Below, piece by piece: positions 1-46,834 of a stretch of 46,834 bases of DNA (within the stretch, counting starts at the first letter, position 1; the number at the start of each line of letters is the position of its first letter). The DNA comes from Ignavibacteriota bacterium (GTDB lineage Bacteria; Bacteroidota; Ignavibacteria; Tepidaquicellales; Tepidaquicellaceae): the NCBI GenBank assembly GCA_026390755.1, contig JAPLFI010000308.1, positions 1 to 46,834 of the forward strand. The letters are read 5' to 3'. The notes below the pieces were generated by a model that saw only the letters and a program-made list of their open reading frames with translations, did no database searches and was not told the origin of the DNA. The position numbers were made by a program, and so were the translations under genes.

Positions 1-834
1 AAGGAGTTCATGACTTATGTCAGCGAGAAAATCAGATTTAAAACTGCTGATTTTTGCTGCTTTATCCATTGCCGTTTTTAACTGTTTTGCCGCTCTTTTT
101 TTTTCGGTAATATCTTCTTTGATGCCAATATAGTGAGTTACACTTCCATTCTCATTATTCACCGAAGAAATATTCACAGTCTCCCAATACAGTTCGCCGT
201 TTTTCTTTTTATTAAGAAATTCACCCCGCCATTCATTTCCAGAAGCCAGAGTATCCCACATTTCAGTATAGCTTTCAATTTTAGTTTCACCGGACTTAAG
301 AATCCTTTGGTTTTGACCGGTAACTTCTTCCTTCGTATAACCTGTTACACTGCAGAATCTTGGATTTACATATTCAATATTTCCCCATGTATCGGTAATA
401 ACAACGGAAAAGGGGCTTTGTTCGATACCATGCAGAAACTTTCTGAAATTTTGCTCGGCGTGTTTCATTTCTGTAATATCGTCGAAAATTACCGCAATTT
501 TATTTTTATCGGGAGAGTATGCCGATACACGAATAAACTTTCCAAAGTCCCGGGAAAAGAATTCTTTTGAGTATGTATTTCCATTGATTGCGGCATTTCC
601 AATGTTTGAGACAATATCAATATCAATCATCGGAAAAACATCAATTATTGTTTTGCCTGAAAATTGCTCACGCTGCAATCCCGTTTGATTCTCGTGTGTC
701 GTGTTTTGCTCGATATAAAACAGGTTTTGGACTTTTCCGTATTCATCAGAAATCACATCAAACAGTGCAAATCCGCTTGTCATATTTTCAAACAGCATTC
801 TATACCGGTTTTCATCTTTTTGCGCGTGTGCCAT
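1..834 (-). CDS. PAS-domain sensor histidine kinase, 3' end cut by window
   Basis: An open frame of 278 codons runs from ATG at 834 to the first base of the window with no stop, so the gene is partial. Residues about 7-125 form a divergent PAS domain ending in DDITEMKHAE. Residues about 128-250 form a canonical PAS/PAC domain (FSVVITDTWGNIEYVNP, GYTKEEVTG, WRGEFLNKKKNGELYWE, YIGIKEDITEKK). After a short helix the frame reaches FLADISHELL, the HisKA H-box, with the phosphoacceptor His at residue 275. The ATP-binding domain and any receiver domain would lie outside the window. There is no transmembrane segment in the visible part, so it is probably a soluble sensor or one read from an internal start. 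The plus-strand frames over the same bases are shadows. Family membership is secure; the signal sensed is unknown. Confidence 0.86.
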   Translation of the reverse strand, partial: MAHAQKDENRYRMLFENMTSGFALFDVISDEYGKVQNLFYIEQNTTHENQTGLQREQFSGKTIIDVFPMIDIDIVSNIGNAAINGNTYSKEFFSRDFGKFIRVSAYSPDKNKIAVIFDDITEMKHAEQNFRKFLHGIEQSPFSVVITDTWGNIEYVNPRFCSVTGYTKEEVTGQNQRILKSGETKIESYTEMWDTLASGNEWRGEFLNKKKNGELYWETVNISSVNNENGSVTHYIGIKEDITEKKRAAKQLKTAMDKAAKISSFKSDFLADISHELL

Positions 835-974
835 CGTTTTTTTTCTTACAATAATATATTTTTTTTACCGTAATTAAGAAATGCGGAAAATCAGTTAAAA
901 TATAATAAAAATTGACAATACAGATATGGATTCCTGCTTAAAAGCTGCCGGAACGAAAATGCGTAAAAGCAATA

Positions 975-2645
975 TCAAAAAACATTTCCGACACGGAAGC
1001 AGAACCTTAGTTCCTGCCCGAAATCGGCGGGGAACTTCATTAAAGTATCGCCTGATACAGATATCAAACGTAATTTTGCGGTTTTGCCGATTCGCTCCGG
1101 ATGTTCTCTTTCCCACCAGTGTTTCATCATACCGTCTTCCATTTTATCAGTAAGCAAGAAAACGTAACAACCTTCGGGAAGTTCAATCTCATCGTCATAG
1201 ACAGTACTGTCTTCAAGATACGGACGGTTAAAAAATATTTTTCCTTTTCCGTCGGAAATTGTATAAGCATTTTCTTTCGCCCTGCCGAGGTCATTTGCTT
1301 CAATATGCAATATGAATTTTTCAGGCATATATTCAGGAATGGTGACTGTTGATGATAATGAATTATTAAATTCATATTCATCGGGAATACCATTTGGTTC
1401 ACTGACAGTAACAAGAAAGACTCTGTTTTCAGACAGCCCTTTCCATAAGGGAACAGGCAGATAAATTTCCTGTGTTTCAAGAAATTGCAGTTTTCCATTC
1501 CACGTATAAACCGATTTCTCTCCGTTGCTAAGTCCATAAGTTATTATAAGAGTTTGTAACGGATTTGAACCCGTATTTTTTATTATTACGCGCGGACTTC
1601 CGCAAATCGGATTATCGCGTCTGTATCCTTCCAGGGAATTCGGAGCAATGATTTCTTCGATTGCAGCATCGTTCTTAAAATTCGGCGCAGAATAGAAAAC
1701 AATCTGATGAGACTCGACGAACTCCCCGTCTTTTTCAACTGGATTGGAGTATGGTTCAATTTCATAATCGAAATTAGTTATAGTATCGCCGGGCTTGAAT
1801 TTATTTGTCATTTCAAATTCGAATATCTGCGCAGGTGAGCCGGGGCACCAGCCGGCGCGGTCAAATTGCCAGGTTCCGCCCTGCGGGAAAACGGGATTCC
1901 GACCGCAGTCTTTCCAGACAATCCAGTTAGAGAGTATCTCACGGAATTCTTTATTTCCCCATGTATATCTGTGAGTTTTCGACTGCCATTCACAGCATGC
2001 ATAAGCGCCCACTTCCCGGTGTCCCGTGATACGGGCTTTCAGTTTATAGCCTCGTGCATCCGCGCGCAAAGGAATATTAATGAAACCAAGCTTATTATTT
2101 ATGCTCAGCTCACCGTAATTATACATCCCCCATTTATACAAATTCCTTATTTCGATAACATCACGCGGGGGGATTCCTTCAATAAAGATAAATTTCATAT
2201 CAAGCAGTTCCTGCTGATTTCCCGAGGATAAATCCACTTCTCCTTTCAGCAAAGGAGAATAATCTGTAACGTCATAAATATACGACCATCCTTTTTCACC
2301 GTTATAATCAAGATTCTTTCCATACGGAGTCACAAAGTTTTCGAGTTCAAATATTTCTTTCACAGTATCACCCGGAAAGCGCGAAACGTATAATAATGTA
2401 TTTGTTGTATAATCCCATTCGCCGCATGGATACTTATCCTGCGTAGTTGCGGCATCGCATTTCAGAGTACGAATCATCAGAATCTTTGCCCACCTCCTGC
2501 CGTTGTCGGGGAATGTAAACGTACCTCGGCGTTTAGTAACATCATTAAAAGTAAATGCCTGAACTACGGAAGTATCTCCGGGTTTTGAAAAAGATACTGA
2601 AACAGAAAAAAGTATGATTATTAGCGCGCAGTTAATAATTTTCAT
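975..2645 (-). CDS. Secreted PNGase F-like protein
   Basis: 556 residues with a Sec signal peptide (about 1-20). Residues about 35-190 resemble the N-terminal domain of peptide-N-glycosidase F (WAKILMIRTLKCDA, PCGEWDYTTN, YDVTDYSPLLKG, GNQQELLD). Residues about 200-340 resemble its C-terminal domain, including GGTWQFDRAGWCPGSP. A CARDB-like segment follows (about 345-440), then a further beta domain. PNGase F removes N-glycans from glycoproteins outside the cytoplasm. Whether the catalytic Asp/Glu residues are kept cannot be settled by eye. The start lies 3 bp after the cutC stop, so the two are probably co-transcribed. No T9SS sorting domain follows; the frame ends in CFRVGNVF and neighbouring frames hold no hidden domain. 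The fold assignment is fairly confident, deglycosylase activity is an inference. Confidence 0.78.
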   Translation of the reverse strand: MKIINCALIIILFSVSVSFSKPGDTSVVQAFTFNDVTKRRGTFTFPDNGRRWAKILMIRTLKCDAATTQDKYPCGEWDYTTNTLLYVSRFPGDTVKEIFELENFVTPYGKNLDYNGEKGWSYIYDVTDYSPLLKGEVDLSSGNQQELLDMKFIFIEGIPPRDVIEIRNLYKWGMYNYGELSINNKLGFINIPLRADARGYKLKARITGHREVGAYACCEWQSKTHRYTWGNKEFREILSNWIVWKDCGRNPVFPQGGTWQFDRAGWCPGSPAQIFEFEMTNKFKPGDTITNFDYEIEPYSNPVEKDGEFVESHQIVFYSAPNFKNDAAIEEIIAPNSLEGYRRDNPICGSPRVIIKNTGSNPLQTLIITYGLSNGEKSVYTWNGKLQFLETQEIYLPVPLWKGLSENRVFLVTVSEPNGIPDEYEFNNSLSSTVTIPEYMPEKFILHIEANDLGRAKENAYTISDGKGKIFFNRPYLEDSTVYDDEIELPEGCYVFLLTDKMEDGMMKHWWEREHPERIGKTAKLRLISVSGDTLMKFPADFGQELRFCFRVGNVF

Positions 2646-2648
2646 GTC

Positions 2649-3434
2649 TTATTTTTTTAGATGATATTTATTAAATGCTTTCTCCGCGAGTTTTAAAACA
2701 CGGCGAACGCGTTCGGAATTAGTGACCTCAATATAATATTCACTTTTATTTTCCCCGCCGGACATTGAAATGCTGTTCCGTTTAAATTTCATAAGACTTT
2801 TAACGGAATCGCGAAGTGAAACGTGATATTCGCGGGCTCCTGTTCTTTTCACGAGTCGCTCTATATTTTTTTCATTTATTCCGGAACACGGCATTACCGA
2901 TATCTTATTGCCGGCATACTGAATTAGTTCGGAAATTAATTTTTCGCCCTGAACCGCCTTCTCTTTCTGTCCTGAAGTCAGCACCCGCGAGCATCCTATT
3001 GATATAACATCATCAAGCGCTTTAAAAGGGTCGCGCGACATATCGAATGCTCTGTGAAAAGTAACCTTCATAGGATATGCGAGGCGGACGAGTAATTCAG
3101 TCCTTTTAACATCAACACTGCCGTCGGAGTTTAGAATACCGGTTACGATACCGTCAGCTCCTGCCGATTTACATAACTCGACATTGTATTTCATTATACA
3201 ATACTCCGTATCGTCATACAGAAAGTCACCGCCGCGCGGTCTTATGATAACATATAAATCCGCTGACATTTTTCTTCTTGCGGCAATGATGGCACCGTGG
3301 GAAGGAGTAATTCCGCCTTCGGTTATGTTATCGCAGAGTTCGATTCTGCGCGCTCCTCCCTTTTCAGCGGACACGGCTGAATTAACCGAATTTGCGCAAA
3401 CCTCTATGTTGACAATAAAAGTATCGGGAACCAT
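2649..3434 (-). CDS. cutC: CutC family protein
   Basis: 261 residues, a usual length for CutC. Diagnostic stretches are VNIEVCANSVNSAVSAEKGG, RIELCDNITEGGITPS, IRPRGGDFLYDD, GADGIVTGILNSDGSVD, VTFHRAFDMSRDP and RVLTSGQ, in the order of the CutC TIM-barrel. There is no signal peptide, so it is cytoplasmic. The family was named for copper homeostasis in E. coli, but its biochemical role remains uncertain, so the symbol marks family rather than a proven function. It is the first gene of a two-gene minus-strand unit with the PNGase F-like gene 3 bp downstream. That partner gives no obvious copper connection. Confidence 0.9.
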   Translation of the reverse strand: MVPDTFIVNIEVCANSVNSAVSAEKGGARRIELCDNITEGGITPSHGAIIAARRKMSADLYVIIRPRGGDFLYDDTEYCIMKYNVELCKSAGADGIVTGILNSDGSVDVKRTELLVRLAYPMKVTFHRAFDMSRDPFKALDDVISIGCSRVLTSGQKEKAVQGEKLISELIQYAGNKISVMPCSGINEKNIERLVKRTGAREYHVSLRDSVKSLMKFKRNSISMSGGENKSEYYIEVTNSERVRRVLKLAEKAFNKYHLKK

Positions 3435-3569
3435 AATATATGTTTTATAAAATCAAAATATGAAAGCAATACGGGAAATTCAATTTAATAGCAGGCACCA
3501 TTATTTTTTATTTTTGTGTTATAATCTAAAATATTATTGTGTAAATTGAGTGATACAAACAATAATACG

Positions 3570-4949
3570 ATGAAAAAATATTATCTGTCTATATTAGTAG
3601 TTTTATCTTTTATACCGGGACTTGGAAAATCGCAAAATATTGACTCTTTAACGATCAGGAATATATACAGTGAAGCGCTTACGAGCAATATTGCATACGA
3701 GCAGTTACGTTATCTTTGCAAGAATATCGGAGGACGGATTGCCGGCTCACCGCAGTCATTGCAGGCAGTTGAATACGGGAAAAAACTTTTCACGGAAGCG
3801 GGACTGGAAAATGTAAGACTGCAGGAAACTATGGTGCGGAACTGGGTGAGGGGACCAAAAGAAAACGCATACTATATGTCTGAAGTCTTCGGCAGTGAAT
3901 TTGTTAATATATTAGCACTCGGAACATCCGTCGGAACGCCAAAAGACGGAATAACTGCCAGGGTTGTGGAAGTCCAAAATTTTGACGAGCTGAAAACTCT
4001 GGGAGAGGACAATATAAAAGGAAAAATAGTTTTTTTTAACCGTTCGGGTGACCACCGATACATTAATCCCGGAAGCGCATACGGAAGCGCGGCAGACCAG
4101 CGCGTTTACGGAGCAATTGAAGCGGCAAAATACGGCGCAGTAGGAGTCATTGTCCGTTCGCTCACACTCGCAAGTGATTACCATCCGCATACCGGAGTTA
4201 TGCATTACGTTGATACTATACCCCGTATTCCTGCCGCAGGCATAAGTACAAAAGACGCGGATAAAATCAGTGAATTATTGAAAGCCGATCCTGAGCTTAA
4301 TTTTTATTTCAAGATGGAATGCTCGGAATATCCCGACGTAAAATCATATAATGTAATCGGAGAATTAACGGGTACTGAATTTCCCGAAGAAATAATTTTA
4401 GTGGGCGGACATCTTGATTCCTGGGACACCGGTGAAGGCGCTCATGATGACGGAGCGGGAGTCATACAGGCGCTGGAATCAATACGCCTGATTAAATCAC
4501 TCGGAATAAAACCGAGACATACGATAAGAATAGTATGGTTCATGGACGAAGAAATTGCGCAGAGAGGCGCGCGCACGTATGCGAAAGAAGTGAAAGAAAA
4601 AAACGAGAAACACATTGCGGCGATTGAATCCGATGCGGGAGGCTTCTCACCTGATGGATTTACGGGCGATGCGTCGGATGAAAAATTCGCAAAACTTAAA
4701 GAATGGAAAGAATTTTTTCGTCCGTACGGTATTTACAAAATTGAGAAGGGATGGAGCGGAGTAGATGTAAGTTTTCTGAAAGACGTTTGCGACGCCGCAC
4801 TGATGGAACTGATTACAGATTCGCAGAGATATTTTGATTTTCACCATTCTCCGGCAGATGTTTTTGAAACTATTAACCGGAGGGAAATGCAGTTAGGCAG
4901 TGCCGCCCTTGCAGGACTGATATATCTTATTGATAAATATGGACTTTAA
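3570..4949 (+). CDS. M28 family metallopeptidase (carboxypeptidase Q-like)
   Basis: 459 residues from ATG 3570. The frame is open 11 codons further upstream, but this start puts a signal peptide (MKKYYLSILVVLSF) at the terminus. Order of parts: signal peptide, N-terminal peptidase segment (GGRIAGSPQS), an inserted PA domain (about 120-230, GKIVFFNRSG, YGAVGVIVRS), then the catalytic core. Candidate zinc ligands and catalytic residues of the co-catalytic dizinc site are present: His281 (GGHLDSW), Asp293 (HDDGAG), Glu327/Glu328 (MDEE), Asp355 (ESDAGG) and His425 (DFHHSPAD). The protein should be an exported dipeptidase or aminopeptidase resembling plasma glutamate carboxypeptidase. It is divergently oriented to cutC with about 100 bp of shared upstream DNA. 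No sorting domain is visible, so a periplasmic location is likely. Confidence 0.88.
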   Translation: MKKYYLSILVVLSFIPGLGKSQNIDSLTIRNIYSEALTSNIAYEQLRYLCKNIGGRIAGSPQSLQAVEYGKKLFTEAGLENVRLQETMVRNWVRGPKENAYYMSEVFGSEFVNILALGTSVGTPKDGITARVVEVQNFDELKTLGEDNIKGKIVFFNRSGDHRYINPGSAYGSAADQRVYGAIEAAKYGAVGVIVRSLTLASDYHPHTGVMHYVDTIPRIPAAGISTKDADKISELLKADPELNFYFKMECSEYPDVKSYNVIGELTGTEFPEEIILVGGHLDSWDTGEGAHDDGAGVIQALESIRLIKSLGIKPRHTIRIVWFMDEEIAQRGARTYAKEVKEKNEKHIAAIESDAGGFSPDGFTGDASDEKFAKLKEWKEFFRPYGIYKIEKGWSGVDVSFLKDVCDAALMELITDSQRYFDFHHSPADVFETINRREMQLGSAALAGLIYLIDKYGL

Positions 4950-5087
4950 CATTTACGGTTTATGGATTTTTGAGTTAGTTGATTTATTAAATTATTCTAT
5001 CTAATTTTGTTGTAGAAACATAACCACAAAAGACACAAAGGATACTAAAGTATTAAGAAACTATGAAACCGGTAATTCCGGACCAAA

Positions 5088-5633
5088 GTGAAAAAAATTA
5101 CAGCAATACTGTTGTGTTCACTGTTTATTTTTGACTCGTTTGGGTTTACTTTTATTTATTGGCAGATGAGCCTGTTTTTTAAAGAAACGGCAAAGTATGT
5201 CAATGAAAATATTGACGAAAATGAGTTAGAACTGATTATTATACTCAAAAAAGAACTTACCAACCCGGAAGAATTTATACAATATTTAACACATGACGAA
5301 ATAAGGCATGAGGGCAGATTATATGATATTCATCATAAAAAAATAATTGGAGATACAGTATATTTATGGTGTAAATATGATTACGAAGAAGACATACTAA
5401 CACAAACCTACGAGTCATTTATAAAGTTTAAAGACGACAACCCTAAGTCACGCAATTCAACCACTATAATTAATGGACTGAGTTTTCTCTCAAGGAATGC
5501 TATTTGTTCAAACGATAGTTATACTGATAAAACAGAAGCCCGGAAAATAGATTTTTTCATATACGATGAAAAGTTAGATTCTTTTGATTCCGAAGTTCCG
5601 ATACCGCCCCCGAAGCTTTTTCCCTATATATAA
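5088..5633 (+). CDS. Uncharacterised exported protein
   Basis: 181 residues; not a family I recognise. It starts at GTG 5088, because no in-frame ATG gives the N-terminal hydrophobic segment (ITAILLCSLFIFDSFGFTFIYW), which may be a signal peptide or a membrane anchor. The rest is acidic and rich in Asp, Glu, Tyr and Lys, with a Pro-rich end (PIPPPKLFPYI). It lies just upstream of a TonB-dependent receptor on the same strand, but a hairpin with a short T run separates the two, so co-transcription is uncertain. Resemblance to an accessory protein of the receptor is only suggested by position. Confidence 0.6.
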   Translation: MKKITAILLCSLFIFDSFGFTFIYWQMSLFFKETAKYVNENIDENELELIIILKKELTNPEEFIQYLTHDEIRHEGRLYDIHHKKIIGDTVYLWCKYDYEEDILTQTYESFIKFKDDNPKSRNSTTIINGLSFLSRNAICSNDSYTDKTEARKIDFFIYDEKLDSFDSEVPIPPPKLFPYI

Positions 5634-5650
5634 AATATTAACATTTTCTG

Positions 5651-5685
5651 CTCCGCACGTACGGATAACCTTACGCCGGAGTTTT
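5651..5685 (+). terminator. Hairpin, possible terminator or attenuator
   Basis: CTCCG at 5651 pairs with CGGAG at 5677-5681, and nested CGTACGG pairs with CCTTACG (one mismatch) around an ATAA loop. A short TTTT follows. It sits between the exported-protein gene and the first receptor gene, 35 bp before the receptor start. The T tract is weak, so partial termination or a leader structure is as likely as full termination. Confidence 0.4.
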
Positions 5686-5716
5686 AAAAAACTAAAAATT
5701 AAAAATAGGGAAATAT

Positions 5717-7816
5717 ATGAAAAAAATATTATTAGTATTTTTTGCATTATTAATTAATTACGGGCTTTTTGCTCAGGATGAAAACGGCAAAAAGGATACT
5801 ATCGAATACAAATATCCTTATGAAATATTGATTACCGCTCCGCGTCTCAGCATGCCCGTAAAAATGTCACCTTATTCCACAAGCATAGTTGATAAATTAA
5901 TGCTGGAATTAATGCCGCGGACAATAGCAATAGACGAGCCTTTAAAATTGGTTCCCGGCGTAAAAGTTGACAATCAGGCAAACGGAGAGCGTGTGCATCT
6001 GTCCATAAGAGGGCAGGGTATTCTTTCCGAGAGGGGAATCCGCGGAATAAACATCATACTTGACGGAATTCCTTTAAACGATCCAACGGGTTTTGCGCCG
6101 GATGTTTTTGACGTTGACTGGCTGACAGTAAACCGAATGGAAGTATTGCGCGGACCGTCCGCTTCACTTTACGGCGGAAGCGCTTCAGGCGGAATTATCA
6201 ACATCTTAACCAATGGCGGCTATAACATACCGCTCGGGGGTGAAGCTTTTGGTTCTTACGGCTCTAATAATTTCTGGAAGGCTTTCGGACAATACGGAGG
6301 AACCGTGGACAAAGTTGATTACAGAATGTCATTCTCAAGGGAGATGGGTGACGGATACCGAGTACATACTCATTTCTGGTCGGATAAAATTTCCGGTAAG
6401 GCAGAATACAAACCCGCCAAGAATCTAATAATTACACCTTTGTTTTTCTGGACTGACACATATCACGAAAATCCTGAAGGTATAAATCTTGATCAATATA
6501 ATACTGACCCAAAACAAGCAAATCCTGATGCTGTACCCTTTAATGAATACTTAGAAACTAATCGTCTGACAGGCGGCGTTACGGGTTCTTATACTTTCGC
6601 GGAGAACCATGACTTACAATTCACAGCTTACACAAAACGAACTCTTTTTACTGAAGCAAATAACAAAATATTCAATAACAGAACAATTGTTACTCCGGGA
6701 ACATCTCTGCAATACACATACAATTACGGTAAAAAGAAAGATTTCATAAAAAATCATTTTAGTGTTGGAAGCGACCTTCGCTGGCAAACTATAGATGAAT
6801 CCAGAGTTGACAACCTGCATTCTGTTAGAGGCGATACACTTCGGTCAGACGAGACAATAAAACAAAGCAGTATAGGATTATTTGCGATCAATAAAATTGA
6901 TATAGGTCCTAAATTTAACGCCGTTTTGAGTATCCGTTACGATAAAATTAATAACGATCTTGACGATAAATTAAAGGCAGGCGGAATAAATTATTCGGGC
7001 AGTGCTAACTTCGATAAATTAACAGGCAGAATCGGGATTAATTATTCATTATTACCGAATCTTAATGTTTTCGCAAGCTGGGGACAGGGATTCCTGCCGC
7101 CTGCGACAGAGGAACTTGCGCAGAATCCAGACGGATACGGAGGATTTAATAAAAATTTGTCCCCTGCCACGTCGAGCGGAGAGGAAATCGGACTGCGCGG
7201 CATAATAAAAGATGTATTTTATTATGAACTGACAGGATTTTATATGAACACGAAAAATGATTTCGACAGATACAGAATCCCAACCCGCGGACAAGAAACA
7301 TTTTACAGGAACTACGGAGCGAGTAACAGAATGGGTATCGAACTTTACGGCAAGTGGATACCGGTTAAGCCGGTAACAGTTCAACTCGCATATACTTTTT
7401 CCAGTTTCAAATACGCCGACATCTCACCTACGAGAGTTGTCATGGATGACACTACCATCGTGAAATACATACAGGACGGTAATTATCTTCCGAACTCACC
7501 TATGCATCAACTTTTCATAGATGTTCAATATATGCCGATACAGGGATTATCATTCGGAGTCAGCAATGAAACAGTGAGCAAAATATATATAGACGGCGCA
7601 AACATTGAATCCGAAGCGGCACCGGCATACTCACTGTTCAATGCCAGAGTTGCATACGATTGGAATATGAAAGGATTCGGGGGAGAGATAAGCTTTAACT
7701 TGAAAAACATCGGCGACACAAAATATGTTGCTTTCACCGAACCTGATCCAGGCGGTAATGCATATCAGCCCGGAGTGGGAAGAGAAATTTTCGGAGCTTT
7801 AAAAATTAGATTCTGA
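5717..7816 (+). CDS. TonB-dependent receptor
   Basis: 699 residues. Signal peptide MKKILLVFFALLINYGLFA, then a short region with a plausible TonB box (YEILITAPRL). The plug domain spans about 50-170, with LVPGVKVDNQ, VHLSIRGQG, IILDGIPLNDPTG, MEVLRGPSASLYGGSASGGIINI. The remainder is a beta-barrel ending in a terminal Phe (GALKIRF), the usual signal for outer-membrane insertion. There is no CarboxypepD_reg domain, so it is not a SusC type; the arrangement is closer to siderophore, cobalamin or metal receptors. The substrate cannot be read from sequence, and no B12-box or other known riboswitch is visible upstream. A strong intrinsic terminator follows, so it is probably transcribed apart from the second receptor. 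A GGGA lies 8-11 bp upstream of the start. Confidence 0.92.
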   Translation: MKKILLVFFALLINYGLFAQDENGKKDTIEYKYPYEILITAPRLSMPVKMSPYSTSIVDKLMLELMPRTIAIDEPLKLVPGVKVDNQANGERVHLSIRGQGILSERGIRGINIILDGIPLNDPTGFAPDVFDVDWLTVNRMEVLRGPSASLYGGSASGGIINILTNGGYNIPLGGEAFGSYGSNNFWKAFGQYGGTVDKVDYRMSFSREMGDGYRVHTHFWSDKISGKAEYKPAKNLIITPLFFWTDTYHENPEGINLDQYNTDPKQANPDAVPFNEYLETNRLTGGVTGSYTFAENHDLQFTAYTKRTLFTEANNKIFNNRTIVTPGTSLQYTYNYGKKKDFIKNHFSVGSDLRWQTIDESRVDNLHSVRGDTLRSDETIKQSSIGLFAINKIDIGPKFNAVLSIRYDKINNDLDDKLKAGGINYSGSANFDKLTGRIGINYSLLPNLNVFASWGQGFLPPATEELAQNPDGYGGFNKNLSPATSSGEEIGLRGIIKDVFYYELTGFYMNTKNDFDRYRIPTRGQETFYRNYGASNRMGIELYGKWIPVKPVTVQLAYTFSSFKYADISPTRVVMDDTTIVKYIQDGNYLPNSPMHQLFIDVQYMPIQGLSFGVSNETVSKIYIDGANIESEAAPAYSLFNARVAYDWNMKGFGGEISFNLKNIGDTKYVAFTEPDPGGNAYQPGVGREIFGALKIRF

Positions 7817-7832
7817 TTTTCAAATTTGCAGT

Positions 7833-7871
7833 ACCGGGTGAAATTTGAAATATTTCACCCGGTCTGTTTTT
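7833..7871 (+). terminator. Intrinsic terminator after first receptor
   Basis: Perfect 12-bp stem: ACCGGGTGAAAT (7833-7844) with ATTTCACCCGGT (7852-7863), 7-nt loop, followed by CTGTTTTT. It lies 16 bp past the receptor stop. It splits the two receptor genes into separate transcripts unless read-through occurs. Confidence 0.78.
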
Positions 7872-7916
7872 GAATATATGTAATGTAATAAATTTGTTAA
7901 CTTCAACTAATTCGAT

Positions 7917-10052
7917 ATGAAAAACATATATACGATATTATACTTTTTTTTCTTTCCGGTTTTTCTGTTTTCCGCTTTTCTGTCTGTAACACTATCAGCT
8001 CAGGAAAAAGAGAAGGAGGATTCCCTGAAGTATCAAACCGAAGAACTTGTTATAACGGGAACACGAACTTTTGACAAAATCATTGATATTCCATATTCGG
8101 TTTTCAGGGTTGATAAGAAAGAACTTGGTTACGGGAAGAAAGTGTCGGCAAAGGATGTGCTGGCAGATGTACCCGGATTGTATCTTCAGTCCCGTTACGG
8201 CAATCACGACTTAAGAATTTCGATAAGAGGTTTCGGAACAAGGTCAAATACGGGAGTAAGGGGAGTAAGGATTCTGCAGGATGGAATTCCCGAATCCGAA
8301 CCTGACGGCGAAACTGTGATTGATGCGGTTGATTTCACTTCACTCGGAGGCGTTGAAGTCGTAAAGGGTAATTTATCTTCACTGTACGCTAATGCGCCGG
8401 GCGGTGTAATTAATTTTCTCACAGACATGTATTTTCCGAAAAATTTTTTTACAAGCAATAATCAAATCGGCAAATACGGTTACCGGCAAAACGGTATAAA
8501 AGCGGGTGTTAAGACGAATGATTACAGATATTTTCTTTCCTATAATTATAAGAATCTTGACGGCTTCCGTGTTCACAGTAATGAATATACTCACATAGTC
8601 AACTCAGTTTTTGAAGGATACTTAGGAACCAAAACAACAATATCCGTGCTCGGGAACTATGTACGCGGTTTAAATAAAATACCGGGTTCACTTACACCGG
8701 AAGAATTTACCGAAGATCCGTTTCAGGCAAGAGATATAGCAATATCGCAGGACTTCCGCAACGAAACGCAAAAAGGCAGGCTTGGCGTTAAGTTTTTAAC
8801 GAGTTTCGGGAAATATAATAATAACGAAATCGAAGCAACAATTTACGGTGGAATTAAAGAACTTATAAAAACCAATGATGCCGATTACACAATAGCGACA
8901 CGATATTCACTCGGTTCTTTGATACGATTTACGAACCGTTCGGAAATTTTAAAAAGAAACAACAAGTTTACGATCGGAATGGATTATGCATACCAGTCAG
9001 GACCGAGGACGGTATTCGACAATATAAACGGTCATAAGGGTAACAACGTCAATGATATGTTTGAAGACGATCAGGGAAGCATAGGATTTTATTTTCAGAA
9101 TCAGTTTAACCTTGTTACCAACAAAATGGATTTATTTTTATCCGGAAGATTTGACAGGAATGTATTTTCAAAAAGCTCGCTTCAGTTTCGGGGATTTACG
9201 GATACTTCAAGAATATTTCAGGAATTCACGCCTAAAATTGCCCTTAATTACAAATTAACACCTTCGGTGGCATTATACACCTCTTATGGAATAGGATACG
9301 ATGTACCGTCGGTTTATGAACTTGATAATAATTATACGACTTCCAACACAAAATATACAATGAACCCTGACCTTGCTCCGCAGAAGTCGAACAATTTCGA
9401 ACTGGGAATCAAAGGAAACCTTTTAAACAAGAAATCAGAATTTATGCGCAAACTCTTCTTTGAAACGACCTTTTTTGATTACGTGATAGCAGATGAAATA
9501 GTTCCATATACAATTAATCAAACAACTTATTACAGAAACGCCGCTAAATCGAACCGCAAGGGAATAGAAGTCGGAATAATGAGCGAACCTTTAGAAGGAA
9601 TTGAACTAACGGTAAATTATACATTTACAAATTTCAAGTATGACGAGTACAACGCAATAATATTCGGTCCTTCCGGAACAACATACGAAAGTTATGCCGG
9701 AAACCGTGAGCCGTCGGTGCCTCAGCATATACTTAATCTGATACTAAACTTTGAATTTGAAATTAATGAAAACTTTAACGGCTTATTGCAATGGGACTGC
9801 GATTATATCACTAATATGTATGTTGATGACAAAAATACAGTAAATACGCCGTTATATTTCTATGGTAATGCAATGGCGGGAATAAATGCCACTTTCGGAA
9901 AATTCGGGTGCGTAGCTTTCGTCGGTATGAATAATATTTTCGATAAAAGGTATGTCGGTTTTGTGAATATTAACGATTATTACGGGAGGTATTTTGAAAC
10001 GGGGGAACCGAGAAACCTTTTCTCCGGACTAAACGTCAGTTTCAGATATTAA
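7917..10052 (+). CDS. TonB-dependent receptor (FecA-like layout)
   Basis: 711 residues. Signal peptide (about 1-29), TonB-box-like TEELVITGTRTFDKI, plug domain about 45-165 (VPGLYLQSRYGNHDLRISIR, GFGTRSNTGVRGVRILQDGI, VEVVKGNLSSLYANAPGGVI), then a barrel ending in NVSFRY with a terminal aromatic. The RGFGTRSNTGVRGVRI plug signature is seen in receptors for metal chelates and small organic ligands, but the substrate is not determinable. The next gene, a secreted Asp-box protein, begins 10 bp after the stop, so the two are almost certainly one operon. It is preceded by the terminator of the first receptor, so its own promoter should lie in 7872-7916. Confidence 0.92.
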   Translation: MKNIYTILYFFFFPVFLFSAFLSVTLSAQEKEKEDSLKYQTEELVITGTRTFDKIIDIPYSVFRVDKKELGYGKKVSAKDVLADVPGLYLQSRYGNHDLRISIRGFGTRSNTGVRGVRILQDGIPESEPDGETVIDAVDFTSLGGVEVVKGNLSSLYANAPGGVINFLTDMYFPKNFFTSNNQIGKYGYRQNGIKAGVKTNDYRYFLSYNYKNLDGFRVHSNEYTHIVNSVFEGYLGTKTTISVLGNYVRGLNKIPGSLTPEEFTEDPFQARDIAISQDFRNETQKGRLGVKFLTSFGKYNNNEIEATIYGGIKELIKTNDADYTIATRYSLGSLIRFTNRSEILKRNNKFTIGMDYAYQSGPRTVFDNINGHKGNNVNDMFEDDQGSIGFYFQNQFNLVTNKMDLFLSGRFDRNVFSKSSLQFRGFTDTSRIFQEFTPKIALNYKLTPSVALYTSYGIGYDVPSVYELDNNYTTSNTKYTMNPDLAPQKSNNFELGIKGNLLNKKSEFMRKLFFETTFFDYVIADEIVPYTINQTTYYRNAAKSNRKGIEVGIMSEPLEGIELTVNYTFTNFKYDEYNAIIFGPSGTTYESYAGNREPSVPQHILNLILNFEFEINENFNGLLQWDCDYITNMYVDDKNTVNTPLYFYGNAMAGINATFGKFGCVAFVGMNNIFDKRYVGFVNINDYYGRYFETGEPRNLFSGLNVSFRY

Positions 10053-10062
10053 ATTTAGTATT

Positions 10063-11694
10063 ATGAAAATGCATAACTTTTTTAAGATAAGTTTAATTTT
10101 TTTATTTATTCTGAATGTAACTCTCCCTGAAGCAAATCCATTACCGGGAAACTTCAGAATATATCCGGGCAGCATAACGCAAACCGAACCCATAGTAACA
10201 ATCAGTCCATTGAATCCATTGGTTATGTTCGCAAGCGCAGTCACGATTAACCCTACAAACGGATTCAGAAGCGAGGGTATTTACATCACAACTAACGGAG
10301 GACTGAACTGGTCAGGGAGCGATACGTGTACGGGCGCTTATCTGTACAATCACGGCGGGGACCCAGGAGTTGCGATAACAAATACGGGAGCATTAGTTCT
10401 GACTCACATCGGCTCAATATTCTACGGTGTTTATTCTCATTACTCGACTAATATGGGTAATACCTGGTCGGCGGCTTATACGATAACAAATATACAACCC
10501 GAGGATAAGGGAACAACGACAAGCGATAATAATCCTGCGAGTCCGTATTTCGGAAGAGTTTACACAGCCTGGGTAAATTTTATTTCGCCATTCCCTGTGC
10601 TTTTCTCATATTCAAGCAACAGCGGCGTAAACTGGTCAACACCGGCGGCAGTAAACGGAAGTCCGCCTGTAAGATCATCAGGAGGATACATTGAAACAGG
10701 ACTTGACGGCGGAATACACGTAATTTGGTCTGGTGTAACTTCTGTAACGCCGTTTACAGAAATATTTGCCGGATTCGCTGTATCAACAAACGGGGGCTCA
10801 AGCTGGAATGTGTCTCAAAATGCTTATACAATGAACGGTATAAGCGGTACACTTCCTCAAAAAGGCAATATCAGGGTTAACGGACTCCCGAAAATTGATA
10901 TAGACAGAAGTTCTGGTTTAAGGCGCGGATGGATATATGCAATAACTAACGAGAAAAATCTTTCTCCGGCGGGAAGTGATCCGGACATAATACTTCACCG
11001 TTCGACCGACGGAGGCGCAACATGGTCTGCGGGAATAAGAATAAATCAGGATGCAATAAACAACGGGAAAACCCAGTATTTTCCCGCGATAGTAACAGAT
11101 TCATCGGGCGGTATAAATGTTATTTATTATGATGACAGAAATACGACGACGGACTCTGCGGAAGTATATCTCTCACGCTCAACGGACGGAGGGAACAACT
11201 GGTCGGATATAGTTTTAAGTAATCACAGGTTTAAGCCAAAGCCAATTGTCGGCGGAGCATCTGGATATCAGGGCGATTTTATATCGGTAGTCTCACACGG
11301 CACAAAACTATATCCTTTCTGGATGGATGATTATTCCGGGATATATCAGGTATGGACAAGCGTAATAGATTTGAATACTATCGGCATTAAAAAAGAAGGC
11401 ATAGAAATACCGGCAGAATATTCGTTAAACCAGAATTATCCGAATCCGTTTAATCCAATGACAAAGATTAGTTTTCAGTTGTCAGTTGCCGGGAATGTTT
11501 CCTTAAAGATTTTTGATATGCTTGGCAGAGAAGCTGCAACACCTGTGAATGAAAAGCTTTCAGCGGGAACTTACAGCGTTGACTGGAACGCCTCCGATTT
11601 CGCAAGCGGAGTTTATTTTTACAGACTGACAGTGAACTCAGCAAATAATGATATGGTTTATTCGCAGACAAGGAAAATGATAATTTTGAAATGA
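10063..11694 (+). CDS. T9SS-secreted Asp-box (sialidase-like) propeller protein
   Basis: 543 residues. A signal peptide (about 1-25) leads a beta-propeller with Asp-box type motifs (TTNGGLNWSG, SNSGVNWSTP, STNGGSSWNV, STDGGATWSA, STDGGNNWSD), as in BNR/sialidase repeats. The last about 80 residues are a T9SS sorting domain (NYPNPFNPMTKISF, LKIFDMLGREA, GVYFYRLTV, MIILK). It should be exported by T9SS and attached or released. Asp boxes are structural, so sialidase activity is not implied; no catalytic Arg triad could be assigned by eye. The 10-bp spacing from the preceding TonB receptor suggests that the pair works on the same surface substrate, for example as binding protein plus importer, but that is inference. 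Confidence 0.86.
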   Translation: MKMHNFFKISLIFLFILNVTLPEANPLPGNFRIYPGSITQTEPIVTISPLNPLVMFASAVTINPTNGFRSEGIYITTNGGLNWSGSDTCTGAYLYNHGGDPGVAITNTGALVLTHIGSIFYGVYSHYSTNMGNTWSAAYTITNIQPEDKGTTTSDNNPASPYFGRVYTAWVNFISPFPVLFSYSSNSGVNWSTPAAVNGSPPVRSSGGYIETGLDGGIHVIWSGVTSVTPFTEIFAGFAVSTNGGSSWNVSQNAYTMNGISGTLPQKGNIRVNGLPKIDIDRSSGLRRGWIYAITNEKNLSPAGSDPDIILHRSTDGGATWSAGIRINQDAINNGKTQYFPAIVTDSSGGINVIYYDDRNTTTDSAEVYLSRSTDGGNNWSDIVLSNHRFKPKPIVGGASGYQGDFISVVSHGTKLYPFWMDDYSGIYQVWTSVIDLNTIGIKKEGIEIPAEYSLNQNYPNPFNPMTKISFQLSVAGNVSLKIFDMLGREAATPVNEKLSAGTYSVDWNASDFASGVYFYRLTVNSANNDMVYSQTRKMIILK

Positions 11695-11765
11695 CCAAAG
11701 AGATTTTTAAAGCAAACTTTTTAAAGAATTTCGACAAAGATAATCCGCACTCCGCAGATATCTTT

Positions 11766-11942
11766 GGCTGTATTCTAATATTGAATAGATATGTGTAATA
11801 TAAAGAAGTTACACAGAGTCACAGACCTGCCTGCTGCAGGCAGGGAAGACGCAGAGTTACACAGAGAAGAACTTTTTGATAATAAGAGCAAAATCGTATT
11901 TTTAGTTATAATTTCTTATCTACCCCTTTTTATAATACAGCC
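11766..11942. mobile_element. MITE-like element, copy 1, with 8-bp target duplication
   Basis: 177 bp bounded by 12-bp terminal inverted repeats, GGCTGTATTCTA (11766-11777) and TATAATACAGCC (11931-11942), matching at 11 of 12 positions when inverted. It is flanked by an exact 8-bp direct repeat ATATCTTT at 11758-11765 and 11943-11950, the expected product of transposition. The interior carries ACACAGAG-type repeats, and no transposase could fit. A close relative lies at 25691-25849. A 94-codon frame starting at 11791 falls inside the element and is not a gene. The terminal repeats and duplication are seen directly; non-autonomous transposition is inferred. Confidence 0.75.
11826..11844. repeat. 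19-bp palindrome inserted in MITE copy 1
   Basis: Arms CCTGCCTG and CAGGCAGG surround a 3-base centre. The second MITE copy reads straight through this point (between 25751 and 25752), so the palindrome looks like a clean insertion into copy 1, or a loss from copy 2. Confidence 0.7.
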
Positions 11943-11994
11943 ATATCTTTTAGGATACATAAGCCCCGGAAAAACGCTAAAGCTTAGAGTTTCT

Positions 11995-12816
11995 TTAATT
12001 GCTGACGCATGCAATAATCCTGAGCGGTGCCCCGCTGCCGCCTTTAATCTTCATGGGAAGAGCAATTATCCATGAACCTTTAGGGGGCAGTTTCTCAAGA
12101 TTAGCTACATTTTCGTACATCGTCATATTCTTATCGCATAATATTCTATGCGTCATAAAATCCTGTGACTGTCCGTAATCTATACTGGGTGTATCAAGCC
12201 CCACGGCATTTATTTTACGCTCCGCCGCAAGCCATTTTGCCGCATCGGGATGTAAGCCCGGGAAGTGAAGTTCGGGAACGGCAGAAGCTCCGCTTTTAGC
12301 AGTGCCCGTGTAACTCACTTTATCCGTATAAAATTTCCCGAATCCTGTATAAAGCAGTACGATAGCTCCCTCAGGAATTAAGCCATGTTGATTCTCCCAG
12401 TTTTTCAAATCGGCAACTGTAATCTGATAATCGCGATTTTTCAGCACAGCTTCAGTAACATTTACAACAACTCCTTCGCCCATAAATTGTTCAACAGGTA
12501 TTTTTTCCACGGAATTTTTATTTTGCCCGAAATGGTTAGGGGCATCGAAATGAGTTCCGCCGTGCTCTTCGGCGCTGAATTTATAGGACGAATAAAAATA
12601 CCCTTTATCATTTATACCCTCGAATACGGTTTCGTGTTTAAACGGAATATTTGTGGGCCAGTAAACCGACTCTTCATCAAAAGAATAAGTAAGGTCAATC
12701 CAGTTCCCTTTCGGGGAAAAAGAGTTTTTTTGTGATTCGCCGATTTCCGTTTTCTTAACATTACAGCCTGAGACAAAAACGAATACGAACAGCACTGAAA
12801 ACATTAAACTTTTCAT
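11995..12816 (-). CDS. Cyclase-family (kynurenine formamidase-like) lipoprotein
   Basis: 273 residues. The N-terminus is a lipoprotein signal with lipobox VSGC (Cys18). The body is the metal-dependent cyclase/formamidase fold: WIDLTYSFDEESVYWP at the start and the hallmark metal-binding motif HGGTHFDAPNHF at about 85-96. Later come ILLYTGFGKFY, FPGLHPDAAKWL, VGLDTPSIDYG and PLRIIACV. Relatives hydrolyse amide or lactone bonds, as in kynurenine formamidase, isatin hydrolase and polyketide cyclases. Being lipid-anchored, it is unlikely to be the cytoplasmic tryptophan-degradation enzyme, and no kynurenine genes are nearby. It stands alone and is divergent from the GH92 derivative. Substrate unknown. 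Confidence 0.86.
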   Translation of the reverse strand: MKSLMFSVLFVFVFVSGCNVKKTEIGESQKNSFSPKGNWIDLTYSFDEESVYWPTNIPFKHETVFEGINDKGYFYSSYKFSAEEHGGTHFDAPNHFGQNKNSVEKIPVEQFMGEGVVVNVTEAVLKNRDYQITVADLKNWENQHGLIPEGAIVLLYTGFGKFYTDKVSYTGTAKSGASAVPELHFPGLHPDAAKWLAAERKINAVGLDTPSIDYGQSQDFMTHRILCDKNMTMYENVANLEKLPPKGSWIIALPMKIKGGSGAPLRIIACVSN

Positions 12817-12981
12817 GTCGGAATGATTAAAATTTAGTTAATTAACACGAATTGTGAATTCATTACTTTGATTTCAATCTAATTCAAATCCGTTGATTAT
12901 TCAAGGAAAAATCAAAAGCCGTTATATTTCATTTATTAAGACAATCATTTTCGATAAATTGCGGTAACCAACTTTATTATT

Positions 12982-14103
12982 ATGAGATTCATATTTATTT
13001 TAATGCTGTCCTTTTTATTTTCCAATTCATACGCTCAAAAAAGTGAAAACCTTACAAAATACGTCAATCCATTTATAGGCACTTCGGGCGAAGGTCATAC
13101 GTATCCCGGTGCGACCGTACCTTTCGGGATGGTACAGCCAAGTCCCGATACACATCTTCCGGATTTTAACAAAAGCGCTTTCCCATGGTGCGCAGGGTAT
13201 CAGTATAATGACAATTCTATTATCGGTTTCAGCCAGACACATTTCAGCGGTACTGGACATTCGGATATGGGCGATATACTGATTATGCCGGTTGTCGGTG
13301 CCCTGAATCTTGACCCCGGAACGAAGGAAAATCCGGAAGAGGGTTACCGCTCGAAAATATTAAAAAGTGAAGAATGGGCTGAGCCGGGATATTACAGTGT
13401 GATGCTGAAAAAGTACAACATAAAAGCAGAAATGACCGCAACAGAGAGAACCGCTTTTTATAAGTTTACATATCCGAAAACTGACACTGCAAGAATAATA
13501 CTTGACCTCACGCAATCAATATACAATTACGACGGCAAGGTGATATGGTCTGAAGTGCGCGTTAAAGACAGTTGTACAATTACAGGTTACAGACAAACCA
13601 AGGGCTGGGCGGCGGACAGAAAAGTATTTTTTATTATCAAATTTTCACATCCTATAGCGGGTTTCGGACTCCTGAATGACGAAGAATTCATATATAAAGG
13701 ATTCGGGAAAAGAGACAAACTGGTAATCAATAACACACCTGACGGGATCTGCGGTAATGAAGACTGCGGGCAGATGAGCGCGTGGTATATATTCAGTTCG
13801 CTGGGATTTTATCCCGTATGCCCGGGAAGCATGGAATATGTTATCGGCACGCCAAAATTAAATAAAGCGATAATTAGCGTCGGAGATAATAAGAAATTTA
13901 CTATAACGGCAATCAATTTATCGGAAAAGAATTTTTACATACAATCGGTTATACTAAACGGAAAAGAATGGAATAAAGCATATATAAGGCATGAGGATAT
14001 AATGAGCGGAGGTGAATTGGTTTTTGAGATGGGACCGGAGCCGAATAAGGGATGGGCAACGGGAAGCGAGTTAGTGCCGTATTCGATGACGAAAAAAAAC
14101 TGA
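12982..14103 (+). CDS. GH92 alpha-mannosidase derivative lacking its central half
   Basis: 373 residues, about half the usual GH92 length (700-770). Signal peptide 1-18. Residues 22-230 match the N-terminal GH92 domain (YVNPFIGTSGEGHTYPGATV, PFGMVQPSPDT, GFSQTHFSGTGHSDMGDIL, ATERTAFYKFTYP). Between about 231 and 252 the sequence jumps straight to the far C-terminal part (TPDGICGNEDCGQMSAWYIF, SSLGFYPVCPGSMEYVIGTP). Roughly 350 residues of the (alpha/alpha)6 catalytic domain are absent, including the stretch that normally carries EGNAWQY. The frame stays open through the junction. The product is probably not a working mannosidase. Either a real in-frame deletion or an assembly collapse could explain it. 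Parent-family identity is very sure, function is not. Confidence 0.8.
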   Translation: MRFIFILMLSFLFSNSYAQKSENLTKYVNPFIGTSGEGHTYPGATVPFGMVQPSPDTHLPDFNKSAFPWCAGYQYNDNSIIGFSQTHFSGTGHSDMGDILIMPVVGALNLDPGTKENPEEGYRSKILKSEEWAEPGYYSVMLKKYNIKAEMTATERTAFYKFTYPKTDTARIILDLTQSIYNYDGKVIWSEVRVKDSCTITGYRQTKGWAADRKVFFIIKFSHPIAGFGLLNDEEFIYKGFGKRDKLVINNTPDGICGNEDCGQMSAWYIFSSLGFYPVCPGSMEYVIGTPKLNKAIISVGDNKKFTITAINLSEKNFYIQSVILNGKEWNKAYIRHEDIMSGGELVFEMGPEPNKGWATGSELVPYSMTKKN

Positions 14104-14175
14104 AAAACGATGCAGGCATAATATTTATTTACAATACGCGGAAATTTCTTTGAAGGTTATATGTTAGTTGCGACA

Positions 14176-15426
14176 TCAGTAAAATTTTGTCAGTGTCCCT
14201 GTCGCAGTGTTATATTTTGCAATTTTTATCCAGTTATATCCGCTTGCAGTCATTTTTATTCCCCAGAAGTCGTAATTTCCGTAAGCTCTGTCGCCGTATT
14301 CGTTTAAGGCAGTCCTGCCGCTGGCACCGAGATAACTATCGGATATACCGGTAAAAGCGGTTTTCAATGTTTCAATCCCGGGGTTTGCTCCTGTGGTTAT
14401 ATATGTAAATACAGCTGTCCATAAAGCGTCATACGCAGTAATGGAATAGACGTCAGGGACTCTGCCTATTCTGACTTCTATCTGCTGTATTAACGGCTCC
14501 CATTTATCTCTTACATAATCATCCAGCCCGAAAATCGGACTGGGGAAATTACCGTGATTAGCGGCAAATCCTGCGGCAATTGAATCCTGTAAAATAGTTT
14601 TGTTATTTGCATTTGCAGAATTCCCGTACCATCTTACATTTGATAGCGAGGAATAGCCGGATGACATTTTTAAAATATCTTTCGCCTCGTCAAAAGCCGC
14701 AACTAAAACTGCAACCTGATTCGGAGGATATGTTATAAGCGCCGACTGAACTTTGCTGTTTAAACTATTAATGTAAGCTGTGAAGTCGGTTGTATTAGGG
14801 TCATACTTTACGGGAGTAATAACAGTGCCTCCGGACTGAGTAAACTCCTGTGACACCGAGTTTACAAGATCGTTTCCCCATATATCATTTCTTAAAATCG
14901 GAATAATTACTTTGACTGTATCGGAATAGAGATATTCGTTAATTGCTTTTGCCTGACTTCTGTCATTAGTTACATAACGGAAAATATTGTCACCGCTTAT
15001 TGCAAGGGATATTGCTTCGCTTGAAGGACTTACTAATAATATTCCGGCGCTGTCAACATAATTTTTTAAAGCAAATGCTTCAGCACTGCTGTATGGTCCG
15101 ATAACAAATCTTATGCCCCTGTCAAAAAGAGATTTCATTTTATTTAAAGCTATAACCGTATCTGTTCCTGTATCCTCTATAAAAATCTGAACCGACCAGT
15201 TTCCCCCTATATTTGAGAGATATGTGTTTATTGCGTTTACGGCAATATCCAGAGATGCATTTGTACCCTCACCTGAAGAAGCCCCGGCACCTGTAAGTGA
15301 AAGCAGAACACCTATTTTAATCTTAGCCGCGCCGGTGGGCTGGGAAACCTGTACCGGGTCATTAGAGCAGGTGCAGAAAATAACAGGGAAAATGATTGCT
15401 AATATTACATAATGTAAATTTTTCAT
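14176..15426 (-). CDS. Branched-chain-type ABC substrate-binding lipoprotein (orphan)
   Basis: 416 residues from ATG 15426; the open frame extends 15 codons upstream, but this start puts the lipoprotein signal (MKNLHYVILAIIFPVIFC) at the terminus. Lipidation is likely at Cys18 or Cys20. The mature part is a type I periplasmic binding fold of the LivK/Peripla_BP_6 kind: KIKIGVLLSLTGAGASSGEG near the start, DTGTDTVIALNKMKSLFDRG, FVIGPYSSAEAFALKNY, LLVSPSSEA, and YDALWTAVFTYI late. No permease or ATPase genes lie nearby, so it either serves a transporter encoded elsewhere or acts as a sensor. A second, shredded copy of this gene and its flanks lies at 18493-18712. The gene is divergent from the small secreted protein at 15590. 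Confidence 0.87.
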   Translation of the reverse strand: MKNLHYVILAIIFPVIFCTCSNDPVQVSQPTGAAKIKIGVLLSLTGAGASSGEGTNASLDIAVNAINTYLSNIGGNWSVQIFIEDTGTDTVIALNKMKSLFDRGIRFVIGPYSSAEAFALKNYVDSAGILLVSPSSEAISLAISGDNIFRYVTNDRSQAKAINEYLYSDTVKVIIPILRNDIWGNDLVNSVSQEFTQSGGTVITPVKYDPNTTDFTAYINSLNSKVQSALITYPPNQVAVLVAAFDEAKDILKMSSGYSSLSNVRWYGNSANANNKTILQDSIAAGFAANHGNFPSPIFGLDDYVRDKWEPLIQQIEVRIGRVPDVYSITAYDALWTAVFTYITTGANPGIETLKTAFTGISDSYLGASGRTALNEYGDRAYGNYDFWGIKMTASGYNWIKIAKYNTATGTLTKFY

Positions 15427-15589
15427 ATCGCTTTTTTCGACTAATCTCAATGATTTATTTTTTAAATTCAAGTTAATAACTCAAAGTGACCATTTTCAAC
15501 TATACTTCTCAGCAATCCTTAAAAATAATTATCAGAAATTGAGACTATTTTTTATTAATATAATCGCTCAATTTAGGATAAATTAAACA

Positions 15590-15970
15590 ATGGGAGAGAA
15601 AAAAATTTATTATTTAGGAATACTGCTGACTGCAGTATGTGTTTTATTGTTAAATAATGGTGTGTTTGCGCAGAGCGTGACTCTATCCGGAACTCAGATA
15701 AAAAAAGCTGGTGCAAACAGTGAACTAAAATCGAATATAGTTACTCTGACGGTAAATCACAAAATTATCAGTCAATCCGGTACTCACGACGGATTTTGGA
15801 TTGCAAGAAATGAGGACGCAAAAATTTACGCATTTTATTTTATCAGCGGCGTACTATCACCAAATCCTATTAACTTCGTCTTAAAACCAGGGTCATATAC
15901 GGTTTATCCGAATATCAAAACTGGTAAGACTGATGCAAGCGTTACTCTGAAACTAAACCCGGTTCAATAA
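15590..15970 (+). CDS. Small uncharacterised secreted protein
   Basis: 126 residues. The signal peptide ends near GVFAQ (about 1-27). The mature part of about 100 residues is beta-rich with a repeating hydrophobic/polar pattern and no cysteines (SVTLSGTQIKKAG, FWIARNEDAKIYAFYFISG, VLKPGSYTVYPNI). It may be one small beta-sandwich. I do not recognise the family. A good intrinsic terminator follows within 15 bp, so it is monocistronic. It shares its upstream region with the divergent binding-protein gene, and part of that region is duplicated upstream of the gene at 18775. Confidence 0.65.
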   Translation: MGEKKIYYLGILLTAVCVLLLNNGVFAQSVTLSGTQIKKAGANSELKSNIVTLTVNHKIISQSGTHDGFWIARNEDAKIYAFYFISGVLSPNPINFVLKPGSYTVYPNIKTGKTDASVTLKLNPVQ

Positions 15971-15982
15971 ATTTTATCCAAT

Positions 15983-16012
15983 AAAGGGGGGACTTGATAT
16001 GTCCCTCTTTTT
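15983..16012 (+). terminator. Intrinsic terminator after 15590 gene
   Basis: G-rich arm GGGGGAC (15987-15993) pairs with GTCCCTC (16001-16007), including one G-T pair, across a 7-nt loop. CTTTTTATTA follows. It is placed 13 bp past the stop codon. Confidence 0.75.
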
Positions 16013-16085
16013 ATTATATGGATAGAAATCCTGGAAAGCAAGTTAAGGCACGGGATGTGTGGAAATATTTAGTGCTATAAATATT

Positions 16086-16103
16086 TTGTCCCTAAAGGGA
16101 CAA
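16086..16103. repeat. 18-bp palindrome in intergenic DNA
   Basis: TTGTCCC (16086-16092) is followed by TAAA and GGGACAA (16097-16103), a perfect 7-bp inverted repeat. It lies between the 15590 gene and the convergent rtcB gene. No T tract directly follows, so it may be an operator or a dispersed palindrome rather than a terminator. Confidence 0.45.
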
Positions 16104-16265
16104 TTGGTTTTTTGAAAACAACAGATTTTTTAAGTATTGATAAAATAAATATTTAACCTATAAACGATCACCTTAAATCAAAAAATCACCCTTATTTAAA
16201 AACTCGATTTGTCCGATTTGCCTTGAAACATTACAGAAGCGACTTTATGATTTTCTCAATAACAT

Positions 16266-17447
16266 TTATCCCTTAATCACACCAAGCGGCGTTAACTCTA
16301 CTAATATTTCAATCAAATCCTCTTGGTTTTTCATAACTATATCAATGTCTTTATATGCTCCGGGGGCTTCGTCTAAATCTTTTACACTTCTTATCGCATG
16401 AAGTATTCCTTTATCATCTAATAATTTAATTTCTTCTTTAAGATTAAGTCTTCTTCCGGCATCTTTCCTTCCCATCTTTCTGCCTGCTCCGTGTGAGCAT
16501 GAGTTAAACGATTCTGCATTTCCCTTGCCCTTGACTATATATGATTTTGTTCCCTGCGATCCGGGAATGATTCCTACAGTGTCAGCAGTTGCAAGCGTCG
16601 CCCCTTTTCTATGAACCATAACATTTTTATTGTAATGATTTTCCATACGGGCATAGTTGTGGGCTATATTAATAATCGGTTCAAAAGTTATATCACTGTC
16701 AATTTGTTCCGCTGTCTTTTCAAAAATATATTTTACTTTTTCCATCATTAATTTTCTGTTAGCTAAAGCAAATTCAACACAATAATTCATTTCTCTGATA
16801 TATGTTTTACCTTCTTCGCTGTCAATAGGAAGAAAAGCCAATTCCCAATTCTTAGGAATAGAACAATGCCACTTATCATTAAGTTTTACAGCTAATTTAT
16901 TATAATAATCAGCCGCCTGTTTCCCGATATTACGCGACCCGCTGTGTATCATTATCCAAATATGCCCGTCAGAGCCTTTTTGAATTTCAATGAAATGATT
17001 GCCGCCTCCAAGTGTACCAATTTGTGTTAATGCTGATTGATATTCTCTTTCTACAATTGGTCTTGTGCCTGTAAAATTAAATGCGGCATCCGGCATTAAA
17101 TTTTTGTCCTGCTGAACTTTGTGATGTTTAAAGCCGACCGGAACAGTCTCTCTTATCTCGCCCAATATTATTTTCAAAGCAGTCTTGTCAATTTCAGTCA
17201 ATGAAGTTTTAACCGCACACATACCACAGCCAATATCAACTCCGACAGCGTTTGGTATAATAACATCTTTCGTCGCTAAAACTCCGCCAATCGGCATGCC
17301 ATAGCCTTGATGTGAATCAGGCATAATAGCTATATGCTTAAAAGCAAATGGAAGATTGGCTAAGTTAATTACTTGGGCCATTGCCCCATCTTCAATATCA
17401 TTCAACCACATTTTAATTGGTATTTTTTCAGTTGTGATTACTCTCAT
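16266..17447 (-). CDS. rtcB: RNA-splicing ligase RtcB
   Basis: 393 residues, slightly shorter than typical RtcB (400-480). Clear family motifs occur in order: PDSHQGYGMPIGGVLATKD (about 43-61), AVGVDIGCGMCAVKTSL with metal-binding Asp71/Cys74, GGGNHFIEIQ, MIHSGSRNIGK, NIAHNYARMENHY, MVHRKGATLA, GIIPGSQGTKSYIV and NSCSHGAGRKMGR. The last holds the His that is guanylylated in characterised enzymes. RtcB joins RNA 2',3'-cyclic phosphate or 3'-phosphate ends to 5'-OH ends, in tRNA repair or splicing. It is cytoplasmic with no signal peptide. No archease or RNA cyclase gene is adjacent; the gene stands alone, convergent with the small secreted protein and divergent from the FISUMP gene. Confidence 0.94.
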   Translation of the reverse strand: MRVITTEKIPIKMWLNDIEDGAMAQVINLANLPFAFKHIAIMPDSHQGYGMPIGGVLATKDVIIPNAVGVDIGCGMCAVKTSLTEIDKTALKIILGEIRETVPVGFKHHKVQQDKNLMPDAAFNFTGTRPIVEREYQSALTQIGTLGGGNHFIEIQKGSDGHIWIMIHSGSRNIGKQAADYYNKLAVKLNDKWHCSIPKNWELAFLPIDSEEGKTYIREMNYCVEFALANRKLMMEKVKYIFEKTAEQIDSDITFEPIINIAHNYARMENHYNKNVMVHRKGATLATADTVGIIPGSQGTKSYIVKGKGNAESFNSCSHGAGRKMGRKDAGRRLNLKEEIKLLDDKGILHAIRSVKDLDEAPGAYKDIDIVMKNQEDLIEILVELTPLGVIKG

Positions 17448-17723
17448 GTATTAATATACAAAATCTTTACGTTATATAAAATTATTTCATTAAGCCGATA
17501 TTATATTGAATTTTTAACGAGAATGAAGCTGTTATGTTTACTGCTCAGCGAGTGCGCACAAGACCGGTCAATAATTATTCGATTGAATTTGGAATATTAA
17601 TTGCTTAAATAAGCTGAGTAAGTTATCATTTTAAATAAAGGGAGTACTGTAAATTAAAATCGTGGAATTTAAATATTTACAAGAAGTTTTTTAATTAACT
17701 TTAATGTTTAACGCAGGAACAAA

Positions 17724-18389
17724 ATGAAAAAAACGAACAAAGTACTACCGGCAATATTAACGATTGCAATGCTATTCGCTTTTGGTGTCAGCAAATCATT
17801 TACACAGGTAACCGATAAAGACGACAGCACTTACAAAACTATTACAATCAGTAAACAAATCTGGATGGCGGAAAACCTTAACGTAGAGCATTACCGCAAC
17901 GGCGACCCTATTCCGCAGGTGCAGGACAAGGAGGAATGGGACAACCAGACAACAGGCGCCTGGTGCTACTATGAAAACAATTCAGGTAACGGCACAACCT
18001 ACGGCAGACTTTATAACTGGTATGCAGTATCAGACCCGCGCGGACTCGCTCCCGACGGCTGGCATATACCAACTAATGATGAATGGACAAAACTGATTAA
18101 CTACTTGGGCGGTGCTGAAGTTGCCGGCGAGAAAATGAAAACTACAAGCGGCTGGGATGAAAACGGCAACGGTACAAACACCAGCGGCTTTAATGCAATT
18201 CCCGGAGGTTATAGAAATCACGAAGGATATTTCATCAACATCGGCAGGAATGCTCTCTTCTGGACTTCAACAGAGTTCAATTCAACCAATATCTTGTTCC
18301 GAAATGTTATAGGCAGTATTCCCGACGTTTATAATCCGAACTATACTAAGGACTTTGGTCTATCCGTTCGTTGTGTGAAAGATAATTAA
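17724..18389 (+). CDS. Secreted FISUMP-domain protein
   Basis: 221 residues. Signal peptide about 1-28 (MKKTNKVLPAILTIAMLFAF). The mature part is a Fibrobacter-succinogenes major paralogous domain: YKTITISKQIWMAENLNVEH, YGRLYNWYAVSDPRGLAPDG, WHIPTNDEWTKLINYLGG, KMKTTSGWDENGNGTN, SGFNAIPGGYRN, FWTSTE, and SVRCVKD at the end. The domain is common in secreted proteins of the FCB group; its function is unknown. No sorting domain follows, so it may be periplasmic or exported otherwise. A truncated relative lies at 39261-39420, which helps to define the deletion there. Confidence 0.88.
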   Translation: MKKTNKVLPAILTIAMLFAFGVSKSFTQVTDKDDSTYKTITISKQIWMAENLNVEHYRNGDPIPQVQDKEEWDNQTTGAWCYYENNSGNGTTYGRLYNWYAVSDPRGLAPDGWHIPTNDEWTKLINYLGGAEVAGEKMKTTSGWDENGNGTNTSGFNAIPGGYRNHEGYFINIGRNALFWTSTEFNSTNILFRNVIGSIPDVYNPNYTKDFGLSVRCVKDN

Positions 18390-18492
18390 TCTGACAGGAA
18401 ATCAGGACAAAATCCCGGTTATAATGTCTTAATTCAGTATCTATTGTAATTATTTCGTCTGATTTTTTGGCTCAGGTCGGACATTCTATACC

Positions 18493-18712
18493 CGGAAATT
18501 TCTTTGAAGGTTATATGTTAGTTGCGATATCAGTAAAATTTTGTCAGTGTCCCTGTCATTTGATAGCGAGGAATATCCGGATGACATTTTTTAAATGCAA
18601 GTTAATAACTCAAAGTGACCATTTTCAACTATACTTATCAGCAATCCTAAAAATAATTATCCGAAATAGAGACTTGTTTTTTAAAATTGAATCTCTCAAT
18701 TTCGTAGGATTA
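18493..18712 (-). pseudogene. Shredded duplicate of the 14176-15426 binding-protein gene
   Basis: Three blocks match the binding-protein locus in the same order and orientation. 18493-18557 matches 14139-14203 (3' end plus downstream DNA; 65 bp with very few differences). 18557-18590 matches 14637-14670 (mid-gene). About 18587-18712 matches about 15455-15573 (start region and divergent promoter). About 430 bp and 780 bp are missing between blocks, with short homologies at both joins (a shared C, and TTTTTAAA). The coding sequence is destroyed. The surviving promoter-side block now lies 63 bp upstream of the plus-strand gene at 18775. The frames open here are accidental. Confidence 0.75.
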
Positions 18713-18774
18713 ACTTCATTTTTAAGTTTTTTGCTAACGGACGGTAAATTTGAGTTAATTAACATAATAATATC

Positions 18775-19971
18775 ATGAAAGAAAAAATCACAGTTTTTAT
18801 CGTTGCTCTTTTTCTTAATTCTTCATTTTTGATAAATAATTCTATGTGCCAGTGGGTTCAGTCAGGAATAAATGGAAAAGATGTACGCTCGCTCATTGTT
18901 GCCGGTAATAATATATTTGCTGGGACAATAGACTATGGTGTTTATATCTCTGCAAACTACGGAATAAACTGGACACAGACTTCATTGAACAATAAAACTG
19001 TTTGGGCACTTGATACTTCGGGTATTAATATTTACGCCGGAACAGACGGATATGGTGTTTATATCTCCACGAATAATGGAACAAGCTGGTCACCAACATC
19101 ATTAAATGATCAAAGTGTAAATGCAATCAAGATATCAGGAAATAGTATATTTGCAGGTACATCATTGAATGGTGTTTATCTTTCTACGAATAACGGAACA
19201 AACTGGTCTCAGACTTCACTGAATAATAAACAAATTCTTTCTCTTATAACGCTCGGAAATAATATTTTCGCAGGGGTAGCGCATACCGGAATTTTTCGCT
19301 CGACTGATAATGGTACAAGCTGGGTTCAAACCTCCTCAAGCAGTATAGATGCATGGTCTTTTGTAACATCCGGTAACAATATTTTTGCGGGTGCTTTTTA
19401 TGGCGGTGTGCATCTTTCAACAAATAACGGCTCGAACTGGACTCAGGCAGGTTTAAATGAAAAAACTGTTTATTCGCTTACGGCATCCGGTAACAATATT
19501 TTTGCAGGGACTTATCAATACGGAGTGTATTTTTCAACAAATAATGGTGCTAATTGGATAGCGAAAAATCAGGGTTTTAACGCTAATACTATAGTTAAAG
19601 CATTATTAATTTCAAATGATTATATTTTTGCGGGTACTGACAATTCCGTCTGGCGCCGTTCATATTCTGATATTATCGGAATACAAAGTATAAGCTCGGA
19701 AATTCCTATGGCATTTTCATTATCTCAGAATTACCCCAATCCGTTTAATCCATCGACAACAATAAAATTTCAGGTTGCAAGTTCAAATTTCGTAAAGCTA
19801 TCGGTATTTGATATTCTCGGTCGTGAAGTAATAACCCTTGTTAATGAAATGCTGAATGCGGGAACATACAGCGTTGACTGGAATGCATCAGTATATACCG
19901 GCGGCGTTTATTTTTACTGCCTGAAAACTGACAGCTATTCTGAAGTGAAAAAAATGATTATGACAAAATGA
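18775..19971 (+). CDS. T9SS-secreted six-repeat Asp-box propeller
   Basis: 398 residues. Signal peptide about 1-30 ending near NNSMCQW. Residues about 45-300 are six Asp-box repeats of about 39-43 residues, each of the type GNNIFAGTxxxGVYxSTNNGTNWTQ. They should fold as a beta-propeller. The last about 85 residues are the T9SS sorting domain (QNYPNPFNPSTTIKF, LSVFDILGREVITLVNE, GVYFYCLKTD, MIMTK). Paralogues lie at 27839-29077 (six repeats) and 44527-46545 (thirteen). No catalytic residues are recognisable, so a surface binding or adhesion role is a guess. The upstream DNA is partly the remnant at 18493-18712. Confidence 0.86.
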   Translation: MKEKITVFIVALFLNSSFLINNSMCQWVQSGINGKDVRSLIVAGNNIFAGTIDYGVYISANYGINWTQTSLNNKTVWALDTSGINIYAGTDGYGVYISTNNGTSWSPTSLNDQSVNAIKISGNSIFAGTSLNGVYLSTNNGTNWSQTSLNNKQILSLITLGNNIFAGVAHTGIFRSTDNGTSWVQTSSSSIDAWSFVTSGNNIFAGAFYGGVHLSTNNGSNWTQAGLNEKTVYSLTASGNNIFAGTYQYGVYFSTNNGANWIAKNQGFNANTIVKALLISNDYIFAGTDNSVWRRSYSDIIGIQSISSEIPMAFSLSQNYPNPFNPSTTIKFQVASSNFVKLSVFDILGREVITLVNEMLNAGTYSVDWNASVYTGGVYFYCLKTDSYSEVKKMIMTK

Positions 19972-20148
19972 TTTCATATGATACCCAAGCGATATAAGAA
20001 AGAACAGAATAAATAAAAACACTTACTGCCAGGAGGCTTTTACCGGTCCCCTTTTTATTTCCGTTTTTCTTTCATCCCCGCCCCCTGTGTAATTATCTCT
20101 AATCTATATGCGGCTAGCTTTATATGCAAAGTTAAAATATTGATGCAT

Positions 20149-20180
20149 AAAAAAAGAGAGCCGAACAATACGGCTCTCCC
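20149..20180 (-). terminator. Intrinsic terminator for Omp28-like gene
   Basis: GAGAGCCG (20156-20163) and CGGCTCTC (20171-20178) form a perfect 8-bp stem with a 7-nt loop. On the minus strand it is followed by seven Ts. It lies 30 bp past the stop of the 20210-22225 gene; CCTCTTT on the other side could also help the plus-strand gene. Confidence 0.87.
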
Positions 20181-20209
20181 TCTTTAACTAAAGTACGATA
20201 AAATTCTTA

Positions 20210-22225
20210 TTACTTTATTAATGTCATCTTACGGACTTCCTTGAAATCGCCTGCTTCAAGTTTATAGAAATAAATTCCGCTGGCGAATTTTGAGCCGTCA
20301 AACTGTGTTAAATAAATTCCTGAGTTTTGATTTCCTTCAAACAGTGTGGAAATCGCCTGTCCTTTAATATCATAAACTTTTAACGATACTTTAGAACTCT
20401 TTGGAATCATATAAGAAATATTCGTTACCGGATTAAACGGATTTGGATAATTTTGATTTAATGCGAACACAGCAGGTGTTTCGGTACCGATTTGATGTAT
20501 TGAGGTTAAGAAACTTCCCATTGCCATCGAGAATCTTCCCCACTGACTGTCGTTAGCAGGTACAAATGGTTCGTTGGTAGAAGGCGCTGTCGCAAGGGGT
20601 GAACCCATTTTATCGAAAGCTGTATATGGAAATGTAGCTCCGCCATCTGTAGATACCTTAACTTGCAATCTGTCATTATATCCATTATATGAATATGCCC
20701 AATCAAATTTAAGAGTATCGGATAAATCAATATTGTTGTAAGTTCTGGTTTTCATATAATCTAATTGACCTAACGCAGTATAATCCATCCAATTCATTTT
20801 AACACACTTATATCCTGGTATAGTGGGACCATTCGCCACCGAAGAATATTCGAAAGTATAGCTATTGTCAGGATTGATAATCGTCCAGCCCGAAGGCGGG
20901 AAACCGGTTTCAAAGGTTTCATAATTAAATCCAGATAAAATATTATCACTTTTTTCACCGGTGATTAATACTGGATAAGAGTTTTCTATAGCAACGGGTG
21001 CTTTTGAATTAAGAACTATGTTGTTTGCAGGAATATTATCATTAGCATAGTGTCTTGCTTTCCCTGCATTGATCACTTCTTTTGTGGTGTTGTTCTGCAC
21101 ATATACAGAAGTGAACATCATCGAGTCAATCCAGTTGCTTTCTCTTTTATATGTTACGGAATAATTGTAAGAGCCCACTGCTGTCGGAGCAGTAAATCCG
21201 TCGGTCGTAGGATATGCGCGCCGGAACACATCGTAAAATTCTTTTTCGCCGTTGGAACCCGGAGCTGTTGCATAATGGATATGCCTCTCTATAGCTTCTA
21301 CCCGTAAATAGTAAGTTCCTGCGGGAAGAGCTGTATAGATGTTCATTGTAATATCTGCTTTAATGGAATCGCCAGCAACCCTTGTATCCACAACGGTTAA
21401 ATCCATCGGACTTCCCTTTGAAAGTCTGTCTCTATATGGTGTGGGTAGTGACGCCGCAGTGTAACCGCCGAACTGTATAACGCCGTCAGAATACGCAACA
21501 GGAATTCCGCTAACAGCATAATAATTTTGTCTGGCTGTGTTTTGTACTGTGTTAGCTAAATACATCGGGTCTCCGGGAGACGGGAAATTCAAATGATATT
21601 TAATTGCTACGAGGGTATCAAATTTCTGTACAATGAAAGCGTCTAATGCGGGATTGTATTGAGCACAATAACTACAGGTTGAGCTTGTGAAGCACTGAAA
21701 TAAAACATTTTTCTTACCGCCCGGTTTGAAATAAGAAATTTGTTTCAATGTATCATTCGCTTGATTCTGGTCTGCTCCGTAAGATGAGTAAACTTTAATG
21801 CTATAATTAGTATTTGGGGAAATTGAAACAGGATCGAAAATTACATTCACTTTTTGTCCGATACCGAGCGAAGCAATAGATTTTGTGCTTGTGTAAGTAC
21901 CGGGAGTAATCTGTATCGTCACATTAAAAGGTGATGTAACATTTGTTTTCCCTAAATTAACAAAAGAGACATCCGGACTAACGGAGAACGGTGAATTTCC
22001 GGCAGAAGAATAACTGGTATCTTTGTTTATATTGTTTATGGATGATACTCCAATGTCATTCTGATATTTATCTCCGATGGAAAAATTATCTATATACAGA
22101 TTATTCCCGTATTGATTCGTTGAAATAAACTGAACGACAATGTTGTTAAGTGATTGCGGGGATTGAAAATTGAAGGCTGACAATGTTACAGCCAGCAATA
22201 ATGACAGTAGAAATACTTTCTTCAT
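20210..22225 (-). CDS. T9SS-secreted Omp28-like thioredoxin-fold protein
   Basis: 671 residues. Signal peptide about 1-18. Residues about 55-165 look like a CARDB-type beta domain. From about 170 comes an Omp28-related, thioredoxin-like segment with a redox-type CSYC pair (Cys184/Cys187; VLFQCFTSSTCSYCAQYNPA) and AVSGIPVAYSDG. Residues about 440-580 resemble a MAM/cleaved-adhesin domain (FETGFPPSGWTIINPD, LDYMKTRTYNNIDLSD, RLQVKVSTDGGATF). The end is a T9SS sorting domain (NQNYPNPFNPVTNISYMIP, GIYFYKLEAGDFKEVRKMTL). It is probably a cell-surface or released adhesin-like protein; a disulfide role for CSYC is possible but unproven. It is monocistronic, with a strong terminator downstream. Confidence 0.83.
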   Translation of the reverse strand: MKKVFLLSLLLAVTLSAFNFQSPQSLNNIVVQFISTNQYGNNLYIDNFSIGDKYQNDIGVSSINNINKDTSYSSAGNSPFSVSPDVSFVNLGKTNVTSPFNVTIQITPGTYTSTKSIASLGIGQKVNVIFDPVSISPNTNYSIKVYSSYGADQNQANDTLKQISYFKPGGKKNVLFQCFTSSTCSYCAQYNPALDAFIVQKFDTLVAIKYHLNFPSPGDPMYLANTVQNTARQNYYAVSGIPVAYSDGVIQFGGYTAASLPTPYRDRLSKGSPMDLTVVDTRVAGDSIKADITMNIYTALPAGTYYLRVEAIERHIHYATAPGSNGEKEFYDVFRRAYPTTDGFTAPTAVGSYNYSVTYKRESNWIDSMMFTSVYVQNNTTKEVINAGKARHYANDNIPANNIVLNSKAPVAIENSYPVLITGEKSDNILSGFNYETFETGFPPSGWTIINPDNSYTFEYSSVANGPTIPGYKCVKMNWMDYTALGQLDYMKTRTYNNIDLSDTLKFDWAYSYNGYNDRLQVKVSTDGGATFPYTAFDKMGSPLATAPSTNEPFVPANDSQWGRFSMAMGSFLTSIHQIGTETPAVFALNQNYPNPFNPVTNISYMIPKSSKVSLKVYDIKGQAISTLFEGNQNSGIYLTQFDGSKFASGIYFYKLEAGDFKEVRKMTLIK

Positions 22226-22679
22226 AACATAAATTAATTAAATTTAGTAAAATATTTATTTTCAAATAACGCTTTTTATATATCTTGCTTAACAAAATGT
22301 AAAATCTTTTTCATTATTGTTTCTCATAAAAAATATTTTAATATATTTTGTTTGTTGTTCATTCATCTATGAGAAAACAACATCAATCAAGCTAACATAA
22401 AGAGAACTTATTTTCAAGTGTAAGTATTTTATACACTTCAGTAAGAAAAACTGCACACTAATTTTAGAAATATCATTATAGTCAATAAAAACAGGCAAAT
22501 AAAGGTTCTGTATTGCATAATATAACTGACATCAGTTTATGTACAGTACAGTTTAATGTTTATGATGGGTTTTATGCGAAAAATGTGACAATACGGCAAA
22601 TTAATTTCAATAACATGATTATCCCTTTTTTTACGTTAAATTAATGCTTAGTTTTAATTATTAATAATTTATATTACAA
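22226..22679. other. AT-rich intergenic region, no gene seen
   Basis: 454 bp between the Omp28-like gene (-) and the SET gene (+), which are divergent, so both promoters should lie here. I find only a 7-bp inverted repeat, AAGTGTA at 22416 with TACACTT at 22432-22438. No open frame has coding character and no RNA gene is recognisable. Confidence 0.5.
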
Positions 22680-23027
22680 ATGATTTTTCAGCTTAAACCG
22701 TCTGACGTGCACGGAGTGGGAGTTTTTGCAACTGCCGATATTCAGAAAAACGCTCATCTTCCTCTGTTTGAAGATGATGACCACAGATTTACCCCGCATA
22801 ATGAGATTAAAGATTCCAAGGTGCCTGAGCATATTTTGCATAATTATTCCATTAATTATGAAGGCGAAGGTTTGTCTTCGCCAAGAAATTTCAACAGAAT
22901 GTCCGTGGGATGGTTCTTAAATCACTCGGAAACTCCGAATGCCGTTTGTGATGAAAATTACTCTTATTTCGCGCTGAGAAACATTAAAAGCGGCGATGAA
23001 ATTACCATAGATTACGATAAATTGTAA
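22680..23027 (+). CDS. Small SET-domain protein
   Basis: 115 residues, almost wholly a compact SET domain: GVGVFATADIQKNAHLPLF at the start, then FNRMSVGWFLNHSETPNAVC, FALRNIKSGDEITIDYDKL at the end. These contain the NHS-x-x-PN and GDEITIDY motifs that form the S-adenosylmethionine and lysine pocket of SET methyltransferases. There is no signal peptide. Bacterial single-domain SET proteins are mostly of unknown target. The pre-SET and post-SET Cys motifs of eukaryotic histone methyltransferases are absent. It stands alone. Confidence 0.87.
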   Translation: MIFQLKPSDVHGVGVFATADIQKNAHLPLFEDDDHRFTPHNEIKDSKVPEHILHNYSINYEGEGLSSPRNFNRMSVGWFLNHSETPNAVCDENYSYFALRNIKSGDEITIDYDKL

Positions 23028-23193
23028 TTATTTTATGTTGTTTTAATGCAATCCTTATTTTAGCTCCGTTGAAGAATGGTATTGCATTATTAAATTATTT
23101 ATACAAACTTTGTGAAAGTATGGTATAATATGTGTTCTTTAATCAAATATTTATATTTTTAAATTCAATTTTTTAAATAAAAACAACATCATC

Positions 23194-23853
23194 ATGAAAA
23201 AAATTAGTCTCATTTCAGTTGTTACCGCATTCATGTTCATATTGTCATCCTGCAGTACTGTCACTTTTATGGACGATTCATGGACTAAACCTGGTTTTAC
23301 CGGTCAGAAATACAAAAAGATCCTTGTCTGGGCAATAGCAAAAAACAATCTTGTTAAGCAGGCAACCGTTGAAAAACAAATCGTATCAAATTTCAGGGTA
23401 CAGGGCATAAATGCTATCGCGGCAACTGATTATATAAAAGTTACAATTCAGGATCTTGATAAAGACGGGAAAATAGACAATCAGGAAGAGATAAAGAAGG
23501 AAGTTGACAAATTAATCGGAGAGCTTGGAATTGATGCAGGATTGGTTGTAGTGTTAAAGGATGTTAAAGACGGTTACAGATATGTGCCTGGAACAACAAG
23601 CTGGATGCCGGGACCATATTATTCCGGATACAATAATTACTTCTGGGGGTCTTATGACTATATGTACTCACCCGGATATATGGAAAAAACGAAAGATGTA
23701 TATCTTGAAGCAAATTTATATAATGTTGCAAGAGATTTAGTATATTCTGTTCAGTCTGAAACAAGTGATCCGACTTCCCTGTCGGATTTCGCTCAGTCTT
23801 ATGGAAAGGCATTAGTAAATAATCTTTTAGATAAAGGAATAATTAAGAAGTAA
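23194..23853 (+). CDS. Uncharacterised lipoprotein
   Basis: 219 residues with a lipoprotein signal (MKKISLISVVTAFMFILSSC, Cys20). The start TVTFMDDSWTKPGFTGQKYK is followed by an alpha/beta body (KKILVWAIAKNNLVKQATVE, VSNFRVQGINAIAATDY) and a calcium-loop-like DLDKDGKIDNQEE at about 90. A Tyr/Gly/Pro-rich stretch follows (PGPYYSGYNNYFWGSYDYM). The layout resembles small envelope lipoproteins of the DUF4136 kind, but I cannot assign it. It should be anchored to the inner or outer membrane. A long palindrome lies about 80 bp downstream. Confidence 0.7.
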   Translation: MKKISLISVVTAFMFILSSCSTVTFMDDSWTKPGFTGQKYKKILVWAIAKNNLVKQATVEKQIVSNFRVQGINAIAATDYIKVTIQDLDKDGKIDNQEEIKKEVDKLIGELGIDAGLVVVLKDVKDGYRYVPGTTSWMPGPYYSGYNNYFWGSYDYMYSPGYMEKTKDVYLEANLYNVARDLVYSVQSETSDPTSLSDFAQSYGKALVNNLLDKGIIKK

Positions 23854-23931
23854 CTGCTCTCTTTTCGTTATTGCGGTAAAGGGTTATATATATGCGTCAA
23901 TAATTGTCGTACGTAGTGTTGTATTATCAAT

Positions 23932-23970
23932 TTAAGAGGGGCTGTCCGGAAAACGGATAGCCCCTCTTAA
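23932..23970. repeat. 39-bp near-perfect palindrome between convergent genes
   Basis: A 17-bp stem (arm starting TTAAGAGGGGCTGTCCG, one G-T pair) with a GAAAA loop. There is no T tract on either side, so it is not a standard intrinsic terminator, though its position between the convergent genes at 23853 and 24060 would allow one. The GGGGCTGTCC core resembles ends of some insertion sequences. Confidence 0.6.
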
Positions 23971-24059
23971 ACTTTGTGCCTTTATACAGTTGCTCTTATT
24001 TCCTAAATTGTTTTTATAATCTGTGTTAATCTGCGGCAAACGCTTTTTGCTCTTATCTT

Positions 24060-25028
24060 TTATTTACTTATTATAACAACCTGCTCTCCGATATTTAAAA
24101 TTCTCGTTCGCGCTTCAAGTTCAGGCTTTTCTTTAAGAAGCTTTACCAGCACATCTTTCGGAAAATCCGGTTCTGATTTTTCCCTGATAGTACCGTAATG
24201 TAAAGGTATCATGATTTTTGCCTTTGTATCTTCCAGCATTTTTATTGTGCCCGCGGGATATACATGTTTGCCGGGTTTTCCGTCTCCTTCGCATTCTTTA
24301 CAGGGACCAACAGGAAGCAGAGCCAGATCAATATCGTAATTCCCGCCGATATATTTGTAAAATTTATCATCATAAGATGTATCGCCCGCAAATAAAACAG
24401 TCATGCCGTTGTATTGTATTATGTAACCTGTGTAAGAGTCATATCCCCAGATTAATCCGTCAAGCCCGTATCTCCCGCCCCAGTGATAAGCCGCGACCGT
24501 TGTTATTTTTACACCGCTGATTGTTCTTGTTTCACCGATATAAATTTTGTTTTTTTCATCCGCTTTTTTCATCGGAATGAAATTAAAGCTGTAATCCGGC
24601 AGGAACTCTTCCAGACCTTCCGGGAAAACAAGGTTTGTATTCGGGAACTTTTTTTCAACCAGCCCGAGACTTCCAAGATTCGTATGGTCAAAATGCGGAT
24701 GTGATAATAATACCATATCGAGTTTATTGAGTGCTTTTATATCAAGTCCGGCCTCCCTTACCCGCCTCTGCATCAGCGCTATGTTGTTAGTAAAAAACGG
24801 GTCTGTCAGTATTACTTTATCGTCCATCTGAATTAAAACCGTAACGTGTCCAACCCAAAGTGCGGAAAGCCTGACTGAATCACTTATAGGAGCAATCAGT
24901 TTATTTTTTACTTTATCAGGTGAATGGAAGCTTCTTTCCGTATTATCTATCGAATCAGATAAAAATCCGCATCCCTCAGTGAATACTAATAAAACAAAAA
25001 CCGAATATTTGAATATCGTGCCTCTCAT
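24060..25028 (-). CDS. MBL-fold hydrolase lipoprotein (NAPE-PLD/UlaG-like)
   Basis: 322 residues from ATG 25028; a TTG lies one codon upstream. The lipoprotein signal has lipobox TEGC (Cys20). The metallo-beta-lactamase fold is shown by VGHVTVLIQMDDKVILTDPF, the metal motif LLSHPHFDHTN (about 105-115), the His in AAYHWGGRYG, TVLFAGDTSYD and IMIPLHYGTI. The order and spacing resemble N-acylphosphatidylethanolamine phospholipase D-like and UlaG-like hydrolases that cut phosphodiesters or lactones. The start overlaps the stop of the preceding barrel gene by one base (TGATG), indicating translational coupling. A phospholipid-directed role at the membrane is plausible but not shown. Confidence 0.86.
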   Translation of the reverse strand: MRGTIFKYSVFVLLVFTEGCGFLSDSIDNTERSFHSPDKVKNKLIAPISDSVRLSALWVGHVTVLIQMDDKVILTDPFFTNNIALMQRRVREAGLDIKALNKLDMVLLSHPHFDHTNLGSLGLVEKKFPNTNLVFPEGLEEFLPDYSFNFIPMKKADEKNKIYIGETRTISGVKITTVAAYHWGGRYGLDGLIWGYDSYTGYIIQYNGMTVLFAGDTSYDDKFYKYIGGNYDIDLALLPVGPCKECEGDGKPGKHVYPAGTIKMLEDTKAKIMIPLHYGTIREKSEPDFPKDVLVKLLKEKPELEARTRILNIGEQVVIISK

Positions 25029-25603
25029 CAATAATACTTTAAATTTAAACTGATATTGTATCTTGAATCACTGCTGAAATTATAATCAAACTTTAATCCG
25101 AATATTCCGAAAAATGTATATATTCCAACTTCTGCCGCCGCAGTGTTTTTATTTGTTCCCGTTTTGCTTTCGCGAATGTTATACTTCGCTCCGAGAGATA
25201 AAGAAAGATATTCACCGTATTCTGCAATCGGTATGTATCCCCTGACGCCGGTTCCCAGGTTGAACCTGCTTAAATCCGATAATTTGTATGCCGATATTGT
25301 CCACTCAGGATCTGCGAATATTTCAACTGAGCCGCCGTATCTCCTTACGGGATTCACTTTAAAAAAAGATACGGAACTAACAAGTTTATTCGCGTTAAAG
25401 GAATAGTTTAACGGAGAGATGTGCCAGCGAAATCCGAATTGTAATCTTGCATCAATGTAATTCCTGTCCTGAAAAAATACAGGTGAAGGTACAGCCTGTG
25501 TGAGCGTCCAGGTTATCCACTCAACAGCCTTTTTATTCTGCGCATGCGCGGGAAAAGAAAAAGTGATAACTGCGAGTAAAATTATTAGTTTAATGTAATT
25601 CAT
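25028..25603 (-). CDS. Predicted small outer-membrane beta-barrel
   Basis: 191 residues from ATG 25603. Signal peptide MNYIKLIILLAVITFSFPAHA. The mature part is a run of amphipathic beta strands (LQFGFRWHISPLNYSFN, RRYGGSVEIFADPEWTI, SLSLGAKYNI, FGLKFDYNF), ending in SLNLKYY with a terminal aromatic, the usual mark of an outer-membrane barrel of about eight strands. I do not recognise a named family. The stop overlaps the start of the MBL-fold lipoprotein, so the two are one unit and probably act together at the outer membrane. Confidence 0.68.
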   Translation of the reverse strand: MNYIKLIILLAVITFSFPAHAQNKKAVEWITWTLTQAVPSPVFFQDRNYIDARLQFGFRWHISPLNYSFNANKLVSSVSFFKVNPVRRYGGSVEIFADPEWTISAYKLSDLSRFNLGTGVRGYIPIAEYGEYLSLSLGAKYNIRESKTGTNKNTAAAEVGIYTFFGIFGLKFDYNFSSDSRYNISLNLKYY

Positions 25604-25690
25604 CTTAAATATCAAACGTGAATTTAGTCAATTTAATTCGTAAATTCGTGATATAATAACAAAACCGTTGAGTTATGTATTAAAAGTTTT

Positions 25691-25849
25691 GGCTGTATTC
25701 TAATATTGAATAGATATGTGTAATAAAAAGAAGTTACACAGAGCTCACAGAGAAAACGCAGAGTTACACAGAGAAGAACTTTTTGAGAATAAGAGCAAAA
25801 CCTATTTTTTAGTGATAATGTTTTATCTACCCATTTTTATAATACAGCC
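25691..25849. mobile_element. MITE-like element, copy 2
   Basis: 159 bp with the same ends as the copy at 11766: GGCTGTATTCTA (25691-25702) and TATAATACAGCC (25838-25849). The interior is closely similar over its whole length apart from the missing 19-bp palindrome. The 8-bp flanks no longer match exactly (AAAGTTTT and AAGAGTTC), so this copy appears older. The 62-codon frame inside is not a gene. Directly after it, 25858-25905 is a degenerate match to 24013-24060. Confidence 0.7.
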
Positions 25850-26017
25850 AAGAGTTCTTAAAATCTGTGAATCTGCGGCAGCCGCTCTTAGCTTTTATCT
25901 ATAAATTCGGGTCAAAAGCTCTTCATTCTTTATCCGTGTTTTAGATGTATAAAAATAGCGGCTGAAATTCAGAACAAATTCCATATTTTTACGTAATTAA
26001 GATAAACAGTATTAACT

Positions 26018-27127
26018 TTGAATGCATCAGAATCAAATAAAACCGAAGAACCCGGACTGCGGAGTACGATAAAATCAGATTTATACCGTGATGATTTTTT
26101 CCGTTCATTCACGAGGGATATTAAGGATCTAAAGGAGTTTTACATCAACTCCGAAAAGAAAAAACGTTTAAGCGGTATGAATCCGCTGAAACGATTTATT
26201 GTTATGATTTGGTGGATTCTAAAAAGTATGATTCTGAAACTCACCCCGATGAGGAGATTTTTACTTCTTTTCGGAATCGTCCTGCTTTTATCAGCCGGGG
26301 TTGTGTCTCCTTTCTCCGACGAGGAAACTAATATTTTATTTAACAGAAGTGTCTTAGGCGGAGCGCTTATTGTTTTTGTACTTATGCTTGAGCTTAAAGA
26401 TAAGCTCCTAGCTCACGATGAACTTGCCGCCGGTCGAAAGATTCAGGAAGCGCTCCAGCCCGAACAAAGTCCTTATATCGAAGGATGGACTGCATGGCTG
26501 TTCACGCGTCCCGCTAACGAGGTGTGCGGAGATCTTGTTGATTTCATAAATGTTAATAATGAACGAACGGGTGTGATTATGGCTGATGTAGCCGGGAAAG
26601 GACTGAATGCGGCTCTTCTTACTACTAAACTTCAGGCAACTATCAGAGCGCTTGCGGCTGACTATGATGCGCAGACGCTTATTGCCAAGGTTAATAACAC
26701 GTTTCACCGCGATAGTTTAAGGAATATTTTCGCTTCGTTGATTTATGTCGAGTTATCTCCCTGCTCGGGAGTGGCAAAAATTGTCAACGCCGGCCATCTT
26801 CCTCCCCTGATTATAAGATCCGGACTAATCAATGAAATGGATAAAGGCGCTACCGCTTTAGGGCTTATGAAAGATGCAGTTTATCGCATGCAAACTACGG
26901 AACTTCATACGGGAGATGTGATTCTTGCATATTCCGACGGCGTAACCGAGTCAAAAAATTCTAAGAGTGAATTTTACGGTAAAGAAAAATTTTTAAAACT
27001 TATGAATCTTATTAAATACCTGCCTGTAAAGGAAATGGGCGAATCGATAGTAAATGCCGTAAGTGAGTTCGAAGGCGATGAGCGCTCAAATGACGACCTC
27101 TCTCTAATTATTCTGAAAAAAATGTAA
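26018..27127 (+). CDS. Membrane SpoIIE/RsbU-type PP2C phosphatase
   Basis: 369 residues from TTG 26018; the next in-frame ATG is codon 54 and would remove a plausible N-terminal segment. Residues about 81-97 and 111-126 are transmembrane helices. From about 135 the PP2C (SpoIIE) domain follows: AAGRKIQEALQPE, PANEVCGDLVDFIN (the GDxxD metal site), GVIMADVAGKGLNAALLTTK, NAGHLPPLII, ILAYSDGVTES and SNDDLSLIIL. Such proteins dephosphorylate anti-anti-sigma factors in partner-switching networks. No kinase or STAS partner is adjacent, so the target is unknown. TTG use makes the precise start uncertain. Confidence 0.87.
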   Translation: MNASESNKTEEPGLRSTIKSDLYRDDFFRSFTRDIKDLKEFYINSEKKKRLSGMNPLKRFIVMIWWILKSMILKLTPMRRFLLLFGIVLLLSAGVVSPFSDEETNILFNRSVLGGALIVFVLMLELKDKLLAHDELAAGRKIQEALQPEQSPYIEGWTAWLFTRPANEVCGDLVDFINVNNERTGVIMADVAGKGLNAALLTTKLQATIRALAADYDAQTLIAKVNNTFHRDSLRNIFASLIYVELSPCSGVAKIVNAGHLPPLIIRSGLINEMDKGATALGLMKDAVYRMQTTELHTGDVILAYSDGVTESKNSKSEFYGKEKFLKLMNLIKYLPVKEMGESIVNAVSEFEGDERSNDDLSLIILKKM

Positions 27128-27211
27128 TCTACTTAGCCGAAGCGGGTTTGTTTCTTCTTTATACAAATCTAAGAATAACGCCTGCTCATTTCCATTTGTA
27201 TTGTTACATAA

Positions 27212-27556
27212 TTAATATAATAATTGTCCGTTCTTTTTCAACTCCGTCAAATGCATATCCAATAATTCTTTTAAGTCTTGATTAATTTCTTTTGGAGATT
27301 CTGTGTCTTGTACATCAAGTTCATCAAATATTTTAAATTCAAAATTTTCTAAACCCAGGTTATTCCAATCGTTTTGTAAATTTTTATTTGAGTGCATTCC
27401 TGCTTTTAGTTGAAATATGTCTGAGTTAAAAGCCCGATCCAAGTCGGAAGATGTTTTAAGATAAATTCTGTTTTCCTTTTTGTTAATTATTTGGAAAATA
27501 CCCGCTCTGAATTTCATTAATTTGTATTCGTTTCTTATTTCTTTTTTTGTCTTCAT
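27212..27556 (-). CDS. GIY-YIG-like nuclease family protein
   Basis: 114 residues. The arrangement AGIFQIINKKENRIYLKTSS, DLDRAFNSDIFQLKAGMHSN, KNLQNDWNNLGLENFEFKIFDEL matches small bacterial proteins annotated as GIY-YIG nucleases. GIF and RIYL stand where GIY and YIG are expected. The catalytic Arg and Glu of true GIY-YIG enzymes are not clearly placed, and the GIY/YIG Tyr residues are changed, so it may be a non-catalytic relative. No partner genes are evident. It is convergent with the phosphatase gene. Confidence 0.72.
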   Translation of the reverse strand: MKTKKEIRNEYKLMKFRAGIFQIINKKENRIYLKTSSDLDRAFNSDIFQLKAGMHSNKNLQNDWNNLGLENFEFKIFDELDVQDTESPKEINQDLKELLDMHLTELKKNGQLLY

Positions 27557-27838
27557 ACGATTGTATTACTATTAAGGTCATTTTGTGTCAGAACCTGACC
27601 GATAACCTGATAATAGTATGATAAATACCATTCTTTTTTGGAAACATACCGGTTTATAAAAATAAATGAAACTTATAATTTTACGATAACGGGATGTATA
27701 AATCTGCAAATATCCGGGGATCTTATTATTTATACCTGACCCAATAAAGAAAAATGAGCAATAAACTACTCATATATCACCTAACGATTGCTCTGCACAG
27801 CTATTTCTTTGATATTTTTATTATTTTTAGCTTGCCGC

Positions 27839-29077
27839 TTATTTGATTAATAACATAGATTTAGCTGAAGTGTATTCATTCGTTGTCAGTCTATATAAGT
27901 AAACACCGCTCGGGAGTTGTGAGCCGTCGAATGCCGCTGTATATGTCCCTGGTTTCAAAGTTTCATTTACAAGCGTGGCAACTTCCTTACCAAGCAAATC
28001 AAAGATTTTCAGAGACGAAAAACCGGCAACGGACAACTGAAAACTAATTTTTGTTGTTGGGTTAAACGGGTTCGGATAGTTTTGGGATAATGAAAATGAA
28101 GACGGTATTTCTGTGCTGATGTTATTCACACTATTTATTATTTCCGATAGCGGACGGCGCCAGACGGAAATATCAATTATTCCGGCGAAGATATAATTAT
28201 TTGCTATTAATAATGCTCTTACATGTGGATAAGCAGGAAATCCTTGATTTATTTCAGTCCAGCTTGTACCGTTATTAGTGGATAGAAAAACGCCATAACC
28301 AGGTATCCCCCCTCCACCCGCAAAAATATTATTTCCTGTTACCGCAAAGGTATTAACATATAGAGAACTCAAACTAATTTGAGCCCAGTTCATACCATTA
28401 TTAGTGGTTACATAATTGCCAAAACCATTTGTGCCCGCAAAAATATTATTTCCTGATACCCCAAGAGAAATCACCTGTTCACTAATCAAACCAACTTGTG
28501 TCCAGTCTGTACCGTTATTAGTGGATAGACAAACGCCATAGCCATTTGTGCCCGCAAAAATATTATTTCCGCTCACTGCAAGGCTATAAACAGTTTTATT
28601 ATTCAAAGAAGTATGAATCCAGTTCGTGCCATTATTTGTTGAGCGATAAACGCCGGAATCATGCGTCCCTGCAAAAACATCAGTTCCAAGTATTGCAAGA
28701 GCTTGAATAGTAAGGTTATTTAAGCCGGTTAAAGTCCAGCTTGTGCCGTTGTTTGTGGAGCGATAGAAGCCTTTGCCATTGTAAACCACCCCCGCAAAAA
28801 TATTGTTACCAAGTGTCGCAACATCCCCAACCTCACAATTGTTTAACGCAGTTTGGGTCCAGTTTTCACCATTATTTGTAGATAGATATACACCCGTCAG
28901 ACTAGGGTAATTCCCTGTCCCTGCAAATATATTATTACCACTGATTGCAAGACCATTAACTGACAGACTTGTTCCCATTCCATTTGGCATCTGCACCCAC
29001 TGCGCCATACAATTTTCAATATATAATGTACAATGTACAATTAGAACAAGAGCAAATGTGTAAATTAATTTTTTCAT
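27839..29077 (-). CDS. T9SS-secreted six-repeat Asp-box propeller
   Basis: 412 residues. Signal peptide about 1-25 (LIYTFALVLIVHCTLYIENC). There are six Asp-box repeats (STNNGENWTQTALNN, STNNGTSWTLTGLNN, STNNGTNWIHTSLNNK, STNNGTDWTQVG, TTNNGMNWAQIS, STNNGTSWTEINQGF) with the linker GNNIFAGTxGYGV, predicted as a beta-propeller. A T9SS sorting domain closes the protein (QNYPNPFNPTTKISFQLSVA, LKIFDLLGKEVATLVNE, GVYLYRLTTNEYTSAKSMLL). It is a paralogue of the genes at 18775 and 44527. A direct-repeat block (29374-29446) lies about 300 bp upstream. Confidence 0.86.
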   Translation of the reverse strand: MKKLIYTFALVLIVHCTLYIENCMAQWVQMPNGMGTSLSVNGLAISGNNIFAGTGNYPSLTGVYLSTNNGENWTQTALNNCEVGDVATLGNNIFAGVVYNGKGFYRSTNNGTSWTLTGLNNLTIQALAILGTDVFAGTHDSGVYRSTNNGTNWIHTSLNNKTVYSLAVSGNNIFAGTNGYGVCLSTNNGTDWTQVGLISEQVISLGVSGNNIFAGTNGFGNYVTTNNGMNWAQISLSSLYVNTFAVTGNNIFAGGGGIPGYGVFLSTNNGTSWTEINQGFPAYPHVRALLIANNYIFAGIIDISVWRRPLSEIINSVNNISTEIPSSFSLSQNYPNPFNPTTKISFQLSVAGFSSLKIFDLLGKEVATLVNETLKPGTYTAAFDGSQLPSGVYLYRLTTNEYTSAKSMLLIK

Positions 29078-29743
29078 TTTGATTTTTTATTTTGTTATGT
29101 TTTGAAATACACGTTATACGTTTTGCGTGTAACGAGTTTATTTTCGGATGGTTTCTTTGAATTGATGTTAGATATAGTAATAGGAAGTGCTGTGACTTGC
29201 TTTCCCGGACTTGCCGTAATTACCCATATTAAATTTTTCATATTAACAGTAACCATTTATTTATTCAGACAATAGTTATCTGCTCCCTCCCTCTGTTAAT
29301 AATAATACGCTATCGGGAACTTAACAAATATAATGGAAATAAAAAGTATCTTTATTTTTATTTTGTTTGCGCGCATTGCGTCATAAATGATGTAACCATG
29401 GGGAGCTAAAAAAGAAGTCGTTGCGTTATAAATGATGTAACCGTATATAGGTGTATTTTCATAAAAACAGTAACCAAATGATTAAATATTTCGCGGGCTG
29501 TCTTTAGTTTATCGTTGGTGATGCGTTAGTTTTCATATTGAATAAAAAAGAAAACTTATCTTCCGCTAAAATCGGTTAAATATACTGACCTTCTGTTAAT
29601 GCAGTCGGGTCATTAATATCAAGAGGCAAAAAGAACCTTCAAAAGCTCTTTGTGAACTATAATAAACGATGATTTAAATAAATTCCATTTTTAACCGAAG
29701 GTTTTTTGAAATCTTTGTGTCTAACATATAAAATAATCAAAAG
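29078..29743. other. Long intergenic region with a paired direct-repeat block
   Basis: 666 bp between two divergent transcripts. It holds an inverted repeat near 29112-29136 (CGTTATACG ... CGTGTAACG, imperfect) and the direct-repeat block at 29374-29446 (listed separately). I find no coding frame except the 46-codon one starting at 29744. No RNA gene is recognisable. Confidence 0.5.
29374..29446. repeat. Paired direct repeats, block 1
   Basis: Two copies of a roughly 25-bp unit, beginning CATTGCGTCATAAATGATG at 29374 and CGTTGCGTTATAAATGATG at 29419, each continuing into TAACC. Their starts are 45 bp apart. The same two-unit block, with the same unit order, recurs at 39892-39963. Possible operator for a dimeric or paired regulator, or a dispersed repeat. 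Confidence 0.7.
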
Positions 29744-29881
29744 ATGAATTGCAAAGAATTACATAAATTAATTATCAAATTCACTGAAAAAGAGTTAACG
29801 CCTGAAAAAGAGAATGAATTACAAGAGCATATTAAAGAACGAAAACCTGCTTTAACATCGGAACAAAAAGAAGGGTTTTAA
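29744..29881 (+). pseudogene. Degenerate anti-sigma-like micro-ORF (45 residues)
   Basis: ATG at 29744 opens 45 codons ending in TAA. The product begins MNCKELHKLIIKFTEKELTP and continues to HIKERKPALTSEQKEGF. It matches the first half of a zinc-binding anti-sigma domain, in which an early Cys is followed by a helix and then HxxxCxxC. Here the His is kept (HIKE), but the two following Cys positions read ERKP, and the rest of the protein is missing. No ECF sigma gene lies upstream and no transmembrane segment follows. It sits 42 bp before a TonB-type barrel, the usual neighbourhood of such regulators. It is probably a truncated remnant, though a real microprotein cannot be excluded. Confidence 0.5.
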
Positions 29882-29923
29882 AAAAATCAACTCATATAAA
29901 TTCGATAATATCAAAATAAAAAA

Positions 29924-32404
29924 ATGAAAAACAATTTAATATTAAACAGAATAATAGTGTTACTGCTTTTTGCAATAATATTCAACTATAATACATACGC
30001 TCAGAATAAGACCGGCGAAGAAGCAGGCACAGGTATCATAAAAGGTAAAGTATTTGACAAAGAATCCTCTGCTCCGCTTGTATCGGCAACAATACAGCTA
30101 TTCGACGCAAAAGACTCGACTTTAATTAACGGTGCAGAAACAAATTCCAAAGGTGAATTTAATATTGAAATTCCCTGCGGCAGATATAATATGAAAATCA
30201 GTTATATCAGCTATAGCACCGCAATCTTTAACGGTATCCTGATAAATTCCAAAACAGCCGTTCACGATGCAGGTTCGATTATGCTTAAATCAAGTATTAC
30301 CACAACCGATGTAATTGAAGTCACAGCAGAGCAGAGTTTTATGGAGACTCAGCTTGATAAGAAAGTTTTTAACGTGGAAAAAAGCCTCGTTTCTCAGGGC
30401 GGTACGGCAACAGATGTATTGAAAAACATTCCATCGGTTACGGTAGATGCAGACGGAAATGTCAGTTTACGCGGCAGTACAAATGTTAAATTCCTTGTGA
30501 ACGGAAAACAATCAGGTCTTATCGGCAGTGATCCCGCAAATTCATTACAGCAAATTTCCGCAAATTCAATCGAAAGAATAGAGGTCATAGATAATCCCTC
30601 TGCCAAATATGACCCCGACGGTATGTCAGGAATAATTAATATCGTGATGAAAAAAAGTGAGGATGCAGGTTATAATGCAAGCATTACACTAAACGGCGGA
30701 ACGGGAGATAAATATAATCCTTCGTTTAATATCAATTATAAAAATAAGTCTTTTAACATTTACGGAAGTTATAATTACAGATTGTTCAATATGTCCGGCA
30801 ACAACGTCAGTTCAAGACAAAACACGTTCGGGGACTCATCATTTTATTTCGACCAGAATTCTTCTCAGAATTTTAAAATGGCGGGAAATATGGCTAATTT
30901 CGGTTTTGATTATTCAATAGATAATAAGAACACATTAAGCCTCAGCGGTACATATAATAACAGGGACAGATCATCAATCCAGACTTTGCTGTTTAAAGAT
31001 ATAAACTCGACAGGAAATACAACGTCACAATACACGAGATACAATAATGAAGTACATAACGGGACTGCCCTTGCTTTTACTTTAAGCTTTGACCATAAAT
31101 TTGATAAACCGAAACAGGATTTGTCAGGATCAGTATTTTTTTCGAGCAATACCGACAACGGAACTTTGAACATTAATCAGCAGAATTATCTACCGGCAGA
31201 CAATCCTCTGCTTCAGAACAATTATACAAACGGAAAATATACACTCGGCTCAGTTCAGTTTGATTATTATCAGCCGCTCGGTAATGATTTAAAAAGCGAT
31301 TCAAGGTTGGAATTCGGTTACAAAGGAACTTTAAGAAATACAAGTTCTGATTTCAGGTCCGAAACTTTTGAGGATATTCAAAATGCATTTTTGCCTGATG
31401 TTAATCTGAATAATAATTTTGAATATAAAGAACAAATACATTCCTTTTACGGATTATATGTAAATAATTATAAAGACTTTAAATATCAGGCAGGTTTGCG
31501 GCTGGAAGAAGCTATAACATCGTCGGATTTAATTAATACAAACCAGACTTACAGCGATAATTACTTTAGTTTTTTCCCGAGTTTTTATATATCGCAAAAA
31601 TTTGCATCAACTAACGAAATTCAACTTAACTACAGCCGAAGAATCAACAGGCCGAACATGCATGTGCTGAACCCGTTTATTGATTATTCCGATCCTTATA
31701 ACCTCAGACAGGGTAATCCGAATCTGAAACCCGAATATATTAATTCATTCCAGCTTGGTTATATGAAATATTTTGATTTCGCTTCTGTTACGTCTTCGGT
31801 TTTTTACAAGCAAATAAACGATATGATTTCGAGGATAACTACGGTTGACAACACAGGTATCTCTATGACAACTTATGATAATCTCAATAGTGCAAATTCT
31901 TATGGTCTGGAATTTACCGTTAACGGTAATCCGTTGAAATGGTGGAACTTCAATGCTAATGCAACATATTTCAGAACTATAATAAACGGCAGTGACGTGA
32001 ATGCCGCTCTTAATAACGATAACTACAGTTACACCGCTAAACTGACTTCTAATTTTTCTGTATTCAAATTATTTGATTTGCAGGTTGCCTATAATTTCCA
32101 GGGACCTACGATTCTTGCGCAGGGCAGAATGGACCCTGTACAGTCTTTCGATATGGCAATAAAGAAAGATATCCTCGATAATAGAGGCAGTATAGGTTTC
32201 AGAGTCAGCGATTTATTCAACCAGATAAAATATTCAAGCCAGACAAGCGGTCCGGGGTTCACACAGGATATGACAAGGGTCAGAGATTCCAGAGTTGCAT
32301 TTTTAACCTTCTCTTACAGGCTTGGCAGTGATGGTCAGAAGAATAAACCGACCAGGAAAGAGAAGCCAGCAGATGAAAACAATAATAACGAAAGCGATTA
32401 TTAA
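29924..32404 (+). CDS. TonB-dependent-receptor-type barrel with carboxypeptidase-regulatory domain
   Basis: 826 residues. Signal peptide about 1-26. Residues about 38-125 are a CarboxypepD_reg-like domain (GIIKGKVFDKESSAPLVSAT, AGSIMLKSS). The plug lies at about 130-245 (VFNVEKSLVSQGGTATDVLK, NIPSVTVDADGNVSLRGSTN, IERIEVIDNPSAKYDPDG, MSGIINIVMKK). The rest is an OMP_b-brl_3-like barrel rich in Asn, Tyr and Ser. After the last strand (FLTFSYRLG) there is a charged tail (DGQKNKPTRKEKPADENN), so the terminal aromatic is only the final Tyr. Proteins with this layout are widespread in Bacteroidota and their ligands are mostly unknown. A vestigial anti-sigma-like frame lies 42 bp upstream. Confidence 0.9.
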   Translation: MKNNLILNRIIVLLLFAIIFNYNTYAQNKTGEEAGTGIIKGKVFDKESSAPLVSATIQLFDAKDSTLINGAETNSKGEFNIEIPCGRYNMKISYISYSTAIFNGILINSKTAVHDAGSIMLKSSITTTDVIEVTAEQSFMETQLDKKVFNVEKSLVSQGGTATDVLKNIPSVTVDADGNVSLRGSTNVKFLVNGKQSGLIGSDPANSLQQISANSIERIEVIDNPSAKYDPDGMSGIINIVMKKSEDAGYNASITLNGGTGDKYNPSFNINYKNKSFNIYGSYNYRLFNMSGNNVSSRQNTFGDSSFYFDQNSSQNFKMAGNMANFGFDYSIDNKNTLSLSGTYNNRDRSSIQTLLFKDINSTGNTTSQYTRYNNEVHNGTALAFTLSFDHKFDKPKQDLSGSVFFSSNTDNGTLNINQQNYLPADNPLLQNNYTNGKYTLGSVQFDYYQPLGNDLKSDSRLEFGYKGTLRNTSSDFRSETFEDIQNAFLPDVNLNNNFEYKEQIHSFYGLYVNNYKDFKYQAGLRLEEAITSSDLINTNQTYSDNYFSFFPSFYISQKFASTNEIQLNYSRRINRPNMHVLNPFIDYSDPYNLRQGNPNLKPEYINSFQLGYMKYFDFASVTSSVFYKQINDMISRITTVDNTGISMTTYDNLNSANSYGLEFTVNGNPLKWWNFNANATYFRTIINGSDVNAALNNDNYSYTAKLTSNFSVFKLFDLQVAYNFQGPTILAQGRMDPVQSFDMAIKKDILDNRGSIGFRVSDLFNQIKYSSQTSGPGFTQDMTRVRDSRVAFLTFSYRLGSDGQKNKPTRKEKPADENNNNESDY

Positions 32405-32610
32405 ACCGGAACTTATGAAGAATGTTTAAGATAGCGGGTATTCCATTTTTAAAATTACATTTTATCTATGACAAAAAATAAAAAAATACGACCTTAAGAC
32501 TTTTCGTAAATCGATAGCTGCAAATTTAATTGATATAGGGATGGGGATGGATGAATTGAGAGGGTAATAAAGATTATAAAATAGAAAAATTGCTAACGGA
32601 TTTTCGTATA
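32405..32610. other. Intergenic DNA up to the tRNA fragment
   Basis: No coding frame or RNA gene is visible. Near its end, 32591-32600 reads TGCTAACGGA, a decamer that recurs twice in tandem at 44103-44124 upstream of the intact tRNA-Asp. Confidence 0.4.
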
Positions 32611-32650
32611 AAAAACAAGCCCCGATAAATTATTGATTTATCCGGGCTTG
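32611..32650 (-). terminator. Terminator beside tRNA-Asp fragment
   Basis: ACAAGCCCCGATAAAT pairs with ATTTATCCGGGCTTGT (one mismatch) around a 5-nt loop. On the minus strand it is followed by TTTTTTAT. It stands in the same place relative to the tRNA fragment as the terminator at 43841 does to the intact tRNA, but its stem sequence differs. Confidence 0.7.
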
Positions 32651-32697
32651 TTTGCGGAACCGACGAGACTCGAAATCGCGACCTCCTGAGTGACAGT
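32651..32697 (-). pseudogene. 3' fragment of tRNA-Asp (candidate attachment site)
   Basis: 47 bp that match the intact tRNA-Asp gene at 43884-43930 with a single mismatch, in the same orientation. The fragment covers the 3' acceptor arm, T arm, variable loop, 3' side of the anticodon stem and part of the anticodon loop. Homology stops at the anticodon loop and the 5' half is missing, so it cannot make a tRNA. Such 3'-half copies are the typical remains of site-specific integration into a tRNA gene. Confidence 0.85.
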
Positions 32698-32868
32698 AAG
32701 TCCAGGGAAATAAAAACTGCGAAATTTGACCGTTTTTACGGTTTATTACTCCCTAAATTGCCCCTTTTTTGTCAAAAGTGCTGACAAATTTGACAATTAT
32801 TGAAATACACAATTTGTAGCCAATTGCTTCCCGGATTTTTTATCAAAACCATATCGAATAATACAATG

Positions 32869-35853
32869 TTATTTCACAATTTTCGTGACATTATTGAATA
32901 AGTCTTTATTCTCGTTGACTGTATTTTCATTTCCATAAACACAGTAATTATTTTGTTTCAGAATTGCATCAATCATAGATATATACCCGACAATATCCTT
33001 CTGGGAGACTGATAATACATCATCTCTTTCTTTCTGGACTTCATCAGGCTTTGTTTTTGAATAATAATACCTCAACGCCGTATTGCCTTCCTGAAACGGG
33101 CTCATCGGCATATCCAGTCTTGCAATAGAACCTATAACATAACGTTTCATTTCTGTTTCGCTTGGGTTGAAATTTTTCAGGTACTCGACTGTGCCCGAAT
33201 AATTTTCAAATGTCTTTTTGAGATTTGGATCACGGTATGAGCCGAAAATCACATCACCATTCGCGCTTATCGATAACCTGCCACCGTATGCACCGCCGAT
33301 TATTCTTATTGTATTATACAGATAATCTCTCATCAAAATCTGATTTAATACACGCATTTTTCCGTTCCACTCAAATCCAAGTTTTTTAAAATTGAAACCC
33401 TGCAATACATACTGCACTTTTGAAGCAGTCAGGAAACCTTCATTTTTCTTTTCCAGTTTGAAATTCCATTTTTGATATTCATTCTTCTGCTCACCCGCAA
33501 TATTCAGGTTGTTCAGTTTCCCGTAGAAATTTTTGTAATCAGTATCAGAGCACAAAACGAATAATTCGAGATTGCCTTTATTGAATAGTAACGACTTTGT
33601 TTTCTTAAGATTCGCGATTATATTATCGGCATTCGTGTCAAAATTCTTTACAAGATCTGTTACGAACCAATAATATTCTATTCCTGCCATTAATTCGGTA
33701 AACATACCTTCATTGCTGAAATATGATTTCATTCGTGTGTTTGCAAAATCATAACCTTCGCTTTTTATTTTGGCTTCAAGGTTGGACTGATATCTTACGA
33801 ACAAAGACTTAATTCTGTCTTTGTCGTCTAACTTTGTGTTGTTGACAATTTCGCCCGCGAGTTCAATCATCTTATCCGATTTAGTATTCATCGATTTCGA
33901 ATTGACGACAAACTTCGGTATCATTCTGGAATCGTCATTATTTTCGAAGAAAGTGTACATGTTCATACTGAATCCGCCTGTATGTAAATTAAGATTTTTC
34001 TCCAGTTCTCCGTAATTGTATTTCCCGGTGCTCATATTACCAAGCAATTCCGCAAGCAGAGCTGTATACGGAATCAGTTCCTGCGGAAGAACTCTCATAT
34101 CGTATATCTGTCTTAAATAGATGACATTGTTCGTGAAAATATTATATTTTAATACAGGTACATCAATCGGTTTATCCTTCTTTATTTCATAGAATATTGC
34201 TTTTGAATCTATGTCTTTTAAATCAAGAAGAGGAATTGAAGCAAGCGCTTCGGGAGAATTTTCCTGCTTCTGGTATTTTATCAGATCATCCGTCTCTTTT
34301 ACAAGAGCATCAATATCAGTTCCTGAAAGTTTGTCTTTATATTCTTTAAGTTTCTTTTCCATCTCCGCAGTCTTCTGTTTCTCAAGACCGGGTTCAGGGT
34401 TCAGAATAAGGAACAGGCAGTGATTGTTATTCAGGAAATATTCTTTAATTACTTTTTCGAGATAGCCATTGGCGATGTCGCTCCGCAGTTCCTTAAATAC
34501 ATTTTCATATTCGAGCGCGAGGAAAGGATTATTTCCGTAGTTCCATCCAGCAATCGCTCTGTATCCGTATGCTAAACCTAATTGGGCAGTGTTTAATTCT
34601 TTTGTACGAAATTCAATTCTGTTAAATGCACCGTCAACGGCTTCTTTATCAAGTCCTTTTTCGGAAACTTCTTTCAACTTGGTGAAAATAATTTTCTTGA
34701 AATTATCTTTGTCAGAAGAATTCGCGTTCTGCGCAACAAATGAAAATACATTCTGATTAAGATTCGAAAAATCCGCTGATATGTCCTTCCCTATTCCGGC
34801 AGATTCAATTGCTTTCCTTATCGGGGCTGTTTCCTGATTTACCAGAACCTCGGAAAGTATATTCAGCGCATATACAAGTTTCTGGTCTTTTCCTAGTCCG
34901 GTTACAAAATTCAAAGAGATATATGTCTGGTTTTCCGTATTACTGCCTTCTGTCACTGAATAAGAACTTGTAACTTCTTTCATAGCATTAAACGGAGGCT
35001 GAATCGGATAAGATATTTCTTCTCCCCGCGTAGTATAATTTTTTAAATAATTTTCATTTATGAATCTGAGTTCTTCGTTTAAATCCGCGTTACCGTATAT
35101 AACAATATTGCTGTTTGAAGGATGATAATATTTTTTATGAAACGCCATAAACTTCTCATGCGTGAGTTCCGGAATTGCGGACGGATATCCTCCCGAAGAA
35201 TATCTGTAAAATGTTTCAGGAAAAAGATACTTCATTGTCTGATAATCGAGTTCTCTTGTAGGGCTTGAATAAGCACCCTTCATTTCATTATAAACAATTC
35301 CCCTGTAAACCAAAGGCGATTCTTTATCTTTTAATTCGTAATGCCAGCCTTCCTGGGCAAGGATTTTTTTATCATCGTACAATAACGGATTAAATACCGC
35401 GTCAAGATAAATATTCATCAGATTGAAATAGTCCTTATTGTTCATGCTTGCAACAGGATACATTGTCCTGTCGTTGCCCGTCATTGCGTTAATAAACGTA
35501 TTCAGTGAACCTTTCATTAGAACGTCAAAAGGGCTTTTTACCGGAAAACTTTTTGAGCCGTTTAACACACTGTGCTCCATAATATGCGGCGAGCCGTCAT
35601 CCGACTCAGGGGAGGTCTTAAATGCAATATTAAATGTTTTGTTCGCGTCGGAATTGGCGATTTTAATCAGTTTGGCTCCGCTTGAAACATGTTCAAACAC
35701 ATAGCATTCACTGTTAACCTCTTTGACGAACTTTTTTTCAGTGAGTTTGAATCCGTGATAGGTTTTACCGACCTCAAATGTCTGTGTAAAACCCTGTGAA
35801 ACACTATATGCTAATATCATTATGACAGTAAAAAATTGGAATAAAGTTTTCAT
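32869..35853 (-). CDS. M16 family metalloprotease (presequence-protease-like)
   Basis: 994 residues, the usual length of two-half M16C enzymes. Signal peptide about 1-23. The inverted zinc motif HIMEH (His90, Glu93, His94) lies in SPESDDGSPHIMEHSVLNGS, and the distal zinc ligand is in GIVYNEMKGAYSSPTRELDY (about 185-200). The family signature SLNTFINAMTGNDRTMYPVA is also present. The second half contains the expected substrate-cavity segment (RIIGGAYGGRLSISANGDVI). Relatives (PreP/Cym1) degrade short unfolded peptides in a closed chamber; here export suggests periplasmic peptide clearance. There is no sorting domain. It is the first gene after the tRNA-Asp fragment. Confidence 0.9.
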   Translation of the reverse strand: MKTLFQFFTVIMILAYSVSQGFTQTFEVGKTYHGFKLTEKKFVKEVNSECYVFEHVSSGAKLIKIANSDANKTFNIAFKTSPESDDGSPHIMEHSVLNGSKSFPVKSPFDVLMKGSLNTFINAMTGNDRTMYPVASMNNKDYFNLMNIYLDAVFNPLLYDDKKILAQEGWHYELKDKESPLVYRGIVYNEMKGAYSSPTRELDYQTMKYLFPETFYRYSSGGYPSAIPELTHEKFMAFHKKYYHPSNSNIVIYGNADLNEELRFINENYLKNYTTRGEEISYPIQPPFNAMKEVTSSYSVTEGSNTENQTYISLNFVTGLGKDQKLVYALNILSEVLVNQETAPIRKAIESAGIGKDISADFSNLNQNVFSFVAQNANSSDKDNFKKIIFTKLKEVSEKGLDKEAVDGAFNRIEFRTKELNTAQLGLAYGYRAIAGWNYGNNPFLALEYENVFKELRSDIANGYLEKVIKEYFLNNNHCLFLILNPEPGLEKQKTAEMEKKLKEYKDKLSGTDIDALVKETDDLIKYQKQENSPEALASIPLLDLKDIDSKAIFYEIKKDKPIDVPVLKYNIFTNNVIYLRQIYDMRVLPQELIPYTALLAELLGNMSTGKYNYGELEKNLNLHTGGFSMNMYTFFENNDDSRMIPKFVVNSKSMNTKSDKMIELAGEIVNNTKLDDKDRIKSLFVRYQSNLEAKIKSEGYDFANTRMKSYFSNEGMFTELMAGIEYYWFVTDLVKNFDTNADNIIANLKKTKSLLFNKGNLELFVLCSDTDYKNFYGKLNNLNIAGEQKNEYQKWNFKLEKKNEGFLTASKVQYVLQGFNFKKLGFEWNGKMRVLNQILMRDYLYNTIRIIGGAYGGRLSISANGDVIFGSYRDPNLKKTFENYSGTVEYLKNFNPSETEMKRYVIGSIARLDMPMSPFQEGNTALRYYYSKTKPDEVQKERDDVLSVSQKDIVGYISMIDAILKQNNYCVYGNENTVNENKDLFNNVTKIVK

Positions 35854-36205
35854 AATATTATATATTTAATTTGATGAATTGGCTCATATTACGGAATACA
35901 GGAAAATATATATTTTTAAGTTTAGTGTTTATGCAAATCCTCATCTCAGATATAACCAAATAACGTTTATGCAAACATAATAATTATATGTAATTAATAC
36001 GTTAGAATGATATATATGTTACGGTTTTTTCATTTTTGATCACGAATAAAAAACCGTATAGGTTTAACCTCTTTGGAAATGGAATACAAAAATACTATAA
36101 ACACAATTATTATCGACAGTCCCATCTTTAAGTAATGGAATTTATCCATAAATCCTGAAAAGGGAAAGTGTATAAGATTACCGCATAGCCCCCAGTACTA
36201 AAATC

Positions 36206-36240
36206 TGTCTCAAAATGAGAAAATTTGTCTCAAAATGAGA
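36206..36240. promoter_or_regulatory. Two tandem activator-like sites upstream of sigma-54 promoter
   Basis: The 15-mer TGTCTCAAAATGAGA occurs at 36206-36220 and again at 36226-36240, exactly 20 bp apart. Each has an inverted core CTCA-AAA-TGAG. They lie 50-85 bp upstream of the -24 element, where enhancer-binding proteins for sigma-54 commonly bind. The cognate activator is not in the window. Confidence 0.65.
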
Positions 36241-36289
36241 AAATATTTAGAGATACATTTCTAATAGAGGCTATAAATGAACTTTATAT

Positions 36290-36307
36290 TTGGCACGGAA
36301 ATTGCAT
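36290..36307 (+). promoter_or_regulatory. Sigma-54 (RpoN) -24/-12 promoter
   Basis: TTGGCACGGAAATTGCAT contains TGGCACG at -24 and TTGCA at -12 with exact RpoN spacing (consensus TGGCACG-N4-TTGCW). It points toward the metallophosphoesterase gene. The predicted start near 36318 gives a leader of about 200 nt. Confidence 0.78.
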
Positions 36308-36515
36308 GAATAAGTTAAAATTATGATTAAAATATATCAGAATAAATTTTCAGTCCTATAAACGAGTTATCCATCATAATAAAAAGATAAGACTGAAAAT
36401 ATGTCTGACCACTTAAAGTAATAATTATAATATTAAAAAATGGAATCCAGAAACCATTTCAAAAACGGGGCGAATCCGAAAAGCCTTATGAGTAGGAAAT
36501 AAATGAAAGATTAAA

Positions 36516-37838
36516 ATGAAAGCATTATTTAGAATTAGTGAAGTAATTTTTGTTCTGTTGTTCTTACTTACACTTAACGCTTGTAATAAATCTGATCCAA
36601 TAGGGTCATCAGAACCGGTAATAAACCCGTTTAGCAACGGAGGGACTGAAAGGAATATGATTGTTGTTTTAAGCGATATGCATCTTGGTGCAGATCTTAC
36701 TTATTCTCAATGTGTAAATAACAGGGGATCTCTTGCAAAGTTGCTTCAACAGATTAAAGCGGCTCCGAATGTTAAAGAGCTTGTTATCGCAGGTGACCTG
36801 ATTGATGAATGGTGGGTTCCGTGTGATGTAAACACTTATCAGGGAAGCAATCAGAGTAATCTTGTACAACGGATCGCAGCTGCCAATTCAGAAGTATTTA
36901 CTGTCATTAACCAAATAATTCAGGAAAATAAAATTATTGTAACTTTTTTACCCGGGAATCATGATATGGGAATAACTGCTGCTAATGTTAACCTTATTCT
37001 CCCGGGGATAAATCAGGTACATGATGCACAAGGTGTAGGTACTTACAATCCGGCAAGTATGCCCGTATTGGCAATTGAGCATGGCAATCGCTATAATTTT
37101 ATCACTGCACCTGACCCGATTTCCAATATAGATAGTGTGCCGGGCTCCTTTTATCCTACGGCATATTTTTCAACAAGAATAGCAACGACACATGCGATAC
37201 AAAATTGTACAATACCCGGCGACACATTACCCGTTATAACACCGAATACCGGGGGCAATCAAAGCCAGACTTTAGCGTATTATTATTGGCAAACCTGGGT
37301 AGAAACAATTGAAGTTATTCCTATAACAAATAGATTTTCTGATAAGATTATTGTGACCAATATCAATGGATTTACAAAAACATATTCAGTCAACGATCTG
37401 GTACCTTTTCAATTAATTCCCGGAGGATTTATTGATATGAATCTTTTCAGAGGGGTACAGGACAACTGGGAAGCAAGACAAACCATGAACCTTGTGGCAG
37501 TCCATACCCCGATTGCACAGGCACTAGCTAATCAATTTAATTTTAATACTATAGATAGTCAGGCACATACGCAATACTTTAGTAATCCAAACTCCATTAA
37601 AAGAATCGTAGTTTTTGGACACACACACATAGCCAAAATCATTCCGTTCACATATAACGGGGTAAAATCAATCTATGCGAACTCGGGAACATGGCTTGAT
37701 AATAATCCCGGATCAACGATGAATTTTGTTGTAATAACACCACAGAGTGCTGAGGCTTCTTCCAAAACCTTAGTAAAACTGTACAACTTTATGAATGAAG
37801 TTGTAACTAAAATGGATGAAAACTCATTGCGTTATTAG
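36516..37838 (+). CDS. Calcineurin-like metallophosphoesterase lipoprotein
   Basis: 440 residues. Lipoprotein signal with lipobox LNAC (Cys23). All metallophosphoesterase motifs are present: SDMHLG (Asp55, His57), GDLIDEW (Asp95), GNHD (149-151), a His in NLVAVHTP, and GHTHIAKI near the end. An insertion of about 150 residues separates the GNHD and VHTP motifs, longer than in minimal enzymes. The enzyme should hydrolyse phosphoesters outside the cytoplasm, anchored to a membrane. It is preceded by a sigma-54 promoter with two activator-like sites, so it is probably under conditional control. Substrate unknown; no nucleotidase-specific domain is visible. Confidence 0.85.
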   Translation: MKALFRISEVIFVLLFLLTLNACNKSDPIGSSEPVINPFSNGGTERNMIVVLSDMHLGADLTYSQCVNNRGSLAKLLQQIKAAPNVKELVIAGDLIDEWWVPCDVNTYQGSNQSNLVQRIAAANSEVFTVINQIIQENKIIVTFLPGNHDMGITAANVNLILPGINQVHDAQGVGTYNPASMPVLAIEHGNRYNFITAPDPISNIDSVPGSFYPTAYFSTRIATTHAIQNCTIPGDTLPVITPNTGGNQSQTLAYYYWQTWVETIEVIPITNRFSDKIIVTNINGFTKTYSVNDLVPFQLIPGGFIDMNLFRGVQDNWEARQTMNLVAVHTPIAQALANQFNFNTIDSQAHTQYFSNPNSIKRIVVFGHTHIAKIIPFTYNGVKSIYANSGTWLDNNPGSTMNFVVITPQSAEASSKTLVKLYNFMNEVVTKMDENSLRY

Positions 37839-37969
37839 CAATAAGCAGATGAGGTTGATTTAATTTCGTTTAGTAACAAAGTGTAGCAGTAACAAGGATT
37901 TCAGTGGAAAATGTGGCATTGTCTCACGCTCAAACATTCAAGTTTTGCCTTTTTTTCAGCCATTTGAAA

Positions 37970-38312
37970 TTATTTTTTCTTTATATAATAAGGGCCAGCA
38001 AGGGTGATAACGGCAAAAAATGGTGCCTCCGCCTTCTGTTTAATAGTGGACTCAATCGTGTTTCTGAAAGGTAAAGCCTTAAGCGGCAGATCGCCTTTTA
38101 TCAGCACAAAGATTCGCATGCGTCCAGGGTGCCGGTGATTAGAAAACCTGACGCATTGAATCGAAAAGTCCCGGTATTGCCAGACCAGGTTTCGACTACT
38201 TGGCTTCGGCGATCGGTGTTCTGAGCTGCCAGTTCCGGCAGGTATTGCTGGATCCGGGTTAGAGCCTCGTACAGTTTATAGGTATTCGTTTTGGTTTGCT
38301 TTCAAAAGTGTA
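37970..38312 (-). pseudogene. Frameshifted remnant, possibly a polyhydroxyalkanoic-acid-system-like protein
   Basis: On the minus strand one frame reads TNTYKLYEALTRIQQYLPEL, then QVVETWSGNTGTFRFNASGF, LITGTLD, and hits a stop. A shifted frame from 38119 continues KGDLPLKALPFRNTIESTIK and ends at 37970. Joined, these give the pattern of small PHA-granule-type proteins (W-x-GN ... SG-x-L-x-V ... LP). No intact start is present. Bases 38101-38220 hold 62 G+C of 120, well above nearby DNA (20 of 60 at 38341-38400), suggesting a foreign origin. The family guess is weak; the broken coding character is more secure. Confidence 0.42.
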
Positions 38313-38430
38313 TTTGACGATTTTTGTGTAGAATAAAATAATAACTTAAGCCTATTATATAGCCCTGAACAAATCAATGATAAGCTTTTTGGGAAGCGTT
38401 AAAATTTTATAAAGAAAAAAGGAGTCGGAT

Positions 38431-38946
38431 ATGCAAAGTATACAGATTTTAATTGAGAAAGCGATTGGTTATTTTATGCAATATGGACTTAGTTTGGTCT
38501 ATGCCATACTTATATTTATTATTGGAAAATGGCTTGCTCGTCTTGTAGCTAAAATGTCAAGCGCTGCCATGCAGAAGACGAAGATAAATGAAACCCTTGC
38601 CCCTTTCTTAAAGAATATTATTTATTATGTAATTTTAAGTTTAGTCGTTTTAGCTGCCCTAAATGAGATTGGTATTGAAACTACTTCTTTTATAGCGATA
38701 ATGGGCGCAGCTGGTTTAGCGGTAGGGTTAGCTTTGCAGGGTTCCCTGGCTAATTTTTCAGCTGGGGTGATGTTGATTCTTTTTCATCCGTTTAAAGTAG
38801 GAGATGAAGTTGAGGCGGGCGGAGCAAGCGGCATTGTGAAAGAAATCCAAATTTTCAGCACTATCATGGAATCCAGTGACAATAAAACCATAATTGTCCC
38901 CAATGCAAAGATTACCACGGATAAAATAGTTATTCATCGGAAATAG
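38431..38946 (+). CDS. Short MscS-type mechanosensitive channel
   Basis: 171 residues against about 270-290 for a normal MscS. A good Shine-Dalgarno (AAGGAG) precedes the ATG. TM1 spans about 19-36, TM2 about 62-79, and the pore helix TM3 about 87-115 with the typical Gly/Ala pattern (IMGAAGLAVGLALQGSLANF). The beta domain follows (HPFKVGDEVEAGGASGIVKE, IIVPNAKITTDKIVI) and then a stop. The C-terminal alpha/beta vestibule of about 100 residues is missing. Downstream DNA holds no continuation in any frame. It may still form a pore but lacks the cage that stabilises the heptamer. It lies in a stretch of remnants and repeats, so truncation by a rearrangement is likely. Confidence 0.78.
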   Translation: MQSIQILIEKAIGYFMQYGLSLVYAILIFIIGKWLARLVAKMSSAAMQKTKINETLAPFLKNIIYYVILSLVVLAALNEIGIETTSFIAIMGAAGLAVGLALQGSLANFSAGVMLILFHPFKVGDEVEAGGASGIVKEIQIFSTIMESSDNKTIIVPNAKITTDKIVIHRK

Positions 38947-39006
38947 ATTAATTAAAAGCCGATTACAAAAAACCAAATTAGTGAATACTCAGTTACAGCT
39001 GTTTTG

Positions 39007-39150
39007 ATACTCCATTATTTTAAAGCTACTCCCATACCTTATTCCGATGAGTCCCTACTTTTCAGAAATATTTTCATGTGACTCCCATAGTGTTTTCAAG
39101 TACATCCCTACATACCCCCAAATAATTTCGTATTACTCCCACTATGATTA
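39007..39150. repeat. Degenerate tandem repeat with ACTCCC motif
   Basis: TACTCCCATA at 39027, GACTCCCATA at 39080 and TACTCCCACT at 39134 recur at 53-54 bp. Between them, GTCCCTAC and ATCCCTAC recur at a similar half-period, as does AAATATTTTC/AAATAATTTC. The preceding GATACTCCATTATTTT may be a further half unit. The copies are diverged. Confidence 0.45.
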
Positions 39151-39193
39151 ATCTTTGTGAGACAGCCTCGACTGGTTTCGAAGTGAATAGAAA

Positions 39194-39230
39194 TTCTTAT
39201 TCCGTGCATATTTTTTACAAGGAATAAGAA
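39194..39230. repeat. 37-bp palindromic repeat, copy 1
   Basis: TTCTTATTCC (39194-39203) inverted as GGAATAAGAA (39221-39230), perfect 10-bp arms. The same 37-bp sequence with a few changes occurs at 43711-43747. Confidence 0.7.
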
Positions 39231-39260
39231 ATACGGCTTTATACTTCTGATTTTAATCAA

Positions 39261-39420
39261 TTAATCCCTGACGCAACGGACGGAGTACCCAGCCGCTTGT
39301 ACTCTTCATATTTTTACCCGCTGTTTCTTTTCCGCCCAAATTATTTGTAAGTTTTGACCATTCTGCATCGCTTGGTATGTGCCATCCTTCCTGTGCTAAT
39401 CCACGTGAATCTTTTACTGA
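39261..39420 (-). pseudogene. Internally deleted FISUMP gene fragment
   Basis: The minus strand encodes SRGLAQEGWHIPSDAEWSKL, then NNLGGKETAGKNMKSTSGW, a FISUMP core close to the intact protein at 17724 (RGLAPDGWHIPTNDEW). Directly after SGW, a frame shifted by one base reads GYSVRCVRD and stop at 39261, the normal FISUMP C-terminus. So about 50-60 residues between the two parts are deleted and the reading frame is broken. The N-terminal part is also missing, its place taken by the 26-bp palindrome at 39425. It is not a functional gene. Confidence 0.8.
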
Positions 39421-39424
39421 AATT

Positions 39425-39450
39425 GGGTCTCCGGCAAATGCCGGAGACCC
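39425..39450. repeat. 26-bp perfect palindrome at the FISUMP fragment edge
   Basis: A 12-bp arm GGGTCTCCGGCA and its exact inverse flank an AA centre. It separates the stop of the 39466 gene from the FISUMP remnant. Translated, it yields the SPAFAGD peptide. No T tract follows, so it is not a typical terminator. Confidence 0.75.
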
Positions 39451-39465
39451 AAAAATTACATTCAA

Positions 39466-39858
39466 CTACGGAATTCTTGTCCATGAGTCAGTAGCAAAAT
39501 ACTCTCCTGTCTGCTCAAGTAAAACCATAGCGTTGTTTGAATCTATTCTAATGACAAGGCTCCCGCTTTGCATAATAGAACCTTTCGGAACATCAGCCCA
39601 TTTTACGGTGATAATATTTCCGTTTATAACGCCATGGGCAACATTGGACCATGAAGGTGAAACGGCATCCTCTTCGCCATACCATAACACCTCATTCCCT
39701 AACTGCCTTAAGTAATATTTTCCTCCGGCTCCGCTGAAAACTCCATCCATATTATATGGATTCGAGGTTTTCTTATTTCCTTCGTCCTGAGCAAACAACA
39801 TCACAGGCAGTAAAACAAATACTAAAACAAAAAGTTTTAATAAATTTTTGGATCTCAT
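39466..39858 (-). CDS. Small secreted beta-barrel-like protein
   Basis: 130 residues from ATG 39858, chosen because AGGAGAG lies just upstream and a signal peptide follows (MRSKNLLKLFVLVFVLLPVM, cleavage near LFAQ); the frame is open further upstream. The mature part is one compact domain: GVFSGAGGKYYLRQLGNEVL, WYGEE, SNVAHGVINGNIITVKWADV, PKGSIMQSGSLVIRI. This pattern (GGxYYLRQxGxxxxWxGE ... NVAHGxIxGNxIxxxWADVP) recurs in small secreted domains of several bacteria and suggests a lipocalin-like or avidin-like barrel. Function unknown. The direct-repeat block at 39892-39963 lies 33 bp upstream of the start and may regulate it. Confidence 0.68.
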   Translation of the reverse strand: MRSKNLLKLFVLVFVLLPVMLFAQDEGNKKTSNPYNMDGVFSGAGGKYYLRQLGNEVLWYGEEDAVSPSWSNVAHGVINGNIITVKWADVPKGSIMQSGSLVIRIDSNNAMVLLEQTGEYFATDSWTRIP

Positions 39859-39891
39859 TTTCTCTCCTATTTTAAGTTTAAAAAAGCGACG

Positions 39892-39963
39892 CATTGCGTC
39901 ATAAATAATGTAACCATGGTTAGTCAAAAACAGGTCGTTGACTCATAAATAAAGTAACCGTAT
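39892..39963. repeat. Paired direct repeats, block 2
   Basis: Units begin CATTGCGTCATAAATAATG at 39892 and CGTTGACTCATAAATAAAG at 39936, each followed by TAACC; starts are 44 bp apart. The block matches 29374-29446. It lies immediately upstream of the minus-strand gene starting at 39858. Confidence 0.7.
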
Positions 39964-40020
39964 TTAGAATCCAATCCGTTATTTGTTTGTACAGACCCGA
40001 GTTTAAGCTTAGCTTGGCAC

Positions 40021-41997
40021 TCATTTCACTAAGAGCATTCGCTTAGTATCACTGTAGCCAACAGTTGTTAATCTATAGAAATAAACCCCGCTTGAAAGTT
40101 GTGATGCATCAAAATTCACTTCATAAGTACCAACTTTTAAATATTTATTAAGGAGAACTGCGACCTCCTTACTCATTATATCATATACTCTAATACTCGT
40201 CTCACCAGGCATTGAGCATTGAAACTTGATAATCGAAGATTGATTAAAAGGATTTGGGTAATTAGGAAAGAGCATAAATTTATCGGGAGTATCGGAAGAA
40301 ACATTTTTAATTCCTACTACATTTCTTATTAAAACGAAAAACAATTCATTCTGAGATTTCAAAGAATCAGAACCGTTAAAAGAAGTTTCAGAACCGTTAA
40401 AAGAAGTTACATTCCATATACAAAACACCGAATCAATATTTGGCTCGACCTTTAAAGCAAGTGAATCGAGAAAACTTTTCCTCACGGTTAACAAAGTGTC
40501 AAATCCATTATTATCGCTGTAATATGAAAACTCATTAGGTGTTCCGCCTTTTCGTACTTTCCATTTGTATTTTACCGATAAATGTACACCTGATTTGTTC
40601 CATTTGAAAATAAATTTCGAAGTGTCAGCTGAATTTGTATGAATAGCAGTAATTGATGGAGGATAAACGATTGAAAATACAGACAAATTTGCACCGATAA
40701 TTTTAACATAATTTGTATAGATGGCAGAATCAGTTCCATAAGAATTCGAAACCTTTAACTTTACTGAATATATGCCTGCATTTGGATAAGCAATCGTAGG
40801 ATTTTTCTGATTTGATAAAGCAGGTATTCCTGCTTCAAAAGTCCATTGCCAGTTTGTTGGTATTCCTCCTGATTCATCAAAGAAATTTATACTATTTCCG
40901 AAATTTGTTGACATTTTATCTGACCTGAAATGAGTAGTTGGAATACCGATTACTGGAATTTTACCGTCTGAATTAATAAGCTCTGACCTCATCGTAAATA
41001 AAGCAGCATTCATTCTGTTTTTTTGACCTATTGTAAACATATTCCTGCAATCATCACTTGTTCCGTCCATATAATTCATAAACATATCACCATAAGGCCC
41101 GTTGTTGCAAGTTATAATTGGAAAAGCAGGACAGTGATAATTTGGACCGAATTGTGTCGGTGTATCATCTACATAATCGTTTCCACAATTTGATATTCCC
41201 CAAAGGTGTTGAAGATTAAACCAATGAGCAATTTCATGAGTAGCAACTCTTCCTTTAGCATTTTCTGAAAGTGTATTGCCAATTGTACCAAAAAGTATGT
41301 AATGCATGACCGCTCCGTCAGTTTTCGGAGAATACCCCGGAAGCTGAGTGTATGCTCCGTAATATTGAATATTACCAAGCCAAATATTCAGGTACTTATC
41401 TCTATTCCAGATGTCTTGTCCTCCCTGCCCGGTGAATTTAATGGATTCATCAGTAAACATTGTAACAGATGTTTGAGTTCTGGTAATGCCAATCGTAGGG
41501 TTCCCCCACGGATCTCTTTTTGCGAGCACAAATTCAATACGTGTATCCGCACCTAGATATTTATAAGGTACCGGTGCGTTTAATGTATCCGAATTTAATC
41601 TTCGGAAATCTGTATTTAGAATATCAATCTGTGACTGAACTCTTGCATTTGAAATATTCTGGTATGGAGTATTATAAACAATATGAACAACTACAGGCAC
41701 TTTAACTATTGCTGTATCAAACGGTTTGAGGTTATTAATATATTTTTTAGTAAGGCGTTCTAACTCCCGCAATCTGCTTTCATATCCGGAATCATCTTTT
41801 AAATGTTTAATGTGAAGTTCCATTGTTTTGCATTTAAAAGAATCCTGATAAAAATTCTGTGTGTTAAGACTTTCTTCGGTTTTTTGTTCTGAGAGAATTA
41901 TAAAATTTGAAACAGCACTTTTGTTGACAAAAATAAAAAACAATACACCTAATAAGAAAATGATCGTCAGGCAAAAAAACGACTTTCTTGATTTCAT
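40021..41997 (-). CDS. T9SS-secreted M43 (pappalysin/cytophagalysin) metalloprotease
   Basis: 658 residues from ATG 41997; this start opens the hydrophobic signal segment (FFCLTIIFLLGVLFFIF). A propeptide-like region precedes the catalytic domain (about 110-330): VPVVVHIVYNTPYQNISNAR, the zinc motif HEIAHWFNLQHLWG and the Met-turn DMFMNYMD. A PKD domain follows (about 365-440, NWQWTFEAGIP, YSVKLKVSNSYG), then a beta domain and a T9SS sorting domain (PNYPNPFNQSSIIKF, GVYFYRLTTVGYSDTKRMLL). Pappalysin-type enzymes are secreted endopeptidases. An exact 21-bp tandem duplication (40367-40408) repeats seven residues (SFNGSET/SFNGSDS). It lies inside the tRNA-Asp-bounded segment. Confidence 0.88.
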   Translation of the reverse strand: MKSRKSFFCLTIIFLLGVLFFIFVNKSAVSNFIILSEQKTEESLNTQNFYQDSFKCKTMELHIKHLKDDSGYESRLRELERLTKKYINNLKPFDTAIVKVPVVVHIVYNTPYQNISNARVQSQIDILNTDFRRLNSDTLNAPVPYKYLGADTRIEFVLAKRDPWGNPTIGITRTQTSVTMFTDESIKFTGQGGQDIWNRDKYLNIWLGNIQYYGAYTQLPGYSPKTDGAVMHYILFGTIGNTLSENAKGRVATHEIAHWFNLQHLWGISNCGNDYVDDTPTQFGPNYHCPAFPIITCNNGPYGDMFMNYMDGTSDDCRNMFTIGQKNRMNAALFTMRSELINSDGKIPVIGIPTTHFRSDKMSTNFGNSINFFDESGGIPTNWQWTFEAGIPALSNQKNPTIAYPNAGIYSVKLKVSNSYGTDSAIYTNYVKIIGANLSVFSIVYPPSITAIHTNSADTSKFIFKWNKSGVHLSVKYKWKVRKGGTPNEFSYYSDNNGFDTLLTVRKSFLDSLALKVEPNIDSVFCIWNVTSFNGSETSFNGSDSLKSQNELFFVLIRNVVGIKNVSSDTPDKFMLFPNYPNPFNQSSIIKFQCSMPGETSIRVYDIMSKEVAVLLNKYLKVGTYEVNFDASQLSSGVYFYRLTTVGYSDTKRMLLVK

Positions 41998-42155
41998 AGC
42001 ATAAGATGTAATTAAGGGCACCTCTAATAACTACTTTTTGATGCCGTTGTTAAAAAGTAAAGCTACAACAAATTTGGGAAACATAAAATACATTGATTTA
42101 TAGACCAAATTCAGCCAATTTTTATAATGTTTAATGGAGTTCAACTCCCTTGTCG

Positions 42156-43481
42156 TTATTTTACGAGTAGCATGCGCTTTGTATCGGTGAAGTTATCCGA
42201 AGTTAATCTATAGAAATAAACCCCGCTTGTTAATTTCGAACCATCGAATGTTGCTTGATACGTTCCGGGTTGTAGTGATTCGTTTACGAGGGTTTGTATT
42301 TCGCGTCCCATAATGTCGAAGACTTTTAATTGAACGAGATCCCCGCCAACCCCATTCGGGGATAACACTGATTGAGAAATAGTGAATCGTATTTTTGTTG
42401 TTGGGTTGAACGGGTTGGGATAGTTTTGTAATAAAGAATATTTATCAGGAATAATATTACTATTTACTTTGACATAAGTTCCTCCATTGTAAGACCTGTA
42501 AACAGAATTTAATTTACTGACAGCCAAAGTATCTTTATTGTAACATGAAATATATGCGCTTCCTTCATCCTGAAAAATTAAAATCTCTGTCCAGTTATCT
42601 CCTGAATCAATTGACTTAATCACCCTGTTAACTCCTGAAACATATACAACTGATGGATTTTGACAAGATATTGAATTCAACTGTCCCGTTGTAATTGTAT
42701 CAATAACAGACCAATTATTACCCTCATTTGTGGATTTAAATATAACAGAACTTGTTAAAGAAATAATTCCCACGGCAAAACCTGTTGAAGAGTTCAGGAA
42801 AGAAATATCCATAATGTTTGATAATACACCGGTATTTATAACATCCCATGTTGAACCAGAATTAACGGATTTTAAGATATTACCATCCGAAGTTACTATA
42901 AATCCGGTATTTTGATTTAAAAAATACATATTATTCATGTATCCCGAAACCGGAAGCGAACTAAATGACCAGCTTATTCCGGAATTTGTGCTTCGGAAAA
43001 CCTGATAGTTAGGTCCGCCAGTAGTAGTCAGGACAACATATGTTGAATCGTTAAGATAATTACACTTTGCAGGTGAAAATCCTGAGTATGGTATTACAGT
43101 TGAAGTCCAGTTTGCACCTGCATTCGTTGTCTTATATATGTATGACGATGTACTTTGTGAAAATCCAAAAATACCTTTTAAAGGATTTAAAAATGAAACA
43201 TTAGACATTCCTAATGACTGATACATTTGTCCTGCATAGCTAAATATATCATACCATGAAGCACCGCTGTTATTGGATTTAAATAATCTCACTGTTGTTG
43301 CTGAAGTTTGAGGAAAGGGGAAATATGTATATGATTGGTTTACATAAATGTCGTTTTTGTCAACGTAATTAATATTTCTAATAATTCCCGATAATGGTAA
43401 ATTACTGGAAACCCACTGAGCATTAACACTTCCGCTCAGAATTAATAATATTAATATAAACTTCCAATTTATCTTTTTCAT
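42156..43481 (-). CDS. T9SS-secreted Ycf48-like propeller protein
   Basis: 441 residues. Signal peptide about 1-21 (LILLILSGSVNAQW). The body has Ycf48/BNR-like blades (LFKSNNSGASWYDI, IYKTTNAGANWTST, VFRSTNSGISWSFS, ILKSVNSGSTWDVI, IFKSTNEGNNWSVI, VIKSIDSGDNWTEI), each preceded by a segment of the type NxGFxVG. They are more diverged than the Asp-box repeats of the 44527 family. A T9SS sorting domain closes it (QNYPNPFNPTTKIRFTISQ, LKVFDIMGREIQTLVNE, GVYFYRLTSDNFTDTKRMLL). The sorting domain carries an extra loop (SVLSPNGVGGD). It has no photosystem role here; surface binding is a guess. Confidence 0.84.
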   Translation of the reverse strand: MKKINWKFILILLILSGSVNAQWVSSNLPLSGIIRNINYVDKNDIYVNQSYTYFPFPQTSATTVRLFKSNNSGASWYDIFSYAGQMYQSLGMSNVSFLNPLKGIFGFSQSTSSYIYKTTNAGANWTSTVIPYSGFSPAKCNYLNDSTYVVLTTTGGPNYQVFRSTNSGISWSFSSLPVSGYMNNMYFLNQNTGFIVTSDGNILKSVNSGSTWDVINTGVLSNIMDISFLNSSTGFAVGIISLTSSVIFKSTNEGNNWSVIDTITTGQLNSISCQNPSVVYVSGVNRVIKSIDSGDNWTEILIFQDEGSAYISCYNKDTLAVSKLNSVYRSYNGGTYVKVNSNIIPDKYSLLQNYPNPFNPTTKIRFTISQSVLSPNGVGGDLVQLKVFDIMGREIQTLVNESLQPGTYQATFDGSKLTSGVYFYRLTSDNFTDTKRMLLVK

Positions 43482-43840
43482 ATTGAATTAAATTATTGAA
43501 ATAAAAATAAAAACTTCTCAGACCCTATAAATAATATTTTGTTTTTGTATAACAGTATTTAAATTTGTATCTGCATCTTTCTTCAAAGATAATTAAATAT
43601 TGATTAAGAAGCAGTAACCCCCTCTGTAGTAAGCGGTATTATCAATTAAACAGAAATTACTTACTTGCTGAAATTAAACAAATGATTAAATTTCGGGTTT
43701 AGGTGTGGCTTTCTTATTCCGTGCGTATTTTTTACACCGAATAAGAATGATTATCTGCAACACTCCTTTTCTTGAGTCAATATTATCCTTATTTTAAATT
43801 AAGAAAAGTCCAATTCCAATTAAAGCATTATATTTAAAGA
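43482..43840. other. Intergenic DNA before tRNA-Asp
   Basis: No gene seen in 359 bp. It contains a 37-bp palindromic repeat (43711-43747, listed separately) and otherwise AT-rich sequence. Confidence 0.45.
43711..43747. repeat. 37-bp palindromic repeat, copy 2
   Basis: Arms TTCTTATTC (43711-43719) and GAATAAGAA (43739-43747), with GTG/CAC pairing further in. Same length and near-identical sequence to 39194-39230. Confidence 0.7.
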
Positions 43841-43882
43841 AAATAAAAAAGCCCTGTAAACTCAATATTTACAGGGCTTTTC
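43841..43882 (-). terminator. Terminator of tRNA-Asp
   Basis: AAGCCCTGTAAA pairs perfectly with TTTACAGGGCTT across a 7-nt loop; on the minus strand TTTTATTTT follows. It starts 6 bp after the tRNA 3' end. Confidence 0.85.
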
Positions 43883-43887
43883 GTTTG

Positions 43888-43962
43888 CGGAACCGACGAG
43901 ACTCGAACTCGCGACCTCCTGAGTGACAGTCAGGCGTTCTAACCAAACTGAACTACGGCTCC
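43888..43962 (-). tRNA. tRNA-Asp (GTC)
   Basis: 75 nt on the minus strand. The acceptor stem GGAGCCG pairs with CGGTTCC (one G-T pair), with discriminator G. The D arm contains AGTTCAGTTTGGTTAGAAC. The anticodon stem CCTGA/TCAGG encloses the loop CTGTCAC, so the anticodon is GTC. The T arm GCGAG-TTCGAGT-CTCGT is normal. CCA is not encoded (CAA follows). A strong terminator lies immediately downstream. A 47-bp copy of its 3' half is at 32651-32697, which marks this gene as an integration target. Confidence 0.96.
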
Positions 43963-44102
43963 GTTGTAAAAGTGTAAAAATAACGCTTATTTATGATATT
44001 TGCAATAACTATCAGTGTCCGGGATTCATAACAAATTTTAAGCTGTTTTCGACGTTTTTATCTTCCCCATAGTACCCTTTTTATCCCCATTTTTCGTAAA
44101 AG

Positions 44103-44124
44103 TGCTAACGGAATTGCTAACGGA
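44103..44124. repeat. Tandem TGCTAACGGA sites near tRNA-Asp
   Basis: TGCTAACGGA at 44103-44112 and 44115-44124, 12 bp apart, between the HTH gene stop and the tRNA. A third copy is at 32591-32600 beside the tRNA fragment. They could be arm-type sites of a lost integrase or excisionase targets. Confidence 0.4.
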
Positions 44125-44130
44125 TTTTAT

Positions 44131-44421
44131 TCACCATTTCCTCGAATGCTCCCTCATATATTCATCCGCAAGAGCATCAATCTCCTGATTCGTTTTAACA
44201 CGATTCCTCAAAGCCCAATCATCGATTTCTGATTTTTTAAAGTAAAGCATTTTCCCGCTCGGCTTGTAATGAGGAATTAAACTCGCTGAAGTCAGTTTAT
44301 ACAAATGCGAGCGAGAGATGTTTAAATAATTACAGACATCATTGAATACCATCAGTTTAACCGATTGTTCCTTTAACATCAATTCGATTATTTCCAGTTT
44401 TTCTAAAATGGTTTTAAGCAT
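44131..44421 (-). CDS. Excisionase-type helix-turn-helix protein
   Basis: 96 residues. An N-terminal helix that is probably a coiled coil (MLKTILEKLEIIELMLKEQS) precedes a MerR/excisionase-type winged HTH: VFNDVCNYLNISRSHLYKLT as the helix-turn-helix, then IPHYKPSGKMLYFKKSEIDD as the wing. The tail is RVKTNQEIDALADEYMREHS. This form is common in integrative elements of Bacteroidota, next to integrase genes, but no integrase is present here. It lies 169 bp upstream of tRNA-Asp on the same strand. An inverted repeat begins 3 bp before the start codon, leaving no room for a Shine-Dalgarno. Confidence 0.82.
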   Translation of the reverse strand: MLKTILEKLEIIELMLKEQSVKLMVFNDVCNYLNISRSHLYKLTSASLIPHYKPSGKMLYFKKSEIDDWALRNRVKTNQEIDALADEYMREHSRKW

Positions 44422-44424
44422 AAT

Positions 44425-44460
44425 TTTGTATTTTTTAATTTTAAAACCTAAAAATACAAA
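44425..44460. promoter_or_regulatory. Inverted repeat at the HTH gene start, possible operator
   Basis: TTTGTATTTTT (44425-44435) is inverted as AAAAATACAAA (44450-44460), perfect 11-bp arms with a 14-bp centre. It abuts the HTH start codon, which suits autoregulation by the HTH protein or control at the mRNA level. It could also serve as a weak terminator for the upstream 44527 gene. Confidence 0.42.
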
Positions 44461-44526
44461 TTACGATTATACTTAAATATTATTTTATTTTGATGACGCT
44501 ATCACTCTTCGCGTAAATCTAATAAA

Positions 44527-46545
44527 TCACCTAACTAAAACCATTCGTTTTGTCTCAGTGTAATTGTCCGTGGTCAATTTGTAAAAATATACTCCGCTTG
44601 AATACTGCGCGGCGTTCCAGTCAACACTGTATGTACCTGCGAATTGTTTTTCGTTTACGAGCGTTTCAATTTCCTTTCCAAGTGCATCAAACACTACAAG
44701 TTTTACAAATTCGCTTTTTGGTAATTCGTACCGAATATTTGTTGATGGATTAAAGGGGTTCGGGTAATTCTGCAAAAGTACAAAAGAAGACGGAATTCCT
44801 GAATTTATATTCTGAATTCCTGAAATTTCAGATATTGACCTCTGCCAGACCGATAAACCGTAAGTTCCTGCAAATAAATTGTTATTGTTTACCAAAAGGC
44901 ATCGAATTCCAACTAAAGCTGAAAATCCCTCGTTTTTCTGAAACCAGACGACTCCGTTGTTTGTTGACACGTAAAGGCCGTTAACTGCAGATCCGGCAAA
45001 TAAAATACTCCCGCTCACTGCCAACGAATATATTAGTTTATTATTCAAAGAAGTTCTTGTCCAGCTTGTTCCATTATTGGTTGAACTAAAGACCCCGGAA
45101 TCATTAGTTCCCGCAAAAATGTAGCTTCCCATAAGAGCAAGAGCATTTACTCTTTTGTCATTTAGTGCTGTCTGTGTCCAGTTTACACCGTTGTTTGCAG
45201 ACAGATAAACCCCCGCATTTGTTGTGCCGGCAAAAATATTGCTCCCTGTAGCGGCTAATGAATATACGGTTTTATCATTCAATGATGTTTGCGTCCAGTT
45301 CGCGCCGTTATTAGTTGAAATGTACACACCCCATCCTGTTCCTGCTATTATATAAGAGCCGTTAACAGTCATCGAATATATGCTCCTGTTGTTCAGCGAT
45401 GTCTGGGTCCAGTTTAGACCATTGTTTGTAGTTACATAAACACCTGACGCATCCGTTCCCGCAAATATACTTCCTGAATAAATACATAGAGAAAATACAA
45501 GTTTATTATTCAAGAAAGTTGTTGACCATAAAGAACCGCTATTTGTCGAAGCGAATACACCATTCCCCGTCGTTCCGGCATACATATTGCTCCCGGAAGC
45601 TGTAAGTGCATATACATTCTGAATGTTAAGCCCTGAATTTGTCCAGTTTAAACCGCTATTTGTTGAAGTGTATAAGCCTTTAAAGTCTGCCGCACCTGCA
45701 AGTAACAGGCTCCCGATTTGTCCGAGCGCATTGATGGATATACTGCTCAATGAACTTTGCGTCCAATTCAATCCGTTATTTGTTGATATGAATACACCGT
45801 TATTGGTTGTTCCGCACAGGAGTGAGCTTCCTGCGGATAATATTGATTTCACTGTCTGCGTGGTCATAGAAGCCTGCGTCCAGTTCATTCCATTGTCAGT
45901 AGAATAATATATACCGCTGCCGGATGTTCCGGCGAATATCGTGCTGTCTTTGAGGCAAAGCGAGCGAATTGTTTTATTGTTCAGGGACGTCTGAGTCCAG
46001 TTCGTGCCGTTGTTCGTTGAATAATATATGCCACTGTTGTAAGTTCCTGCGAATATATAATTATTCTTTATCAGGATAGAATATATATTCTGCGCACTAA
46101 GCGAAGTTTGCGTCCAGTTTGTACCACCATTCGTGGACAAGTAGAGACCGCTTCCATCTGTCCCTGCGAATATGTTGCCGCCGCTTGCAGCAAGAGACCA
46201 CGTGCCTGTTGTAAAAGATGTCGTTATCCAGTTAAGACCATTGTCGGTCGACCTCAAAACCCCTGATTCATAGGTTCCCGCATATAAAGTGCTTCCGCTA
46301 TTTGCAAGCGCCAGCACATACAAATCGGTCAGAGATGAAGAATTCCAGGTTGTTCCGCTATTGGAGGAATACATTACACCTTTCTGATCCATTCCGGCAT
46401 AAACGTATGAGCCGTTAGTAAGAATTGTATTAATTGTTCCGCCGTAAATTCCTTCACACTGAACCCATTGACCGAAGGAATTTTCAATATTGTATGTAAA
46501 ACAAACACCAATGAAAAGAAGCAAGAAGAAAAAATAATTTTTCAT
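44527..46545 (-). CDS. T9SS-secreted thirteen-repeat Asp-box protein
   Basis: 672 residues. A strong Shine-Dalgarno (AAGGAGGT) precedes the start. Signal peptide about 1-25. Thirteen Asp-box units of about 39 residues follow (SSNSGTTWNSSSL, STDNGLNWITTSF, STNGGTNWTQTSL, STNNGTNWTQTSLNNKT, and so on to STNNGVVWFQKNEGF), joined by linkers of the type SGSNIFAGTTNAGVYL. This is about double the number in the paralogues at 18775 and 27839 and could form two propellers. The T9SS sorting domain closes the protein (QNYPNPFNPSTNIRYELP, LVVFDALGKEIETLVNE, GVYFYKLTTDNYTETKRMVL). The 117-bp period should make the gene prone to repeat-number change. Confidence 0.87.
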   Translation of the reverse strand: MKNYFFFLLLFIGVCFTYNIENSFGQWVQCEGIYGGTINTILTNGSYVYAGMDQKGVMYSSNSGTTWNSSSLTDLYVLALANSGSTLYAGTYESGVLRSTDNGLNWITTSFTTGTWSLAASGGNIFAGTDGSGLYLSTNGGTNWTQTSLSAQNIYSILIKNNYIFAGTYNSGIYYSTNNGTNWTQTSLNNKTIRSLCLKDSTIFAGTSGSGIYYSTDNGMNWTQASMTTQTVKSILSAGSSLLCGTTNNGVFISTNNGLNWTQSSLSSISINALGQIGSLLLAGAADFKGLYTSTNSGLNWTNSGLNIQNVYALTASGSNMYAGTTGNGVFASTNSGSLWSTTFLNNKLVFSLCIYSGSIFAGTDASGVYVTTNNGLNWTQTSLNNRSIYSMTVNGSYIIAGTGWGVYISTNNGANWTQTSLNDKTVYSLAATGSNIFAGTTNAGVYLSANNGVNWTQTALNDKRVNALALMGSYIFAGTNDSGVFSSTNNGTSWTRTSLNNKLIYSLAVSGSILFAGSAVNGLYVSTNNGVVWFQKNEGFSALVGIRCLLVNNNNLFAGTYGLSVWQRSISEISGIQNINSGIPSSFVLLQNYPNPFNPSTNIRYELPKSEFVKLVVFDALGKEIETLVNEKQFAGTYSVDWNAAQYSSGVYFYKLTTDNYTETKRMVLVR

Positions 46546-46831
46546 ATAACCTCCTTATAATTTTTTAAAGCCAATTTAGTAAATAATATTTTTAAGTCTT
46601 ATAATAAAAATTAATCTTCTAAAAAACAATACATACCAAAATTATAATATTCTGTATGTTTTCAAAATTTTTAATATCCTTTTTGTTAGAAACTTAACAA
46701 ATAGTTTCTTTTATTTCAAGATTAAATAAATGCATGTAATGATGTCCATTACTATGCCAAATAATTTAATAATTTTTATGGTATAATAACTATAGTTAGC
46801 TAACAATTAACCCCGGAAAGGAGTCCCAAGC

Positions 46832-46834
46832 ATG
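46832..46834 (+). CDS. Start codon of a gene leaving the window
   Basis: The last three bases are ATG, with AAGGAG at 46818-46823 at good spacing. A possible -10 region (TATAATAACTATAG) lies about 40 bp further upstream. Only the start is visible, so nothing can be said about the product. The 46546-46831 gap otherwise holds only AT-rich DNA shared with the divergent 44527 gene. Confidence 0.5.

Follow-up and report, generated by a model that had tools for sequence, protein, structure and literature searches.

A predicted sigma-54 regulon with paired TCTCA-N3-TGAGA sites, its probable activator and a DUF805 RNA at a phosphoesterase lipoprotein gene of an uncultured Ignavibacteria bacterium

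How is the gene for a secreted metallophosphoesterase controlled in an uncultured member of the Ignavibacteria? The gene lies in the window, the whole analysed stretch of 46,834 nucleotides, which is contig C354 of a genome (G000) of 3.9 Mb in 628 contigs, 98.85% complete. A preliminary description proposed that it is driven by an RpoN promoter with two tandem activator sites (UAS) on one face of the helix. The features of the locus are collected in Table 1.

Table 1. Predicted features upstream of and including the phosphoesterase gene (window positions)
Feature	Position	Strand	Remarks
UAS1, distal predicted activator site	36206..36220	+	palindrome core 36208-36220, TCTCAAAATGAGA
UAS2, proximal predicted activator site	36226..36240	+	core 36228-36240; -24 element 63 bp downstream
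Spacer with weakly conserved element	36258..36290	+	regulon consensus approximately TTTCAGCC-AAAATCG-ACTTTTTATT
Sigma-54 promoter TGGCACG-GAAA-TTGC (-24/-12)	36291..36305	+	orthologous sites in G018, G019, G021
Leader hairpin	36347..36399 (approx.)	+	arms TTTTCAGTC/GACTGAAAA
DUF805 cis-regulatory RNA, Rfam RF03081	36435..36502	+	84 bits, E 1.9e-16
CC/GG pairing	36476-36477 with 36495-36496		alignment columns 48-49 with 67-68; GAGUAGG box adjoins start codon
Metallophosphoesterase lipoprotein, 440 aa	36516..37838	+	lipobox Cys23; PF00149 E 3.8e-11

The promoter elements are as described. The sequence TGGCACGGAAATTGC matches the RpoN consensus exactly and is the window's only match with fewer than two mismatches. 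The GG of the -24 element, the GC of the -12 element and the TGGCAC-N5-TTGC spacing are all exact, and the orthologous sites align. Of random 125-bp windows, only 0.8% contain a -24/-12 site with one mismatch or none. Transcription is predicted to start near position 36317. The 15-mer TGTCTCAAAATGAGA is present in two exact copies with a spacing of 20 bp, and their positions, 50-85 bp upstream of the promoter, had been given correctly. The early reading would have fallen with the absence of rpoN from the genome; a profile search revealed a single copy (PF04552, E 1.1e-52).

The gene behind this promoter encodes a lipoprotein with intact phosphoesterase motifs (SDMH, GDLID, GNHD and GHTH), and DxH, GD, GNHD and GHxH are invariant in an alignment of 8 homologs; no solved structure was similar to it by sequence. 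Among the 44 genomes of the order the family is found in G000 (three genes), G018 (two), G019 (one) and G021 (two), with one weak match in G037 besides these four carriers. Both the UAS and the -24/-12 elements are kept before all phosphoesterase genes save those standing second in a tandem pair, where neither a UAS nor a sigma-54 site was found. UAS1 is kept across the 6 aligned phosphoesterase promoters, being degenerate in G019 and having one mismatch in G021. Between paralogs, the UAS and spacer are 97-98% identical, as compared to 71-73% for the coding sequences. These data support the proposed sigma-54 control of the secreted metallophosphoesterase.

The genome-wide search for the 15-mer together with RpoN sites, suggested in the preliminary description, yields both a regulon and a candidate bEBP. 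The pattern TCTCANNNTGAGA has 27 copies in the 3.9 Mb genome vs. none for a reversed-pattern control. All 24 of the copies with A or T in the centre fall within 13 sigma-54 promoters, 11 of which carry exact pairs (19-20 bp apart) and two a single exact copy. The remaining 3, whose centres contain G or C, stand alone and without a sigma-54 promoter. The pair pattern itself occurs 11 times in the genome and not once in the control. Exact pairs are present in 5 of the order's 44 genomes, all in genera that hold the candidate activator, and are absent from the genomes of the family that lack its ortholog and from the order's other family.

The placement of the pairs is regular as well. In a set of 45 promoters from G000 and its relatives, a few relatives being represented twice, the distances from the proximal UAS to the -24 element cluster at 63-66, 73-75, 85 and 94-96 bp, as predicted by helix phasing, with a few at 109 and 119-121 bp; the best period is about 11 bp (R 0.81). 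In the relatives' promoters with imperfect -24/-12 elements or a distance of 109-121 bp, the site that was scored is perhaps not the one in use. The 19-20 bp pair spacing and the phased distances support the early claim of tandem sites on one helix face, and they match what two activator dimers bound to that face would need. At the orthologous T9SS genes L154 (G018:C57) and L162 (G021:C264), the UAS pairs and the scored sigma-54 site are separated by 119-139 bp; either the true sigma-54 site lies elsewhere or the spacing is unusual. Elsewhere in G000, an exact sigma-54 site follows another bEBP gene (L075/L036, G000:C257 near 13119) with the half-palindrome TGTCTGAAATGAGA upstream; this is possibly a second, related regulon.

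The stretch between the UAS and the -24 element was examined in 34 non-redundant regulon promoters. It contains a weakly conserved element with 13.2 bits of information over 40 columns vs. 3.9 +/- 0.3 in shuffles, and its leave-one-out score is higher in the regulon than at other sigma-54 sites (Mann-Whitney p 5e-4). The element could be a site for a bending protein or an extra contact.

Which protein would recognize the palindromes? Phyletic co-occurrence was tried and set aside as uninformative, since most core bEBPs are common to the same genomes; adjacency singled one out instead. A bEBP encoded on contig C345 consists of a receiver, a sigma-54 AAA+ domain (PF00158, E 1.1e-68) and a Fis-type HTH, the receiver and HTH having been assigned by reading the sequence. 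Its nearest named relatives come from metagenome-assembled genomes of uncultured Ignavibacteriae/Ignavibacteria and Bacteroidota. The gene is preceded by one for a receiver-HisKA-HATPase kinase and followed directly by a regulon promoter. Among 55 bEBPs in six genomes, a palindrome lies within 700 bp of all six C345-type orthologs and of none of the 49 others. In G018 the bEBP is 441 bp away from an exact palindrome, and in G036 no scored sigma-54 match was found at the palindrome beside the bEBP.

The arrangement extends across the family. An ortholog of the C345 bEBP is present in 11 of 29 family genomes, the 11 belonging to 4 genera, and all 11 have a site just downstream of the gene: TCTCA-N3-TGAGA in nine and TTTCA-N3-TGAGA in two, the downstream site of the latter, one-mismatch genomes having drifted to TTTCATTTTGAGA. 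In most of the 11 genomes the palindrome is followed, at 61-63 or 93-96 bp, by a sigma-54-like site and then by a receiver gene. The conserved cassette comprises the kinase, the bEBP, the promoter, the receiver, a TPR protein and a secreted protein that, by reading of the sequence, resembles M64 peptidases. The loci L170-L173 derive from genomes already represented as G020, G017, G021 and (apparently) G018; they did not count as independent cases. The HTH helix SKATxYRKI is kept in the orthologs wherever the C-terminus was read. The sigma-54 contact loop reads GAFTDA or GSFTDA in 6/6 C345-type orthologs compared, not GAFTGA; GAFTDA is among the activator variants of D. vulgaris and is expected to keep activation (PMC4641369). 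Based on the conserved adjacency and the conservation of the HTH, the C345 NtrC-type response regulator, with the receiver-kinase encoded upstream, is very probably the activator of the regulon, another bEBP of the same specificity being still conceivable in that role.

The predicted regulon is about a dozen genes, mostly for surface or secreted proteins. In G000 the targets include 3 phosphoesterase lipoproteins, a DUF4402 secreted protein, a carotenoid-synthesis-like membrane protein, a receiver, 4 intact proteins with T9SS tails (two with BNR repeats, one LamG and one endonuclease I) and a split Omp28/T9SS gene; the relatives' targets show the same bias. The split gene (L069, G000:C446) is Omp28-like and broken by frameshifts, which makes it either a pseudogene or an assembly error. 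T9SS proteins account for about 5 of 11 targets vs. at most roughly 9% of genes, the gene number being assumed to be about 3,400. The enrichment is only moderate because T9SS tails are common in G000 (150 scored of 312 candidates). The coding sequence of such sorting tails (WDGTRFASG) can itself contain TGGCACGCGGTTTGC, as in L007, L008, L011 and L018 (position 1500), and this gives rise to spurious sigma-54 promoter calls where a genome is rich in T9SS genes. Stand-alone CheY-like receivers stand behind a regulon promoter at L066:4018-4404, L172:2230-2622 and 3136-3498, L170, L201 and L153, mostly beside the bEBP gene and, in G021, as two in tandem. They likely serve as feedback.

At the phosphoesterase genes the leader adds another element. 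It contains a match to the DUF805 RNA that exceeds the gathering threshold of 51.1 bits. This RNA is located upstream of 8/8 phosphoesterase genes and before no other regulon gene among those tested; across the phylum, 69 of 396 sampled genomes contain it. The open-access literature search returned no paper on it and no account of what the family does. Its hairpin shows compensatory changes, with the pair of columns 6 and 25 being GC in 20 and AU in 14 of 37 sequences. Further, the loop CC pairs with the GG of GAGUAGG, with a compensatory CU/AG change in four sequences, which suggests a pseudoknot that could control translation. An alternative pseudoknot, CGG/CCG, was rejected, being paired in 90.9% of cases vs. 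95.9% for CC/GG. The preliminary description had instead seen a hairpin and a 20-codon frame here. The hairpin does fold in the window copy, but its arms are kept in neither paralogs nor orthologs, and it was dropped as a conserved element; the fold of the whole leader has z = -2.1. The frame (36440-36502) proved to be the body of RF03081. Read as a conserved uORF it fails, as indels break it in both G021 copies; the length of the phylum-wide homologs, 64-71 nt, and the covariation of the hairpin pairs also speak against a uORF.

In general, what can be read directly from the DNA comprises the sites, their phasing, the regulon, the conserved cassette, the conservation of the promoter and the RNA. 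We consider it highly probable that a two-component sigma-54 regulon under the C345 kinase and NtrC-type activator, together with the DUF805 RNA layer, explains the region. The soluble receiver-histidine-kinase would phosphorylate the adjacent NtrC-family response regulator, dimers of which would bind the two TCTCA-N3-TGAGA palindromes, spaced by two turns of the helix. The bound bEBP would then assemble an active ATPase and remodel the RpoN-RNA polymerase held at TGGCAC-N5-TTGC, with transcription beginning at the predicted start. The output of the regulon thus activated would be mostly proteins that are secreted, T9SS-sorted or lipid-anchored, in the present case the calcineurin-like phosphoesterase lipoprotein. 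The stand-alone receiver encoded beside the activator, itself regulon-driven, probably feeds back on the phosphate flow. A second layer, specific to the phosphoesterase, would follow in the transcript: the DUF805 RNA stops a few nucleotides short of the start codon and probably modulates translation.

It may be asked whether the promoter is real while the palindromes are bound by some other regulator, either a bEBP or a repressor, with the C345 gene adjoining them by way of a target operon next door. The genome does encode about ten full-length bEBPs, and co-occurrence picks out none of the largely shared core set. This account is nevertheless unlikely: none of the 49 other bEBPs compared has a nearby palindrome, the adjacency to the C345-type gene is retained by 11 genomes, which span 4 genera and include the two with the drifted site, and the two-turn pairing with a fixed phase to the -24 element fits an enhancer-bound activator. 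Similarly improbable is control of the phosphoesterase mainly at the post-transcriptional level, the DUF805 RNA being decisive and the sigma-54 promoter minor or additional. In its favour, the RNA ranks with the best-conserved upstream blocks (84-96% vs. 67-73% for the coding sequence) and is retained before the second tandem genes, which have neither UAS nor sigma-54 site. Against it stand the near-identity of the UAS and spacer between paralogs and a promoter in 4/4 gene-carrying genomes, and the transcriptional and RNA layers are mutually compatible. As to palindromes that are repeats or unrelated sites beside a fortuitous -24/-12 match, the consensus does arise elsewhere by chance, and some exact matches lie in T9SS-tail coding sequence; the regulon-wide association, the phasing and the conservation across genera leave this reading a negligible probability.

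The proposed two-component system is of a known kind, while the regulon and the assignment of its activator appear new. With NtrC/AtoC-type regulons it shares RpoN, a -24/-12 promoter, palindromic UAS pairs in helical phase, a response-regulator bEBP with an adjacent histidine kinase and a target operon beside the bEBP gene. It differs in its kinase, which has a receiver at the N-terminus and lacks an evident membrane sensor, in the GAFTDA loop and in a regulon of T9SS and lipoprotein genes. The open-access literature search returned no sigma-54 UAS with the sequence TCTCA-N3-TGAGA. In the sigma-54 regulons of D. vulgaris (PMC4641369), bEBPs were likewise assigned to operons via conserved adjacency and motif, and the GAFTDA variant occurs; the phylum, motifs and targets are different. 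The view of sigma-54 as the controller of the bacterial exterior (PMC3162934) is matched by the mostly extracytoplasmic targets, including lipoproteins, to which T9SS cargo is added here as a further class; a text search of that paper for Bacteroidetes, Chlorobi and Ignavibacter returned nothing. The leader RNA resembles other members of RF03081 in its score and its position just before the start codon and differs in preceding metallophosphoesterase lipoproteins behind a sigma-54 promoter.

In other Bacteroidota, T9SS cargo is served by PorXY-SigP. Tentatively, we may have before us an undescribed sigma-54 surface and secretome regulon of the Ignavibacteria with a receiver-kinase and GAFTDA activator, autoregulated receivers, a PorXY-SigP-like role for the T9SS, a DUF805-gated phosphoesterase and a spacer that acts as the site of a bending protein or co-regulator; as a whole, this is less likely than not.

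For an uncultured lineage, the results delineate a regulon with a cis-site that can be named, an activator and a kinase that are probable, and a coherent surface and secreted output. They support the concept of a bacterial exterior governed by sigma-54 and extend it to T9SS cargo, and at the phosphoesterase locus the coupling of a sigma-54 promoter to a structured RNA can be put to the test.
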